DNA from: an uncultured Bacteroidales bacterium
GTDB lineage: Bacteria; Bacteroidota; Bacteroidia; Bacteroidales; UBA4417
DNA length: 58,731 bases
Direction of reading: 5' to 3'
Assembly: GCA_903879715.1 (NCBI GenBank)
Contig: CAIRMR010000037.1
Coordinates: forward strand, 1-58,731
Position numbers and translations under genes: made by a program. The notes beneath the pieces are model-generated. The model saw only the letters and a list, made by a program, of their open reading frames with translations, did not search any database and was not told the origin of the DNA. Position 1 is the stretch's first letter. Every line of letters begins with the position of its first letter. Shown here in pieces: positions 1-58,731 of the stretch.

Positions 1-2
1 AT

Positions 3-782
3 TTTTTGTTTTGTTTTGCGACTACTAATTTATGCGATTCTCAAGCACCTTTTTATTTCAAACTTTCGGATAGTTGTGAATTCATTTTAATTGCAGAAAC
101 GGAGTACAAAAATGAAAAACCAGAAGCTTCAAAAAACAATTTTCAACAAGCGTTAACTGTTAAACCAAATGAACTGTATCCAAAAGATTTTATCCGGAAA
201 ATAGACGACGAGAAATATAATAAGCTTGTGAAAAGTGCAGAAGATGAATATAAAAGCGAAAAATTTGAAATTTCAAAAAGTTATTTTGAACAGGCCATGG
301 CAGTTAAACCAAGTGAGAAATATCCAAAAGATTTTATCCGGAAAATAGATATTGAAAATGCAAATATTCGGTCATCAGCAGATAGCCTATTCCGATTAAA
401 AGATTTTGATAATGCACTGATAGCTTTTAAACAATCATTAAAGTACAATTCAAATAACAATAAATCAAAAGAAAAAATCAGGGATATAGAAAACACTAAA
501 AATGAAATTAGTGAAACGAATATAAAGATAAATAAAAAGAAAATTGAGTTAGAGCCGGAGTTGGGAAGAGTATTGAAGAAAGTATATTTATCTACAAATG
601 CCTATTTCGAAAATAAGTTATACGCCGAAAAGGATATTTTTATAGCTCTATCAATTAAAAAAAAGTTTTTTGAAGTTCTGAAAAAAATCCAAGCTCTGGA
701 GGAAACAAAGGACAAGGAAATACAAAAACAATTAAAAGATGTTGAAACACCTGAGGAATATATAAAAATACTTGGAGAGTAA
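3..782 (+). CDS. TPR-like repeat protein, 5' end outside window
   Basis: The reading frame is open from the first bases of the window, with no in-frame stop before the only nearby start-like codon (TTG at 6), so this is very probably the C-terminal part of a longer protein. It contains two similar tetratricopeptide-like units, each ending in a KPxExYPKDFIRKID-type sequence (about residues 30-68 and 70-117), then a third, more divergent helical unit and a Lys/Glu-rich helical tail. Units of this type are common in Bacteroidota envelope and gliding/OmpA-type proteins, where they act as protein-interaction scaffolds. No enzymatic motif is visible. The stop codon is at 780-782, followed by a long intergenic region. 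Function is not assignable from this fragment. Confidence 0.6.
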   Translation, partial: FLFCFATTNLCDSQAPFYFKLSDSCEFILIAETEYKNEKPEASKNNFQQALTVKPNELYPKDFIRKIDDEKYNKLVKSAEDEYKSEKFEISKSYFEQAMAVKPSEKYPKDFIRKIDIENANIRSSADSLFRLKDFDNALIAFKQSLKYNSNNNKSKEKIRDIENTKNEISETNIKINKKKIELEPELGRVLKKVYLSTNAYFENKLYAEKDIFIALSIKKKFFEVLKKIQALEETKDKEIQKQLKDVETPEEYIKILGE

Positions 783-1333
783 GTCCTAAACCCGAATTCA
801 TTCAAGTGAAATATTTCAAAAGGACTGTTTCTTAAGTGATTAATTGATCCGATTAAAATTAAAATGTTTCAGAAGAAAAATTGAGATTTTTTTGCCCTAA
901 CACCCTTACACTTTAACAACATTTCACCCTTTCGACAATTTACAGGTATTTTTTTCCTGGTTAGCTAATTGGCAAAATATTACTAAACGATCGCTTCAAT
1001 ACAAATACGGCAAATTATTTTTTTTGTACACTAAATGTAAAAGGATTATATTTGAAAGTTGATATTTTAGCATACTAGCCAGAAATAATAATTTATTGTA
1101 TAGAACCATGAACAGGATGTACAATTCATATCTATCAAAACCCCGGACTTGCAGCAGGATTGAAGTCGATCAATTACATACTCCTTCCACTTTCCTTGTA
1201 ATCTGTAAAGATGTAAAATTTTATTGCATCCTTTTGGGAATTTAATTGTGATAGCCTCAAAATGAATATAAAACGGATTTAAAAAAATCAATTCAAAACT
1301 ATAACGAATAGTAAATCTGAACAGGGAATAAAA
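783..1333. other. Intergenic region and long 5' leader
   Basis: There is no credible gene here. Antisense reading frames in this stretch are shadows and run into the next gene. The region holds a good Bacteroidota promoter (1023-1054) and then about 350 bases of leader before the Yip1-like gene, ending in the leader element at 1334-1390. Confidence 0.5.
1023..1054 (+). promoter_or_regulatory. Bacteroidota-type promoter
   Basis: TTTG at 1023-1026, a 20-base spacer, then TATATTTG at 1047-1054. This matches the Bacteroidota primary-sigma consensus (TTTG, 19-21 bases, TAnnTTTG). It would start a transcript near 1060 and give an unusually long leader that contains the structured element at 1334-1390. 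Confidence 0.6.
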
Positions 1334-1390
1334 GTGGAGCCAGCACCCACTCAAATAAACGGGGCGATACTGAAAAGCCTTATGAGTAGG
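1334..1390 (+). promoter_or_regulatory. Leader element copy A (candidate cis-regulatory RNA)
   Basis: First of three related leader sequences. GTGG (1334-1337) pairs with CCAC (1347-1350) around the 9-base loop AGCCAGCAC. A conserved core ACGGGGCG follows, then GCC and a terminal GAGTAGG (1384-1390). The segment CCCACTC (1346-1352) can alternatively pair with GAGTAGG, so two exclusive folds are possible. It ends 23 bases before the ATG of the Yip1-like gene. It matches no riboswitch class I recognise. Confidence 0.45.
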
Positions 1391-1413
1391 AAAAATAGTA
1401 AAGGTTGAGTTAT

Positions 1414-2100
1414 ATGGAAAGTGATGAAAAAAAATCTCAGGAAACTGCCGAAAAATCAACATTTTCAGATGAAACTGTCGAAAAATCAACATTCTCAGAT
1501 GAAGTAAAGAATTTCTATAAAGGAGAGTTAAAAGAAATATTTGCAACATTTTTCAAGAATCCGATTGATGGTATTTTGGCTATTTTCCGAAATCCATCAG
1601 AGAAGGCATATACTAATTCCTTGATTTTATACGGGTCAGTTTTTCTCTTATATTTCATTGGATCACTTATTTTAGCTGGTGACGCAAGGAAATATATTGA
1701 CTTTTCCGTGTTCTTGAAAATTGGATTAATGCCAGTAATCATGATGTTGGCAATCTCTCTAATTGCTTTCTTCATTAAGTCGGTATCAGGTAAACCGGAC
1801 TTTAAAAATGAATTACAAACTGGTGGTATTTGTGGCATCCCGATAAGTCTACTTTTGATTATGGCCTTAATTATCAGGCTGTTTAGTGACGAAAATATTA
1901 TGCGGTTAGTAAATAATCCAGCTAATGCGGGTGCAGTTGTACTCTTATTATTACTTTATATTTTGTTGATGCTGATTAATGTTTTTCAGCAATCACTGAA
2001 AGCATCAAATACAAAAGATGCGATTGCCTGGTATGTAGCACCCGCTTCAATTCTAATAGCAATATATTTAACATTTCAAATTTCCAAAGTCCTTTTTTAA
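1414..2100 (+). CDS. Yip1-like five-helix membrane protein
   Basis: A 228-residue integral membrane protein. The N-terminal ~45 residues are hydrophilic and contain a short exact repeat (KSTFSDE twice). Five hydrophobic segments follow, at about residues 68-90, 100-125, 140-160, 172-192 and 203-225. The sequence FFKNPIDGI..IFRNPSEKAY before the first helix resembles the start of bacterial Yip1-family membrane proteins. I chose the ATG at 1414; an upstream TTG at 1405 would add three residues. The gene follows leader element copy A. The WG-repeat gene starts about 125 bases downstream after its own leader copy, so the two may be co-regulated. Family assignment is by pattern only; the molecular role is unknown. 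Confidence 0.6.
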   Translation: MESDEKKSQETAEKSTFSDETVEKSTFSDEVKNFYKGELKEIFATFFKNPIDGILAIFRNPSEKAYTNSLILYGSVFLLYFIGSLILAGDARKYIDFSVFLKIGLMPVIMMLAISLIAFFIKSVSGKPDFKNELQTGGICGIPISLLLIMALIIRLFSDENIMRLVNNPANAGAVVLLLLLYILLMLINVFQQSLKASNTKDAIAWYVAPASILIAIYLTFQISKVLF

Positions 2101-2150
2101 AATTCAAAACGTACAACATCTGATCCTTACCTATTAAATTTCATAAAACT

Positions 2151-2206
2151 GTAGAGCCAGAAACTACCAAAAAAACGGGGCGTTACCGAAAAGCCAGAAG
2201 AGTAGG
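2151..2206 (+). promoter_or_regulatory. Leader element copy B (candidate cis-regulatory RNA)
   Basis: Second leader copy, the most diverged. The first stem is GTAG (2151-2154) with CTAC (2164-2167), a compensatory change from GTGG/CCAC in copies A and C, with loop AGCCAGAAA. Core ACGGGGCG, GCC and terminal GAGTAGG (2200-2206) are kept. CTAC can also pair with GTAG inside GAGTAGG. It ends 18 bases before the WG-repeat gene. Confidence 0.5.
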
Positions 2207-2224
2207 AATCCAATTAATTTGAAA

Positions 2225-3853
2225 ATGAACAGATATTTACTTATTGCCACAGCTATTTTGATAGCGATGTCTTTTTCTTCGTGCAACTTCTTTGGAAGTG
2301 GAGGTATCTCAGAATTAAAATTAATCCCTGTTAAAAGCGGGAAAGAATTCCAATACATTGATAAGGAAGGAAAAATTGTTATTAATCCTCAATTCAATGA
2401 GGCAACCGTTTTTAGAAATGGCCTTGCATTAGTGCAAAGTTCAGGTAATGAGCCCAAATGGGGATTTATTACTGACGATGGGAAATATGCTATTACTGCT
2501 ACGTATAAAGACGCTACCGTTTTTAGTGACGATCTGGCCTGGGTTGTTTCTGAAAATGCTGCTCCAACTGCTATTAATGCTAAAGGAGAGGTCAAAATCA
2601 CCTTAACGGATGCTCAGTCGGTTAGAATCTTTAAAGAAGGACTTGCCGCATACAGTATATTGGACAGTATTGGCGTAAAATGGGGGTTTGTTGATAAAGA
2701 GGGCAAAGTAAAGATCAATCCACAGTTTTCAAACGCTGGTAATTTTAACAATGGGAAATGTGCCGTAAGTAATAAAGAAGGAAAATGGGGTTATATTGAT
2801 AAAGAAGGAAAAATTGTGATTAATAACCAGTTTGATGGAGCAGGTGAATTTGTGAAAGGGAAAGCCGTTGTAAACTCAGGGGGTAAATCAGGCGTAATTG
2901 ATGAAAGTGGCAAATATCTGATAAACCCGCAATTTTCAAATATGATGGTTGATAATGATATGTTTTTATTTGAACAGGATGGCAAATGGGGTTGGTGTGA
3001 TGGTGAAGGTAAGATCAGTATTAACGCTCAATTTAAGGATGCATACCCGTTTAACAACAATGATATGGCCGCTGTGAGATCAGGTGAGAACTTTGGATAT
3101 ATTGATAAAACCGGTAAAATAGTCATTAACCCCCAATTTGATCATGCTATTCCTTTTAACGGTAAACTTGCATTGGTTATCAGCAGCAGCAAAGTTGGAT
3201 TTATTGATAAAGAAGGCAAATATGTCATCAATCCGCAATTTGATGAAATTTCTCAGGATTTGGTTGTTTACATGTTGAATGGCTCCTCAAGTTATGAAAG
3301 TGTTGAAACAGATTATTTTAACGTAAGCGCGATAGCAAGCAGAATTAACGTGACTTCTCCCGAAGGATTTTCAATAAACGATCAGGTATCACTCATATTG
3401 ACGAAACTTAAAAAATCAGAAAACGATTTATATCTGTATGGAACTGAACATGTGATGTTCGATAATCAAAAAATCACGAATGATGCATCCTTAAGTTTTT
3501 ATGTTTTAGGTGATGTATCAAAAGAAGTTTCGGATGGTTGGTATTCAAAAAGGGTTTTCAATCCAAGTGCTAAAGCCAGAGGATTCGCTTATGTCATTTC
3601 TCTTTCAGCCAAAGGGTACGGAAAAGCAAAAAATGTAACCGATGAAATTGAAAAATCACTTACCAGCTTCAAAAAAGATGAAACCCAATCATCAGAAACT
3701 GTGAAGGTGTATAATAGTGATAAGCTAACTGTAAAAATAAATTTTGAAGGTTCACGCGTTGTCATTATGATAAATCCCTTTATTGACCCTGCAGCATTAG
3801 CCGCAGATCAGCAAAGAACTGCGGATAGTTTAGCCAGAGTTTATGGCAATTAA
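2225..3853 (+). CDS. WG-repeat lipoprotein 1
   Basis: A 542-residue predicted lipoprotein. The signal peptide ends in a lipobox (SFSSC, Cys at about residue 20). About nine WG (KWG-type) repeats follow, with units such as WGFVDKEGKVKINPQF, WGYIDKEGKIVINNQF and FGYIDKTGKIVINPQF, covering about residues 36-335. These repeats form beta-propeller-like or solenoid scaffolds, usually for binding at the cell surface. The last ~200 residues have no repeats and no recognised domain. I chose the ATG at 2225 over the TTG at 2219 because the signal peptide then starts MNRYLL as in the paralog at 4846. The stop overlaps the next gene by 11 bases, so the pair is translationally coupled. It is a close paralog of the 4846-6477 gene. 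Confidence 0.85.
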   Translation: MNRYLLIATAILIAMSFSSCNFFGSGGISELKLIPVKSGKEFQYIDKEGKIVINPQFNEATVFRNGLALVQSSGNEPKWGFITDDGKYAITATYKDATVFSDDLAWVVSENAAPTAINAKGEVKITLTDAQSVRIFKEGLAAYSILDSIGVKWGFVDKEGKVKINPQFSNAGNFNNGKCAVSNKEGKWGYIDKEGKIVINNQFDGAGEFVKGKAVVNSGGKSGVIDESGKYLINPQFSNMMVDNDMFLFEQDGKWGWCDGEGKISINAQFKDAYPFNNNDMAAVRSGENFGYIDKTGKIVINPQFDHAIPFNGKLALVISSSKVGFIDKEGKYVINPQFDEISQDLVVYMLNGSSSYESVETDYFNVSAIASRINVTSPEGFSINDQVSLILTKLKKSENDLYLYGTEHVMFDNQKITNDASLSFYVLGDVSKEVSDGWYSKRVFNPSAKARGFAYVISLSAKGYGKAKNVTDEIEKSLTSFKKDETQSSETVKVYNSDKLTVKINFEGSRVVIMINPFIDPAALAADQQRTADSLARVYGN

Positions 3854-4742
3854 GATTGATAAAAGCCGCCTATCCTATTTGAAAAACATGTGGTTTTTAG
3901 TTGCATTCCTGGGTATTGCTTTTTGTGGCAATGCCCAGGAAAATCCAGTTTGCTTCACTGAATCTCAACTCCTTAAAATGCAGAGTGCATCGCTGGGAGA
4001 TATTAGGGGGTTTTTAGCAGGAGAAGGATGGGAGCTAACAGGAGCTCAATCAGATCCAACAGTACAAAGTAATACGGTAAAGTGGCGAAAGTCAGGTTAT
4101 AACAATGGAGAGACCCTGTTTTTGTACCAACAACAGAATAAATCTAACATTGTAATTTATAATACAACGGTTTCTTGTTTCGAAAAAACAATTAAAAGTC
4201 TGTCGTTCAATAAAACTGGCAAAACTAAAGTATTAAATAATCTTTTGGTAACTTCATTTTACGAGCAAGATATAACATTGGAGTTTCGCGAATATATTGA
4301 TGGGTATTCAAATCAGAAATATTCAATCTTAATCTATAAAAAATCTTCTACAGATTCAAAAACAATAAAATTATTAACCGGGGAGAAAGATGATAATAAT
4401 AATACTGAAACTGAGAATATGCAAAATATTGCGTATTATATTATTGGCACATCCAAAGAACTGAGAGATAAGAAAGTTATTGATCATACAGGTGGTTTTA
4501 TTGGAATTAGTAAAGCAAAGTCCTTCACAGGTGACATTGACAATACTTATTTCACAAAAGTTGATATTACTACTTTTAATGAGTTGGCTGTTATGAAGAA
4601 AAAAGCGGTGTTGCTGTCTAACCATCCTTCAGGGTCATACAAGTTTATAAGTATAGACAAACAATCAGTTGAGAAATTAGTAATACTAAATTTCACCGAT
4701 TTTTGGAGCAGAAGTAAATACCTCGTTGTTGTTGCGGAATAA
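3843..4742 (+). CDS. Secreted protein, paralog trio member 1
   Basis: A 299-residue secreted protein. The hydrophobic signal segment (WFLVAFLGIAFCGNAQ, residues ~17-32) ends in a plausible signal peptidase site. The N-terminal domain (about 33-175: Cys..QLLKMQ..SLGDIR.FL..EGW) is shared with the genes at 6467 and 7365. The C-terminal ~105 residues (YYIIGTSKELRDKKVI..GGFIGI..YFTKVDI..HPSGSY..FWSRSKYLVVV) resemble a C-terminal domain I associate with several Bacteroidota surface lipoproteins; no activity is known to me. It overlaps the upstream WG gene by 11 bases. An internal ATG at 3888 would still leave the signal segment intact. Function unknown; a role at the envelope with the WG lipoprotein is inferred from coupling. 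Confidence 0.65.
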   Translation: MAIKIDKSRLSYLKNMWFLVAFLGIAFCGNAQENPVCFTESQLLKMQSASLGDIRGFLAGEGWELTGAQSDPTVQSNTVKWRKSGYNNGETLFLYQQQNKSNIVIYNTTVSCFEKTIKSLSFNKTGKTKVLNNLLVTSFYEQDITLEFREYIDGYSNQKYSILIYKKSSTDSKTIKLLTGEKDDNNNTETENMQNIAYYIIGTSKELRDKKVIDHTGGFIGISKAKSFTGDIDNTYFTKVDITTFNELAVMKKKAVLLSNHPSGSYKFISIDKQSVEKLVILNFTDFWSRSKYLVVVAE

Positions 4743-4772
4743 GTATGATCATAAAATATGTAAGCGTTTCTG

Positions 4773-4829
4773 TGGAGCCAGCACCCACTCAAATAAACGG
4801 GGCGATACCGAAAGGCCATAAGAGTAGGA
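4773..4829 (+). promoter_or_regulatory. Leader element copy C (candidate cis-regulatory RNA)
   Basis: Third leader copy, nearly identical to copy A although it precedes the paralog of the gene behind copy B. GTGG (4773-4776) pairs with CCAC (4786-4789), loop AGCCAGCAC, core ACGGGGCG, GCC (4816-4818), terminal GAGTAGG (4823-4829). It ends 16 bases before the ATG of WG-repeat lipoprotein 2. Confidence 0.5.
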
Positions 4830-4845
4830 ATCAAATCAACATAAA

Positions 4846-6477
4846 ATGAACAGATATTTATTGATTGCCACAGCTATTCTGATAGCAACGTCTTTTTCAT
4901 CCTGCAATTTTTTTGGAGGAGGAAAGATTGGAGAATTAAAATTAATTCCTGTTAAGAGCGGGAAAGAATTCCAGTACATTGACAAGGAAGGAAAAATTGT
5001 AATCAATCCACAATTCAGTGAGGCAACAATTTTCAGAAACGGCCTGGCATTGGTACGAAGTTCAGGGAATGAACCCAAATGGGGGTTTATCACCGATGAT
5101 GGGAAATACAGTATTTCAGCAAGTTATAAAAGAGCTACTGTTTTTAGTGAAGATATGGCCTGGGTTGTTTCTGACAATTCTGCTCCAACAGCCATTAACA
5201 CTAAAGGGGAGGTTAAAATTGCACTGGCAGATGCCCAAACTGTAAGAATTTTCAAAGAAGGACTCGCCGCTTACAGTGTAATGGACAGTATTGGTGTAAA
5301 ATGGGGATTTGTGGACAAAACAGGCTATGTGAAGATCAATCCGCAATTTTCATCTGCAGGTAATTTTAGCAATGGAAAATGTGCCGTAAGCAATAAAGAT
5401 GGGAAATGGGGTTATATCGATAAAGATGGAAAAATTGTGATTAATAACCAGTTTGATGGTGCCGGTGAATTTGTGAAAGGGAAAGCCGTTGTAAACTCAG
5501 GGGGTAAATCAGGCGTAATTGATGAAAATGGCAAATATCTGATAAACCCGCAATTTTCAAATATGATGGTTGATAATGATATGTTTTTATTTGAACAGGA
5601 TGGCAAATGGGGTTGGTGTGATGGTGAAGGTAAAATCAGCATTAATGCTCAATTTAAGGATGCATACCCGTTTAACAATAATGATCTGGCCGCAGTGAGA
5701 TCAGGAGAGAACTTTGGATATATTGATAAAACCGGTAAAATAGTTATTAACCCCCAATTTGATCATGCTATTCCGTTTAACGGTAAGCTTGCACTTGTTA
5801 GCAGCAGCAATAAAATTGGTTTTATTGATAAAGAAGGTAAATATGTTATTAATCCGCAATTTGATGGTATTTCTCAGGATTTACTTGTTTACATGCTAAA
5901 CGGCTCCTCTAATTATGAAAGTGTTGAAACCGATTTTTTTAATGTGAGTGCCATTGTCAGCAGAATGAACCTTACATCACCGGAAGGATTGTTGTTAAGT
6001 GATCAGATGTCACAAATATTGACAAAACTCAAAAAGTCGGAAAATGAATTAAACCTGTATAGTGACGAGCATCTGATTTTTAACAGTCAAAAAATCACCA
6101 ATGATGCTACAATAGGTTTTAGTATACTGGGGGTTGTATCAAAAGACGTATCTGACGGTTGGTACACCAAAAAGGTTTTTGATGCAAGCGCAAGAGTTAA
6201 TGGATTTTCATATGACATACACCTTATGGGAAATGGATATGGGAGAGAAAAAAATGTAATTGAAGCAATTGAAAAATTACTTACTGGATATAAAAAAGAT
6301 GAAACCAATTCAACTGAAGATGTGAAAATTTATAAAAATGAAAAACAGGTTATTTTCATTAAAAATAATTATGGCACCGTAGTTGTTTTAATAGTAAACC
6401 CTGTATATTTTAATTCTATGAATTATGGGGGTGTTTCGGTTGTAGACACAATTGCCGCATATGATTATGGAGACTAA
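4846..6477 (+). CDS. WG-repeat lipoprotein 2
   Basis: A 543-residue predicted lipoprotein that parallels WG-repeat lipoprotein 1 along its whole length: same signal peptide and lipobox (SFSSC), the same roughly nine WG repeats, and a related repeat-free C-terminal region. The middle repeats are almost identical at DNA level (compare 2820-3000 with 5450-5630), which suggests recent duplication or gene conversion. The C-terminal ~180 residues have diverged more. Like its paralog, its stop codon overlaps the start of a secreted-paralog gene by 11 bases, so the whole pair of genes was duplicated. Leader element copy C lies directly upstream. Role inferred: cell-surface scaffold. Confidence 0.85.
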   Translation: MNRYLLIATAILIATSFSSCNFFGGGKIGELKLIPVKSGKEFQYIDKEGKIVINPQFSEATIFRNGLALVRSSGNEPKWGFITDDGKYSISASYKRATVFSEDMAWVVSDNSAPTAINTKGEVKIALADAQTVRIFKEGLAAYSVMDSIGVKWGFVDKTGYVKINPQFSSAGNFSNGKCAVSNKDGKWGYIDKDGKIVINNQFDGAGEFVKGKAVVNSGGKSGVIDENGKYLINPQFSNMMVDNDMFLFEQDGKWGWCDGEGKISINAQFKDAYPFNNNDLAAVRSGENFGYIDKTGKIVINPQFDHAIPFNGKLALVSSSNKIGFIDKEGKYVINPQFDGISQDLLVYMLNGSSNYESVETDFFNVSAIVSRMNLTSPEGLLLSDQMSQILTKLKKSENELNLYSDEHLIFNSQKITNDATIGFSILGVVSKDVSDGWYTKKVFDASARVNGFSYDIHLMGNGYGREKNVIEAIEKLLTGYKKDETNSTEDVKIYKNEKQVIFIKNNYGTVVVLIVNPVYFNSMNYGGVSVVDTIAAYDYGD

Positions 6478-7312
6478 TAAAATGAAATCAGTTACAAGCT
6501 ATATAAGACATTGTTTTATATTCCTCGCATTCCTTGGCATTGCTTTCAATAGCAATGCCCAGGGTAATGCAGGTTGCTTTACAGAATTTCAACTTCTCAA
6601 AATGCAAAAGGCATCGTTAGGCGATATTCGTGTATTTTTAGCGGGAGAAGGATGGGATCTTTCAGCAGCCCAGGCAGATCCATCATTACAAAGCAATTTA
6701 GTTAAGTGGCAGAATTCAGACTACAACAATCGGGGAAATCTTCTGATTTGCTTTCATGAAGGGAAATCGAATATCGTTATTTTCCAGACATCAAAAGCCT
6801 GCTTTCAGCAATTAGTACAAGGACTGGATGCAACCAAACCTGGTGATACCAGAGTTTCTGACAATTTATTGATCACATCATTTTATCGCAATCGAATAGC
6901 ATTAGAGTTCCAGGAATATCTCGGGAATTACTCAAACAATAAATATTCGGTTATAATTTATAACGCGACTAATACGAATACACTATTTCTTAAAGAGCTG
7001 ATAACTTCACAAAATCTGGACAGAGAAATCCAGGTGGAGGATTACAATGCCAGCAAGGTTAGCCGGAATAATTATCAGAATCAAAATTCTCAATCCCAAA
7101 CGGCAGATAATTTAGAGTCCTTTGTAATAACATCCGATAAGGCTTATTTTTATTCCGAACCGACGTATTCAACTGTTACCACATCATTCCTGCTCAAAGG
7201 GCAGAAGGTAAAAAGCAATAAAACACATAATGGGTTTATCTTCACCTCATTCTCCTACAAAGGAAATTCAACCGTAGGCTGGTTAAGTCTTACTGATATC
7301 CGTAAAGAATAA
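6467..7312 (+). CDS. Secreted protein with SH3b-like C-terminus, trio member 2
   Basis: About 281 residues. The signal segment FIFLAFLGIAFNSNAQ is followed by the N-terminal domain shared with the genes at 3843 and 7365 (Cys..FQLLKMQ..SLGDIR.FLAGEGW). The C-terminal ~65 residues (SDKAYFYSEPTYSTVTTSFLL..GQKV..VGWLSL) look like a bacterial SH3 domain, a fold often found in secreted proteins that contact the cell wall. I chose the ATG at 6467, which gives the same 11-base overlap with its WG partner as seen at 3843; the ATG at 6482 is an alternative. An Asn/Gln-rich linker (about residues 195-215) joins the two domains. No catalytic residues seen. Confidence 0.7.
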   Translation: METNKMKSVTSYIRHCFIFLAFLGIAFNSNAQGNAGCFTEFQLLKMQKASLGDIRVFLAGEGWDLSAAQADPSLQSNLVKWQNSDYNNRGNLLICFHEGKSNIVIFQTSKACFQQLVQGLDATKPGDTRVSDNLLITSFYRNRIALEFQEYLGNYSNNKYSVIIYNATNTNTLFLKELITSQNLDREIQVEDYNASKVSRNNYQNQNSQSQTADNLESFVITSDKAYFYSEPTYSTVTTSFLLKGQKVKSNKTHNGFIFTSFSYKGNSTVGWLSLTDIRKE

Positions 7313-7364
7313 CAGCTGATGATGTTACCAGATTGAATAAAAACGAAATAATAAAAAAACAAGT

Positions 7365-8363
7365 ATGATTCCGATCAAAATAAAATCAGGCTTTTCGTAC
7401 AAAATGAAAATTTTGTTCATTTCAACTCTGTTTCTGAATATAGCTTTTTACAGCAAGGCTCAGGATAATGTAGGGTGCTTAAATGAAGCACAGTTGTTGA
7501 GAATGCAAAAAACATCCTTGTCTGACATACGAACTTTTTTAAATATGGAAGGATGGACCCTTGAAAAAACGAAATCACTACCTTCATTTCAAAGTACGGT
7601 TGTTGAATGGCAGAAATCTATATATGAAAACGGAGGAACCCTTAAGCTCTATATGCAATCGGGAAAGCCGAATATTGTTTCATATAAGTCACCTGGCACC
7701 TGCTTTTTGAATTTGTTAAATAGTCAGGATTCAAAAGACAGCAAAGTCCGCGTTATTGAAGATATACTCCTTACCTCTATACTTAAAAATGGGATCACAA
7801 TCGAGTTTCGGCAGTACACTTCCGGTTATTCAGGGAGCTTAAATTCTATTCTTATCTACAACTATAACACCAGCAACAAAGAACTGCTGAGTGCCATACT
7901 ACAGGCAGAAAATTCGGGTTCAGTGGTAAAAGGTGGAAAGGAACCCGTTGCTGAAACTTATTATGCTGCTAAAGTATCCAAAAGTACTGAAGAATTAAAA
8001 GAAACCCAAATACATGAAGAAGCTGAAGTGCAGGAAGAAAGTAAACCCGTATATACTATTGTTGAAGAAATGCCTCAATACCCTGGCGGAGAAGCTGAGC
8101 GCAATAAATTCCTTGCGGTAAATATTGTATATCCCCAGCAAGCAACAGAAAACGGAATACAGGGCACCGTTTATGTATCTTTTGTCGTGGATTCAAAAGG
8201 GAATATTACAGATGTTAAAGTATTACGGGGAATTGGTGGTGGTTGCGATGAAGAAGCCGTCCGTGTTGTAAAAATGATGCCACATTGGAGTCCGGGTAAG
8301 CAAAACGGGAAACCGGTGCGGGTTTTGTTCAACATGCCAATTTACTTTAAACTACAGGGATAA
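7365..8363 (+). CDS. Secreted protein with TonB C-terminal domain, trio member 3
   Basis: 332 residues. The signal peptide (MKILFISTLFLNIAFYSKAQ region) is followed by the shared N-terminal domain (CLNEAQLLRMQ..SLSDIR.FL..EGW), an acidic linker (~205-230) and a TonB C-terminal domain (~235-332: MPQYPGG.., YPQQA..NGIQGTVYVSFVVD..GNITDVKVLRGIGGGCDEEAVRVVKMMPHW.PG). A normal TonB has an N-terminal membrane anchor and a Pro-rich linker; here a cleavable signal and an unrelated domain take their place. It is therefore unlikely to be an energy transducer and more likely uses the TonB_C fold as a binding module. It lies 52 bases after trio member 2, probably in the same transcript. An internal ATG at 7404 is an alternative start. 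Confidence 0.75.
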   Translation: MIPIKIKSGFSYKMKILFISTLFLNIAFYSKAQDNVGCLNEAQLLRMQKTSLSDIRTFLNMEGWTLEKTKSLPSFQSTVVEWQKSIYENGGTLKLYMQSGKPNIVSYKSPGTCFLNLLNSQDSKDSKVRVIEDILLTSILKNGITIEFRQYTSGYSGSLNSILIYNYNTSNKELLSAILQAENSGSVVKGGKEPVAETYYAAKVSKSTEELKETQIHEEAEVQEESKPVYTIVEEMPQYPGGEAERNKFLAVNIVYPQQATENGIQGTVYVSFVVDSKGNITDVKVLRGIGGGCDEEAVRVVKMMPHWSPGKQNGKPVRVLFNMPIYFKLQG

Positions 8364-8674
8364 TCAGATTGGAACGATTCAGTTTTTAAAAGATTAAAAA
8401 TTGCTCTTAATATATTGCAATTCTGAATGTTGTAATTGACTTTAAAATACCGTAATTGTTTTTATGAAATACTTACTATCAATTATAGCCCGACATAAAT
8501 AATTTCACCTAACTTTAACATCCGGTAAGTGAAATTAGTGCCTTTAATGCACAAATTTTTTAACTTTTTCTTGATACATGAAATAGCCATGATTGGATTA
8601 AATCACCAACCGAAGATGATATTATGATCAATCTGGCGTATTCCATCTGACCCGTAAAAAATAAATAATACCAG
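8364..8674. other. Intergenic region with 8-bp inverted repeat
   Basis: There is no gene. AATTTCAC (8501-8508) and GTGAAATT (8529-8536) form a perfect inverted repeat with a 20-base loop. It could be an operator or a weak RNA hairpin upstream of the rhodanese gene. No T-tract follows, so it is not an obvious terminator. Confidence 0.35.
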
Positions 8675-8995
8675 ATGAAACAAATTACAACATTCGAACT
8701 CAAAGAGAAAATGGACAGGAATGTACCTTTTCAATTAATTGATACCCGTGAAGCTGACAAATTTGCGGAGTGTCATATTGAGGGTGCCATCAGTATTCCT
8801 CAAATAGATCTTCCGGATTTGATTCATTTGATTTCAAAAGAAATACCAGTTATAATCTACTGCCTTTATGGAGTAAAGAGCCAGGCACCATACCTGTATC
8901 TGACAGAGAAACTGAAATTCAAGAATATATTTATCCTTGATGGAGGCATTTTTCAATGGGCTACAGATATTGACCCTGCATTATCCGTTCTCTGA
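8675..8995 (+). CDS. Single-domain rhodanese-like protein
   Basis: A 106-residue protein consisting of one rhodanese domain. LIDTREADKF..CHIEGAISIP is the CH2A-type beginning of the fold, and CLYGVKS (Cys63) is the active-site loop that would carry a persulfide. FILDGGIFQW is the conserved C-terminal end. Single-domain rhodaneses move sulfane sulfur in the cytoplasm; there is no signal peptide. The loop has the expected length for a sulfurtransferase rather than a Cdc25-like phosphatase. The gene stands alone between divergent or convergent neighbours, so context does not identify the sulfur acceptor. Confidence 0.85.
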   Translation: MKQITTFELKEKMDRNVPFQLIDTREADKFAECHIEGAISIPQIDLPDLIHLISKEIPVIIYCLYGVKSQAPYLYLTEKLKFKNIFILDGGIFQWATDIDPALSVL

Positions 8996-9007
8996 GAATA
9001 ATTGGGA

Positions 9008-9820
9008 TTAACCGAAATTTATTCCTATCCCAAATACAACCCGGTACAAAGTGTAAACAACAAGAGTTACAATTATTAGCCTGCTGCTGATTTGTATTGA
9101 TTTTTCTGTTTCTTCAAAATAAAAAACAGGAAATCGTCCAATACCCCAATATAAAGGCATGAGGATAAAAAACGGGATAAAAAGCAATAAAGTTTCATAT
9201 AGCGAAAGCGGATATTTTATTATAAGTAAAAACAGGGTTGAAACCACAAATGGTATAATGAACTGATCCCGCCTGAATGTTGGGCGCATTTTGGGCGACA
9301 GAAAGTTGAAATATATATTAGCAGAAAATAAAAATGCCTTTACCATGGCCATCCCTATTCCAATAAGCAGCAAAAGTCCGCTGAATAAAAGAAGCATTTT
9401 TGCTGTATCGGCCAGGTATAAATAACTCAGCACTATTCCAAAACCTTCGAAATTAAAAGCGCCAATTATAAATGAACCAAAAAGCATGGAAATAGCATGA
9501 ATGAATCCCCACAGAAAGAATAAACGGAGCAATCCGTTAAATTCCATGGCTTTAATTATTATTACAAGGAATGAAATCGAAATCAGGAATAGCATAATAT
9601 TTCCTGAACTATAAATAACTTTTACTGCGTCAAAAGTCCAGGCTTCCGGAATTACATTATACCCGATTTTATTATAAAACAGTGTGGTAGGGATATCAAA
9701 TATTTTGGAAGCAATGATTGTTGTAAACTGAAATATCAGAAAAACGACCAGGTACGAAAGCAGGTAAAAAGCTGTCGAATTAAGGATGATATTTAATGAT
9801 TTGCGTTTTTCTATTTGCAT
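9008..9820 (-). CDS. Multi-pass membrane protein of unknown function
   Basis: A 270-residue very hydrophobic protein with about six transmembrane segments (around residues 12-36, 72-92, 96-125, 130-165, 185-225 and 243-265). No motif for transport or catalysis stands out. A charged patch (KMRPTFRRDQF) between the fourth and fifth segments suggests a cytoplasmic loop. It lies on the - strand downstream of the alpha-oxoamine synthase gene, but an intrinsic terminator separates the two. It converges with the rhodanese gene, with only 12 bases between stop codons. I do not recognise the family. Confidence 0.6.
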   Translation of the reverse strand: MQIEKRKSLNIILNSTAFYLLSYLVVFLIFQFTTIIASKIFDIPTTLFYNKIGYNVIPEAWTFDAVKVIYSSGNIMLFLISISFLVIIIKAMEFNGLLRLFFLWGFIHAISMLFGSFIIGAFNFEGFGIVLSYLYLADTAKMLLLFSGLLLLIGIGMAMVKAFLFSANIYFNFLSPKMRPTFRRDQFIIPFVVSTLFLLIIKYPLSLYETLLLFIPFFILMPLYWGIGRFPVFYFEETEKSIQISSRLIIVTLVVYTLYRVVFGIGINFG

Positions 9821-9865
9821 TTTCGAACAATGTATTTATGACAAAACTAAGGCTTTGCTTTTAAT

Positions 9866-9900
9866 AAAAAAAATGCCCGGCTGAAAAAACCGGGCATTTT
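9866..9900 (-). terminator. Intrinsic terminator of the alpha-oxoamine synthase gene
   Basis: An 11-bp perfect stem (9870-9880 with 9890-9900, core TGCCCGG/CCGGGCA), 9-base loop, followed on the - strand by a T-run (A-run on + at 9866-9873). It lies 22 bases beyond the stop codon at 9922. Confidence 0.85.
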
Positions 9901-9921
9901 AAATAAGAGATTTGACTCAGG

Positions 9922-11172
9922 TTAAAGATTTGAAATGTCAGCAAAAGCTGTATTGGCATAATCACCATTTAACAATTTTGCATTCATCGCCTTAAACGCG
10001 TCAATGGTATATTTAACATCTTCCAGTGTATGCACGGCAGTTGGAATAATTCTGAGCATAATAACCCCTTTTGGAACAACAGGATAAGTTACGATAGAGC
10101 AGAAAATATTATACTTTTCGCGCATTTCAACAGTGATGTTCGTAGCTTCCGAAATCGTACCGTTAAGCAGTACAGGAGTTACCGGCGATTCAGTATTTCC
10201 AATGTTGAATCCGGCTTCGCGGAAACCTTTTTGTAAAGCTTCAACAATAGTCCAGAGGTTTTTCCGGAGTTCAGGTTTTGTGCGAACTAATTCCAGTCTT
10301 TTCAATGCTCCGATTACCATCGGCATCGGTAAAGATTTGGCGAAAATCTGTGAACGCATATTGTGTTTCAAAAAATCAATAATTGGCTCGGTTGAAGCGA
10401 TAAAACCGCCGATTCCAGCCATAGCCTTGGCAAAAGTGCCGAAATACATGTCAACGCCATCCTGAACGCCAAAATGTTCGTCGGTACCGGCACCTGTTGG
10501 TCCCATGGTTCCAAATCCATGCGCGTCATCAATCAACAACCTGAAATTGAATTCTTTTTTCAGTTCAACGATTTCTTTTATTTTACCCAAATCACCTGAC
10601 ATGCCATAAACACCTTCAGTAATGACAAGTATCCCCCCGCCGGTCTGCTCAGTAAGTCTGGTTGCTCTTTCAAGGCCTTTACGTAGGTTTTCCATGTTAT
10701 TGTGAGGATACACAAAGCGCTTGCCCATATGCAGGCGCATGCCATCAAGTATACAAGCATGTGCTTCGCTATCATATACAATCACATCATTACGGTCAAC
10801 CATTGAATCGATTACCGAAATCATTCCCTGGTAACCAAAGTTAAGCAGGTAAGCAGATTCTTTATTTACAAAAGCTGCAAGCTCGCGCTCAAGTTGTTCG
10901 TGATAAACCGTTTGACCACTCATCATTCGCGCGCCCATCGGCGAAGCCATTCCCCATACAGCCGCGCCTTCGGCATCAGCCTTTCGGACTTCCGGATGGT
11001 TAGCCAATCCAAGGTAGTTGTTTAAACTCCAAACGAGGCGCTCTTTGCCTCTGAAAATCATTTTGTTTCCAATTTCACCTTCAAGTTTAGGAAACATGAA
11101 ATATCCATCTGCTTGTTTGGCATACATTCCAAGCGGGCCAAGATTCCGAACACGTTTTTCAAAAAGATCCAC
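9922..11172 (-). CDS. Alpha-oxoamine synthase (sphingolipid/sulfonolipid-type or KBL-like)
   Basis: A 416-residue PLP enzyme of the alpha-oxoamine synthase group, which condenses an amino acid with an acyl-CoA or acyl-ACP and releases CO2. DDAHGFGTMG (Asp215/His218) binds the PLP ring, SEAHAC (His138) is the stacking histidine, and FGTFAKAM contains the Schiff-base lysine (Lys249). Automatic annotation often gives glycine C-acetyltransferase (Kbl), but no threonine dehydrogenase gene is adjacent. Related Bacteroidota enzymes make the 3-keto precursors of sphingolipids (from serine) or of sulfonolipids (from cysteate). The substrate cannot be fixed from sequence alone. A TAGTTTTG promoter box lies upstream at 11211-11218, divergent from the photolyase gene. 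Confidence 0.8.
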   Translation of the reverse strand: MDLFEKRVRNLGPLGMYAKQADGYFMFPKLEGEIGNKMIFRGKERLVWSLNNYLGLANHPEVRKADAEGAAVWGMASPMGARMMSGQTVYHEQLERELAAFVNKESAYLLNFGYQGMISVIDSMVDRNDVIVYDSEAHACILDGMRLHMGKRFVYPHNNMENLRKGLERATRLTEQTGGGILVITEGVYGMSGDLGKIKEIVELKKEFNFRLLIDDAHGFGTMGPTGAGTDEHFGVQDGVDMYFGTFAKAMAGIGGFIASTEPIIDFLKHNMRSQIFAKSLPMPMVIGALKRLELVRTKPELRKNLWTIVEALQKGFREAGFNIGNTESPVTPVLLNGTISEATNITVEMREKYNIFCSIVTYPVVPKGVIMLRIIPTAVHTLEDVKYTIDAFKAMNAKLLNGDYANTAFADISNL

Positions 11173-11210
11173 AATACGAGTATTTAAATTAATATTTTTT
11201 TTTCGTGGTG

Positions 11211-11218
11211 CAAAACTA
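11211..11218 (-). promoter_or_regulatory. -7 promoter box for the alpha-oxoamine synthase gene
   Basis: TAGTTTTG on the - strand (TAnnTTTG consensus), about 40 bases upstream of the start codon. No convincing -33 TTTG is present. Confidence 0.4.
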
Positions 11219-11282
11219 CTAAACTTTCTAAGAAGGAGTATTGTTTATTGTATAAATTTACCGAAAGCCTGTAAAAATAGCG

Positions 11283-11290
11283 TAAATTTG
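11283..11290 (+). promoter_or_regulatory. -7 promoter box for the photolyase gene
   Basis: TAAATTTG fits TAnnTTTG and lies 17 bases before the ATG at 11308, so the leader would be very short. Confidence 0.45.
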
Positions 11291-11307
11291 TTCTCAGTTT
11301 TAATTAT

Positions 11308-12615
11308 ATGGATATCACCGAATCTATTGCCGTTTTTTGGTTCAGACGCGATCTGAGATTATTCGATAATACTGCACTTTTCAAAGCTCTTGCATCAGGC
11401 TTTAAGGTATTGCCGGTTTTTATCTACGACAGGAAAATTTTACAGAATCTCAATCCTGACGACAAACGGATAAGTTTTATCTATCAGGCGATTCAACATC
11501 TGAATCAGTTACTCTTACCTTACAAAACCTCGGTTCAGGTTTACTTTGGTACACCTGACGGCGTTTTTGAACAATTATTATCAACTTATGATATAAACAG
11601 GGTTTATACAAATCACGACTATGAGCCTTATGCCATGGAGCGAGATTTGCAGATAAAGAAAAAACTTGCCGAAAAGGGTGTTTTATTCCAAACTTTTAAA
11701 GACCATGTTATTTTTGAGAAAGATGAGATTACCAAACTCTCGGGCGAGCCATACACAGTTTATACTCCATATAGTCATAAATGGATTGAAAAATTGAATC
11801 AGGATTACAATTATCTTCACAATTGGAATTCAGAGAATTACCTGTTCAACTTTTTTCCGACTGAAAAGAAAATGGAAGTAACATTGTCGGAAATGGGTTT
11901 TAATGAAACAAAAGACGTTTTTCACTCTTTCCAACTCAATCAGAATGCAATAGTTACATATGATAAAACCCGGGATTTCCCCGCATTGGATTCTTCAAGC
12001 AAAGTAAGTGTTCATCTGAGGTTTGGAACTGTAAGTATCAGGCAATTGGTTGCCCAGGCGCTCGAAATTAATTCTACCTGGTTAGGTGAGTTGATATGGC
12101 GTGAGTTCTTTATGCAGATATTATGGCATTTCCCTCATGTGGTACATCAGCCGTTTAAACCCAAATACCAGTTTATTCAATGGGTTAACAATGAAAAGAA
12201 TTTTGAAGCATGGTGCACGGGACAAACTGGATATCCTTTGGTTGATGCAGGAATGCGCGAACTTAATCAAACCGGTTTTATGCATAATCGTGTACGTATG
12301 GTTACGGCAAGCTTTCTGGTGAAACATCTGCTTATAAGCTGGCAATGGGGTGAAGCCTATTTTGCCGATAAACTGCTGGATTTTGAGTTGGCATCGAATA
12401 ATGGAAACTGGCAATGGGCCGCAGGAACTGGTTGTGATGCTGCTCCTTATTTCCGGATATTTAACCCGGTTACACAAGCTGAGAAATTTGATCCACAGAG
12501 TGTATATATTAAAAAATGGATACCTGAATATGGCACTAAAACATATATTCAACCTATGTTAGATCATGCTTTTGCCCGTGAACGTTGCCTGGAAACCTAT
12601 AAAGCCAGCTTTTAA
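11308..12615 (+). CDS. phr: Cryptochrome/photolyase family protein, probable CPD photolyase
   Basis: A 435-residue flavoprotein that would use FAD and near-UV/blue light to split pyrimidine dimers. The N-terminal alpha/beta antenna domain starts AVFWFRRDLRLFDN (residues 9-22). The helical FAD-binding domain has the standard segments: LGELIWREFFMQILWHFP, AWCTGQTGYPLVDAGMREL, GFMHNRVRMVTASFLVKHLL, and DFELASNNGNWQWAAGTGCDA..FRIFNP. These match class I CPD photolyases; the N-x-x-W-x-W-x-x-G-T-G-x-D pattern argues for a working photolyase rather than a sensory cryptochrome. It is slightly shorter than the usual ~470 residues but complete at both ends. Confidence 0.9.
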   Translation: MDITESIAVFWFRRDLRLFDNTALFKALASGFKVLPVFIYDRKILQNLNPDDKRISFIYQAIQHLNQLLLPYKTSVQVYFGTPDGVFEQLLSTYDINRVYTNHDYEPYAMERDLQIKKKLAEKGVLFQTFKDHVIFEKDEITKLSGEPYTVYTPYSHKWIEKLNQDYNYLHNWNSENYLFNFFPTEKKMEVTLSEMGFNETKDVFHSFQLNQNAIVTYDKTRDFPALDSSSKVSVHLRFGTVSIRQLVAQALEINSTWLGELIWREFFMQILWHFPHVVHQPFKPKYQFIQWVNNEKNFEAWCTGQTGYPLVDAGMRELNQTGFMHNRVRMVTASFLVKHLLISWQWGEAYFADKLLDFELASNNGNWQWAAGTGCDAAPYFRIFNPVTQAEKFDPQSVYIKKWIPEYGTKTYIQPMLDHAFARERCLETYKASF

Positions 12616-12694
12616 TCTCTCTTTTAATAATATTTAACTAAATTTCCGTGTACAGCTATATGTATAATCGTTTCATAATTCAGGTTAAAATGTG

Positions 12695-12702
12695 TACTTT
12701 TG
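12695..12702 (+). promoter_or_regulatory. -7 promoter box for bamD
   Basis: TACTTTTG fits TAnnTTTG and ends four bases before the ATG at 12707, which implies a leaderless or nearly leaderless transcript. It also argues against the upstream GTG at 12692 as the start. The same TACTTTTGC sequence appears upstream of the ABC-F gene and fabF. Confidence 0.55.
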
Positions 12703-12706
12703 CCGC

Positions 12707-13501
12707 ATGATCAGAAAACCGGTTATTTATATAGTTTTGATATTATCTACGGTGATAATGTCGTGCAGCTCATTCCAGAAACTTTTAAAAAGTTCGGATA
12801 ATGAAGTTAAATACAATAAAGCACTTGAATATTATGAGAAAGGATTCTATTCTCATGCTCAACAGCTATTCGAACAGATACAGGCCTTTTATAAAGGCAC
12901 TGATAAAGCCGAGAAAATTGCTTATTACACAGCGAACTGTTATTACAAGCAGAAAGATTATATCCTTGGCGGTTATTACTACAAAAGCTTTTCGACTAAC
13001 TTTTCATCAAGTATTTATGCAGAGGAAGCTGTTTACCTCAGTGCGTATTGCAGTTATCTTGAATCACCCCGGTCATCACTTGACCAAACCTCTACTGCTG
13101 AAGCAATCTCATCATTACAGGTATTTATCAGCACCCATCCTAAAAGCGAGCGCGTAGCCGAATGTAATAAACTTATTGATGAACTGCGTGCAAAACTTGA
13201 AAAGAAAGACATAGATATTGCCATGCTTTATTTCAGAATGTCGGATTATAAAGCTTCGGTTGTATCTTTGGGTAATGTTTTGAAAGATTATCCTGATACA
13301 AAATCAAAAGAACTGATACTCTATTCAATACTTTCTGCCAAATACCAGTATGCAATCAATAGTATTTCTGAAAAACGTCGGGAACGACTTACAGCTGCTT
13401 CGGATGCTTATGATGAACTAAATGCTGGTTTCCCGGTAGGAGATTACAGCGAAAAGGCTTTGGCTATAAAGAAGAATATTTCCAAAGAATTAAATAATTA
13501 G
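12707..13501 (+). CDS. bamD: Outer-membrane assembly lipoprotein BamD
   Basis: A 264-residue lipoprotein. The signal peptide ends in a lipobox (VIMSC, Cys at about residue 20). Tetratricopeptide-like helices follow: NKALEYYEKGFYSHAQQLFEQI, AYYTANCYYKQKDYILGGYYY, SIYAEEAVYLSAYCSYL, and a C-terminal unit beginning MLYFRMSDYKASVVSLGNVLKDYPD. This is the BamD/YfiO pattern; the protein sits on the periplasmic face of the outer membrane and helps BamA insert beta-barrels. The neighbouring order bamD-rpoZ-coaBC-DUF4835-recN is the arrangement expected in Bacteroidota. The ATG at 12707 was chosen because the promoter box lies just before it and because it begins the signal peptide. Confidence 0.9.
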   Translation: MIRKPVIYIVLILSTVIMSCSSFQKLLKSSDNEVKYNKALEYYEKGFYSHAQQLFEQIQAFYKGTDKAEKIAYYTANCYYKQKDYILGGYYYKSFSTNFSSSIYAEEAVYLSAYCSYLESPRSSLDQTSTAEAISSLQVFISTHPKSERVAECNKLIDELRAKLEKKDIDIAMLYFRMSDYKASVVSLGNVLKDYPDTKSKELILYSILSAKYQYAINSISEKRRERLTAASDAYDELNAGFPVGDYSEKALAIKKNISKELNN

Positions 13502-13524
13502 TAACGAAATAAATAATCAAACAT

Positions 13525-13860
13525 ATGGATATCAAGAAGTTGAAGATTGAAACTACTACAATAACCCGTAATATGTCGGAGCTTAACGACCCAACCGAAA
13601 ATATTTACGAATCAGTAGCTATAATTGCAAAACGCGCTAACCAGATTTCTCAGGAGATAAAAGAAGAACTTAATTCGAAAATTGAAGAATTTGCTACTCC
13701 AAGCGATAACCTGGAAGAAGTTTTTGAAAACCGTGAGCAAATCGAACTTGCAAAATACTACGAAAATTTACCGAAACCCACTTTGATTGCTACCAATGAA
13801 TTTCTGAAAGATCAGATCTTCTCGCGCAATCCGATGAAAGAAAAGGAAAATACCTGGTAA
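13525..13860 (+). CDS. rpoZ: RNA polymerase omega subunit, Bacteroidota type
   Basis: A 111-residue protein. NIYESVAIIAKRANQISQEI (residues ~27-46) is the omega/Rpb6 signature that clamps the C-terminal tail of the beta' subunit. The rest is the extended form seen in Bacteroidota, including PKPTLIATNEFL near the C-terminus. It follows bamD by 23 bases and precedes coaBC by 19, so the genes probably share a transcript. Its small size and position make this assignment firm, although omega is often left as hypothetical in this phylum. Confidence 0.88.
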   Translation: MDIKKLKIETTTITRNMSELNDPTENIYESVAIIAKRANQISQEIKEELNSKIEEFATPSDNLEEVFENREQIELAKYYENLPKPTLIATNEFLKDQIFSRNPMKEKENTW

Positions 13861-13879
13861 ATTATTTTACCATAGCGGT

Positions 13880-15079
13880 ATGTTAAAAGGTAAAAAAATA
13901 CTGATAGGAATTACTGCCGGAATAGCTGCGTATAAAATTCCCTTCCTGATACGACTTCTGATTAAAGAAGGAGCTGAAGTTAAGGTAGTGATGACGGCTG
14001 AATCCTGCGACTTTGTCACACCACTTTCTTTATCCGTGCTTTCGCAGAATCCGGTTTCAATAGAACCCTTCAATAAAGCTGACGGCTCCTGGCATAGTCA
14101 TATAGAGTTAGGCAGCTGGGCTGATGCATTTATAATTGCGCCACTTACAGCAAATTCCATGGCTAAAATGGCTACCGGAATTACCGATAATTTATTACTG
14201 GCAACCTATCTGGCCGCACGTTGCCCGGTATTTTATGCCCCATCCATGGATGTGGATATGTATCATCATAAAACAACGCAGCAAAATATTTTCACTTTGA
14301 AATCTTACGGAAATATTCTTATTGCACCAAATTCAGGCGAACTGGCAAGCGGTCTTACAGGAATGGGGCGTTTGGAGGAACCGCAAAAAATTGTTGAAAT
14401 ACTGCAAAGTTATTTCACAAAAAATCTGTCTTTATCTGGAAAAAAAGTTCTGATTTCAAGTGGGCCAACTATTGAACCTATTGATCCCGTGAGGTTTATC
14501 AGTAATCATTCATCCGGTAGAATGGGAAATGCCTTGGCTTATGAAGCTGCAATGCGTGGTGCTGAAGTAATATTTGTTTCTGGTCCGGTTAATGAATATC
14601 CTGAGCATCCTTCTATTAAACTAGTTAAAGTGAGTTCGGCGTCAGAAATGTATGCCAGTTGTACCGAAGTGTTTCCAAAAGCAGATATTTGCATTATGGC
14701 AGCAGCTGTTGCGGATTATACGCCTCAAAATCCTGAACCTGAAAAAATCAAGAAAAACGAAGATACTTTAAAGCTAGACCTTGTGAAAACCAGGGATATT
14801 CTTAGGGATCTGGGAAAACTGAAGAATAAGAATCAACTCCTAATCGGCTTTGCTTTAGAGACAAAAAACGAAATTGATAATGCTATTTCAAAGTTGCATA
14901 CGAAAAACCTTGATTTTATCGTTCTTAATTCACTGAAAAATGAAGGTTCCGGATTTGGCTTTGATACCAATAAAGTTTCCGTTATCAGCAAAGATAATAC
15001 CATCAGCGAATTTGAACTGAAACCCAAGACCGAAGTTGCAGCTGATTTATTTGATATTATTCAGAAAGAAATTGTCTAA
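13880..15079 (+). CDS. coaBC: Bifunctional CoaBC: phosphopantothenoylcysteine synthetase/decarboxylase
   Basis: 399 residues. The N-terminal flavin domain (about 1-180: GITAGIAAYKIPFLIRLL, WADAFIIAPLTANSMAKMATGI.DNLL, PSMDVDMYHH) decarboxylates 4'-phosphopantothenoylcysteine. The C-terminal domain (about 190-399: KVLISSGPTIEPIDPVRFIS, NHSSGRMG, AAAVADYTP, KIKK) couples 4'-phosphopantothenate to cysteine, using CTP in bacteria. Together they carry out two steps of coenzyme A synthesis in the cytoplasm. The length is normal for the fused enzyme and both halves look intact. Confidence 0.95.
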   Translation: MLKGKKILIGITAGIAAYKIPFLIRLLIKEGAEVKVVMTAESCDFVTPLSLSVLSQNPVSIEPFNKADGSWHSHIELGSWADAFIIAPLTANSMAKMATGITDNLLLATYLAARCPVFYAPSMDVDMYHHKTTQQNIFTLKSYGNILIAPNSGELASGLTGMGRLEEPQKIVEILQSYFTKNLSLSGKKVLISSGPTIEPIDPVRFISNHSSGRMGNALAYEAAMRGAEVIFVSGPVNEYPEHPSIKLVKVSSASEMYASCTEVFPKADICIMAAAVADYTPQNPEPEKIKKNEDTLKLDLVKTRDILRDLGKLKNKNQLLIGFALETKNEIDNAISKLHTKNLDFIVLNSLKNEGSGFGFDTNKVSVISKDNTISEFELKPKTEVAADLFDIIQKEIV

Positions 15080-15103
15080 ATACAATCATAGTATATATCC
15101 TTT

Positions 15104-16006
15104 ATGATCCGCAAACTGATTATTTTTCTGATTATCTGTTTACCCGCTTTAGCAAAAGCACAGGAATTCATGTGCCAGGTATCTGTTAACTCACCCCAGG
15201 TTGAAGGATCTGAGAAAAAAGTATTTCAAAGCCTGCAAACTCAACTTTACGAGTTTGTAAACAACCGGAAATGGACTAACTATATTTACAAACCTGAAGA
15301 GCGTATTGAATGCTCAATCATGATTACCGTTACGGAACGTGTATCAAGTGATCAGTTTAAGGGTAAAGTGAATGTAGTATTAAAGCGCCCGGTATACAAA
15401 ACATCCTATAACTCCGATTTGTTGAATCTTGTCGATAAAGATTTTGACTTCAAATATGTTGAATTTGAACCGCTCGAATATAATGATGATGCCTATACCT
15501 CGAATCTTACTTCAATGGTAGCTTATTATTTATATGTTATGTTAGGCGTTGATGCCGACTCTTTTTCGAAATTAGGTGGGACACTTTATTATGAAAAAGC
15601 AAGAGCAGCTGTAAATGCGGCCCAAAATTCAAGTGACCGCGGGTGGAAAGCTTTCGAAAGTCTTAAAAACAGGTACTGGCTCGTTGAAAACCTCCTGAAT
15701 AACGCGTATTCTCCTTTCCGTGACGGACTTTATTCATATCATCGCACCGGCCTGGATCTGATGTCAGAAAACATGGACCTGGGACGCAGCGGAGTAAATG
15801 ATTGTCTCGAAAACCTTCAAAAAGTTAACCGTGAAAAAACAGGTCTCTATATTACTCAATTGTTTCTTGATGCTAAACGGGATGAACTTATAAATATATA
15901 TTCCCAGGCTGCTCCGATGGATAAAACCAAGATAGTGAACATGATGAAGGAGATTGATCCTGCCAATTCATCGAAGTATCAGCAGATCATGACATCATCC
16001 AAGTAA
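15104..16006 (+). CDS. DUF4835 family protein (PorD-like)
   Basis: A 300-residue secreted protein. A signal peptide (MIRKLIIFLIICLPALAKAQ) is followed by a single DUF4835 domain: VNSPQVEGSEKKVFQSLQTQLYEFVNNRKWT, then ERIECSIMITV, RPVYKTSYNSDLLNLVDKDF, and the C-terminal CLENLQKVNREK..YITQLFLDAKRDELI. The family is restricted to Bacteroidota. As I recall, members are annotated as PorD-like and linked to the type IX secretion system, but the mechanism is unclear. It lies between coaBC and recN, 25 and 54 bases away, as in other genomes of the phylum. Localisation to the periplasm is inferred from the signal peptide. Confidence 0.85.
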   Translation: MIRKLIIFLIICLPALAKAQEFMCQVSVNSPQVEGSEKKVFQSLQTQLYEFVNNRKWTNYIYKPEERIECSIMITVTERVSSDQFKGKVNVVLKRPVYKTSYNSDLLNLVDKDFDFKYVEFEPLEYNDDAYTSNLTSMVAYYLYVMLGVDADSFSKLGGTLYYEKARAAVNAAQNSSDRGWKAFESLKNRYWLVENLLNNAYSPFRDGLYSYHRTGLDLMSENMDLGRSGVNDCLENLQKVNREKTGLYITQLFLDAKRDELINIYSQAAPMDKTKIVNMMKEIDPANSSKYQQIMTSSK

Positions 16007-16060
16007 GCACATTCATTACAATTTCTTATATTTGCTTATCCAAAAGCTAAACAACCAGAC

Positions 16061-17722
16061 ATGCTACTGCATTTGTCAGTCGAAAATTTTATACTTATCC
16101 CGAAACTCGAAATCAACGTGCACAAGGGTTTTACCTGTATTACCGGTGAGACCGGTGCCGGGAAATCAATCCTTGTAGGCGCACTTTCGCTTATTCTCGG
16201 ACAACGTGCCGACACATCGGTACTCAGGGATAAGAACCTGAAATGTATTGTAGAAGGAAGCTTTTTAATCGAAGGATATAATCTGAACTCCATTTTCGAA
16301 GCCAATGACCTTGATTATGAGGCTACTTCAGTATTCCGTCGCGAAATAAATCCACAAGGGAAATCGCGTGCTTTTATTAATGATACTCCTGTAAATCTGA
16401 ATATCCTCAAGGAAATAGGAGAGAGGCTGGTGGATATTCACTCTCAACATCAAACACTGGAATTAAATGATGCAGCCTTCCAGCTTGGAATGGTCGATTC
16501 ATATTCAGGAAAACCTCAAACGCTGGTTTTATACAGGAAATTATTTAACGAATATAATTCACTGAAAGCTGAGTTGGATGAGAATATCTACAAAGAGCAA
16601 CAAAGCGTAAATGAAAAGGAATTCCTCAGTTTCCAGTTTGAGGAACTGGAAAAGGCTAACCTGACGGCAAATGAACAGCAGGAAGCCGAAGAAGAACTTG
16701 AAATCCTGACACATGCTGAAGAAATTAAAACCCGTACATTTTCTGCTCTTGGAATTCTTTCGGATAATGAACTGAATGTCAGTGACAAACTTTCGGAAAT
16801 AAAACAACTGCTTGAGCAGGCTTCCCGTTTCAGTCACCATTTGTTGCCTCTGACCGAAAGAATTAACATAAGCCTTATTGAAATTAAAGATATTGCAAAC
16901 GAACTTCGGGACTTCTCCGAACAGGTTCATTTTGATGCCGAAAGGATTGAGAAATTGAGCCTGCGCCTGGATATGATTTATCACCTGGAACAAAAACACA
17001 GGGTTCAATCTCTGCCTGAGCTCATTGCTATAATGAATGAATTATCCGATAAACTTTTTGCAATCGGATCACTTGAAACCCGCATTGCTGAATTAAAAGA
17101 AGTGTTGTCAAAAAAAGAAAGTGAACTTTTAGAAGCTTCTACTGTTCTTTCTAAGCAAAGAATGGCAGTAATACCAACTATTGAGACCGAAATGCGTAAT
17201 GTGCTGGAAAATCTTGGTATGCCTTCAGCAATATTTAAAATTAAAAAGGAAACATTGGCGTATTTTTCAGCAACAGGAACTGATAAAATTACATTTCTCT
17301 TTTCTGCCAACAAAGGCAGCGAAATCCGTGAAATTCAAAAAGTGGCGTCAGGTGGTGAATTATCACGGCTTATGCTTGCGTTAAAATCTCTGGTTCTTAA
17401 CCGAAGCTTACTGCCTACCGTACTTTTCGATGAAATTGATAGCGGTGTTTCTGGAGATATTGCCGGAAAAGTTGGCAGTATAATGCGATCAATGTCGAAG
17501 CACATGCAGGTTATTGCCATTACTCATCTTCCCCAGATTGCGGGAAAAGCTGACAGTCATCTGCTGGCATATAAAGAGGATGGTGGTACATCAACGGTTT
17601 CGAGTTTGAGAGTGCTTTCAACCGAAGATCGTGTAAACGAAATTGCACGGATGCTTAGTGATGAAACCATAACAGAATCAGCTAGAGTAACTGCCCGTGA
17701 GTTACTTAATTACAAAAATTAA
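16061..17722 (+). CDS. recN: DNA repair protein RecN
   Basis: A 553-residue SMC-like ATPase of double-strand break repair. Walker A is GETGAGKS (residues 29-36). A Q-loop region (DIHSQHQTLELND) follows, then a coiled-coil middle part (about 150-370, Glu/Lys/Leu-rich). The ABC signature is VASGGELSRLMLALK and Walker B is VLFDEIDSGVSG, with the D-loop and ITHLPQIAGKAD after it. Length and domain order match full-length RecN. It ends the bamD-recN run; no terminator with a long T-tract is obvious before fabI. Confidence 0.95.
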   Translation: MLLHLSVENFILIPKLEINVHKGFTCITGETGAGKSILVGALSLILGQRADTSVLRDKNLKCIVEGSFLIEGYNLNSIFEANDLDYEATSVFRREINPQGKSRAFINDTPVNLNILKEIGERLVDIHSQHQTLELNDAAFQLGMVDSYSGKPQTLVLYRKLFNEYNSLKAELDENIYKEQQSVNEKEFLSFQFEELEKANLTANEQQEAEEELEILTHAEEIKTRTFSALGILSDNELNVSDKLSEIKQLLEQASRFSHHLLPLTERINISLIEIKDIANELRDFSEQVHFDAERIEKLSLRLDMIYHLEQKHRVQSLPELIAIMNELSDKLFAIGSLETRIAELKEVLSKKESELLEASTVLSKQRMAVIPTIETEMRNVLENLGMPSAIFKIKKETLAYFSATGTDKITFLFSANKGSEIREIQKVASGGELSRLMLALKSLVLNRSLLPTVLFDEIDSGVSGDIAGKVGSIMRSMSKHMQVIAITHLPQIAGKADSHLLAYKEDGGTSTVSSLRVLSTEDRVNEIARMLSDETITESARVTARELLNYKN

Positions 17723-17875
17723 GATTACTGTTTTTTCACTACCTTTAACAAAGTTTTATTTGCATAGAACTTGCCAGCTTTTTTAAGCACAGATTTCTAT
17801 TAACCAAAGCAGCACTAAATAATAGTTACCTCAATAGAAAAATCAAAAATTGAATTATTAATTAAACCCAATACA

Positions 17876-18742
17876 ATGGCTTACAATTTACTTAAAGGGA
17901 AAAAAGGCATCATTTTCGGTGCGTTGAACGACATGTCAATCGCATGGAAAGTGGCAGAAAAAGCATATGAAGAAGGTGCAGAGTTTGTCCTTACCAATAC
18001 ACCAATGGCACTTCGTTTAGGCGATACGGATAAACTGGCGGAAGCCACCGGTTCTATTGTTGTAGCTGCTGATGCTACCAGTATTCAAGATCTTGAAAAT
18101 CTGTTTGCTAAAACACTGGAACATTTTGATGGTAAAATTGATTTTATTTTACATTCCATAGGTATGTCACCCAACGTGCGTAAAAAAATTCCTTATGATT
18201 CGGTGAGCTATGAAAATTACCTGAAAACAATGGATATTTCAGCTATTTCATTCCATAAGGTTATTCAGACAGCCAAGAAATTCGACGCATTAAATGAATG
18301 GGGATCAATAGTAGCACTTTCGTATGTGGCTGCTCAACGTACTTTATTCGAATATAATGATATGGCTGATGCCAAAGCAGCATTGGAAAGTATCGCACGG
18401 AGTTTCGGCTACATTTATGGCCGGGAGAAACATATCCGTATAAATACCATTTCCCAGTCACCAACATTGACGACTGCAGGCAGCGGTGTTAAGGGGATTG
18501 GCGGACTGATGGATTTTACCGAGCGGATGTCACCTCTTGGCAATGCTACTGCTGCTGAATGTGCTGATTATTGCCTGACTCTTTTCAGCGATCTTACCCG
18601 TAAAGTTACCATGCAAAACCTGTTTAATGATGGCGGCTTTTCAAGCATGGGTATGAGTGCTCGTGCAATGGAAATGTATAACAAAAGTCTCGATTGCCGC
18701 GAATGTCATGATCATCCGGATAATTGTAAAATAGAGGAATAA
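17876..18742 (+). CDS. fabI: Enoyl-[acyl-carrier-protein] reductase FabI with Cys/His-rich tail
   Basis: A 288-residue short-chain dehydrogenase that performs the last reduction of each fatty-acid elongation cycle. The nucleotide-binding N-terminus is GKKGIIFGALNDMSIAWKVA. The catalytic pair Tyr150 and Tyr160 with Lys167 (SY..9..YNDMADAK) fits the FabI spacing Y-x9-Y-x6-K. HSIGMSP and NTISQSPTLTTAGSGV are further family segments. The C-terminus is odd: residues 271-288 (SLDCRECHDHPDNCKIEE) add a compact C-x2-C-H-x-H-x3-C cluster beyond the usual end. This could bind a metal or simply be a lineage extension. Gene start at the ATG at 17876 is clear. Confidence 0.93.
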   Translation: MAYNLLKGKKGIIFGALNDMSIAWKVAEKAYEEGAEFVLTNTPMALRLGDTDKLAEATGSIVVAADATSIQDLENLFAKTLEHFDGKIDFILHSIGMSPNVRKKIPYDSVSYENYLKTMDISAISFHKVIQTAKKFDALNEWGSIVALSYVAAQRTLFEYNDMADAKAALESIARSFGYIYGREKHIRINTISQSPTLTTAGSGVKGIGGLMDFTERMSPLGNATAAECADYCLTLFSDLTRKVTMQNLFNDGGFSSMGMSARAMEMYNKSLDCRECHDHPDNCKIEE

Positions 18743-18836
18743 TCGCTCTGAATATTTATTCATTACTACAGACTGCCTGTACCAAGAATTATAATCCTGG
18801 AATCTGATAGATGAAGATTCTATGTAATCCTTTTTT

Positions 18837-20486
18837 ATGAAGAATTTAGGTAAACCATTGATCTTAATATTATCAATATTGGCAATCATAGGTTTCGGGT
18901 CATGTCATGATCTTAAAAAAAAGGCTGACCTGATCATTTATAATGCAAAAATATACGCGCCTGACAGTGTTATGAAGGGTGTTAATTGCATTGCAGTAAA
19001 AAAAGGAATTATTATAGCAGTAGGAACTGACGCAGAAATCAGGAGCCGGTATTGGGCACCGGAAAACATCAATGCTTCAGGTGCTACAGTTTATCCTGGT
19101 TTTACTGATGCTCATTCTCATTTTACTGGTTTTGCCCAAGGATTGCGATATGCCGATCTTTCCCAGGCTCATTCATTCGACGAAGTAATAGGTATTTTAA
19201 AAGGATACCGAAAACTACATCCCGAAGGATGGATTGTGGGTCGTGGCTGGGATCAGAATAACTGGCCGGGGAAGGCATTTCCTGACAATCAGGAGCTTAA
19301 TAAGGTATTCCCTGGCATTCCGGTTGTTCTTACACGTGTTGATGGCCATGCGGTGCTCGCCAGCGAAGCTGCAATTAAAACAGCAGGAATTTCAATGCCT
19401 GTTAAAAAAGGCGAAGCTATTTTTAATAATGGTAATTTTTCTGGTATATTTCTTGAAAGTCTGGCAGATAAGCTAAGAAATATGGTCCCTTTGCCTACTG
19501 CTGGTGAAATGACTGAATACCTGGTTGTTGCAACCAAACTATGCCACGAAGCTGGACTTACTGCAGTAACAGATGCAGGACTCAATAAATCAGAAATACT
19601 CCTTCTCGACTCCTTGCAGAAAGCCGGTAAAATTACCTTGCGTATTGATGCCTGGCTTAATCCAACTGAAGAGAATTTCGACTACTTTATGAAGGATACA
19701 GTTTATCATACTCCATTTTTAAGAGTAGGCGCAATGAAAATGTATGCCGATGGAGCATTAGGATCACGCGGTGCCTGCCTGTTAAGTCCATACCTTGACG
19801 ATTCGCATAACAAGGGAATCCTGGTGACATCACCTGTTGAACTTGCAGCAGTATGTAAACTTGCATATAAATATGGATTTCAGATTAATACACATGCTAT
19901 CGGAGATTCAGCTGTTCGGATGGTGTTACATACATATGCTAAGTTTCTGAAGCCTGGTGATAATCGCCGATGGAGAATTGAACATGCCCAGGTAGTAAAT
20001 GAAAATGATTTTGCTTTTTTTGCAAAGTACCATATTGTACCATCTGTTCAGGCAACTCACGCAACATCTGATATGGATTGGGCCGGGCATAGGCTTGGTT
20101 ATGTGAGACTAAAGAATGCTTATGCTTATAATAGACTTCTCCAACAGAATGGCTGGCTGCCGAATGGTACTGATTTTCCAGTTGAAAGTATTGACCCTAT
20201 TAGAACCTTTTATGCATCCGTTGCCAGGAAGGATGCAGATGGCGAACCTCTGGAAGGCTTTCTGATGGAAAATGCACTTTCACGGATAGATGCATTAAAG
20301 AGCATGACTATATGGGCCGCAAAATCATGTTTTGAGGAAAAGCGGAGAGGAAGCATTGAAGTTGGGAAAGCAGCTGATTTCACAATACTTAATACAGATA
20401 TTATTAAAGCACCAGAAGCTAAACTGTTGATGACAAAAGTCCTTTATACGATAGTTGATGGGAAAATAGTGTATAAAGCCAGGTAA
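18837..20486 (+). CDS. Amidohydrolase-family lipoprotein (YtcJ-like)
   Basis: A 549-residue predicted lipoprotein. The lipobox is GFGSC (Cys23). The amidohydrolase domain has the metal-binding HxH in DAHSHF (His93, His95), later histidines in INTHAIGDSAV and RIEHAQV, and an acidic residue in GTDFPVE. This is the YtcJ/AepA-like group, metal-dependent hydrolases of amide or related bonds in which the true substrate is usually unknown. The lipobox puts this enzyme in the periplasm or on the outer membrane, whereas many relatives are cytoplasmic. It stands alone; the downstream region is a repeat. Confidence 0.85.
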   Translation: MKNLGKPLILILSILAIIGFGSCHDLKKKADLIIYNAKIYAPDSVMKGVNCIAVKKGIIIAVGTDAEIRSRYWAPENINASGATVYPGFTDAHSHFTGFAQGLRYADLSQAHSFDEVIGILKGYRKLHPEGWIVGRGWDQNNWPGKAFPDNQELNKVFPGIPVVLTRVDGHAVLASEAAIKTAGISMPVKKGEAIFNNGNFSGIFLESLADKLRNMVPLPTAGEMTEYLVVATKLCHEAGLTAVTDAGLNKSEILLLDSLQKAGKITLRIDAWLNPTEENFDYFMKDTVYHTPFLRVGAMKMYADGALGSRGACLLSPYLDDSHNKGILVTSPVELAAVCKLAYKYGFQINTHAIGDSAVRMVLHTYAKFLKPGDNRRWRIEHAQVVNENDFAFFAKYHIVPSVQATHATSDMDWAGHRLGYVRLKNAYAYNRLLQQNGWLPNGTDFPVESIDPIRTFYASVARKDADGEPLEGFLMENALSRIDALKSMTIWAAKSCFEEKRRGSIEVGKAADFTILNTDIIKAPEAKLLMTKVLYTIVDGKIVYKAR

Positions 20487-20514
20487 CTTTTGTTCACGAT
20501 ATTGGTTTCTTACG

Positions 20515-20665
20515 GATTCACAAATCAAAATTCAAAATTCAAAAATCACAAATCACAAATAGAAAATACTCCCCTTCGGCTGGCTTTGACTACGCTCAGC
20601 CTATGTCACTCGGGTAATAATCGTAAATCATCATTCGTAAATCGTAAATCTTCATTCGTCAATAA
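20515..20665. repeat. Dispersed intergenic repeat
   Basis: An AT-rich stretch with direct repeats (AAATTCAAAATTC, ATCACAAATCACAAAT), a small hairpin (GGCTG 20578-20582 with CAGCC 20597-20601) and a second direct repeat (ATTCGTAAATCGTAAATC). This is the kind of degenerate dispersed repeat common between Bacteroidota genes. A reading frame crossing it is not credible. Confidence 0.45.
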
Positions 20666-20752
20666 AATTAACCTTTCGAAAGAAAAATACTGTGGTGTTT
20701 CGGCAATGTTGTCTACAACTGCTAGGTTGATTACTGAAATTAAAGTCGTTGA

Positions 20753-21439
20753 TTAATCAGTTAGCTTGATCAATGATTTTTCAGCTACATTTTTCAGAAC
20801 AAAAATTAATTCACTAAAAATCATTGCGGTAGCTCCCCACATAAATTCACCTCCAACTTCAAAACCAGGTGCAATGACCTGTACTCTGTTTTTGAATGTG
20901 ATAGTTTTATTTACAATTCTGTCAGTGTTGATTTCCTTAAAAACATCTATTTCTATAACTCTTTGAACTTCGGTTGCATCCGGATGAAAATCAGGACGTT
21001 GAGTAGTGTAAGCAATGTAAGGGTTAATGACAAAATTACTCGGTCTAACATAAAACCGGCTTAATTGTCCCAGGATTTCCATTTGGGAAGGAATTATTCC
21101 TATCTCTTCCTCCGCTTCACGCAAAGCAGTGTGCGCAAAATCAATATCCGTTTCCTCTGATTTTCCACCTGGCATGCTTATCTGGCCTGAATGTGCACCA
21201 TCATATTCATTTCTGAGAATAACCACGGTGTGCAAACGGTTTTTATAGGGATATAAAATAATGAGTACGGCACTCTCAATGGCATGTTCCGGAGTTATAC
21301 CTATTTTAAGGTCGTTCACCCGCATTTCAGGCGCAAGTCGCAAATGTGCATCAACTCCCGGAAGAGGTAATGAAAGTTCAGTTTTCAGCTTTTCGAAAAA
21401 AGCTTTAGTAATAATATCAGATGTAAAAATAAAATTCAT
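20753..21439 (-). CDS. Nudix hydrolase, CoA-pyrophosphatase-like
   Basis: A 228-residue protein with a complete Nudix box (residues ~91-114: GGKSEETDIDF..ALREAEEEIG) that binds the divalent metals used to cut a nucleoside-diphosphate bond. The surrounding sequence (HSGQISMPGG before the box, FVINPYIAYT after it) is that of the NudL/YeaB group, whose members hydrolyse coenzyme A or acyl-CoA to phosphopantetheine and ADP. The segment LRNEYDGAHSGQISMPGG supports this over generic Nudix families. It is transcribed divergently from clpS, with about 130 bases between starts. Confidence 0.87.
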   Translation of the reverse strand: MNFIFTSDIITKAFFEKLKTELSLPLPGVDAHLRLAPEMRVNDLKIGITPEHAIESAVLIILYPYKNRLHTVVILRNEYDGAHSGQISMPGGKSEETDIDFAHTALREAEEEIGIIPSQMEILGQLSRFYVRPSNFVINPYIAYTTQRPDFHPDATEVQRVIEIDVFKEINTDRIVNKTITFKNRVQVIAPGFEVGGEFMWGATAMIFSELIFVLKNVAEKSLIKLTD

Positions 21440-21545
21440 ACTTTAAGAATAATTTTGTTGCAAATTAAACTTAAAATAGCTTGAATTTGTTTTATCAGAA
21501 AGAAAAATAAAATCAGATGAGGAATATTTGTTTTTAGGGATGTAG

Positions 21546-21553
21546 TATCTTTG
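21546..21553 (+). promoter_or_regulatory. -7 promoter box for clpS
   Basis: TATCTTTG fits TAnnTTTG, 17 bases before the ATG. A TTTG at 21527-21530 is only 15 bases upstream, shorter than the preferred spacer. Confidence 0.5.
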
Positions 21554-21570
21554 CACCAAGAGAATTTGTC

Positions 21571-21843
21571 ATGAAAAAGCAACAAACCAAACCTTTAAAT
21601 TCAATTGATCAGTTATTGAACAGCAGGAATGAACTCATCCTTTTTAATGATGATGTGAATTCCTTTGATTTTGTAATCGAAAGCCTGGTTGAAGTTTGCG
21701 ATCATGATCTTGCGCAGGCTGAACAATGTGCCTTAATTGCACATTTTAAAGGAAAATGTGGAATTAAATCAGGAACATTATCCGAATTGACTCCAATGAA
21801 TAATGAACTCAATACCAGGGGAATATCCACTATTTTGGCTTAA
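21571..21843 (+). CDS. clpS: ATP-dependent Clp protease adaptor ClpS
   Basis: A 90-residue adaptor. The motif LILFNDDVNSFDFVIESL (residues 23-40) is the ClpS signature: it binds N-degron substrates and hands them to the ClpA/ClpC N-domain. AEQCALIAHFKGKCGIKSG continues the fold with the conserved A..A...H..G spacing. Length is typical. It overlaps no other gene; the M48 protease gene starts 16 bases downstream, so the two are probably co-transcribed, placing two protein-quality-control functions together. Confidence 0.93.
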   Translation: MKKQQTKPLNSIDQLLNSRNELILFNDDVNSFDFVIESLVEVCDHDLAQAEQCALIAHFKGKCGIKSGTLSELTPMNNELNTRGISTILA

Positions 21844-21859
21844 TTTACTTACTTGTATT

Positions 21860-22666
21860 ATGAATAAGATTTTAAAAAACGTTTTTGCGCTTCTTTTCGG
21901 GATAATTATTGTGTCGTGCGCAACAGTTCCAATCACTGGCCGCAAACAGTTAAAGTTGCTTCCTGACAGCATGATAGCTGAAATGGGCCAATCAAATTAT
22001 GCAACCTTTCTTAAAGAAAACCCGGCAGTTAGTCCTCCAACCAGGCAATCGTCAGAGGTTACTGCTGTTGGTATCCGTATCAGCAAGGCTGTCGAAAAAT
22101 ATATGAAAGATAATGGATTATCAAAGCAAATAGAAGGGTACAAGTGGGAATTTAATGTAGTTGATAGCAAGGAAGTAAATGCATGGTGCATGCCTGGTGG
22201 TAAAGTCGTTGTTTATACCGGCATATTACCGCTCACCAAAGACGATGCTGGCCTGGCTGTGGTTATGGGTCATGAAATAGCCCATGCTATTGCAGACCAT
22301 GGAAATGAACGGATGAGCCAGGAATTGGCTGTGCAGGCTGCAGGGATAGGATTGCAGGTTTATATGCAACAAAAACCTCAGATGACTCAGGATATTTTCC
22401 TTTCGGCATTTGGTGTAGGTTCTCAATTGGGAATTCTGGGTTATTCCCGTCAGCACGAACTTGAAGCAGATAAACTAGGCTTGGTTTTTATGGCTATGGC
22501 TGGCTATGATCCCGAACGCGCTGTTACTTTCTGGCAGGAAATGTCGAAAGTTGGTGGCAGTAAACCTCCGGAACTCATGAGTACCCACCCAAGCGATGAA
22601 CGGCGTATTGCTCAGATAAAAGCATTTTTGCCGGAAGCAAATAAATACTATGTAACTAAGCCTTAA
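21860..22666 (+). CDS. M48 family metalloprotease lipoprotein
   Basis: A 268-residue lipoprotein with a lipobox at VSC (Cys20). The zinc site is HEIAH (138-142), with the third ligand region in HELEAD (199-204), followed by LGLVFMAMAGYDPERAVTFWQEM, the hallmark of periplasmic M48 proteases such as LoiP and BepA. These degrade misfolded outer-membrane proteins. I start the gene at the ATG at 21860; a longer frame from 21803 would overlap clpS and destroy the signal peptide. A strong terminator lies downstream at 22818-22862. Confidence 0.9.
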   Translation: MNKILKNVFALLFGIIIVSCATVPITGRKQLKLLPDSMIAEMGQSNYATFLKENPAVSPPTRQSSEVTAVGIRISKAVEKYMKDNGLSKQIEGYKWEFNVVDSKEVNAWCMPGGKVVVYTGILPLTKDDAGLAVVMGHEIAHAIADHGNERMSQELAVQAAGIGLQVYMQQKPQMTQDIFLSAFGVGSQLGILGYSRQHELEADKLGLVFMAMAGYDPERAVTFWQEMSKVGGSKPPELMSTHPSDERRIAQIKAFLPEANKYYVTKP

Positions 22667-22817
22667 TGAGCAGGTAAATAAATGAAAATTTCAGATAAAT
22701 ATTACTTAGCTCAGGCTTTTTTCATCATCGGAAATTAAAAAATGCAGTCACGTTTAATAAATCACTGAAAGATAATTTTGAATCATATAAGTCCTGTCAT
22801 TTAATTGTATAATTTAG

Positions 22818-22862
22818 CTGAGAATCTTTAAGCCGCGGCTTTACTAAAGATTCTCAGTTTTT
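22818..22862 (+). terminator. Intrinsic terminator
   Basis: A 13-bp perfect stem CTGAGAATCTTTA (22818-22830) with TAAAGATTCTCAG (22845-22857), loop containing the palindrome AGCCGCGGCT, then TTTTT. It lies 150 bases after the M48 gene and just before the NfeD gene. Confidence 0.85.
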
Positions 22863-22876
22863 AATTCTATACTGTC

Positions 22877-23344
22877 ATGTCCTGGTTATTGATAATAATG
22901 CTTATTGTTCTTGGAGTAATTTTTTTACTTCTCGAAATTCTTGTTATTCCCGGCACTACACTGGCAGGAATATTAGGTTTTGCTTTGCTTTTTGTCGGAA
23001 TATGGCAGGCTTATGCTTCAAAAGGCATTGTTGAAGGACACATAACTCTGGGAGCCACTTTGGTGGTAACAGTCATTACATTATATTACTCCTTTAAAGC
23101 CGGAACCTGGAAACGAATGGCATTAAAAACCACCGTTGATGGTAAAATGGATCAGCTTGAAGGAATTACTATTAAAGAGGGAGATACCGGAACTTCAGTT
23201 TCAAGGCTTGCACCTTCAGGTAAAGCTATGATAAACAACGATATCGTTGAAGTTCATACCTATGGAGAATTTGTCGATCAGGAAAATGAAATCATTGTTA
23301 TTTCAGTTAAGGATAACAAAATTATTGTAACCACTAAAAAATAA
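22877..23344 (+). CDS. Short NfeD-like membrane protein
   Basis: A 155-residue protein with two or three transmembrane helices (about 3-25, 28-47, 55-75) and a C-terminal OB-fold-like domain ([38 protein letters not shown]) typical of NfeD. It lacks the ClpP-like protease domain of long NfeD proteins. Short NfeD proteins are encoded next to SPFH/flotillin genes and are thought to stabilise or act with them. Here the flotillin-like gene follows after 5 bases, so the pair is an operon. Start codon is the ATG at 22877. Confidence 0.88.
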
Positions 23345-23349
23345 AACAC

Positions 23350-24348
23350 ATGGATCCACTGTTTTCAATTATTGCCATTGGCGTAGCCTGCTTAGTCGGG
23401 TTATGGATTATTTTTTACTTTATACCTGTTGGATTATGGTTCACAGCATTGCTTTCAGGTGTAAAAATTTCCCTGCTGCAACTGGTATTTATGCGCTGGC
23501 GGAAAGTACCACCGTCAGTAATTGTATCCGCGCTTATCACTTCAACCAAGGCCGGATTAACTCTTTCACGTGACCAGTTAGAGGCTCATTACCTGGCTGG
23601 TGGCAGAGTAAAATCAGTAGTTAATGCATTGATTTCTGCTGACAAAGCCAATATCCCTCTGGATTATAAATCTGCAACTGCCATCGATCTGGCAGGTCGT
23701 GATGTATTTGAAGCAGTTCAGATGTCGGTTAATCCAAAAATACTCGATACTCCTCCTGTAGCTGCAGTAGCAAAAGATGGTATTCAGCTGATAGCAAAAG
23801 CCAGGGTAACTGTTCGTGCCAATATTAAACAACTTGTGGGCGGAGCAGGAGAAGAAACTGTACTTGCCAGGGTTGGTGAAGGGATTGTTTCCTCTATCGG
23901 TAGTACTAATTCACATAAAGAAGTACTTGCTAATCCAGATACGATCTCAAAAGTAGTTCTGGCTAAAGGCCTTGACTCAGGAACAGCATTTGAAATTCTT
24001 TCAATTGATATTGCTGATATTGACGTAGGTAAAAATATTGGTGCAATGCTTCAGATGGACCAGGCTAATGCAGATAAAAATATTGCCCAGGCACGTGCCG
24101 AAGAACGCAGGGCCATGGCTGTAGCCAACGAGCAGGAAATGATAGCCAAAGCCCAGGAAGCCAGGGCAGCAGTTATCCTGGCCGAAGCCGAAATTCCTAA
24201 AGCTATTGCTGAAGCTTTCCGCACCGGAAACCTCGGAATCATGGATTATTATAAGTTTCAGAATATCCAGGCCGATACCCGCATGCGTGATTCAATTACA
24301 GATCCTAATCAACAGCGTAAAGGTCAAACCGGTAAAAAGGGCGAATAA
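23350..24348 (+). CDS. floA: Flotillin-like protein FloA
   Basis: A 332-residue SPFH-family protein anchored by an N-terminal hydrophobic hairpin (about residues 4-26 and 35-45). The SPFH domain spans about 50-220 ([54 protein letters not shown]). An Ala/Glu-rich helical segment (about 235-280, [27 protein letters not shown] in part) drives oligomerisation. FloA (YqfA) organises membrane microdomains and affects fluidity. The upstream gene is its NfeD partner. An intrinsic terminator closes the operon at 24379-24406. Confidence 0.93.
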
Positions 24349-24378
24349 ATACAGTTTGAAACTGAAATCGTTTTTTGA

Positions 24379-24406
24379 AAGCCCGGGCAATATTCCGGGC
24401 TTTTAT
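24379..24406 (+). terminator. Intrinsic terminator of nfeD-floA
   Basis: Stem AAGCCCGG (24379-24386) with CCGGGCTT (24395-24402), then T-rich sequence. Confidence 0.8.
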
Positions 24407-24426
24407 TTTTTTAACCATTTTGGTTG

Positions 24427-24460
24427 TAAATTTGTTAATGGCACTAAGGAACGAAAGGAG
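24427..24460 (+). promoter_or_regulatory. Promoter box and Shine-Dalgarno sequence of the RelA/SpoT gene
   Basis: TAAATTTG (24427-24434) fits the -7 consensus. AAGGAG (24455-24460) lies 5 bases before the ATG at 24466. A good Shine-Dalgarno sequence is unusual in this window, where most starts have none. Confidence 0.45.
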
Positions 24461-24465
24461 AAGAT

Positions 24466-26661
24466 ATGAAAATGCAGGAACTGACAGAAAATAAAAGATT
24501 CATACTACTTTATAAAGAGCTTTTACGTTCGTGTAGTTACATTACAGACCGCAGCAACCGTTTATTGATAAAACAGGCATTTATAGAGGTACTTCGACAT
24601 TTTGGTGATACTAAAAATACGCAGGGCGAATTTCAACTTGCTCACTCAGTTTCGGTAGCGCGGATTATTGCCGATGAAATGGGACTGGATTCAACCAGCA
24701 TCCTGGCTGCATTGTTACAGCAACTGCCTGTTTCAACGCCTGTTGAAACTGAAGCATTTAAAAAGAAATACGGAAATGATACATTACACATAGTTCAGAA
24801 ACTTCAGCAGATTTCCGGTATCAGGATGGATAAAATTTCCATCATGCCTGAGAATTTCATTCAACTCTTGCTCAGCCTTTCCGGTGATATACGGGTATTG
24901 CTGATAAAACTGGCCGACAGAATAAACCTGATGCGGCATATTAACCTGCTCTCTGCAAGTGAACAGAAGCAGGTTTCGGTTGAAACAAGCAATCTTTATG
25001 CTCCTTTGGCTCACAGGCTTGGACTGTATAAAGTTAAAACCGAACTTGATGACCTCGCCATGCAGCATACTTTACCCGAAGTATACCAAGGTATTAAGAA
25101 AAAAATTGAAGATACTGCACAGGAGCAGAAGAAGTATTTCGAGGAATTTATTGTCCCGATTCGTAAAAGCCTGCAATCTGTCGGACTCGATTTCGAAATA
25201 AAAGCCCGCACCAAAGCTATTCCTTCTATTTATACCAAAATGAAAAAGCAGGAAATCGAATTCGACGAAGTTTTCGATTTCTTTGCCATCCGTATAATTC
25301 TGGATTGTTCTCCCGAAAACGAAAAACCGGATTGCTGGAAAGCGTATTCGCATGTTACCGATATTTATCCGCCCAATACCTCACGTCTTCGCGATTGGAT
25401 TTCAGCACCCAGGCCTAATGGCTATGAATCGCTGCATGTTACGGTTGAAGCTCCCGGTAATAATTTTGTAGAAGTTCAGATCCGCACAAAACGCATGGAT
25501 GAACATGCCGAAAAAGGAATGGCCGCTCACTGGAGGTATAAAGAGCAAAAAGGTGTTAAATCATCTTCTGATGAATGGCTGCGGAATATCCGGTCCATGC
25601 TCGAAAATTATACGCCCGGCGATGATGAAATTGCTCTGACAGCTGGTATGAATGTCCATTCCGATCATATTTTTGTTTTCACTCCTGAAGGCCATCTTAA
25701 AAAGCTCCGCACTGGTGCAACTATTCTCGATTTTGCTTTTGATATTCATACCGAAATTGGACAGCATTGTACAGGCGCAAAGGTGAATAACCTTTTTGTT
25801 CCATTAAAACATGTGCTCAAAACAGGAGATCATATTGAAGTTATAACTGCCAAGAATCAGAAACCAACCATCGACTGGTTGAATTGGGTGACAACTTCCC
25901 GGGCAATTACCAAAATAAAGCGTATTCTCAAAGATGCTGAATTTTCTCAGTCGGAAGCTGGTAAAGACTTGTTAATGCGCAAATTGGGCCAGTTAAAAGT
26001 CGACTATAACGATGATATAGGAAATAAACTGGTACTTTATTACAAAGCTGTGAGTGCTTTGGATATGTTTCATGGACTTGCTGAAGGAAAGTATGATATT
26101 CAGAAAATTAAGGAAGCATTACTCCCGGTTGTTAAACCGGAGGAAGTCCGGACACTAGTAAAGCCTTTTACAAAAATTGATCCTTCAAAAAACAAAACGG
26201 ATAAGCAAAAACCACTCATAATTGTAAATGATTCTACTCCGCTGGCAGATGTTAAGTTTGCCCGTTGTTGTCAGCCTGTATATGGCGATGAGATTTTTGG
26301 TTTTGTGACTGTATCGGAAGGAATAAAAATTCATCGTACAAATTGTACAAATGCATCCGAAATGCTTGAACGTTACCATTACAGGGTTGTTCAGGCACGA
26401 TGGGCTGAAATTTCGGAACTCACATCCTATGTTGCTACTATCAGGATTAGCGGGAATGATCAGCCGGGCATTCTGAATGATATCACAAACGTCGTTTCCG
26501 GTGATCTGAAAGCCAATATACGGTCAATCAACCTGAATTCTCACAATGGCAAATTTGATGGCTCGATAATGGTGAATGTGGATGGGAAGGCACATCTTAA
26601 CCTGATTCTCGGAACATTGGTACGGCTGAAAGGTATCCGAAAAGTGAGCCGGGAGAATTAA
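24466..26661 (+). CDS. relA: Long RelA/SpoT homolog, (p)ppGpp synthetase with degenerate hydrolase
   Basis: A 731-residue alarmone enzyme. In the N-terminal domain the first histidine (His60, AHSV) and KLADRINLMRH (151-160) remain, but the catalytic HD motif is Gln85-Gln86 (AALLQQLPVST instead of LLHDxVED). The metal site for (p)ppGpp hydrolysis should therefore be lost. The synthetase domain looks intact: FDEVFDFFAIRI (266-277), RLRDWISAPRPNGYESLH (307-324) and EVQIRT (336-341). A TGS domain (about 400-460), a zinc-finger-like region (CCQP around 600) and a C-terminal ACT domain (about 655-731) complete the long RSH layout. It is probably the RelA-like, synthesis-only paralog, with a bifunctional Rel elsewhere in the genome. 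Confidence 0.9.
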   Translation: MKMQELTENKRFILLYKELLRSCSYITDRSNRLLIKQAFIEVLRHFGDTKNTQGEFQLAHSVSVARIIADEMGLDSTSILAALLQQLPVSTPVETEAFKKKYGNDTLHIVQKLQQISGIRMDKISIMPENFIQLLLSLSGDIRVLLIKLADRINLMRHINLLSASEQKQVSVETSNLYAPLAHRLGLYKVKTELDDLAMQHTLPEVYQGIKKKIEDTAQEQKKYFEEFIVPIRKSLQSVGLDFEIKARTKAIPSIYTKMKKQEIEFDEVFDFFAIRIILDCSPENEKPDCWKAYSHVTDIYPPNTSRLRDWISAPRPNGYESLHVTVEAPGNNFVEVQIRTKRMDEHAEKGMAAHWRYKEQKGVKSSSDEWLRNIRSMLENYTPGDDEIALTAGMNVHSDHIFVFTPEGHLKKLRTGATILDFAFDIHTEIGQHCTGAKVNNLFVPLKHVLKTGDHIEVITAKNQKPTIDWLNWVTTSRAITKIKRILKDAEFSQSEAGKDLLMRKLGQLKVDYNDDIGNKLVLYYKAVSALDMFHGLAEGKYDIQKIKEALLPVVKPEEVRTLVKPFTKIDPSKNKTDKQKPLIIVNDSTPLADVKFARCCQPVYGDEIFGFVTVSEGIKIHRTNCTNASEMLERYHYRVVQARWAEISELTSYVATIRISGNDQPGILNDITNVVSGDLKANIRSINLNSHNGKFDGSIMVNVDGKAHLNLILGTLVRLKGIRKVSREN

Positions 26662-26719
26662 GATTCATCTTACGGATAAATAAATCCGATGTTGAAACTA
26701 CTTTCTTATTTGGAAAGTA

Positions 26720-26727
26720 TAACTTTG
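26720..26727 (+). promoter_or_regulatory. -7 promoter box
   Basis: TAACTTTG fits TAnnTTTG and ends 22 bases before the ATG at 26750. Confidence 0.4.
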
Positions 26728-26749
26728 GCTTTTGGAATTCTTTCATTTT

Positions 26750-27223
26750 ATGCAATATCCCGGGTATAATTCTGGAAATGTTATTTTATCTGAAGGGGAA
26801 TGGTTCCCTTTCAAAATACATAATATTGTTCAACTTCAGGATGATGCCTGGTATTTTGTGCTTCAGGATATCAATGGAATGAAGCATTTCATGGCTGCCG
26901 AGAACTATAAATCTTATGGATTTGTTGTCGGAGATCAGATTCAATGTAAAATCGATAAGGTCAATTGTACCGGACGGGTATTCCTTGAACCAAAACATCC
27001 GGTTTATAAGGAAGGTGAAATCTATTATTTTGATTTTATCAGCCACTCTGATTCCGGCAATGAAAGTGTAATTCTGGTAAGAGAAAATTCCGGGAATATC
27101 GTAGAAGTTGTTGTTAACGGAACAAAAAAGGTTGACATCAATGATGAAAAAAGAGTCAGATGCAGTGTGAAAAGTATTGCAAAAGGCAGGCTGATTCTTG
27201 AAATTCTCCCAGATTACACTTAA
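26750..27223 (+). CDS. Small OB/S1-like protein of unknown function
   Basis: A 157-residue soluble protein without a signal peptide. Two beta-rich units are visible. The first contains YFVLQDINGMKHFMAAENY followed by GDQIQCKIDKVNCTGRVFLEPKHPVY, a pattern like S1/OB-fold RNA-binding domains (strand, G..V.C.V..I...G...LEP.HP.Y). The second contains VILVRENSGNIVEV and VRCSVKSIAKGRLILEI, which repeats the same C.V..I..G...LE signature. So the protein is probably two tandem OB-like folds. The start is the ATG at 26750, after the promoter box at 26720; an in-frame TTG at 26732 is less likely. It lies directly upstream of the large candidate ncRNA, on the same strand. Family not recognised; RNA binding is inference. 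Confidence 0.6.
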   Translation: MQYPGYNSGNVILSEGEWFPFKIHNIVQLQDDAWYFVLQDINGMKHFMAAENYKSYGFVVGDQIQCKIDKVNCTGRVFLEPKHPVYKEGEIYYFDFISHSDSGNESVILVRENSGNIVEVVVNGTKKVDINDEKRVRCSVKSIAKGRLILEILPDYT

Positions 27224-27269
27224 TTTATATTCTATTATATTAAGATACAGCATGTTAACAAGGTATGAA

Positions 27270-27291
27270 GTTATTAACAATTGTTCATAAC
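27270..27291. promoter_or_regulatory. Near-perfect palindrome upstream of the candidate ncRNA
   Basis: A 22-bp palindrome with a single mismatched pair, centred on the perfect 10-mer AACAATTGTT (27276-27285) and flanked by GTTAT and ATAAC. It lies between the OB-like gene and the structured RNA region. It could be a dimeric-regulator operator; no regulator gene is adjacent. Confidence 0.35.
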
Positions 27292-27324
27292 TCATGTGTG
27301 AACAATGTGTAGTGATTTCCTGAA

Positions 27325-28257
27325 AAACACTTGACTTAGGGGGTCAAAAAGATGTAATTTTAATTCACCGGACGAGATCATGGTAACTGGCCCCGGAGAG
27401 GCTGCTGAACTTCTGAGAAGGAGGGAAGTACTGATCCCAGAGAAGCTAAAGTTTATAACTCGCAAGAGTAATTTGCAGAAGCCGATTTGAAAGCCGGAAT
27501 GCATGAAAGAGTCAAAGGGCATGAAGCACCCTGAACCGATTGACCGCAAGGAATTGAAGAACAGGCGCACCGCAAGGTGTTTAGAGCACAAGGATGGAAA
27601 ATGTGAATCGGCAACGAAACACATCGGAAACCTGAAACTGCTGAAAATCAGGTTGCAAAACCTGGCAAGTAAAAAGTTGAGACTCTCGCATCAGTAAGCT
27701 CCCGATGATACTCTGAATGCAGGGACGTAGCAAACAAAAACCGCAAGGCAATTGAATGTGAAATTCCCACGATCGCCGAAGCGCGGCACACGGCAGGAAA
27801 AACAAATCTGGCAACAGAAGAGTTGACCAAGCCGAAGCCAGAAAAGCAGGAAGCCGCAAGGCAGAAAGCCAATCAGGCGAGCCGGGGTTCCCAGGGATGT
27901 TAAAATTCCTGATACCTACAGGAGTTATCGAACCTACGGGCAAGATAGCAACAACGCTTCGAATGCAGGAACCGACAACGCGCAAGCGTGGCCACAGCCA
28001 AAATCCTGAGAGGGACAAGGTTTAAAGCCCAGAATCATCCTGAAAGCTCTTCCTCGTGAAGAAAACTACAGTTTGAAACCAGTGCCGGAAAAAACAAAGC
28101 GTGGTGTTCGCACCTACTTTGAACAACAACAGGGCATTTCTTTATGTTTTGCCAATCTGTAAATTCTGCGAAGCAAACGCCGGCCACAATCAACAGCTAC
28201 GGCTGCTGAAAGTGAAATGGGGAACTTTCCGACAGGGATGTTCCCCATTGCTTTTTT
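27325..28257 (+). ncRNA. Large structured non-coding RNA candidate, about 0.9 kb
   Basis: No open frame of protein-like composition covers this stretch, and the sequence is visibly richer in G and C than its flanks. Many perfect hairpins carry GCAA (GNRA) loops on the + strand: ACTC/GAGT at 27458-27469, GCACC/GGTGT at 27567-27580, CAGGTT/AACCTG at 27649-27664, GCC/GGC at 27853-27862 and ACGC/GCGT at 27978-27989. A striking one is ATGTG-AA-TCG-GCAA-CGA-AA-CACAT (27601-27624). GGTG/CACC at 28103-28114 has a UUCG loop, and TCTTC/GAAGA pair at 28048-28062. CTGGCCCCGG (27387-27396) can pair with CCGGGG-ttc-CCAG (27882-27894) to close a large domain. The 3' end is the terminator at 28216-28257; the 5' end is a guess. 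I see no RNase P, tmRNA, group I or group II intron landmarks. Size and style recall ornate RNAs such as GOLLD and ROOL, but I cannot assign a family. Confidence 0.72.
28216..28257 (+). terminator. Intrinsic terminator of the candidate ncRNA
   Basis: A 10-bp perfect stem AATGGGGAAC (28216-28225) with GTTCCCCATT (28240-28249), 14-base loop, then GC and TTTTTT (28252-28257). It fixes both the strand and the 3' end of the RNA. Confidence 0.88.
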
Positions 28258-28303
28258 ATTGCCCTGACATTCGATATTTGGAACAAAAAAGAATGAAAAA
28301 CAC

Positions 28304-28379
28304 ATAACATTAAACAAAAAATGAAAAAGTTGAAAAACACCGGATACTTTTACATTTAATATTTTATGTTTAATGTTAT
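28304..28379. repeat. Inverted-repeat intergenic element
   Basis: 13-bp perfect arms ATAACATTAAACA (28304-28316) and TGTTTAATGTTAT (28367-28379) around an AT-rich centre. A degenerate relative (CATTAAACA, ACTTTTTCATT, TATATGTTT in the same order) lies at about 31055-31145. Confidence 0.5.
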
Positions 28380-28448
28380 TTATTCCTTCCTTTTTAAAAG
28401 ACTAAATGTTTCGTCAGCTCTCCATTTCTGATAACCGAACGAATTCAT

Positions 28449-29138
28449 ATGTTTGACCAACTTAACACTCGTATGCAAAAAACAATCCCGATCAAGGAAA
28501 GGTATATAGCCGTTATAAATTATTTTGAATCAGCAATGCCCGTTGCCGAAACAGAACTGGTTTACCAATCACCATACCAGTTGCTGGTTGCGGTAATTTT
28601 ATCAGCCCAATGCACCGATAAACGTGTAAATATCATTACACCTCCATTCTATAAAGTATTTCCGGATGCGGAATCTCTCTCCAAAGCTCATGTGGATCAA
28701 GTCTTTGAACTGATTAAAAGCTGTTCCTATCCTAATAATAAGGCTAAGAACCTGGTGGGAATGGCTCAGACACTTGTGAGTGAGTTTCACGGTGTGGTAC
28801 CATCAGATATTGATGAACTTCAGAAAATGCCAGGAGTTGGTCGAAAGACAGCAAACGTCATAGCTTCTGTGGTTTTTAACCTTCCGGCAATGGCTGTTGA
28901 TACACATGTTTTCAGGATTTCGAACAGGATTGGTCTGACTACAAACTCCCGAACACCGCTCGAAACTGAAAAGCAGCTGGTAAAATATATTCCCCGGGAA
29001 AAGCTTTCAATTGCTCACCATTGGCTTATTCTCCATGGCAGGTATGTTTGTATTGCCAGGAAACCAAAATGCGAAGAATGTGGCATTAAAGATTTCTGTA
29101 AATATTATTCAAAACTGGCAGCAAAAACTGATAAATAA
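28449..29138 (+). CDS. nth: Endonuclease III
   Basis: A 229-residue DNA glycosylase/AP lyase that removes oxidised pyrimidines. The helix-hairpin-helix is LQKMPGVGRKTANVIASVVF with the catalytic lysine Lys133; the catalytic aspartate Asp151 is in AVDTHVFRISNRIGL. The [4Fe-4S] cluster cysteines follow the family spacing C-x6-C-x2-C-x5-C (201, 208, 211, 217). The ATG at 28449 gives a few more N-terminal residues than usual (~211-220); the ATG at 28473 would restore typical length. The gene follows the ncRNA terminator and an inverted-repeat element. Confidence 0.95.
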   Translation: MFDQLNTRMQKTIPIKERYIAVINYFESAMPVAETELVYQSPYQLLVAVILSAQCTDKRVNIITPPFYKVFPDAESLSKAHVDQVFELIKSCSYPNNKAKNLVGMAQTLVSEFHGVVPSDIDELQKMPGVGRKTANVIASVVFNLPAMAVDTHVFRISNRIGLTTNSRTPLETEKQLVKYIPREKLSIAHHWLILHGRYVCIARKPKCEECGIKDFCKYYSKLAAKTDK

Positions 29139-29231
29139 TGGTTTAATAATACTTTCATTTATGAACCATTTGATGGTTTTTCTGTTTAATTATAGTAATT
29201 ATTAGTTAAACAATCTGAATTTGAAAATATT

Positions 29232-29687
29232 ATGACAACATTAAAACCCGGCGATGCAGCACCTCTCTTTTCTGCAACTGACCCACATGGAAATGTTATT
29301 TCGCTCGAATCATTAAAAGGTAAAAAAGTTGTTCTCTACTTTTATCCTAAGGACGACACGCCTGGATGTACTGCTGAAGCCTGTAATTTGCGCGATAACC
29401 ATTCGGAACTTATTAAGCAAGGATATGTCGTTATTGGTGTAAGCCCTGATCCTATGGCTAAGCATGAGAAATTTACAGCAAAGTATGAACTCCCATTTTC
29501 GCTCCTGCCCGACACGGAAAAACAAATTATTCAGGCTTACGGCGTTTGGGGACCCAAGAAATTTATGGGGAAAAGCTACGATGGCGTTTTTCGTACCACT
29601 TTCGTGATCGATGAGAACGGAATGATCGAAAAGGTATTCACCCAGGTTGATACCAAGGAACATACTGCCCAGATACTGAAATCCTGA
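29232..29687 (+). CDS. bcp: Thioredoxin-dependent peroxiredoxin, Bcp/PrxQ type
   Basis: A 151-residue peroxiredoxin. The active-site segment FYPKDDTPGCTAEACNLRD holds the peroxidatic Cys46 and a resolving Cys51 five residues later, the spacing that defines BCP/PrxQ. FRTTFVIDENG is the conserved C-terminal strand with the catalytic arginine. It reduces hydroperoxides in the cytoplasm using thioredoxin. It is monocistronic: a terminator follows at 29722-29765. Its neighbours nth and recA are also linked to oxidative and DNA damage, but no shared promoter is visible. Confidence 0.94.
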   Translation: MTTLKPGDAAPLFSATDPHGNVISLESLKGKKVVLYFYPKDDTPGCTAEACNLRDNHSELIKQGYVVIGVSPDPMAKHEKFTAKYELPFSLLPDTEKQIIQAYGVWGPKKFMGKSYDGVFRTTFVIDENGMIEKVFTQVDTKEHTAQILKS

Positions 29688-29721
29688 TCTTATCAGAAAT
29701 CGTATTGTAGTTAAAATTATG

Positions 29722-29765
29722 AACGTCAGGTTAATATGCAAATATTTGCATCGACGTTTTTTTTT
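29722..29765 (+). terminator. Intrinsic terminator of bcp, with internal palindrome
   Basis: AACGTC (29722-29727) pairs with GACGTT (29753-29758), enclosing the perfect palindrome ATGCAAATATTTGCAT (29736-29751), then a run of nine T (29757-29765). Confidence 0.75.
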
Positions 29766-29822
29766 GTTAATAAAAACTACTATGAAATTATAACTATATT
29801 TTTATATCAAAATGAAACTGAG

Positions 29823-29830
29823 TAAATTTG
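29823..29830 (+). promoter_or_regulatory. -7 promoter box for recA
   Basis: TAAATTTG fits TAnnTTTG and lies 25 bases before the ATG. No recognisable LexA-type operator is visible. Confidence 0.5.
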
Positions 29831-29855
29831 CTCAATAACGCTAAATCAAATTATA

Positions 29856-30857
29856 ATGGCAAAAGAAGATAGCAACCAGGAAAAACTGAATGTTCTGAAG
29901 CTTACAATGGATAAGCTGGAAAAAACATATGGAAAAGGTACAATAATGAAACTTGGAGATCAGGCTGTTGAAGAAATGCCGACGATTTCTACAGGTTCAT
30001 TGGGCTTAGATATAGCTTTGGGAGTAGGTGGTTTACCAAAGGGCAGAGTTATTGAAATATACGGACCTGAATCATCAGGTAAAACAACACTAGCCTTGCA
30101 TGTGATTGCGCAATCGCAAAAGAAAGGCGGAATTGCTGCCTTTATTGATGCTGAGCATGCTTTCGATCGCTATTACGCGCAGAAGTTGGGTGTTGATATC
30201 GAGAACTTACTTATCTCACAGCCTGATAACGGTGAACAAGCGCTCGAAATCACTGAAAACCTGATTCGTTCAGGAGCTATTGACGTAATTGTAATTGACT
30301 CAGTTGCGGCACTTACACCTCGTAGCGAAATTGAAGGTGAAATGGGCGACTCGAAAATGGGTTTGCAAGCCAGGTTAATGTCGCAGGCTTTGCGTAAACT
30401 TACTTCAACAATCAGCAAGACAGGTTGTTGCTGTATTTTTATCAACCAGTTGCGTGAAAAAATCGGTGTTATGTTCGGAAATCCTGAAACTACAACCGGT
30501 GGTAATGCTCTGAAATTTTATGCATCAGTTCGTTTGGATATCCGCCGCCAGACCCAGATTAAAGATGGCGATGTTGCAATCGGAAATAGGGTTAAAGTGA
30601 AAGTGGTTAAAAACAAAGTAGCTCCACCGTTCCGTATGGCTGAGTTCGACATCATTTATGGTGAAGGCATTTCAAAATACGGCGAAATCATTGATCTTGG
30701 AGTTGAACGCAATATTATCAAGAAAAGCGGTTCGTGGTTCAGTTACGGCGAAACGAAACTTGGACAGGGTCGTGATGCATTGAAGAAATTACTTGCCGAC
30801 AATCCTGAACTCTGTGAAGAAATAGAAACCCAACTTATTGCGGCTCTCAAAGCATAA
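29856..30857 (+). CDS. recA: Recombinase RecA
   Basis: A 333-residue recombinase that forms the nucleoprotein filament for homologous pairing. Walker A is GPESSGKT (70-77). The catalytic/Walker B region is [10 protein letters not shown], loop L2 is [23 protein letters not shown] in part, and the polymerisation N-terminus is normal ([21 protein letters not shown]). The C-terminal domain is slightly short and ends without a long acidic tail, as is common in Bacteroidota. A terminator follows at 30898-30927. Confidence 0.97.
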
Positions 30858-30897
30858 TTTCCAGGAAAAAACTTTGTAGCATATCTTTAAAATTATA

Positions 30898-30927
30898 AAC
30901 TCCGGAGGATTAACTTCCGGAGTTTTT
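30898..30927 (+). terminator. Intrinsic terminator of recA
   Basis: A 9-bp perfect stem AACTCCGGA (30898-30906) with TCCGGAGTT (30916-30924), 9-base loop, followed by T's. Confidence 0.88.
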
Positions 30928-31190
30928 GTATGAGTCTGCTACTAATAGTTGGTATTTCTAATTATTTAATCTTCTGGATAAATATTTATCGTGAAAAAAT
31001 AATTATCAACTGATTGTACCAACTATTACTGAGATTTTTATAGTTTAAAATTGAATTGAAAACATTAAACACAAAACACAAAATGTTAAAGTATTGCAAA
31101 TCCACTTACTTTTTCATTCTTAATTTAGTATTATATGTTTTTCATTACTTTTTAGTTCTGGTTTAAATAGGTTAGGAATTAACCGAAATA
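30928..31190. repeat. Intergenic region with degenerate copy of the 28304 repeat
   Basis: No gene. Around 31055-31145 the order of short blocks (CATTAAACA, ACTTTTTCATT, TATATGTTT) follows the element at 28304-28379, but the inverted repeat has decayed. This lies between convergent transcription units. Confidence 0.35.
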
Positions 31191-31382
31191 CTATTTCACG
31201 ATACCAAACTTTTTACTGAGCAGTTCTTTTCGCATTATCTTAGCATCACAATTACATCCTCCGGCACAACCATGCTGGTTAAGTTTTTCCTTTGAAGGAA
31301 ATAATGTCTTGAAAAGACTGAATAGTACAAAGCCAGCTGCAATTGCTACTATGATGTAGGTTATGATTTCCTGTATTTGCAT
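31191..31382 (-). CDS. FeoB-associated Cys-rich membrane protein
   Basis: A 63-residue protein with one N-terminal transmembrane helix (about 5-27) and a short Cys motif, CAGGCNCD, in the C-terminal part. Small proteins of this type are encoded at the end of feo operons and are named for that association; their function in ferrous-iron uptake is not known. It follows the M50 protease gene by 8 bases on the - strand, so it is the third gene of the operon with feoAB. Confidence 0.83.
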   Translation of the reverse strand: MQIQEIITYIIVAIAAGFVLFSLFKTLFPSKEKLNQHGCAGGCNCDAKIMRKELLSKKFGIVK

Positions 31383-31390
31383 ACTATGTG

Positions 31391-32080
31391 TTAAATCAGA
31401 TTTTTGATTGATGGGAAATAATGTATCACCGATAACCAGGAGATAAATAGGGTAAAAGCCAGCAACAAAATTGACCAGAATGCAGCCGGTATTTTTGTCG
31501 TTTTTTGCAGGTTAGTAGCATCTCCCGCCTTCTTTGGCTGTTTTATCGATAATACAAACAGTACAACCGAGGAAATTATCGCATCTGTAAAAATAATGAC
31601 AGAATAAAAGGTGGCAAATGCATAAATTAATGTCTTGTTGTTAAAGTAAATTAATAACAAATTAAGTACCACAAATGTTCCGGCCCAGAATAGTCCATAC
31701 ATATTTCTTAATGATAGTATCATGATTATCAGTGCGATACTTGTCAGAATAAAAAGGATATACAGGTTATATCCCTTATAAAGTAAAAAAAGACATAGCC
31801 AGCCGGTAAGTGCAGAAACCGGGTAACCTGCCAGGGAGATAAGAGCCTGGGCAAACTTTCCTTTGGCTTTGGTAACAGTGGTTCCGGAAGTATCAGCAAA
31901 CAGATTTACAGCAATTACTTCACCACTTAATAAAAGTGTGACAAACGCATGCCCGGCTTCATGGACCAATGTATTTACGCTTCTGAAGTATTTCCCCAGC
32001 ACAGGAATCCTGGTGAGTAAAAGTGCTGTAATCAGCAGAATATAAAATAAGATCTGAGGATTTGAAGTAAGCCAGCTCAT
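31391..32080 (-). CDS. M50-type membrane metalloprotease in feo operon
   Basis: A 229-residue membrane protein with about six transmembrane helices. The zinc motif HEAGH (40-44) lies in the first helical region after LVHEAGHAFVTLL, as in M50B peptidases. LISLAGYPVSALTGWL resembles the conserved Gly-rich helix, but no clear NPDG motif is visible, so the second metal-ligand region is uncertain. It lies between feoAB and the Cys-rich protein with 10- and 8-base gaps. An intramembrane protease in a feo operon is unusual; it might process FeoB or a regulator. That role is inference. Confidence 0.75.
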   Translation of the reverse strand: MSWLTSNPQILFYILLITALLLTRIPVLGKYFRSVNTLVHEAGHAFVTLLLSGEVIAVNLFADTSGTTVTKAKGKFAQALISLAGYPVSALTGWLCLFLLYKGYNLYILFILTSIALIIMILSLRNMYGLFWAGTFVVLNLLLIYFNNKTLIYAFATFYSVIIFTDAIISSVVLFVLSIKQPKKAGDATNLQKTTKIPAAFWSILLLAFTLFISWLSVIHYFPSIKNLI

Positions 32081-32090
32081 TATGTACTAT

Positions 32091-34601
32091 CTAAAAAAAG
32101 AGTGAACCAATCTGAAACAACGCCAGTGAGCCAAGGTACGCTAAAGTAGTGGTATAAACAACTACAAAGGCTGCCCATTTCCAGTGTCCGGATTCACGGC
32201 TGATGGCCGAAACAACTCCGATACAGGGGAAATAGATAAGTATGAAAAGCATAAAACTTAAAGCAACAAGAGGTGTGAAAACGGGCTTTCCTTTGTTAAC
32301 ACCTGTTGTATAGTATTGATTTTGGAGTTTTTCAACCAATGGCTGAGTTCCTTTTCCAGAGTCTTCAGTTTGATACAAAACACCGAGAGTTCCAACTACA
32401 ACTTCTTTGGCAGAAACACCAGTAAGAAGAGCTACACTCATTTTCCAGTCGAAACCTAACGGACGCATAGCCGGCTCAATAAAATGACCGATACGGCCAA
32501 TAAAGGAGTTCTTTTGCTGGGCTATACGAATGGAAAATTCAAGTTCTTTTATTTTTGAAGAAATCTTCAGGTTAAGTGTATCCTTTATGTTTTGTGAGTA
32601 TGTTATGGATTGGTTGTTAGTAGATATCTCGTTCTGTAAAGTTGAAATCTGCTTCTCAATCTGTTGTTTTTCATCAAAATGTACTGGGAAATATCCCAAA
32701 GCCCAGATGATAATGGAAGATACCAGGATAATTCCACCGATTTTCTGAAGATATTGCCCGGTCCTGTGCCACATATGCCGTACAATGCTTCGCATGGTAG
32801 GAACACGATAGGGTGGAAGTTCCATTACAAATGGCACATCTTTTTTCCTGAATATGGTTTTCCTGAATACAAGTGCTGATCCGATCGCTAAAAGGACTCC
32901 TATGAAATAAATCCCAAAAAGAATAGTACCCTGATAGGACTGAAAGAATGCCGTTATGAACAGAATATAGACAGGCAACCTTGCACTGCACGACATGAAA
33001 GGATTGATCAGCATGGTGATTAGCCTGTCGCGGCGGCTTTCGATGATCCTGGTAGAAAGAATTGCCGGAACATTACAGCCAAAACCCATCAGTAAAGGTA
33101 TAAATGATTTGCCGTGCAAGCCAATTTTGTGCATCGCCTTATCCATAATAAACACAGCACGAGCCATATAGCCTGTATCTTCCATCAATGAAATAAAGAG
33201 ATAAAGCAACAGAATATTCGGCAGGAATATAATTACTCCACCCACACCGCCGATAACGCCCTGGATCAGAAGATCTTTAAACATTCCATCAGCCATATTC
33301 AATTGGATAACAAGGGAAACTTCCTGTACCATCCATTCAATCCATTTCATCGGATAGTTACCAATTTTGAAGGTTCCATAAAAAGTTGCCCACATTAAGC
33401 CAATAAAAATGGGTATTCCCCAGATTTTATGTGTAATAAAAGTATCAATTATTTCGCTTTTGTGCCGCCGCGTCTGGGGGTTGGCTTTTAGAGTTTCAGC
33501 AAGTGCACCTGCAATAAATCCGTATTTGGCATCAGTGATCAGTGTTTCTGTATCTTCTCGTTGTTCAAGTTCAATCCTAGCCCGTTCACGCTGAACTGTA
33601 TCGGTGATTTCACTCGCGTTTTTGAGTTTTTCAGATTTCTCTTTAGCATCCGGATCTTTCTCGAGTAACTTTATAGCCAAAAACCGGGATGAGATTTTAT
33701 TTAAAAAATCATCATTTTCTGGAATACGTACTTTTTTCTGAACAGATTTAATCCCTTCTTCGAGCGAACTGCCATAATTAATATGAATATGCCTCGAAAC
33801 CTGGTCGCTACCTTCGCAGACTTCAATAATTTTTGAAAAAAGTTCATGGATCCCTTTTCCCCGTGATGCAACTGTAGGAATAAAAGGAACTCCGAGCATC
33901 TGGCCAAGGTGTTGAAAATCTAATACATCGCCTTTTCGTTCCAATTCATCAAACATATTCAGGGCAACTATTACCCTGATATCCATATCGATGAGTTGAG
34001 TTGTAAGATACAGGTTACGTTCCAGGTTGGACGCATCTACCACATTTACGACCACATCCGGCATGTTCTCATTAATGAAATCGCGGACATATAGTTCTTC
34101 GGGCGAATAAGCTGTAATTGAATAAGTTCCGGGCAGATCGGTAATGATAAACTCATAACCTTCCTGTTCAAACTTTGCTTCTTTGGCATCAACGGTAACA
34201 CCACTGTAATTACCGACCCTTTCGCGCGAATTGGAAGCATAATTGAAAAGCGTAGTCTTACCGGAATTCGGATTGCCTACAAAAGCAACATGTATGATTT
34301 TATTTTTAGCTGAATATTGCTTATTCTCCGAATCTTCAGTTAGGGTACCTGAATAGTTTATTTCCTGTTCTGTCAGGTTAAGCGGATCAACTTCAATAAG
34401 TTGCGATTCGCTCATCCGAAGTGTAACATTATATCCTAAAATATTGTATTCAACCGGATCCTGCAGTGGAGCCTTTTTTATAACAGTTACTTCTTTCCCG
34501 ACAACAAATCCCATCTCTGTTATCCTTTTCCGAAAGGCTCCACGTCCTTTAACTCTAAGGATTGTAGCTTTACTGCCAGGTTCAAGTTCACTCAGATTCA
34601 C
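32091..34601 (-). CDS. feoB: Ferrous iron transporter, FeoA-FeoB fusion
   Basis: An 836-residue fusion. Residues ~1-75 are an SH3-like FeoA domain (RVKGRGAFRKRITEMGFVVGKEV). The FeoB part starts about 100 with the G-protein domain: G1 GNPNSGKT (109-116), G3 DLPG, G4 in NMFDE. The membrane part contains the two Gate domains (MGFGCNVPAILSTRIIESRRDR, FMSCSARLPVYILF) and the C-terminal TGVSAKEVVVGTLGVLY. It moves Fe2+ across the inner membrane. Fused FeoAB is common in Bacteroidota. A long charged stretch (KQQIEKQISTLQNEIST) in a soluble loop looks like a coiled coil. The - strand promoter box TATCTTTG lies at 34637-34644. Confidence 0.95.
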   Translation of the reverse strand: MNLSELEPGSKATILRVKGRGAFRKRITEMGFVVGKEVTVIKKAPLQDPVEYNILGYNVTLRMSESQLIEVDPLNLTEQEINYSGTLTEDSENKQYSAKNKIIHVAFVGNPNSGKTTLFNYASNSRERVGNYSGVTVDAKEAKFEQEGYEFIITDLPGTYSITAYSPEELYVRDFINENMPDVVVNVVDASNLERNLYLTTQLIDMDIRVIVALNMFDELERKGDVLDFQHLGQMLGVPFIPTVASRGKGIHELFSKIIEVCEGSDQVSRHIHINYGSSLEEGIKSVQKKVRIPENDDFLNKISSRFLAIKLLEKDPDAKEKSEKLKNASEITDTVQRERARIELEQREDTETLITDAKYGFIAGALAETLKANPQTRRHKSEIIDTFITHKIWGIPIFIGLMWATFYGTFKIGNYPMKWIEWMVQEVSLVIQLNMADGMFKDLLIQGVIGGVGGVIIFLPNILLLYLFISLMEDTGYMARAVFIMDKAMHKIGLHGKSFIPLLMGFGCNVPAILSTRIIESRRDRLITMLINPFMSCSARLPVYILFITAFFQSYQGTILFGIYFIGVLLAIGSALVFRKTIFRKKDVPFVMELPPYRVPTMRSIVRHMWHRTGQYLQKIGGIILVSSIIIWALGYFPVHFDEKQQIEKQISTLQNEISTNNQSITYSQNIKDTLNLKISSKIKELEFSIRIAQQKNSFIGRIGHFIEPAMRPLGFDWKMSVALLTGVSAKEVVVGTLGVLYQTEDSGKGTQPLVEKLQNQYYTTGVNKGKPVFTPLVALSFMLFILIYFPCIGVVSAISRESGHWKWAAFVVVYTTTLAYLGSLALFQIGSLFF

Positions 34602-34636
34602 AGGTAATTGTTATTAAGATCAAATAAATATTAATG

Positions 34637-34644
34637 CAAAGATA
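34637..34644 (-). promoter_or_regulatory. -7 promoter box for the feo operon
   Basis: TATCTTTG on the - strand fits TAnnTTTG, about 36 bases before the feoAB start. No recognisable Fur box was identified by eye. Confidence 0.5.
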
Positions 34645-34744
34645 CTATGTTTAAGTTATCCCCTTGCATTAAATATTTGAAATACTGAATTAAACAGACT
34701 TTAAATATAAAACATTCCAGCTCTTTATAAAATCCTAGGTTTAG

Positions 34745-34860
34745 AATTCTGCATAAGGTTAAGAAATAGATTCAGGTTGAGCGGAGTAGCTTTGGAATCT
34801 TCGTATGAACCTTGGGCTTGACCTTAAACTTAACCTCAACCTCAACCTAGGCCATATGGA
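34745..34860. repeat. Degenerate inverted repeat
   Basis: AGGTTAAG (34756-34763) and AGGTTGAG (34774-34781) are complementary to CTTAACCT (34829-34836) and to two overlapping copies of CTCAACCT (34835-34848). It is probably a decayed intergenic element upstream of the feo operon. Confidence 0.4.
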
Positions 34861-34895
34861 CTTACACCTCAATTTATATTCCTAAATATCACCAA

Positions 34896-35435
34896 TCAAT
34901 ACAGTAATTCATCATCCTGCTGTACAGGAAAAGCCAAAGCGTGCAAAGCTGGCAGAACCGCCGCTATCCGTGCTCCCCAATGCGAAATAAATAAAGACTT
35001 ACATTCATATACGGCATTTTGTTTGGCATAAGCCAGGTTTTTCTGATATAAAAGAACAAAATCTTTCAGATCCTGGTATACATCTGCCAGGTGTTCAGAA
35101 ATACTGGCTTTCAACGGAATATTATCATTTGTTTCGTAAGACAATGTATAAAACTCATCTTTACCCGGAAACACAAAGAGAAGAGAATTATAAATGCTTT
35201 CCCACTGGTCCTCATTTACAAATCTTTCGCCTAAAAAATCTTCATCGGGCTCAACTACAGGCAAAATAGCTCCTTTTAAATAAAGCAGGGGACAAATTTT
35301 CGCATAGTATTGCAGAACCTCATCCGGATTATATTTTTCGGCTTTCTCTGTAAACAAACAAAATTCATTGGCAACTGTCAGCATATCAATTACATTGGCT
35401 GAAGTTGCCGGATCGGTGGCTTGAGTATTTGTCAT
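34896..35435 (-). CDS. DUF5063 family protein
   Basis: A 179-residue soluble acidic protein without a signal peptide. VIDMLTVANEFCLFTEKAEKY at the N-terminus and the segment ISEHLADVYQDLKDFVLLYQKN..ECKSLFISHWGARIAAVLPALHAL near the C-terminus match the DUF5063 family as I remember it, found mainly in Bacteroidota. No catalytic motif is seen. The helical pattern suggests an all-alpha fold. It is flanked by repeat-bearing intergenic regions, so it is probably transcribed alone. Function unknown. Confidence 0.75.
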   Translation of the reverse strand: MTNTQATDPATSANVIDMLTVANEFCLFTEKAEKYNPDEVLQYYAKICPLLYLKGAILPVVEPDEDFLGERFVNEDQWESIYNSLLFVFPGKDEFYTLSYETNDNIPLKASISEHLADVYQDLKDFVLLYQKNLAYAKQNAVYECKSLFISHWGARIAAVLPALHALAFPVQQDDELLY

Positions 35436-35496
35436 AAAAAACTATGTTGTAATGATTAATTTTTAAAATGGTGTGAACTCAGACTTAGAAAAAAAG

Positions 35497-35640
35497 TTGC
35501 CACAGATTTCGCCGATTACCTTCGGTTAGATCGCTTCGCTAAGTTTCACAGATGAAAATACATTTTCTTCGGACAATATACACGCAGAAAATAGCCGAAA
35601 GTATTTCTAAATCTGCGTGAATCTGCACAATCTGTGGCAA
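35497..35640. repeat. Nested inverted-repeat element (MITE-like)
   Basis: Outer arms TTGCCACAGATT (35497-35508) and AATCTGTGGCAA (35629-35640) are a perfect 12-bp inverted repeat. Inside, CACGCAGA (35581-35588) pairs with TCTGCGTG (35612-35619). Sequences of this kind recur between Bacteroidota genes. This accounts for most of the gene-free stretch 35436-35928, together with the terminator at 35729-35754. Confidence 0.6.
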
Positions 35641-35728
35641 AATGGATTTCTTAGGATATGAATGATTTTGATCTTTTAATTTGTCAAAGGTATTGATTTG
35701 AACTGTCATCCCATATAATCCCTTACAT

Positions 35729-35754
35729 AAAAAAAGTGCCGCAAGGGCACCTTT
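35729..35754 (-). terminator. Intrinsic terminator of the redox cassette
   Basis: Stem GTGCC (35736-35740) with GGCAC (35746-35750). On the - strand it is followed by seven T (A-run 35729-35735). It lies downstream of the gene ending at 35929. Confidence 0.7.
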
Positions 35755-35928
35755 TAATCAGATTAGGTGGGAACCGGTATTAAAGTTTCTTGATTATTAT
35801 TAATCGGGCTTCTTCTGTTCCGTAATTTGTAAAGCCCCGATCCCTTCCCTTTTTTATTACAGTTGTATCATATAGTGTCAACTGAATTTTATTTTATCCT
35901 TTCAGGGCATCAGATAATGAAACTATTT

Positions 35929-36291
35929 TCATCCTTTCCTGGTTAATTCTGGCGTATTATTCTTTTTCTGCTTCGGCGCCTTCATATTATCAATGATATG
36001 CATTACAGCGAAAACCGGGTTTCTGAAGATCATTTTCGGACCTGCCCATTTCATCACCTGTCGCATCTGCTCACGCATTGCAGGTGAATAACAATGAACC
36101 GGACAATGCTTACAAACCGGTTTTATTTCGCCATACATGCAGGAGAAAAGTCGTTTTTCAGCATATTTTGAAAGTGATTCACATTCTACACATAAAAAGC
36201 CTTCGCTTTCATGGTTTGCATCGCAATACATTTTAATCATTGCATGAACAATAACAGATTCTCTTTCGCGACGGCTTTTTAGTAGGAACAT
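35929..36291 (-). CDS. Nitrous-oxide-stimulated-promoter family protein
   Basis: A 120-residue Cys-rich cytoplasmic protein. RERESVIVHAMIKMYCDANH opens the domain, followed by CVECESLSKYAEKRLFSC and KPVCKHCPVHCYSPAMREQMRQVMKWAGPKMI. The set of cysteines (C..C, C, C..C...C) suggests metal or cluster binding. This matches a small family named for regulation of some members by nitrous oxide; its biochemistry is not known. It is the last gene of the - strand cassette, 11 bases after the cupin gene. Context with Rrf2 regulators points to a redox or nitrosative-stress role. Confidence 0.8.
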   Translation of the reverse strand: MFLLKSRRERESVIVHAMIKMYCDANHESEGFLCVECESLSKYAEKRLFSCMYGEIKPVCKHCPVHCYSPAMREQMRQVMKWAGPKMIFRNPVFAVMHIIDNMKAPKQKKNNTPELTRKG

Positions 36292-36302
36292 GGCATTATA
36301 AA

Positions 36303-36632
36303 TTATTCACGTATCATTGTCAGAAGCATGATGAATCTTTCATTTGCATTTACAGCATGGGGAACATTTGCCGGCATTATAATGCTTTGACCGGCTGTAA
36401 GTTGGTTAGGTTTTCCACCAATTACAATTTCGGCACTTCCGGCCATAACCTGCACCAATGCATCAAATGGTGCTGTGTGCTCGCTCAGTTTCTGCCCAGT
36501 GTCAAAGGCAAATAATGTGATATTTCCTTTTTCTTTCTGAATAATTCTTTTGCTCACAATTCCATCAGTCTGATAACTGATTGAATCAGCGAATGCAAAA
36601 GGAGTTCCGTTTTCCATTTTTTCGTTTTCCAT
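36303..36632 (-). CDS. Cupin-domain protein
   Basis: A 109-residue single cupin. GQKLSEHTAPFDALVQVMAGSAEIVIGG is the first cupin motif and GQSIIMPANVPHAV the second; His in each (SEHT, VPHAV) could bind a metal, although the motif-1 histidine set is incomplete. Small cupins of this type are often found next to Rrf2 and iron-sulfur genes in anaerobes. Two start codons are possible (ENEKMENG). No enzymatic function can be named. Confidence 0.8.
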   Translation of the reverse strand: MENEKMENGTPFAFADSISYQTDGIVSKRIIQKEKGNITLFAFDTGQKLSEHTAPFDALVQVMAGSAEIVIGGKPNQLTAGQSIIMPANVPHAVNANERFIMLLTMIRE

Positions 36633-36639
36633 TTTTTTG

Positions 36640-36781
36640 TTTGATTAATAGTTAATAGAAAAAAGAAAAATAGAAAATAGTTTTATAGATAAGTAGTTAG
36701 GTATGGTTTAAATAATTCATAATGATTGAATTATACTTCTTTGTTTTAAACCATTTTCTATTTCACCATTTTCTATTTTCT
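36640..36781. repeat. Inverted-repeat intergenic element
   Basis: Perfect arms ATGGTTTAAA (36703-36712) and TTTAAACCAT (36745-36754). Farther out, tracts of the AATAGAAAATAG type (36648-36680) face ATTTTCTATTTTC (36764-36780). It is similar in sequence to the element at 48336-48421. Confidence 0.5.
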
Positions 36782-36785
36782 CCAC

Positions 36786-37715
36786 TTACACCCATTCTTC
36801 ATTCAAAATATCACCCTTAATCCCAACAACAATTTTCTTGATTGGGATATTCCGTCCTGATTGCTGAACAGCCATTTTAGCCATTTGAATCATCCCTCCG
36901 CAACATGGAACTTCCATAATCGGAACTGTCAGTGTGTTGATTTTTGCATCCGAAATCATTGTAGTCAGTTTTTCGAGATATACGTCTTTATTCGTATCCA
37001 GTTTTGGACAGGCAATTGCCAAAGATTTATTTTTCAAAAGGCGGTTATGGAAATCGCCCATGGCAAATGCCACACAATCAGCAGCTAGAACCACATCAGC
37101 ACCCTGGAAATAGGATGCCATCGGATTTACCAGGTGAAGTTGTACCGGCCATTGGCGAAGTTCGGACGGGGCAGCAGTGTCAACTGTTGCAGCAACAGTT
37201 GAAGAGGCAACTGCGTTAACTTTGTCCATATCAATGCGAAAATCAATTGTTTTGGCACTTCCGCATCCGCAGGCACTTTCCTGTTCAGGTTTTACGTGAT
37301 TTAGGGCATCTTTCATTGTAGGGAAAATTAAAGGTGATGTAACAGTTTGTTTTATTTCGGCTCCGGGGCTGAGATCGATGTTATTGGTTTTGATATATGT
37401 CACAGCCTCCTTCAGAAACTCATGCTCATTGTGATCGCGGAGGTGTTCGAGATGAGCAAGGATGGTGTTTCGGCCTTGTTTCACTATAGTTTCCATTACC
37501 ACAGTTTCATTGTAAGGCTCTGCTTCGCGTTCAATTATTTCTATAGCTTCTTCAGGGCAATGGCCTAAACATGCGCCAAGTCCGTCGCAGAATAAGTCAC
37601 TGATCAGGCGGGCTTTGCCGTCAATTATTTGTAGTGCTCCTTCATGGCAATTCGGAATGCATAATCCGCATCCGTTGCATAATTCTTCGTCAATCTGAAT
37701 GATTTTTCTAAGCAT
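36786..37715 (-). CDS. 2x[4Fe-4S] ferredoxin-domain protein
   Basis: A 309-residue iron-sulfur protein. The N-terminal ferredoxin domain has a full cluster motif CNGCGLCIPNC (Cys13, 16, 19, 23) and a second, CDGLGACLGHCP (Cys43, 49, 53). A CGCG motif (about residue 149) and a CCGG motif near the C-terminus (VPCCGGMIQMA) may hold further metal. The middle and C-terminal parts lack a familiar enzyme domain. Such proteins are predicted electron carriers in anaerobes. The gene overlaps the upstream Rrf2 gene by 8 bases and so is coupled to it, which suggests cluster-sensing control of its own operon. Confidence 0.8.
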   Translation of the reverse strand: MLRKIIQIDEELCNGCGLCIPNCHEGALQIIDGKARLISDLFCDGLGACLGHCPEEAIEIIEREAEPYNETVVMETIVKQGRNTILAHLEHLRDHNEHEFLKEAVTYIKTNNIDLSPGAEIKQTVTSPLIFPTMKDALNHVKPEQESACGCGSAKTIDFRIDMDKVNAVASSTVAATVDTAAPSELRQWPVQLHLVNPMASYFQGADVVLAADCVAFAMGDFHNRLLKNKSLAIACPKLDTNKDVYLEKLTTMISDAKINTLTVPIMEVPCCGGMIQMAKMAVQQSGRNIPIKKIVVGIKGDILNEEWV

Positions 37716-38127
37716 ACTTAATGTCTTTTGTTTTAAGGTCTGATATTTTTGTTTTACCTAAGTATTCAACGAATTCTTTGGTAAGTTTATCTGGTTTGCC
37801 GCCAAAAATGCATTCAATAAAAGGACAAAGGCTTTCTGTAATGCCGCAAAACCGACACTCCACATTTCCTTCAATTAACTGATAGATTTCAAGCATTGTG
37901 ATCTGATCAGCTTTCTTCTTAAAAGTGAAACCGCCACCTGGTCCGCGGTTTGATGCTAAATATTCATTTTTAGCCAGAACCTGCAGGATTTTAGCAAGAT
38001 GATTTTGCGAAACATGCAGAATTTCAGCAATCTTTTTTGCGTTTAGTCTTACTGATGAAGAGGAAATGAGAGCAAGACTGTGTATTGCCAGGGAGGCTGC
38101 TTCCGAGATATGTACCAGTTTGCTCAC
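37708..38127 (-). CDS. Rrf2-family regulator 1 (Cys-rich)
   Basis: A 139-residue winged-helix regulator. SEAASLAIHSLALISSSSVRLNAKKIAEILHVSQNHLAKILQVLAKNEYL is the Rrf2 helix-turn-helix, and SNRGPGGGFTF is the conserved wing. Four cysteines (ECRFCGITESLCPFIEC) sit where IscR and NsrR bind an iron-sulfur cluster. It overlaps the 2x[4Fe-4S] protein gene by 8 bases, so it is probably the local regulator. A likely signal is NO, oxygen or cluster status. A second Rrf2 gene lies 110 bases upstream. Confidence 0.88.
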   Translation of the reverse strand: MSKLVHISEAASLAIHSLALISSSSVRLNAKKIAEILHVSQNHLAKILQVLAKNEYLASNRGPGGGFTFKKKADQITMLEIYQLIEGNVECRFCGITESLCPFIECIFGGKPDKLTKEFVEYLGKTKISDLKTKDIKYA

Positions 38128-38237
38128 GCTATATAGGAATTAAGGTATTTGAATGCGCAAATATACAAACTATTTTACGATGCACTCAAAATGATTAAAA
38201 AAAGTTTGCAATTTGCTTGAGGATAGGGGCAGTCCTG

Positions 38238-38639
38238 TTATTCCATCAGGTCAGCAAGTGTGTTCGTTGATAAATGATCGCGGAAGGTTTGTGTCATTTT
38301 GGAAACAACTGTCCCCAAAATACACTTTTCAAAGGGACAAACCTGTTTTTCGTGTGGACAGCTTATCACTTTTACCTGTCCTTCGATAGCTTCGTAAATC
38401 TGTAACAAAGTAATATTTTCAGGCTGCATATTTAATTTAAAACCACCTGACGGACCGCGGTTTGAGAATAAAAATCCTTCTTTGACAAGCCTTTGCATGA
38501 CTTTAGCAACATGGTGACGTGAAGAACCAGTGATGTCAGCAATTTTCTGAACATTGATAGTTTCCCCTGCACGGGCAACCAGCACCATGCCATGCATGCC
38601 GATTGATGCGGCTTCGGAATATGAAACAATTTTAGCCAT
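38238..38639 (-). CDS. Rrf2-family regulator 2
   Basis: A 133-residue Rrf2 protein that parallels regulator 1: SEAASIGMHGMVLVARAGETINVQKIADITGSSRHHVAKVMQRL, then SNRGPSGGFKL. It has three cysteines, CPHEKQVCPFEKC (spacing C-x6-C-x4-C), which resembles NsrR/IscR cluster sites. It is divergent from the LEA-type lipoprotein gene at 38781. Two Rrf2 paralogs in tandem suggest either two sensors with different thresholds or two signals for one redox cassette. Confidence 0.88.
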   Translation of the reverse strand: MAKIVSYSEAASIGMHGMVLVARAGETINVQKIADITGSSRHHVAKVMQRLVKEGFLFSNRGPSGGFKLNMQPENITLLQIYEAIEGQVKVISCPHEKQVCPFEKCILGTVVSKMTQTFRDHLSTNTLADLME

Positions 38640-38780
38640 TCTGTTATATAAGTATTTAATTGCTCAAATGTCGGTATTATTATTTTACTTTCAGTATTGC
38701 CAATGCAATTTGAAGCAATTCTAAATAAGTATAATGGAATGGTTTTTGATTACCCTCAAATAACTAATATTGATAAACTA

Positions 38781-39383
38781 ATGCGAACCTACAAAACACT
38801 ATTTATTACTTCAATCAGCTTTCTGTTATTTTTTACTTCATGTGATGTTATGAAGCAAGTTTCGCAAATTAGCAATCTTACCAAATGTGAATTCAGGCTT
38901 GAGTCGGTGCAACAATTGAATCTTGCCGGAATAAATGTTCAAAACGTTAAAAAAATATCGGATCTGAATATGTTTGACGCTGCAAAAATAGCTTCGGCAT
39001 TATCATCACAGCAGTTTCCGCTTGATTTTACGTTGAACATTGAAGCTAAAAACCCTAATTCATCAGCTGCCGGAATGACCCGAATTGATTGGATTCTTTT
39101 AATAGATGATATTGAAATGACACGCGGAATACAGGATAAACAAGTAACCATACCTGCAAACAATGGAATTGCAGTTATTCCAATGCAAATGCATGTTGAT
39201 CTGCAAAAAGCGTTGACAGGAAAAAGTGCGGATGCTGTCATTAATTTTGCTATGAACCTGGCCGGTAGTGGAAACAAACCGACACGATTTACTCTTCAGA
39301 TGAAACCTGCCATTACAGTTGGTGGATTTCCAATCACTTATCCCGGATATTTGAATGTAAAAACAGAATTTGGAATAAATTAG
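38781..39383 (+). CDS. LEA type 2-like lipoprotein
   Basis: A 200-residue lipoprotein. The signal peptide ends in LLFFTSC. The domain LDFTLNIEAKNPNSSAAGMTRIDWILLIDDIEMTRGIQDKQVTIPANNGIAVIPMQMHVDL resembles the LEA14/WHy fold (Asn-Pro at the strand turn), which appears in envelope proteins of Bacteroidota. The ATG at 38781 was chosen because it begins the signal peptide; the longer frame from 38697 would add 28 residues without hydrophobic character. The short distance to the next gene (22 bases) suggests co-transcription. Function unknown. Confidence 0.8.
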   Translation: MRTYKTLFITSISFLLFFTSCDVMKQVSQISNLTKCEFRLESVQQLNLAGINVQNVKKISDLNMFDAAKIASALSSQQFPLDFTLNIEAKNPNSSAAGMTRIDWILLIDDIEMTRGIQDKQVTIPANNGIAVIPMQMHVDLQKALTGKSADAVINFAMNLAGSGNKPTRFTLQMKPAITVGGFPITYPGYLNVKTEFGIN

Positions 39384-39405
39384 AAATTATTAAAACTTGG
39401 ATATT

Positions 39406-39774
39406 ATGAATACTTCTAAAATACTACACTACATAGCTTTGATTCTTGGATTTCAGGCTTCAGCTTTTTTCTTATTTTTCCTGATTTCGGATGGAGTCGG
39501 CGATTTAATCGATGGCAAATATAGTGTGATACCTATCTTAATAATGATGATTTTCACGGTAATTGGATATATATGGGCTCTTTCGAAGCCAAAACTTGGA
39601 AGCCTGATCATGATTTCAGGGGGTGTAGTTATGGTACTTTACCTCATATTTCTGGGAGGAGTAGTAGGTATTAAAATGGCATTGATTTATGGATTGCCGT
39701 TTATTATTCCTGGTCTCATCTTTTATTTTGTGGGAAATACTGAAACCGGTACTCATCAGGATAACGATATTTAG
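39406..39774 (+). CDS. Small four-helix membrane protein
   Basis: A 122-residue protein with four hydrophobic segments (about 6-30, 44-62, 68-88 and 92-112). It resembles a small DUF found in Bacteroidota. The start at the ATG at 39406 follows the LEA gene closely; a TTG at 39397 is less likely. No functional residues are visible. A strong bidirectional terminator follows at 39775-39806, closing the two-gene unit. Confidence 0.6.
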   Translation: MNTSKILHYIALILGFQASAFFLFFLISDGVGDLIDGKYSVIPILIMMIFTVIGYIWALSKPKLGSLIMISGGVVMVLYLIFLGGVVGIKMALIYGLPFIIPGLIFYFVGNTETGTHQDNDI

Positions 39775-39806
39775 AAAAAACCCCGGTAGTGATATCGGGG
39801 TTTTTT
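39775..39806 (+). terminator. Intrinsic terminator (symmetrical)
   Basis: CCCCG (39781-39785) with CGGGG (39796-39800), extended by six A-T pairs, then TTTTTT. The A-run on the 5' side would let it work on both strands. Confidence 0.88.
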
Positions 39807-39852
39807 GTTTCAGGTATTCGGTTATAAATAGTAACATTTGATAGGATAGCGT

Positions 39853-39882
39853 TTTGCCCTTTGTTAAATCACTCTAAATTTG
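39853..39882 (+). promoter_or_regulatory. Promoter of the CPBP protease gene
   Basis: TTTG (39853-39856), 18-base spacer, TAAATTTG (39875-39882), close to the Bacteroidota consensus. Confidence 0.55.
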
Positions 39883-39965
39883 ACAGATAATAATTCAAAA
39901 GAATTTTGCAAAAAAGAAGAAACTGCATTAGCGTTAACAGTGAAATCCCGAAAAATATTACTCCC

Positions 39966-40859
39966 ATGGAGAATAAGTCAAAGATAAACAGGTTCTCAAA
40001 TTTCCCTTTAACTAAAATTTTTATTGGCCTGGTTGCGGTTGTAGTTGCAACTGGAGCTATACAAGCTGGCGCACAGGCAATATTAAAATATACATCGATA
40101 AATGAAGATTTTCAAAATCTGACAGTGGCGATCCTGACTGCAACAGCAGCTATGGTCACTTATTATTTTCTGTTTAGGTTTTATGAAAAAAGAAAGATTG
40201 ATGAACTTTCAACTTCTCACTTTTTGAGTAACTCGGTTACCGGTTTTTTTACAGGTTTCCTGTTCCTTTCCGTAGTAATTCTTGTCATGTATTTGGGGAA
40301 GTCATACACAATTCTTTCTTTCAACCCGGTTTCATTTCTGATTCCTGCGTTGGCAATCGGGATTTCAAGTGCTGCTTTCGAAGAAATTTTATTCAGGGGG
40401 ATTATATTCAGGATTACGGAAGAAAAGCTGGGATCAGTTTGGGCGCTGATTATTTCTTCTTCATTCTTTGGTTTTGCTCATCTTGCAAATGAAAACAGTA
40501 CTATTTTTTCTGCAGTAGCCATCACCATCGAAGCCGGTTTATTTCTTGGCGCTGCATATATCTATTCGAGAAATTTATGGCTGCCAATATTTATTCATTT
40601 TGCCTGGAACTTTTCGGAAGGTGGAATTTATGGCGCTATTATTTCCGGAAGCGGGCTGGAAAAGAGTTTGATAAATAACAAAATCAGTGGACCTGAGTTA
40701 CTCACCGGCGGCGCATTTGGCCCTGAAAACTCTTTGCAGTCTGTCATCCTGGGTTTACTAATTGGGATTCTGTTTTTATGGATGGCAAATAATAAAAATA
40801 ATCTGGTGAAACCTTATTGGAAACAACCCAAGATAGATATCTCAAAGAGTGAGACCTGA
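39966..40859 (+). CDS. CPBP-family intramembrane metalloprotease
   Basis: A 297-residue membrane protein with about eight helices. The three CPBP/Abi motifs are complete: EEILFR (Glu139, Glu140, Arg144), FGFAH (His172) and HFAWN (His211, Asn215). This is a Rce1-type glutamate/metal protease; bacterial members are involved in peptide maturation or immunity, but the substrate here is unknown. I start at the ATG at 39966; the frame from 39906 would place the leader inside the coding region. A promoter lies at 39853-39882. It converges with the ABC-F gene, 10 bases apart. Confidence 0.87.
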   Translation: MENKSKINRFSNFPLTKIFIGLVAVVVATGAIQAGAQAILKYTSINEDFQNLTVAILTATAAMVTYYFLFRFYEKRKIDELSTSHFLSNSVTGFFTGFLFLSVVILVMYLGKSYTILSFNPVSFLIPALAIGISSAAFEEILFRGIIFRITEEKLGSVWALIISSSFFGFAHLANENSTIFSAVAITIEAGLFLGAAYIYSRNLWLPIFIHFAWNFSEGGIYGAIISGSGLEKSLINNKISGPELLTGGAFGPENSLQSVILGLLIGILFLWMANNKNNLVKPYWKQPKIDISKSET

Positions 40860-40869
40860 AAAATGTTTT

Positions 40870-42765
40870 TCAGGCTTTTGAATTTTCAATAATTTCACCC
40901 AATTCCATCCACAACAATGTCTTTTCATCAATAAGCTGATTCAATTCATTGTATTTAACTGAAAGATTTGTGAAACTTTCAGTCGATTCTTTGCCTGAAT
41001 TCATTCGTTCCATAACCTGGTCCTTATCTGTTTCCAAATGATGGATTTCTTTTTCAAGAGTTTCAAAATCTTTTAATTGCCTGAATGATGGTTTCGTTGA
41101 GGGCTTTTTCTCTTTAAAGGCCTGTTTATCCTCTTTGCCAGGTTTTTCGATACGCTGAGCCATTTTTTGCTCTTTCATGCGCCATTGGTAGTAATCGGTG
41201 TAATTGCCGTAAAAGTCCTTGATCTTTCCCTGGCCTTCGAATACAAAAACATGGTCGCAAAGTTTATCCAGCAGGAACCGGTCGTGGGATACAATCACAA
41301 CGCAGCCTGCAAAGTCCTGTAAGAACTCTTCAAGCACCTGAAGGGTATAGATATCCAAATCATTGGTTGGCTCATCAAGGATCAGGAAATTAGGGTTGCG
41401 TATAAGTTGCAGCAATAAGTATAAACGTCTGCGCTCGCCACCGCTTAACGCGCTGAAATAGGCTTGCTGAACAGGATATGAAAAATCAAAGTGCTGCAGG
41501 AATTGCGAAGCCGACATGCTGCCTTTCTCAAGTTTTATTTCTTCAGCAACATCTTTAACAATATCAATGACACGTTTATCTTCCTTAAGATCCAAACCGT
41601 TTTGAGTGTAATAACTCATTACCACAGTCTGACCAATTGAAATTTTGCCTTTATCAGGAGTTAATTTACCCGAAATCAGGTTGAGTAAGGTTGATTTGCC
41701 GGTACCATTCAATCCAACAATTCCGATTTTTTCGCCACGTTTAAAAATATAGCTAAAGTCATCAACCGCTTTAAAGTCGCCGAAGTTTTTACTCAGGTTA
41801 TCTATTTCAACGATTTTGCCGCCAAGACGGTTGGCACTAACTCCAAATTGTATGCTTTTATCTTCTCTTTTGAACTTTGCTTTCGTTTGCAGATCATCAA
41901 ATGATGATATTCGTGCTTTAGATTTGGTTCCCCGGGCTTTGGGCATACGGCGAATCCATTCCAATTCCGTCTTATACAGGTTTTTTGATTTTTCTGTTGA
42001 CAGATCTTCTGATAGTTGACGTTCAGCTTTTTTCTCAAGGTAGTAGGTATAATTACCTTTATAGGTTATAATTGAGTTTTGATCCATTTCCAGGATGGTA
42101 TCACACACATTGTCGAGAAAATACCTGTCGTGGGTTACCAAAAGTAAACTGAGTGATTCGCGCGAAAGATAATCCTCCAGCCATTCAATCATCTCAAAAT
42201 CAAGATGGTTGGTTGGTTCATCCATCAACAGAAGGTCAGGATTACCGAGTAAAGCACGAGCCAGAGCAATTTTTTTTCGCTGTCCGCCCGAAAGCTTACC
42301 AACGCTTTGTGACAAATCATTGATAGCAAACTGTCCAAGTATCTCCCGGGCCCGTGTTTCGTAATCCCAGGCTCCTGAAGCATCCATTTCGGCCATGCTA
42401 TGGTTTAAAAGCGCATCACTTTCAGGTCCCGGATTATGTTTAAATTCTTCGAGAGCGAACTCGTAATCATGAATAACTTTGATTAAACCTGTGCCGGTTG
42501 CAAAAATAGTATCAAGAATAGTTTTTGATTCGTCAAGTTGAGGATTCTGTTGCAGGTAATCGATCCGAAGATCGCGTCGCATCGTGATATTACCTGAATC
42601 AGGGGCTTCGAGACCTGCCAGGATATGCATTAGTGAACTTTTACCAGTGCCATTACGGGCAATAAGAGCTACTTTCTGGCCTTTGTCGAGGCTGAAACTG
42701 ATGTTTTTGAAAAGGACTTTTTCGCCGTATGCTTTTGATAAATTATCAACCTGGAGATAGTTCAA
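40870..42765 (-). CDS. ABC-F family ATPase (Uup-like)
   Basis: A 631-residue protein with two ABC ATPase domains and no membrane part. Domain 1: Walker A ARNGTGKS, signature LSGGQRKKIALA, Walker B LLLMDEPTNHLD. Domain 2: GLNGTGKS, LSGGERRRLYLL, FLILDEPTNDLD. The linker and a Lys/Glu-rich C-terminal coiled coil (about 540-631) match Uup-type ABC-F proteins, which act on the ribosome or on branched DNA. A TACTTTTG box lies upstream on the - strand at 42797-42804. Confidence 0.92.
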   Translation of the reverse strand: MNYLQVDNLSKAYGEKVLFKNISFSLDKGQKVALIARNGTGKSSLMHILAGLEAPDSGNITMRRDLRIDYLQQNPQLDESKTILDTIFATGTGLIKVIHDYEFALEEFKHNPGPESDALLNHSMAEMDASGAWDYETRAREILGQFAINDLSQSVGKLSGGQRKKIALARALLGNPDLLLMDEPTNHLDFEMIEWLEDYLSRESLSLLLVTHDRYFLDNVCDTILEMDQNSIITYKGNYTYYLEKKAERQLSEDLSTEKSKNLYKTELEWIRRMPKARGTKSKARISSFDDLQTKAKFKREDKSIQFGVSANRLGGKIVEIDNLSKNFGDFKAVDDFSYIFKRGEKIGIVGLNGTGKSTLLNLISGKLTPDKGKISIGQTVVMSYYTQNGLDLKEDKRVIDIVKDVAEEIKLEKGSMSASQFLQHFDFSYPVQQAYFSALSGGERRRLYLLLQLIRNPNFLILDEPTNDLDIYTLQVLEEFLQDFAGCVVIVSHDRFLLDKLCDHVFVFEGQGKIKDFYGNYTDYYQWRMKEQKMAQRIEKPGKEDKQAFKEKKPSTKPSFRQLKDFETLEKEIHHLETDKDQVMERMNSGKESTESFTNLSVKYNELNQLIDEKTLLWMELGEIIENSKA

Positions 42766-42796
42766 TGATGGAAAATGTTAGTGAGGAAACCTTTTG

Positions 42797-42804
42797 CAAA
42801 AGTA
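42797..42804 (-). promoter_or_regulatory. -7 promoter box for the ABC-F gene
   Basis: TACTTTTG on the - strand, about 30 bases before the start codon; the same sequence occurs before bamD and fabF. Confidence 0.5.
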
Positions 42805-42877
42805 GGAAGAATGAGGGAATATTACCGGATGAAATTGCAGAGACTATGTTTTTATAAGGTTAGCATGAAATAGATTC

Positions 42878-42906
42878 AAAAAAAAAAGCTTCCTCACGGA
42901 AGCTTT
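42878..42906 (-). terminator. Intrinsic terminator of the cold-shock gene
   Basis: A 9-bp perfect stem AAAGCTTCC (42885-42893) with GGAAGCTTT (42898-42906) and, on the - strand, a GTGA tetraloop followed by a T-run (A-run 42878-42887). Confidence 0.9.
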
Positions 42907-42928
42907 AGTAATAGTTTTTGATGCTGGT

Positions 42929-43120
42929 TTATTGCATCTTCACATTAATTGCTTTTGGACCACGACGATCCTCAACAACCTCAAAGTTCACCAGGTCATC
43001 ATCTTTAATTTTGTCGATCAGGCCGGTAACGTGTACAAAAACTTCTTTTTGAGTTTCATCATCAACAATAAAGCCGAATCCTTTTTGCTGATTAAAAAAT
43101 TTTACTTTTCCAGTAGACAT
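42929..43120 (-). CDS. Cold-shock domain protein
   Basis: A 63-residue single cold-shock domain. RNP1 is KGFGFI and RNP2 is VFVHV, the aromatic nucleic-acid-binding surface; GKVKFFNQQKGFGFIVDDE opens the fold. It binds single-stranded RNA/DNA and works as an RNA chaperone. Its - strand -7 box (TATTTTTG, RC of 43161-43168) is about 40 bases upstream, and the gene ends in a strong terminator, so it is a monocistronic unit. Confidence 0.95.
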   Translation of the reverse strand: MSTGKVKFFNQQKGFGFIVDDETQKEVFVHVTGLIDKIKDDDLVNFEVVEDRRGPKAINVKMQ

Positions 43121-43160
43121 TGTAATGGGTATTAGTAATTATTTAATTGATAGTTGAACA

Positions 43161-43168
43161 CAAAAATA
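43161..43168 (-). promoter_or_regulatory. -7 promoter box for the cold-shock gene
   Basis: TATTTTTG on the - strand fits TAnnTTTG, 40 bases before the start codon. Confidence 0.4.
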
Positions 43169-43325
43169 AGATATATTCTGAATAATTTATACTTTTTAGA
43201 AATAATTTTTTAATACATTGAAATTCAGCATCATGTACTTAGATTATTTAGGTATCCAAGTAAAAATGATCTCAAAGTGATTAAAAAAATGTCAGGTTTT
43301 ACTATTTTAAATCAGTATTTTAAGG

Positions 43326-43571
43326 TTATTTTTCCATCAGCCAATCTGCAGTTTTTTTTGCCTCTTCGGATGTGTTTCCACAAAATAATGGGTCAGCTTT
43401 AAATCCAAAACAGACTTCAGGGCGTGATGGATCATTAAAAATAGCGCATTTTAAATCATCCATTAATTGAACGCACCTAATACCGGCCGGTTTGCCCGAA
43501 GGCATTCCGGGTATTGGTGAACTGATTGAAATATAGATGCAACAAATTCCACAGCCAGAACGACATTCCAT
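43326..43571 (-). CDS. YkgJ-family Cys-cluster protein
   Basis: An 81-residue protein that opens with CRSGCGICC, the signature of YkgJ/zinc- or iron-chelating domain proteins, and has further cysteines in IRCVQL, LKCAIF, EVCFGF and LFCGN. The cluster probably binds zinc or iron. It is shorter than many relatives but appears complete: the C-terminal ADWLMEK is a typical ending. Its function is not known. It stands alone between the cold-shock gene and pckA. Confidence 0.83.
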   Translation of the reverse strand: MECRSGCGICCIYISISSPIPGMPSGKPAGIRCVQLMDDLKCAIFNDPSRPEVCFGFKADPLFCGNTSEEAKKTADWLMEK

Positions 43572-43697
43572 TGTTTGATTGGGATTTAGGATTCAGGTTG
43601 TTTCGGATTTTGATTTGGGAATTGAGATTTAAAACATAAAACGCCAAAGCAGTTGAACATTGAACGAATCAAACATTCACCATTTTCCTTTTAATCA

Positions 43698-45320
43698 TTA
43701 AAGCTCAGGTCCCGCAGCGACGAGTCGTTTTCCTTCCTCATTATCTGTATATTTTGCAAAATTATCAATAAACCGTTTAGCAAGGTCTTTTGCTTTTTCG
43801 TTCCAAATAGAAGCACTTTCGTAAGTATCTCTTGGATCCAGAACAGCAGGATTAACTCCATGCAATTCGGTAGGTACTTCAAGGTTAAAGAAAGGAATCA
43901 TTTTTGTAGGTGCATGATCAATCGAGCCATCAAGGATAGCATCAATAATCCCACGTGTGTCTTTAATGGAAATACGCTTTCCGCTGCCATTCCATCCCGT
44001 ATTTACAAGATACGCTTTTGCTCCGCTTTTTTCCATGCGTTTTACCAGCTCCACTGCATATTGGGTAGGATGAAGGGTAAGGAACGCATTACCAAAACAT
44101 GCCGAAAATGTAGGCTGTGGCGAAGTTACACCTCTTTCAGTTCCAGCTAATTTTGCTGTAAATCCTGAGAGAAAATGATATTTAGTCTGCTCATCAGTGA
44201 GTTTCGAAACAGGAGGCAATACGCCGAAAGCATCGGCAGTGAGGAAAATTACTTTACTTGCATGTCCGCCTTTTGATACAGGTTTTACAATGTTTTCAAT
44301 ATGATTAATAGGGTAGGAGACACGAGTATTTTCCGTTTTGGACCCATCCGTAAAATCGATTGAGCCGTCATCATGAACAGTAACATTCTCAAGCAAAGCA
44401 TCACGCCTGATAGCATGAAAAATATCTGGTTCATTCTCTTCACTGAGATTGATGCATTTTGCATAACAACCTCCTTCAAAATTGAATACGCCTGCATCAT
44501 CCCATCCATGCTCATCATCACCGATAAGAGCCCTCTTTGGGTCGGCAGAAAGAGTGGTTTTTCCTGTTCCTGAAAGTCCAAAGAAAATGGCAACATCGCC
44601 GTCCTTTCCCATATTAGCAGAACAATGCATAGAAGCAATTCCTTTTAATGGCAGGTAATAATTCATCATCGAAAAGATGCCTTTTTTCATTTCGCCACCG
44701 TACCAGGAGCCTCCTATGAGTGCCATCCTTTCGGTAAGGTTAAATACCACGAAGTTCTCTGAATTCAGACCTTGCTCTTTCCAATCAGGATTGGTGGTTT
44801 TTGACGCATTTTGTACAACAAAGTCAGGTTTGAAATCTACCAAATCCTCATCCAAAGGACGGATGAACATATTTTTTACAAAATGTGCCTGCCAGGCAAC
44901 TTCTACAATAAAACGAACCTTAAGTCTTGAGTCGGGATTTGCGCCACAATAGGCATCCATCACATATAATTCTTTGCCCGACAACTCTTTCTGGGCAACC
45001 ACTTTCAGTTGATTCCATACATGGGTTGTTACCGGTTTGTTATCATTTTTCCCAATTGTTGACCACCAGACAGTATTTTCAGATACTGAATCCCGAACAA
45101 TGTATTTATCTTTAGGCGAACGACCTGTGAATATTCCTGTATCAACATTTACTGCTCCAAGGTTTGACAGTTTACCGCGTTCGAAACCCATGAGAGAAGA
45201 ATCCATTTCATGTTGAAAAAGATCTTCATAGGAAAGGTTGTAATAAACCTGTTCAACTCCTTTTATTCCGTATTGTTCAAGATCGATATTAATTTCGGGT
45301 CTGTTTACTGCAATAGCCAT
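43698..45320 (-). CDS. pckA: Phosphoenolpyruvate carboxykinase (ATP)
   Basis: A 540-residue enzyme interconverting oxaloacetate and phosphoenolpyruvate. The kinase loop GLSGTGKTT (248-256) and the metal site region DDEHGWDD follow the PEPCK pattern; [12 protein letters not shown] (~64-75) and [14 protein letters not shown] (~204-217) are substrate-site segments. The ATP-type is shown by overall length and the [10 protein letters not shown] sequence. In anaerobic Bacteroidota this enzyme often runs in the carboxylating direction to feed succinate production. A TATATTTG box lies on the - strand at 45418-45425. Confidence 0.96.
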
Positions 45321-45417
45321 AAGATAGTTAAGTTTAGATGGAAAAGTTTAAGTTTACTTTTTAGAAATACGCAGGATTTAAAAAAACAAATATTTTTCTG
45401 GTTTTTTGTTCGGGCAG

Positions 45418-45425
45418 CAAATATA
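45418..45425 (-). promoter_or_regulatory. -7 promoter box for pckA
   Basis: TATATTTG on the - strand, about 100 bases upstream of the pckA start, leaving an A/T-rich leader. Confidence 0.4.
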
Positions 45426-45432
45426 TAAAAAA

Positions 45433-45455
45433 AGGCAGTAAATATAATCCTGCCT
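45433..45455 (-). terminator. Weak intrinsic terminator of fabF
   Basis: AGGCAG (45433-45438) with CTGCCT (45450-45455); on the - strand it is followed by a T-run (A-rich 45427-45433). It lies about 90 bases beyond the fabF stop. Confidence 0.55.
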
Positions 45456-45547
45456 GCTTTTTCCTGATAAATTCCTGCTGATGGATTATTTCATCAACTT
45501 TCCGTGCAATTAACAATGATAAAGTGCGCTTTTAAAAAGACGGATTC

Positions 45548-46786
45548 TCATTCTTTTGTAAACAAAAGAACACCATTTTGCCCGCCAAAACCGAAAGAGT
45601 TAGAAATTGCTGCTTTGATATTGACAGCCCTGGCAAGGTTAGGGATTATATCCAGATTGCAATCCGGATCTTTGAATTCATAATTTATGGTTGGAGGTAA
45701 AACCCCATGATGAATTGCAAGCACTGTTGCCGCAGCTTCAATTGCACCAGCTGCTCCAAGGGTGTGGCCAATCATAGATTTTATTGAACTGACAGGAATT
45801 TTTATATCGCTAAAAGCTTTTTTAATTGCCAGAGTTTCTGTTTTATCATTCACTTTTGTGGAAGTTCCGTGAGCGTTTATATACCCGACATCTTCCGGAT
45901 TAAGTCCTGCATCCTTAACTGCAAGTTGCATAGCTTTTGCTGCAAAAATTCCATCAGGTTCAGGCGCTGCAATTCCATACGCATCCGAAGTCATCCCAAA
46001 TCCACTGAGAAATGCCAGGGGTTTTGCTTTTCTTTTTTCGGCATGTTCCAGGGTTTCAAGAACCAGGACACAGGCGCCTTCGCCCATTACAAATCCATCC
46101 CGGTTAAGATCAAAAGGACGACTGGCAGTTTCCGGATTCTCATTAAATGATGAAGAAAGAACACCCATACTTGCATAAGCGTCAAGAACCATCGGGGTCA
46201 TAGTGGATTCAGCACCTCCGGCCAGGATAACATCTGCCATGCCTCCGCGCAGAAGTCCGAGTGCAATTCCAATTGAATGAGTTCCGGTAGTACACGCTGC
46301 CGAAACACCAAGGTTAGGCCCATGAATACCAAGTGCCATTGCTGCATTACAGGCCGGCATATTAGCGATAACCCTGGGCACAGTTAATGGATTAACAGAA
46401 CCAGGTCCCATTTTCAGGAAGCGGATGTGCTGATCTTCGAGGTTAGTCATATCACCGGCAGCCGATCCGATAACGCATCCGATTCTGTCCCTGTCTTCGT
46501 TATCCAGGTCCAAACCAGCGTCTTTCACCGCTTCAATTGCCGCACTTGCAGCTAATTGTGAAACCCGTGCCATTTTCCTGGCTTCTTTGCGATCAAAATA
46601 ATTTTCAGGATTAAATGTTAAAACTTCAGACGCGACCTGGCTTTTATGGCCTGTTGGATCAAAAGCTTGTATCCGTTTAGTTCCTGATTTACCCGCCAAG
46701 AGAGAATTCCAAAAATCAACACGATTTGACCCGATGGAGGTAAATACTCCAATACCAGTTACTACAACTGCTTTATTTTTATCCAT
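45548..46786 (-). CDS. fabF: Beta-ketoacyl-ACP synthase II
   Basis: A 412-residue condensing enzyme of fatty-acid elongation. The Cys-His-His triad is visible: Cys165 (SAACTTGTHS), His306 (NAHGTST) and His341 (MIGHTLGAAG). The N-terminus VVVTGIGVFTSIG and the C-terminal SNSFGFGGQNGVLLF are standard. It is most likely FabF (KAS II). No acpP gene lies next to it here; it is flanked by pckA and a helicase. A TACTTTTG box on the - strand at 46840-46847 is its probable promoter. Confidence 0.94.
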   Translation of the reverse strand: MDKNKAVVVTGIGVFTSIGSNRVDFWNSLLAGKSGTKRIQAFDPTGHKSQVASEVLTFNPENYFDRKEARKMARVSQLAASAAIEAVKDAGLDLDNEDRDRIGCVIGSAAGDMTNLEDQHIRFLKMGPGSVNPLTVPRVIANMPACNAAMALGIHGPNLGVSAACTTGTHSIGIALGLLRGGMADVILAGGAESTMTPMVLDAYASMGVLSSSFNENPETASRPFDLNRDGFVMGEGACVLVLETLEHAEKRKAKPLAFLSGFGMTSDAYGIAAPEPDGIFAAKAMQLAVKDAGLNPEDVGYINAHGTSTKVNDKTETLAIKKAFSDIKIPVSSIKSMIGHTLGAAGAIEAAATVLAIHHGVLPPTINYEFKDPDCNLDIIPNLARAVNIKAAISNSFGFGGQNGVLLFTKE

Positions 46787-46839
46787 TATAGTTGTGAGTT
46801 CAAAATGAAATTATCCGGAATTACGCAATGGTTAAAGTG

Positions 46840-46847
46840 CAAAAGTA
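46840..46847 (-). promoter_or_regulatory. -7 promoter box for fabF
   Basis: TACTTTTG on the - strand, about 54 bases before the start codon. Confidence 0.45.
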
Positions 46848-46955
46848 GGAAAACTCACCTAACCAAGGTGTTTTTTGATATCCTTGTTAAAATTTTCCTA
46901 GTTTACTATATTAATAAATTTATGCTGAATAGAAGGAGATAAATACGTTTAAAAA

Positions 46956-48314
46956 TTATTTTTTCTTTTTATCCCGGCCCATAAATGTTTTATCACCTTT
47001 AGTTTTAGGCTTTTTATATTTCAATGCCAATTCCCTTTTGTAGGATCCGCCTTTATTAGTTTTTTTATTCTTATCCTTCTTCTCGTGAAAACCCGGAGCA
47101 AGAACGATCTTCTTTTCGTTACGAAAGGGATTCTTTTTGTCGCCGTCTAACTCCCGTTCTTCAGGAGTTTTTTGGTTCGAAAAAGCAACTTCGTCAGGAA
47201 AATCAACCAATGGAATGGTGTACGACATCAATATTTCAATACGTTCCTTGGCTTCTGCTTCTCTTTCCGTATAAAACAATACCGATTTACCTTGCTGTTC
47301 GGCTCTGCCGGTTCTGCCAATCCTGTGAATATAATTTTCAGGAAATTGTGGCGTATCAAAATTAATTACATGGGTGATCTTATCCAGGTCAAGACCGCGG
47401 GCCATAATATCAGTTGTTACCAATATCCTGTTTTTCCCGTTATCGAATTCTTCAATGGATTTGAACCTGTAATTCTGGGTTTTATTTGAATGTATAATCC
47501 CGGTTTCGGATGCATGCTTTTCCTGTAAGGCCGCGAAGACCCTGTCGGCATTGTTTTTATTGGAAACGAAAACCAGGACTTTCGTAAATTCTTTCCTGTC
47601 GGCAACCAGGTGTGAAAGCAGATTTACCTTGGTATAAAAATTCGGAACTTCGTAACACTGCTGTGAGATATTATCAAGCGGTGTGCCGCTCAATGCAATG
47701 GATATCTTGGCCGGAGTAACAAAATCATCGTCAATCAGGGCAGCTACTTCTTCGGTCATGGTTGCCGAGAACATGATATTCTGACGACGTGACGGTAGTA
47801 GTTCAAAGATATTGGTCAACTGGAAACGGAAACCAAGATCGAGCATTACATCTACTTCATCAATCACAAGTTTATTAACGCCTTTCAGCACTAATGCCCC
47901 ACATAACGCGAGATCATACAAACGCCCGGGAGTAGCTACCAAAATATCGCAACCCTGTGCGACACGTTGCTTTTGTGTATTGATATTTACACCTCCATAT
48001 ACACCCAGTACCCTGAAATTAGTATATTTAGCAAAGCTTTGAGCCATTTCGGCTACCTGGATTACCAATTCCCGGGTTGGAACCAATACAAGAACTCTTG
48101 GATTAAGTTGTTTCGAAAATTTTAAATCCTGCAATATAGGAAGCATATAGGCCAGGGTTTTCCCTGTGCCGGTTTGCGCGATCCCAACTACATCCTTGCC
48201 TGAAAGAATTACAGGGAAAGCTTCGGCTTGAATGGGTGTTGGAGTCTCGAATCCCAGGTCGGCAACTGCATTTTGCAAAAGCGTCGATAGGTTTAAATCT
48301 TTAAAAGTATTCAT
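46956..48314 (-). CDS. DEAD-box-family RNA helicase (RhlE-like)
   Basis: A 452-residue ATP-dependent RNA helicase. Q motif TPTPIQAEAFP, motif I AQTGTGKT (46-53), motif Ia PTRELV, motif II VIDEVDVMLDLGF (DEVD in place of DEAD, a variant I recognise from Bacteroidota), motif III FSATM, motif V TTDIMARGLD, motif VI HRIGRTGRAEQ. The C-terminal ~60 residues are Lys-rich, which should help bind RNA. Likely roles are ribosome assembly or mRNA turnover. The gene is monocistronic on the - strand. Confidence 0.93.
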   Translation of the reverse strand: MNTFKDLNLSTLLQNAVADLGFETPTPIQAEAFPVILSGKDVVGIAQTGTGKTLAYMLPILQDLKFSKQLNPRVLVLVPTRELVIQVAEMAQSFAKYTNFRVLGVYGGVNINTQKQRVAQGCDILVATPGRLYDLALCGALVLKGVNKLVIDEVDVMLDLGFRFQLTNIFELLPSRRQNIMFSATMTEEVAALIDDDFVTPAKISIALSGTPLDNISQQCYEVPNFYTKVNLLSHLVADRKEFTKVLVFVSNKNNADRVFAALQEKHASETGIIHSNKTQNYRFKSIEEFDNGKNRILVTTDIMARGLDLDKITHVINFDTPQFPENYIHRIGRTGRAEQQGKSVLFYTEREAEAKERIEILMSYTIPLVDFPDEVAFSNQKTPEERELDGDKKNPFRNEKKIVLAPGFHEKKDKNKKTNKGGSYKRELALKYKKPKTKGDKTFMGRDKKKK

Positions 48315-48335
48315 TAAGGGGGATTAGTTCAGTAG

Positions 48336-48421
48336 GTTAATAGAAAATAGTTAATGGAAAAAGTGCGGATTTTTTCAAATCGGAGAGAAAGAAAAATAAC
48401 TCAGGCTTATTTTCTATTAAC
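48336..48421. repeat. Inverted-repeat intergenic element
   Basis: Perfect 14-bp arms GTTAATAGAAAATA (48336-48349) and TATTTTCTATTAAC (48408-48421). The arm sequence recurs at 36648-36680. Confidence 0.6.
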
Positions 48422-48538
48422 TTTTAGCGCATCAAGGACTTGAAATTGACAATTCCTTATTTGATAAAGTGCTCAAAGATACGTCTTTCCAAGCATATGG
48501 TCACTATACGGGAGCATTTCATATTCATAAATCATGGA

Positions 48539-49834
48539 TTATGCCTGTACTACAGGGACCTTTTTGCTTACTTTTTTAATTATCCACCCATCATCACTAA
48601 ATTTTTCAATATAATCATAAGGGATAAAACCATACCCATTCTCACCCCATTCCGTTCCCCAACAATTTTTGAATTTAAATAACAGAGTCTGGTCATCAAA
48701 TCCAACAAGGCAGATCGCATGCCCGCCAATAATGCTTTCTTTCCGGGCCGGCATTTTGATCAGGCCGGAGCTTTCTTTATAAAAAGATTCATATATTGAA
48801 ATACCGATAATTACAGGCCCAAAGTCTGATAAAGCATCTTTAATTTGTTTAAGGGTTTTTACCGGAGCCACGTCATCAACAAAATAGTGGATTACTTTCT
48901 CCGTACTTTTGGGTGGTTGAACAGCAAATTTTGATACTTTATACGGCCAGCTCTCTTCTTCGACTAAACCATTGGATTGTGCAACTTTTATTACATCCTT
49001 GATAAAAGCTCCTGCATCCAGTTTCACTGCATCTCTTATTTTTCTGGCCTGATAATAGATGAATAAAGGGCTTAAAATCACCTTTATGTTCAATTGTTTC
49101 AGTATAAAATATTCCAGGGTATAAGCCATAGCAAAACCGACCCCTGATCCCAGGTTTCCCTGGTTTCTGACAGGGTTCATTAAGGAAGAATAATCAACCA
49201 TAGCCGCGACCACTCCTGCAAAAGATTTTTTCTCCTCCTGAACGCCTTCTCCCAGCGGACCTTTCAACATTTGTTTAGATTCTTCAAGCTGTCTCAGAAA
49301 ATCCTGGAAATCTTTCTGTTTCTTTTCAACAAACTCATCAAATGATTTTTTATTTATTGAAATTAATTCATTCAACTTTTCATTCCCATTCGATTCAATC
49401 TCCCTGGCAATTTCGTCAATCTGCAGATTTGCTTGAATGTATGCATCGATCTGCCTGCTGCTTTCGTTTTGTATCAGTTGCGTCCCTTCCTGTATCATTT
49501 TCTTCTTCAGTTCCTCAACAATGTATTCCTTGATCTTAAAATACCCAAACAAAATTGCAAACAAAACAGCCAGACCACCTATACTTATCCATGTAATCAG
49601 GTATGATTTTGATTTCTCGAAAACCTCCCTTGCTGTCATTTCTTCTTTTAGTGACTTGTAGGCAGATATATTATCATTTTGCTGCCTGATAATATTCAGC
49701 AACGAATCTTTGCTTACAGAATAGGAAGTATCGGTAATTTCCGCACTTTTTAATGATTCAGCAATGCTCACCTTTAAAAAGCACCCTACAGATACAAGTA
49801 CTAAACAAAAGAATAAGATTATTTTTCGTTTCAT
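48539..49834 (-). CDS. Membrane-anchored papain-like protein lacking the catalytic cysteine
   Basis: 431 residues: an N-terminal signal segment (1-25), a transmembrane helix (about 78-98), a long coiled coil (about 100-195), then a C1 (papain) fold. In the papain motif the oxyanion Gln225 is present (NPVRNQG), but the sequence continues NLGSGVGFAMAY, so Gly231 takes the place of the nucleophilic Cys, and the usual disulfide Cys is Leu228. The His (GGHAICLVGFDD, His372) and Asn (FKNCWGTEWGENGYG, Asn390) are kept. The codon for Gly231 is GGG, so a single sequencing error does not explain the change. It is probably a binding-only pseudoprotease on the periplasmic or cell-surface side. Confidence 0.85.
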   Translation of the reverse strand: MKRKIILFFCLVLVSVGCFLKVSIAESLKSAEITDTSYSVSKDSLLNIIRQQNDNISAYKSLKEEMTAREVFEKSKSYLITWISIGGLAVLFAILFGYFKIKEYIVEELKKKMIQEGTQLIQNESSRQIDAYIQANLQIDEIAREIESNGNEKLNELISINKKSFDEFVEKKQKDFQDFLRQLEESKQMLKGPLGEGVQEEKKSFAGVVAAMVDYSSLMNPVRNQGNLGSGVGFAMAYTLEYFILKQLNIKVILSPLFIYYQARKIRDAVKLDAGAFIKDVIKVAQSNGLVEEESWPYKVSKFAVQPPKSTEKVIHYFVDDVAPVKTLKQIKDALSDFGPVIIGISIYESFYKESSGLIKMPARKESIIGGHAICLVGFDDQTLLFKFKNCWGTEWGENGYGFIPYDYIEKFSDDGWIIKKVSKKVPVVQA

Positions 49835-50087
49835 ACATCGGCTATAATTCCGGAAAATACTTTTCTTAACAAGTCGTTCGAGGTAAATATAGCAAAGGAT
49901 TGAATTTCAGGCCAGGAAACATGAATATATGGCGAATATATAAAGCTGGTTTACAGTTCTTTCTGTTCTGTATTAACAAATATACATAAAATATGTTTGC
50001 TTCAAGATAAAGTTTGAGCAGGAACAGAAGGATAAGATTTATGCTCATCGGTTTATGGATGTAGGAATTAGCCTTCAGAATGAATAT

Positions 50088-50768
50088 TTAAAATTTATTT
50101 TTCAATAATTCCAATTTGGCAAATTTAAATTTCATTTTGGCGTCACTGAGTATCCAATAGATTACTCCGCTTATTAAAGCGGCAAAAAAGCACCATACCG
50201 AGGTCAAATATTGGGTAAAAAATATAGCAGTTACCAGGCATGAAAAAAACATCAGAATTCCCATCATATGCGTTCGTTCGATACTTGAAATAAAGAGAGG
50301 CGTAAGTGTGGCAATAAGGTAAAGTATAAAAACCGGGATAGCTATCAATTTAGGGAAATCGGAATTATACATGATGTGATAGCCCATAATTTGCGGTGTA
50401 ACATTCAGAAATATTAAACAGCAAGTGTAGTAGACTGAAACTGATAAACCGGTAATAAATAGAATCCTGATAATTGTTCTTTTGCGGGCATTGCTTTCCA
50501 TCATGAGTATTGACAAGGGAATAAAGGCCGGCCACAATACATCAGCCATAACTAAAAACATATGAGTTGCAATTTTCTGAATGGCCGCGTATTCCGGGTT
50601 TGGTATGGTTAACCATAAAACGCCTTCGGTAAACTGTTGCAGGCCGAAAAACAGAGGGATACTTGCAAATAAAAGCTGGGAGGGTTTATGAACCTTTGTT
50701 ACAACGGCTATTCCGATAGCTGAAATTATAACACCTCCTGCGAAACTGGCTGTTGCTGAAAAACACAT
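50088..50768 (-). CDS. DUF6629 family membrane protein
   Basis: A 226-residue membrane protein with about seven helices. The N-terminus MCFSATASFAGGVIISAIGIA, then VHKPSQLLFASIPLFFGLQQFTEGVLWL, matches the DUF6629 family as I recall it. The segment around QQFTEGVLW is the conserved helix 2 sequence. Function is unknown. The starting MCFSATASF is typical and supports the ATG at 50768. It is transcribed alone. Confidence 0.75.
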   Translation of the reverse strand: MCFSATASFAGGVIISAIGIAVVTKVHKPSQLLFASIPLFFGLQQFTEGVLWLTIPNPEYAAIQKIATHMFLVMADVLWPAFIPLSILMMESNARKRTIIRILFITGLSVSVYYTCCLIFLNVTPQIMGYHIMYNSDFPKLIAIPVFILYLIATLTPLFISSIERTHMMGILMFFSCLVTAIFFTQYLTSVWCFFAALISGVIYWILSDAKMKFKFAKLELLKNKF

Positions 50769-51084
50769 AATTTATAGTTTAAAATATAAGTTTATACTTA
50801 TCCAAATATTAAAAATCTCTGGTATAGAGATAATTGTGTGGTAAGGTACAAACAATTAACGAGTGTTAGATTTATTTCATCTTAATAAAGCTTTCTAAAA
50901 TCTACAACTTGTCTTAATAACACAGAACAACATGCCTTCAAGGCTTTTAAACAATGTTGTTAGTTTTGAAATAACATTAGTTGATGAGAGCTTGATGATT
51001 TTCACATAATAGCCTTCGTAGTTCAGGAGATAATATGATCTGATTTTTGCTTAAAAATAACTTTGTCCAGTCTGGCGTGAAGCG
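50769..51084. other. Intergenic region with a hairpin
   Basis: No gene is seen. AACAACAT (50926-50933) and ATGTTGTT (50954-50961) are a perfect inverted repeat enclosing a smaller GCC/GGC hairpin (50934-50944). There is no T-tract, so it is not a clear terminator for the exporter operon that ends at 51085. Confidence 0.35.
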
Positions 51085-52500
51085 TTATTTCCACAAAATA
51101 TTAAGCTGCCCGGAAGCTTTCAGGTAGTTGAGCCAGTTATTCCATAACTGCTTTTTATTCATTTCGTATTCATTCTTAAGGCTTTGGAGATCAGATTCAT
51201 CAAGATTCAGTGTCGATGCGGATTCCTGCCCTTCTGTTACACGGGCCTGGGTTATGTTAATAGATTCAATACTGAGGGCAAGGTTTTCTTCCTGTGTTTT
51301 TAGTTGTGACATTACACGTTCCATTTTCAATTTTGAGGTGTAGGCGTCCTTGGCGTAAAGAGATAATTTATCTTCTTTCTGCTGAGTATACTGGGTAGAC
51401 TGTAACTGCAGTACCTGTATGTTTTTTTTTACATTTTCACCAAACAATATAGGGTATTTTAAATCAAGACCAACATAACTAATTCCAAACCAGGTATTTG
51501 ATTCTGTTGGGTTAAAGTTGTTTGTGTATTGATTGGCTCCTATAAATCCTTTCAAACTTAAAGTTGGCAGGTGTTTCGCTTTTTCGGACATTACTAGTAT
51601 GCCTGTGAGTTGCGCCTGTAAATCCAACTGCTGTAATTCCGGAATAGATTCAGGAACAAGACTTAGGCCCGAAGCACTCATGTTATATTGTTTTATAAAA
51701 CCGGTGTCTATTACAAAATCTGATTTTTCAATAGCTGTCTCGCCTGTTAAAAATAACAGGTACACTTTATCTTCGATCAATTCGGAAAGCGCATCCATTA
51801 AAAGCTGCACGGCATTGTTATGGTTAATCAGCGACTTATTCAGATCAGATTTTAACAATCGGTTCTCAATAAATTTATTATAAAGTATTTTATAGCTGAT
51901 AAACGTTCTGTTGGTATCGGCAATAGCTGATTTGATTTTTGATTCCTGCAGGCTTATTTCGATAAACGTTTGTGCTATTGTATAGGCAAGTTCATATTCC
52001 GATTGCGCCTGCGAAGCCGCAGTAATCCGTTCCTGTAATTTGGCTTCATCAATATGTCGTGGAATGGATAAATCAATCAATGGCTGTATAGCTGTTACTC
52101 CGGCCGTTTGCGACCAGGTAGTTCCAAACTGCAGACTCATTGTGGCATCAGCAGGATAATCCGGATTAAAAATGCCGATGGGCAGAATAGACGTCTGTAA
52201 GATTGGATTGTAGAGATAAGTATACTCCAATGAAACTTGCGGCCAGTATTTTTTATATAACGCTTCGGTCTGAAGCCTTCGGATTTGCAGGTCGGATTTG
52301 CCGGCCTGGATATTTTTACGGTTCGAAAACCCATTGTTGATAGCCTGATTTAAAGTCAGAATATTCTGGCTTTGAGCAGGAACAGTCAATGTCAATACTA
52401 TTGCCAGTACAATAAATGAGCTTCCTTTAAGTATAAAGCAAATTATGCCATTGGTAATGACTTTTCTAAACTGGCATTTAAATAAATGATTAACTGACAT
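51085..52500 (-). CDS. TolC-family outer-membrane efflux protein
   Basis: A 471-residue protein with a long N-terminal region before the signal segment (SSFIVLAIVLTLTVPAQSQ), then the two repeats of the OEP/TolC fold: LTLNQAINNGFSNRKNIQAGKSDLQIRR..KKYWPQVSLEYTY and the second helical hairpin LKSEYEMNKKQLWNNWLNYLKASG near the C-terminus. It would form the trimeric channel for the ABC-type exporter encoded just upstream. An alternative ATG inside the leader would give a shorter signal peptide. It ends the four-gene operon. Confidence 0.85.
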   Translation of the reverse strand: MSVNHLFKCQFRKVITNGIICFILKGSSFIVLAIVLTLTVPAQSQNILTLNQAINNGFSNRKNIQAGKSDLQIRRLQTEALYKKYWPQVSLEYTYLYNPILQTSILPIGIFNPDYPADATMSLQFGTTWSQTAGVTAIQPLIDLSIPRHIDEAKLQERITAASQAQSEYELAYTIAQTFIEISLQESKIKSAIADTNRTFISYKILYNKFIENRLLKSDLNKSLINHNNAVQLLMDALSELIEDKVYLLFLTGETAIEKSDFVIDTGFIKQYNMSASGLSLVPESIPELQQLDLQAQLTGILVMSEKAKHLPTLSLKGFIGANQYTNNFNPTESNTWFGISYVGLDLKYPILFGENVKKNIQVLQLQSTQYTQQKEDKLSLYAKDAYTSKLKMERVMSQLKTQEENLALSIESINITQARVTEGQESASTLNLDESDLQSLKNEYEMNKKQLWNNWLNYLKASGQLNILWK

Positions 52501-52565
52501 GGGTTTGGTTTTTTTGAGGAACTCGGATTTTAAAAGGCTTATTATTCATGAAGATCATTTTATGA

Positions 52566-53693
52566 CTATCTGAATACTGTTGCAGGTTCAACACTTCGTA
52601 TCCTGCTTAACGCAAATGATGCTCCGCTCAACGATATCAGGCCTATTACAGAGAACATGGCAAGTAACATTAAGGGGGAGAATGAGAATATTAAACCGGA
52701 TTTTTCAACACCTCTTCTGAATCCTTCAAGCAATAACAGACCAGTTAAAAAACCAACAACAGAAAAGAGTAAGGCCTGCGTCAGGATTAAGCGACTGATG
52801 TATTTATTACCCGCGCCTATTGCTTTTAATGTTCCATAATCTTTCAACCGGTCGAGTGCGGATGAATACATGGTCAGCCCGATGATGAAAAACCCGGCGA
52901 TTAAAGCAAAGATGATCAGCGTACCGGTACTTAAAGCTATACCGCTGCTCATAAGTATTTTCATTACTGATGACAAGGCAAGCTTTTTGGACGGCCATGC
53001 CCGAACTCCATAAATATTAGCGTTGATATCGGCCACAACCTCATCCACATTCTGACCTGGTTCCAGGTTGACCAATACCGCGCTGATGTTATTTACCGAT
53101 TGATTTGAATAGAAGCGGGCTCTTTCGATGGTTGTGACGCAAAAGCTGCTTCCGAAACCCCGGAAATCCTTTGTCTGTAAAGCAAAATAGGCTCTTTTGC
53201 CATTGATTTCAAAATCAGTTCCTATGTCAATGTTGCCACCCAGGTTTTTCTTTTCAAAATATTCGCCGCTCACAGCGCCGTCCATCTGCAAATCGGAAGT
53301 GTTTCCCGCTGTAATTTTATTTTTATCCAGTACAGCCAATAAGTGGCTGGAATTTACACCAATCAGTGTTATTGCACCACTTGTACCATTTTTGTAATTG
53401 CATGCAGCTGCGGCGATTATCAGCGGAAAGGTTTCTTTAACGCCTTTTACGCCTTGTACTGCCCTGAGATTACGTACATCAAGCCGTCCTAACTGATTAA
53501 CATCATTCGTTTTACTGTCTACAACCCAAATGTCGGCTTTTACATCTGTTGCCAAAGCACCCATCAGGCCCGAGAGAAACAAGAAAGTGCCAAACTGCTG
53601 GCCTATTAAAAATGTACTTATAAGAATACCAACTATTACTCCGATGCTTTTAGCCTTATCGAACCGAATAAACTTCCATGCAATTTTAAACAT
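52566..53693 (-). CDS. ABC transporter permease (MacB/DevC-like)
   Basis: About 375 residues with an N-terminal transmembrane helix (KSIGVIVGILISTFLIGQQF), a large periplasmic domain (about 45-245), and three C-terminal helices (ALIAGFFIIGLTMYSSALDRLKDYGTLKAIGAG.., LTQALLFSVVGFLTGLLLLEG, LMLLAMFSVIGLISLSGASFAL). This is the FtsX/MacB type permease, with the DYGTLKAIGA motif that contacts the ATPase. I start at the ATG at 53693, which leaves a 4-base gap to the adaptor stop; the longer frame from 53738 would overlap it. Partner of the ATPase at 54663. Confidence 0.87.
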   Translation of the reverse strand: MFKIAWKFIRFDKAKSIGVIVGILISTFLIGQQFGTFLFLSGLMGALATDVKADIWVVDSKTNDVNQLGRLDVRNLRAVQGVKGVKETFPLIIAAAACNYKNGTSGAITLIGVNSSHLLAVLDKNKITAGNTSDLQMDGAVSGEYFEKKNLGGNIDIGTDFEINGKRAYFALQTKDFRGFGSSFCVTTIERARFYSNQSVNNISAVLVNLEPGQNVDEVVADINANIYGVRAWPSKKLALSSVMKILMSSGIALSTGTLIIFALIAGFFIIGLTMYSSALDRLKDYGTLKAIGAGNKYISRLILTQALLFSVVGFLTGLLLLEGFRRGVEKSGLIFSFSPLMLLAMFSVIGLISLSGASFALSRIRSVEPATVFR

Positions 53694-53697
53694 AGTT

Positions 53698-54654
53698 TTA
53701 ATTTTTAGGATTACGGGAGATGTCAATAACACATTCAATCCTGGCGTTCAGCAATAATTTTTCAGGCTGGTCGAGCATCATTTTAATGGTCCTTACGCGC
53801 CGGTCTTCTTTTTCACCCGACTGGTCGGTGAACAAGGATTTCTTTTTCAGGAAGGAATAGGTAAAATAAACAGTTCCGGTCGACAGAGTATCAAGAGAAC
53901 CTACATTCCGGATCCATCCTTTTTGACCTACAGCAATTTTTCCGGCATACATTTCATCAATCTCGCATACTGCAATTGTTTTACCTTCGGGGCTGATCTG
54001 AGCAAATGATTGCTTTGGATCTACTGAACCACCGGCTAAAACAGTCAATTCCAGTATTCTTCCATTTACAGGTGATAAAATTATTTTCTGATTCCGTTCC
54101 AGTTGTGCTAAATGCAGTGCGGCTTTCGTCTCATTTAACCGGCTTTTTGAAACATCAACAGCGGCCTGTAACCTATTGAAATTAGATTGAAAGGACTTTA
54201 AACTTGTATTTGCATCATCTACTGCCTGTTGTGTTTCAGCTCCTTTTGCCATTAATCGCTGCATTCGCTGAAGTTCGGAGACGGCATTTTCATATTTTGC
54301 CACAAATTCACCTACGCTGGCCTCATCTGCTTTTATCTGGGCTGCCTGCGTAGCCACTTCGCTGCTCAGTTGCTTTACTTTTGCATCTTCCAGCTGGTGA
54401 TCCAGTTCTAAAACCGGTGTACCTACACTAACTGAATCGTTTTCGCTTTTCAATATCTTCTTCACAATACCATTTACAGGCGATGACAGTTGTATAATAT
54501 CCTTCTCCGGTACTATCATACCAACACCAACCACCCTGTCGTTTGCTAATTCGAGTTTTGCTTTTTCAGCCGCAGCTTCCTTTTTTTTATCTGCTTTATT
54601 GCATGAAATAAAAAATAATGACACTATTAAAACATAGAAACCTTTTTTCATCAC
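53698..54654 (-). CDS. HlyD/DevB-type periplasmic adaptor lipoprotein
   Basis: A 318-residue lipoprotein (lipobox FFISC, Cys at about 18). The barrel-sandwich/lipoyl half GMIVPEKDIIQLSSPVNGIVKKILKSENDSV..GTPVLELD is followed by a long helical hairpin (about 85-190) and the second half KIILSPVNGRILELTVLAGGSV, then a beta-barrel. This is a membrane-fusion protein joining the inner-membrane permease to the TolC-like channel. Lipidation is common for such adaptors in Bacteroidota and gives a periplasmic anchor. Confidence 0.87.
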   Translation of the reverse strand: MMKKGFYVLIVSLFFISCNKADKKKEAAAEKAKLELANDRVVGVGMIVPEKDIIQLSSPVNGIVKKILKSENDSVSVGTPVLELDHQLEDAKVKQLSSEVATQAAQIKADEASVGEFVAKYENAVSELQRMQRLMAKGAETQQAVDDANTSLKSFQSNFNRLQAAVDVSKSRLNETKAALHLAQLERNQKIILSPVNGRILELTVLAGGSVDPKQSFAQISPEGKTIAVCEIDEMYAGKIAVGQKGWIRNVGSLDTLSTGTVYFTYSFLKKKSLFTDQSGEKEDRRVRTIKMMLDQPEKLLLNARIECVIDISRNPKN

Positions 54655-54662
54655 TGGAATTT

Positions 54663-55373
54663 TTATTTATGAGTAATTGCCTTTGCCGCTGGTTTATTAA
54701 CTATAGCGCCGTCAAGCACGTAAACTATTCGGTCGGCAAAGGGCTCAAGTCGTGTGTCGTGTGTAACAACTACAACTGCCTTTCCTTGTTTGGCAAGTTG
54801 TTTCAGTTCCTCCATCACAACACCCACACTTGCTATATCGAGCGAAGCAGTTGGCTCATCACAAAGCATTATTTCGGGGTTTATTACCAAAGCCCTCGCA
54901 ATAGCTACACGTTGCTGCTGTCCGCCACTCAGATCATTCGAAAGGTTCTTCATACGATCACCCATACCTACTTTTACCAAGGCAGCGGTTGCTTTATCTT
55001 TTGCCTCTTTATCAGAGGCACCTTGAAGTATCAATGGCATCATTACGTTTTCGAGAGCAGTAAGAGGGGCTATTAAATTGAATTTCTGAAAAACAAAACC
55101 AATTTTTTCAAGCCTTATATCAGCTAGCTTCTTTTCACTGAGTTCGTTTACTTTTATTCCGTCAATCCATACTTCTCCAAAGCTCGGGTAAATTACACAG
55201 CCGAATAGTGAAAGCAGAGTTGTTTTTCCGGAACCGGAAGGGCCAAGAATAAGCATCAGTTCCCCGGATTTTAATTCAACAGAACTTGCCTGCAAGGCAG
55301 TAATTACTGTATCACCAGCTTTATATTCCTTACCGGCATCTACTACTCTTGCAACAATTTTTTTTTCGGTGTA
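54663..55373 (-). CDS. ABC transporter ATPase (MacB/DevA/LolD-like)
   Basis: About 236 residues. Walker A is GPSGSGKTTL, the signature is LSGGQQQRVAIARAL, and Walker B is IMLCDEPTASLD, followed by VVVVTHDTRLEPFADRIVYV. The length and the sequence RLEKIGFVFQKFNLIAPLTALENVMMPLI match the MacB/DevA/LolD branch. I start at the ATG at 55373 (MYTEKK); a longer frame from 55481 adds 36 residues. With the adaptor, permease and TolC-like gene in order, this forms a DevBCA-TolC-like exporter; substrate unknown. Confidence 0.88.
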   Translation of the reverse strand, partial: YTEKKIVARVVDAGKEYKAGDTVITALQASSVELKSGELMLILGPSGSGKTTLLSLFGCVIYPSFGEVWIDGIKVNELSEKKLADIRLEKIGFVFQKFNLIAPLTALENVMMPLILQGASDKEAKDKATAALVKVGMGDRMKNLSNDLSGGQQQRVAIARALVINPEIMLCDEPTASLDIASVGVVMEELKQLAKQGKAVVVVTHDTRLEPFADRIVYVLDGAIVNKPAAKAITHK

Positions 55374-55568
55374 CATCAGTGTGATTTGTCTTTCAAATAT
55401 GTCTTTTAAGGCTCTTGCAAAGGTTCCTTGTTTTCTTGCTGTCAGTGTTACACAATTAAATAAATGATTTGCATAATTCACACATCACGAGGATGTTGAA
55501 TTCTAAGAAATGATAATGAACAGTAAGCGTTAGGGTGCAGTAGGACAAAATAAACGTGGATTTATTTA

Positions 55569-55883
55569 TTGCCTGTCGGCTTAAAACATCACATAAAAAA
55601 GTCTAACCAGGGGTGGCTCTATGTGATAAATGTCAACATTCAGGATTGTTTGCTGCTCATTTGCATAAAACAGCTAAAGATTGTGGATATGAAAAGTGGC
55701 TGCGTCTTCGCTTCATGGATGAAACTCTTGTTTTCTGCCAGTTATTCAGGATGCGTCGTTCTTATTTTTTTGAATCGCCATCAATGTTTTTTTTGTATCC
55801 AACCTTTTAGTTTTCATAAATTGGCTGAGATGTATAGGGTTGAAGGAGGTTTTCAGAAAAGCCACAAAATCAAGATATATTGA
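55569..55883 (+). pseudogene. Possible gene remnant
   Basis: Two overlapping frames occur in this stretch. The frame from 55613 (MALCDKCQHSGLFAAHLHK..CGYEKWLRLRF) has a Cys/His-rich start and looks more protein-like than the frame from 55569, but it ends after 65 residues. It lies next to the recombinase and may be a fragment of a mobile-element gene. This is weak evidence; the remaining gap 55482-55968 has nothing else I can name. Confidence 0.2.
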
Positions 55884-55968
55884 TTGGTTCCCTAAAACAA
55901 ACTTCTTCCTGCGAGGTTGAGCAGGAAGAAAAATGCAGGAAAAAAAAACAAACTCGCCTGGCCTAATT

Positions 55969-57201
55969 TTAACTCTCATTTTTCAGAATAAGATTGTATT
56001 TATTCTCAAGTTTCTGCATGTCTTTATTGATAAGTTCATCTACAACCCGAGCATACTTTTTTGTCATATTGATACTCGAATGTCCAAGCATTTTCGAAAC
56101 AACTTCAATTGAAATCTGGTTTGAAAGTGTCACGGTCGTGGCAAATGTATGCCTGGCCGTATGCGTGCTTAGGTGCTTCTTTATACCACAAATTGTCGCG
56201 ATCTCCTTCAGGTAGGCATTCATCTTTTGGTTCGAAATCACTGGCAACACTACGCTGTTCGCAATGCAATAAACGTTTTCCCGGTATTTGCCGATAAGTT
56301 GCACTGCTGCTTCTACCAGTGGGACAGTGCAGAGATTCTTTGTCTTCTGCCTTCTTTTTTTCATCCAAAGCTTTCCGTTCCGGTTCTCCAAATCGGAATA
56401 TTTTAGGCTCTGCACATCAACAAATGCAAGACCGGTAAAGCAGCAGAAAAGGTAAGTATCCCTTACCACTTCAAGTCGTTCGATCCCGATCTGTTTGGTC
56501 ATCATAATTTTCAATTCTTCCTCCGTCAAAAAGGCAAGGTCCACATCATCAAGCCGGTATTTGATTCCCACAAATGGATCTTTTTTTAGCCAACCATTAG
56601 CTAAGGCAATCCGCACAATCTTCTTGAAATTCTTGATGTATTTCACTGTAGTGTTGTTGCAACATTTTCTGGTTGTTTTCATGTAGTACTCAAATTCAGT
56701 CACGAACATATGATTCACTTCTGAAATCCTGCAATCAGGTCGTTTGTACTTTTTCTGTATGAACGCTTTGACATGCTTGAAGCAAGTTTGATATCGTTCT
56801 ACGGTTCCAGCAGCAAAATCCTTATTCACAAGACCTTCAGCCCTGTCATTGTGCTCCTTGAAAATTTGCAGGATCGTTTTCTCTTCAGCTTCAATTCCCA
56901 AGTAGGTGTGTTTGAGATCAATGGCAGTAACGGTTCTTCCATCTTCTTCCAATTCTCTCTTTTTAACAAGCAGGTTAGCTCTTATCAATCCCAGGTAAGA
57001 GTTTATCTCTTTAGCCTCCTTAGATCCGCCGGTCGCTTTGCAATCGTCCTGGTTCCAGCAGTCAGGATCGATGTATCTGCCGATGGCAAATTCAGCCCTT
57101 TGTTTGTTTACTGTAATACGTGAATAGATGGGTGCTTCCCCCGTTTTTAATTTCTTTCCCCTGTTAATGTAGTAGAGGACAGTACATGTAGCTCGGCTCA
57201 T
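55969..57201 (-). CDS. Tyrosine recombinase/integrase, Bacteroidota type
   Basis: A 410-residue integrase. The arm-binding N-terminus is of the Bacteroidota kind (GKKLKTGEAPIYSRITVN, then IGRYIDPDCWN). A SAM-like core-binding domain lies at about 105-205 (TILQIFKEHNDRAEGLV..TVERYQTCFKHVKAFIQKKY). The catalytic domain has HTARHTF (His347, Arg350), LGHSSINMTKKYA (His374, Tyr383) and Lys in KKRRQKTK. The first catalytic arginine is replaced: FTGLAFVDV has Ala259 where FTGLR is expected. IntDOT-like integrases of conjugative transposons also lack it, so the enzyme may still be active. It is the best evidence for a mobile element here. Confidence 0.9.
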   Translation of the reverse strand: MSRATCTVLYYINRGKKLKTGEAPIYSRITVNKQRAEFAIGRYIDPDCWNQDDCKATGGSKEAKEINSYLGLIRANLLVKKRELEEDGRTVTAIDLKHTYLGIEAEEKTILQIFKEHNDRAEGLVNKDFAAGTVERYQTCFKHVKAFIQKKYKRPDCRISEVNHMFVTEFEYYMKTTRKCCNNTTVKYIKNFKKIVRIALANGWLKKDPFVGIKYRLDDVDLAFLTEEELKIMMTKQIGIERLEVVRDTYLFCCFTGLAFVDVQSLKYSDLENRNGKLWMKKRRQKTKNLCTVPLVEAAVQLIGKYRENVYCIANSVVLPVISNQKMNAYLKEIATICGIKKHLSTHTARHTFATTVTLSNQISIEVVSKMLGHSSINMTKKYARVVDELINKDMQKLENKYNLILKNES

Positions 57202-57286
57202 TTTGTGTCATTTTAGGTTAACAAAAATAGGATTATCGAGCAATAAGTTAAAACGCATCATTCTGCTAATCAGCGCATAAGAACCC

Positions 57287-57329
57287 AAATCGGCGGACAT
57301 TGGTAGCTTTTGAAAATGTCCGCCGATTT
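57287..57329. repeat. 15-bp perfect inverted repeat
   Basis: AAATCGGCGGACATT (57287-57301) and AATGTCCGCCGATTT (57315-57329), 13-base loop. It is GC-rich compared with its surroundings, lies about 90 bases upstream of the recombinase start, and could be an operator, a recombinase/excisionase site or a transcript hairpin. Confidence 0.75.
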
Positions 57330-57383
57330 AGCAACTCCAAATATGCTTTTTTAGACATTTTCACGCTTTTCCCTAAAATCAAA

Positions 57384-57414
57384 AACCACTGTAAATCAGT
57401 TGTTTACAGTGGTT
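57384..57414. repeat. 12-bp perfect inverted repeat
   Basis: AACCACTGTAAA (57384-57395) and TTTACAGTGGTT (57403-57414), 7-base loop. Second hairpin upstream of the recombinase, unrelated in sequence to the first. Confidence 0.72.
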
Positions 57415-57859
57415 CGCGTTAAAATGCTTTCTTAAAAAGCGGAGAGACAGGCTCATTTAACCTCCCTCTATATCCCTTATCTGTATTGCATTATAGAACA
57501 ATTACCACATCCTTCCAACGATCTTCCAACTCAGGATTTTCCTTCCTGTTTTTGCTTTGGCGGCATTGTTACGTACTACAAATATAGTGAAAAACTGTGA
57601 ATTTTATTCATCTGATTCAGCTATTCAGGAATATATTTTAAACAAATTATTGTTAATATCTTTTGCCTTCTATTGCTCTTTTTTTCTTTTCCTTTCAACT
57701 TGACTTTCCTAATTTTATACATTGCAACTCTGCTGATATTTCCAAAATTATTTCTTGAAATGTCAAATTATTTAGGCCTCGTGTAAGCTCAGGTTATTAT
57801 CTTGTTATCCTCTTTCAATCATTGTTATTAAAAGCCTTCTAACTTTTTAATATATCAAT

Positions 57860-58731
57860 ATGCTATCCGAAAATCAACCTCTTGTACTAGTTCAGTTTGA
57901 AGAGCACCCTTTTTCCAGATCGCGGAACAGAAGCTCTTCTGATCATGTCATCCTCCTTACCGCCGGTTTCACCATGGCGGATTACTGCCAGGCTCTCTTT
58001 AATAAGATCCTGCGCATCGGACTATCCGATTTACCCGCCTTCCTCGAGTACCAGTGCAAGCTAGTCAAGGACCCTGAAAAATGGCTCAACACACTTGAAA
58101 AACTTGTTAAAGATAATGCCTGTTCATTCAACAACGAAGATCTTCGCCACCGTCGTTCCAAACTGATTTCTGAATTTGGTTTTCAACGTAAGGATTTAAA
58201 AAGCATATTGGTTAAAAAACGCACTGAGGATATGAAAGTAACCGTCAGTGGTTTTTCTGTCGGTAAGGAATACAATTTCTCGGAAGTGCATGCATTCAGT
58301 GACTCACTCAAAACCTTTGAGGAAAGGATCACTTACCTGCATGGTCAGATATATGACTACAACCAGGACCAGAACAAATACATAAACCCAAAACAAGACT
58401 CTTTCGATGTTCTTTGCCAATCCGAAATTGATCGTCTGAGCAAAATTGAAGAAATACGACATAAAGAAGCACTGAAACGGAACCTCGAAAACGGCAATTC
58501 GAAGCCAGTTTTTAAAAAGAAGATCAATGGAAAGCTCAATTATTTTATTGATATATTCTACAGGCTTATGCGTGAAATGCTTGTCGATGGCAAGCCTTAT
58601 CTCGATTCCTCTGACAGGCAGATAGCCGATGAGATATCCGCCAACTACATCGATCGGAACGGCAAGGAAATTTCCGTAAAATATGTGCTTACAATCCTCG
58701 AAAAAAACAGGCCGGAGAAACGTCCGAAGCG
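57860..58731 (+). CDS. Mobile-element-associated protein, 3' end outside window
   Basis: The frame starts at the ATG at 57860 (MLSENQPLVLVQFEEHPFS) and stays open for 290 codons to the window edge. It is hydrophilic, helical and basic at the visible C-terminal end (LDSSDRQIADEISANYIDR, then LEKNRPEKRPKR). A segment FIDIFYRLMREMLVDGKPYL resembles conserved hypothetical proteins that I associate with Bacteroidota transposable elements, but I cannot name the family. Codon choice (many C-ending codons: ATC, CTC, TAC, AAC) differs from most of the window, which fits horizontal origin with the neighbouring recombinase. Function unknown. Confidence 0.7.
   Translation, partial: MLSENQPLVLVQFEEHPFSRSRNRSSSDHVILLTAGFTMADYCQALFNKILRIGLSDLPAFLEYQCKLVKDPEKWLNTLEKLVKDNACSFNNEDLRHRRSKLISEFGFQRKDLKSILVKKRTEDMKVTVSGFSVGKEYNFSEVHAFSDSLKTFEERITYLHGQIYDYNQDQNKYINPKQDSFDVLCQSEIDRLSKIEEIRHKEALKRNLENGNSKPVFKKKINGKLNYFIDIFYRLMREMLVDGKPYLDSSDRQIADEISANYIDRNGKEISVKYVLTILEKNRPEKRPK

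What the first reader, a model, noticed from the sequence alone, without database searches (positions are those of the whole stretch)
27325..28257. Large structured RNA of about 0.9 kb with GNRA-capped hairpins and its own terminator
The sequence has no credible coding frame but repeated perfect stems closed by GCAA loops, a UUCG-capped stem, and a strong terminator. Most bases between the hairpins are A-rich, as in ornate RNAs. None of the hallmarks I know for RNase P RNA, tmRNA, group I/II introns, 6S RNA or rRNA are present. Size and style are like the few known giant bacterial RNAs (GOLLD, ROOL, OLE), which makes this a candidate for a new or poorly described class in Bacteroidota. This is the best candidate in the window for an undescribed system.
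Basis: partly seen in the sequence, partly recalled or inferred. Interest (0 to 1): 0.88.

Follow-up and report, generated by a model that had tools for sequence, protein, structure and literature searches.

The report
New large structured RNA in Bacteroidota
This stretch is a real stand-alone gene for a large structured RNA; relatives of it occur in many Bacteroidales, it matches no family in the Rfam catalogue, and its promoter carries sites that look like those bound by the replication initiator DnaA.

Summary
Window 27366-28257 is a noncoding RNA gene of about 0.9 kb with a Bacteroidota-type promoter, a terminator and many GNRA hairpins. No Rfam family matches it or 40 related loci. A 5' model from the window's genus and a 3' model built without that genus both hit 52 of 295 genomes of the order (either one: 72); 55 of 66 5' sites have a 3' site 164-764 nt downstream on the same strand. 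In 125 non-redundant members (225-918 nt) both ends are conserved and the middle varies. The 5' end pairs with the 3' module, with compensatory changes: 116 of 125 keep all five pairs, and the best pair has E about 2e-4 in a tree-based test. Flanking genes differ, so it probably acts in trans. Upstream lies an array of four half-sites resembling DnaA boxes at nearly fixed distance. It is not a known Rfam RNA. I call it a new RNA family of the large ornate kind. Best guess: an RNA-protein or RNA-only scaffold whose expression follows DnaA. Function is inferred, not shown.

The parts
27271..27290 (+). Near-perfect palindrome TTATTAACAATTGTTCATAA (boxes 1 and 2 of the upstream array)
   Evidence: 13-nt core exactly 93 nt before CACCGGA in all 10 genus loci; the only zero-mismatch match of the pattern in the 6.07 Mb genome, matches with up to 2 mismatches being no more than in the control; best palindrome match falls 91-101 nt upstream in 106 of 124 members, 83 of them with 17 or more of 20 letters
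27295..27313 (+). Boxes 3 and 4 (TGTKNATA-like; here TGTGTGAA and TGTGTAGT, weak)
   Evidence: Offsets 25-32 and 36-43 of the palindrome-anchored letter counts
27331..27335 (+). -33/-35 promoter element TTGAC
   Evidence: TTGA invariant in 10 genus members; TTG-N17..23-TANNTTTD ending 3-5 nt before the RNA in 114 of 125 members
27355..27362 (+). -7 promoter element TAATTTTA (Bacteroidota TAnnTTTG type, consensus recalled)
27366..28257 (+). The RNA (about 0.89 kb); ends inferred from promoter and terminator, no transcript data
27368..27371 (+). 5' strand of long-range helix P1 (CCGG; four pairs in this genome)
   Evidence: 116 of 125 members keep five pairs, 9 keep four, the window's type among the nine; tree-based covariation E 2.2e-4 for pair 5-41
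27372..27387 (+). 5' core strand (family consensus GUGAGNGAUAAAAGGC; divergent here: ACGAGAUCAUGGUAAC)
27388..28160 (+). Variable ornate middle with GNRA- and UNCG-capped hairpins
   Evidence: consensus fold of eight genus members, 223 pairs in the whole RNA, 69 with at least one double change
28168..28179 (+). 3' core strand (family consensus CANAAUAACNGUA; here GCGAAGCAAACG, equated by position and eye only)
   Evidence: Ten invariant columns in 59 members outside the window's genus. The R2 match in the window begins at model position 19, after this strand
28180..28183 (+). 3' strand of helix P1 (CCGG)
28185..28214 (+). 3' hairpin with a UACG (UNCG-type) loop, directly after P1
   Evidence: Covariation at pairs 53-68, 57-64, 56-65 with E below 0.05; R2 finds 28182-28262 at E 1.4e-6 with no window-genus sequence in its training set
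28217..28257 (+). Intrinsic terminator AATGGGGAAC..GTTCCCCATT then GCTTTTTT
   Evidence: a best-hairpin search at this place gave a stem of 8 bp or more in all 61 members examined

Best explanation
The window holds a divergent, long member of an uncatalogued family of stand-alone structured RNAs of Bacteroidota. SHOWN by comparison: a dedicated promoter and terminator; a long-range helix P1 that joins the 5' end to the 3' module; a UNCG hairpin right after P1; two conserved strands (GUGAGNGAUAAAAGGC and CANAAUAACNGUA) facing each other inside P1; a middle of very different length in different lineages; no common gene neighbour across the family. INFERRED: it acts in trans; the P1 core with its two conserved strands is the functional site, most likely a binding platform for a partner protein or a second copy of the RNA; the GNRA-rich middle serves compaction or oligomer contacts, as in other ornate RNAs. 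INFERRED, weaker: transcription is controlled by DnaA (or a regulator with DnaA-like specificity) at four half-sites about 95 to 50 nt upstream, so that RNA output follows replication or growth state.
For: Models trained on different ends meet at the same loci: 55 of 66 R1 sites have an R2 site downstream. R2, trained without the window's genus, finds the window and all 10 other genus loci given to it, E 1.6e-6 to 0.009. Tree-based covariation: five pairs with E below 0.05 in P1, hairpin and terminator, and 17 of the 18 top-ranked pairs lie in those nested stems. P1: 116 of 125 members have all five pairs, against a mean of 64.9 and maximum of 78 in 1000 re-dealings of the 3' strands. Flanking proteins: 116 Pfam families in the 75 scanned, none in more than 4. 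55 of 63 R2-positive genomes have one site, 8 have two. GNRA 289 and UNCG 175 stems in 125 members against 62 and 11 in shuffles. Half-sites TGTKNATAA with a degenerate fifth position; 16 of 125 upstream regions hold a full TTATNCACA box, mean 1.2 and maximum 4 in 200 mononucleotide shuffles.
Against: No transcript data and no partner protein. Folding energy of the whole RNA is only slightly better than shuffles. Ranks 6-18 of the covariation list have E of 0.3 to 10, the terminator pair 80-109 is a standard pair in only 63% of members, and the test is my own, not R-scape. In the window R2 matches only model positions 19-99, and in whole-genome scans R2 misses genus members G001 and G004. 11 of 66 R1 sites and 17 of 71 R2 sites were unpaired (all but two of the R2 ones have the upstream module by local profile). 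Boxes 1 and 2 carry T where the consensus DnaA box has G; no box cluster lies near this genome's dnaA for comparison. In L164-L166 (another order of the class) the promoter pattern was not found and the upstream match lacks the palindrome; several other members also lack it (18 of 124 outside the range). One lineage does share a neighbour: an enolase-length ORF upstream in 8 loci, of which 2 were scanned.
Confidence: 0.5

Rival explanations
1. A trans-acting regulatory RNA that works mainly by base-pairing with mRNAs through loops of the variable middle, the conserved ends giving stability and partner binding only.
For: Stand-alone gene, variable middle, no common neighbour. Precedent: Rfp18 of Flavobacterium psychrophilum, whose predicted targets all pair with one stem-loop (passages of PMC9723704).
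Against: The most conserved unpaired stretches are at the ends, not in the middle; several hundred nt of tetraloop hairpins is much for a pairing RNA. No targets were searched for.
Confidence: 0.22
2. The DNA matters more than the RNA: the locus is a DnaA-titrating or DnaA-reactivating site (like datA or DARS of E. coli, recalled) and transcription is part of that switch.
For: Conserved box array with nearly fixed geometry; an exact palindrome unique in the genome.
Against: Covariation in P1 and hairpin shows selection on the RNA; the RNA core is kept in L164-L166, where the palindrome was not detected.
Confidence: 0.08
3. A functional stand-in for another RNA of the same order, Bacteroidales-1 (RF01693), which also has its own promoter and complementary ends.
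For: RF01693 hits 47 of 198 genomes. By hand, 47 handles up to G211 have an R1 or R2 hit (the calculation used 48, counting G004, which is not in that sample). Only G087 and G190 have both; about 11 expected, p about 6e-5. This assumes the two samples otherwise coincide.
Against: Sequence and size differ (179 positions); relatedness of genomes alone may explain the exclusion.
Confidence: 0.1
4. A degenerate or mobile element remnant without a function of its own.
For: Variable length; second copies nearby in some genomes (L042, L106, L119, L184, L185, L189).
Against: Mostly one copy per genome, ends conserved across the order, covariation, conserved promoter and terminator; 0 hits of the 5' pattern in viral contigs; no blastn match of the window copy in phage or plasmid records (which reach only close relatives).
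Confidence: 0.03

Closest known systems
GOLLD, ROOL, OLE (large ornate bacterial RNAs)
   Same: Large, structured, noncoding; those three form homo-oligomeric complexes (search listing and start of abstract of PMC12286853).
   Different: No Rfam match at gathering score in the window or 40 related loci; 0 hits of the 5' pattern in viral contigs; a different conserved core; centred on one order of Bacteroidota; DnaA-box-like promoter.
Bacteroidales-1 RNA (RF01693)
   Same: Same order, own promoter of the same type by eye, ends look complementary.
   Different: 179 positions, different sequence; no hit in this genome; nearly exclusive distribution in the sample.
Rfp18 sRNA of Flavobacterium psychrophilum
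   Same: Stand-alone RNA of Bacteroidota with strong predicted secondary structure (passages of PMC9723704).
   Different: Its abstract calls it widely conserved in the genus Flavobacterium; R2 hits only 5 of 395 phylum genomes.
DnaA-regulated promoters and DnaA-box clusters
   Same: Half-site TGTKNATAA fits the DnaA box TGTGNATAA (consensus recalled) apart from T/G at the fourth position; 16 of 125 upstream regions have a full box.
   Different: Boxes 1 and 2 nearly always have T; DnaA binding not tested.

Membership tests
Known Rfam RNA families (4227 models) | Covariance-model match at the family's gathering score | tested here: not met
   Window: only three DUF805 hits far away; 0 in 40 related loci; low-threshold scans of the window region and of L033 give only hits far below the gathering scores
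RNase P RNA | The genome's RNase P RNA would be this locus | tested here: not met
   RF00010 hits G000:C4:44648-45054 at E 2.8e-74, elsewhere
6S RNA | Match to RF00013 | tested here: inconclusive
   No hit in the genome, but the search also misses the Bacteroides control
Bacteroidales-1 RNA (RF01693) | Match to the 179-position model | tested here: not met
   No hit in G000; sequences differ on inspection of 12 loci
Large ornate RNAs (as a style) | Large, conserved secondary structure, tetraloop-rich, noncoding | tested here: met
Large ornate RNAs (as a style) | Defined RNA-only homo-oligomers | not testable with these tools
   Needs cryo-EM or native gels
DnaA-regulated promoter | Array of DnaA boxes upstream at constrained distance | tested here: inconclusive
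   Array and geometry present, box deviates at one position; no oriC of this genome found for comparison
Rfp18 sRNA | Sequence homology | not testable with these tools
   No sequence seen in the passages read
Protein-coding gene | Conserved open frame with third-position excess | tested here: not met
   exception a weak excess at one phase in the first 250 nt against two of four relatives, with the frame shifted in G015 and the sense ATG absent in G014

The most novel reading that the evidence does not exclude
An uncatalogued class of large RNA in Bacteroidota whose transcription is wired directly to the replication initiator DnaA, making it a replication-coupled RNA scaffold: functional core at the joined ends, lineage-specific ornate body.
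Probability: 0.3. Interest if true: 0.88.

Novelty: new variant of a known kind. Interest (0 to 1): 0.74.

Why it matters
Few large structured bacterial RNAs are known. This one is hit by both end models in 52 of 295 sampled genomes of one order (either model: 72; each model 42 of 183 genera), and it occurs in named species (Draconibacterium sediminis, Maribellus maritimus, Gaoshiqia sediminis), so expression, structure and deletion can be tested. Its joined-ends core and natural length series (225 to 918 nt) make it a good test of what the ornate body of such RNAs is for. A DnaA-linked promoter would tie a large RNA to the replication cycle.

Tried and rejected
Rejected: coding gene; known Rfam RNA; Bacteroidales-1; missing RNase P RNA; phage or plasmid element (no blastn match of the window copy; 0 hits of the 5' pattern in viral contigs; 4 hits of the 3' pattern there, without the upstream module and with no terminator hairpin that I could see; R2 gives those four 21-30 bits, as expected since the pattern selected them); cis-element of one gene. 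For one search, 75 of the 95 flanking ORFs were scanned; the 20 left out include most copies of the enolase-length upstream ORF and the 630-660-aa downstream ORF of one lineage, so the count of 4 per family is low for those.

Led nowhere: boxes near this genome's dnaA (no cluster); 6S search; literature searches for the RNA or for DnaA-linked RNAs in this group. That it is undescribed rests on those seven searches and Rfam 15 only; no preprints from bioRxiv and few subscription papers are in that library.

Rows dropped: 174 sites reduced to 125 by removing near-identical ones. 59 of 61 non-redundant 3' modules went into A3 (L042b and L111 left out). Of 80 pattern sites in 79 stretches, 14 lacked the 3' regular expression, five of them with 350 nt or less to the end of the locus; the profile search recovered L061 and L075. 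R1's genus count of 12 of 16 includes G005, rejected after inspection (25.6 bits, no palindrome), leaving 11 of 16. The 5' pattern fixes A at P1 position 4, which limits variation there among the pattern-derived members. In one search one R1 site of a tandem pair was matched to the farther R2 site. The 5' and 3' regular expressions were used for exploration only; the 125-member set was placed by profiles.

Full report
OBSERVATION. The region lies between a gene of unknown family (26732-27223) that follows a spoT/relA-like gene, and nth (28449-29138) (the names spoT, nth and ktrA are my recognition of translations; the 163-aa neighbour has no Pfam hit at E 0.1). The sequence shows TTGAC, a TAnnTTTA element, an RNA starting at about CACCGG (27366) and a terminator AATGGGGAAC..GTTCCCCATTGCTTTTTT. 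AT skew is +0.19 to +0.53 in the 200-nt windows from 27300 to 28199. Eight GNRA stems of at least 4 bp stand against a shuffle mean of 0.82, maximum 5 of 2000 (1 of 300 reached 8), and two UNCG stems against 0.14. Folding energy alone is weak (z -1.92 on the + strand, -1.41 on the - strand). The region does not evolve like a coding sequence, with one weak exception at a single phase in its first 250 nt.

HOMOLOGUES IN THE GENUS. blastn finds matches in 10 of 16 genus genomes, the window's own included, and in none of the 25 other order genomes searched. In all ten the RNA follows the spoT-like gene, and in nine the gene of unknown family lies between them; downstream lies nth in three and a ktrA/trkA-like gene, by eye, in four (G004, G006, G007, G011). 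In all ten the 13-nt core of a palindrome lies exactly 93 nt before CACCGGA. Both ends and the promoter are conserved; the RNA is about 0.9 kb in eight, about 0.7 kb in G004 and G006, and 0.64 kb in an eleventh, G001.

HOMOLOGUES BEYOND THE GENUS. A sequence model of the 5' region (R1, ten genus members) hits 61 of 295 order genomes, 42 of 183 genera. The loci read carry the palindrome, promoter and a related 5' motif (RYCARGYGAGNGATAAAAGGC), then an A-rich stretch of variable length, then CANAATAACNGTANCYTGGCAC, a hairpin often with a UNCG-type loop, and a terminator. A scan of 84,980 species genomes with the 5' pattern gives 79 stretches, 77 with titles naming Bacteroidota or a group within it; 66 of 80 sites there have the 3' motif by regular expression. 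Members with the 3' motif include some titled Flavobacteriales (L089, L094, L111), Cyclobacteriaceae (L126) and Cytophagales (L129). A 3' model (R2) built from 59 members without the window's genus finds the window at 28182-28262 (E 1.4e-6, model positions 19-99) and all ten other genus loci given (E 1.6e-6 to 0.009), and 63 of 295 order genomes, though not G001 and G004 under the stricter filters of that search. R1 and R2 agree on 52 genomes (union 72); 55 of 66 R1 sites have an R2 site 164-764 nt downstream on the same strand, 11 R1 and 17 R2 sites were left unpaired. With a local profile those R2-only sites show the upstream module, except L197 near a contig end; L168, from the phylum search, has none. 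In the phylum sample only 5 of 395 genomes hit, the window's own included. Within the genus R1 reports 12 of 16; I accept 11.

STRUCTURE. From 174 sites I kept 125 non-redundant members of 225-918 nt, median 502. With a tree-based null that I wrote (Fitch substitutions re-placed on the tree, 100 null alignments, G-test with average product correction), five pairs have E below 0.05: 5-41 (P1, 2.2e-4), 53-68 (0.003), 80-109 (terminator, 0.015, only 63% standard pairs), 57-64 (0.015) and 56-65 (0.031). Of the 18 top-ranked pairs 17 lie in the nested stems of P1, hairpin and terminator; ranks 6 to 18 have E of 0.3 to 10. In P1, 116 of 125 members have all five pairs and 9 have four; re-dealing the 3' strands gives a mean of 64.9 and maximum of 78 in 1000. 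Word pairs such as CCAAG/CTTGG, CCGAG/CTCGG, TCGGG/TCCGA, TCAAA/TTTGA and CCGGA/TCCGG show the compensation directly. P1 is followed without a gap by the hairpin. In the alignment of eight full-length genus RNAs RNAalifold predicts 223 pairs, 69 with at least one double change; parts of that fold, such as pairs that use the terminator U-run, are surely wrong.

PROMOTER AND ARRAY. 114 of 125 members have TTG-N17..23-TANNTTTD ending 3-5 nt before the RNA; the looser form is absent in 6. The best palindrome match lies 91-101 nt upstream in 106 of 124 members, 83 of them with at least 17 of 20 letters; four half-sites TGTKNATAA (one inverted, three direct) emerge, with a degenerate fifth position as in DnaA boxes. 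16 of 125 upstream regions hold a full TTATNCACA box, against 1.2 in mononucleotide shuffles. L053, for one, reads TGTGGATAA three times there. The palindrome occurs once exactly in the 6.07 Mb genome. I read this as a likely DnaA-responsive promoter. This is inference: no binding data, the first two boxes deviate at one position, and the genome's dnaA neighbourhood has no box cluster to compare.

CONTEXT AND IDENTITY. Flanking genes are unlike each other: 116 Pfam families in the 75 proteins scanned, at most 4 proteins per family, so a trans role is likely. One lineage shares its neighbours: an upstream ORF of 425-429 aa on the same strand in 8 loci, enolase in the two scanned (L061, L071), followed in most by a downstream ORF of 630-661 aa. 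I take this as common descent rather than cis function. In the order, 55 of 63 R2-positive genomes have one site and 8 have two. No Rfam family matches. RNase P RNA lies elsewhere. Bacteroidales-1 differs and rarely co-occurs with this RNA.

MECHANISM. Shown: a stand-alone, structured RNA gene with joined ends, kept across an order. Inferred: the facing conserved strands GUGAGNGAUAAAAGGC and CANAAUAACNGUA form a binding site held by P1, and the GNRA-rich body serves compaction or oligomer contacts; homo-oligomers are reported for other ornate RNAs (search listing and abstract start of PMC12286853). Inferred, weaker: DnaA control. Base-pairing regulation, a DnaA-titration locus and a stand-in for Bacteroidales-1 remain rivals.

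NOVELTY. It works like, but by the tests run is not a member of, the described large ornate RNAs. I found no description in Rfam 15 or in seven literature searches; Rfp18 (passages read) is unlikely but not excluded. I file it as a new RNA family, a new variant of a known kind.

Noticed in passing
window 1329-1396, 2146-2212, 4767-4834: Three DUF805 RNAs (RF03081) above the gathering score within 3.5 kb, each just before an ORF; the ORFs after the second and third are alike.
   Followed up: no
window 26732-27223: 163-aa protein of no Pfam family between spoT and the RNA; tblastn finds it in 9 of 10 genus loci (36-100% identity), not in G004.
   Followed up: partly
L042/L119, L106, L184, L185, L189: Second copies of the RNA gene close by on the same strand, with their own upstream module.
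   Followed up: partly
order samples: Near mutual exclusion of this RNA and Bacteroidales-1 (RF01693): 2 genomes with both, about 11 expected, if the samples coincide.
   Followed up: partly
window 27380-27490: Short ORF in the 5' part of the RNA with a weak third-position excess against G010 and G015; frame shifted in G015 and no ATG in G014.
   Followed up: partly
window 55969-57201 (-): ORF that looks like a tyrosine recombinase/integrase near the window's end (recognised by eye, not scanned).
   Followed up: no
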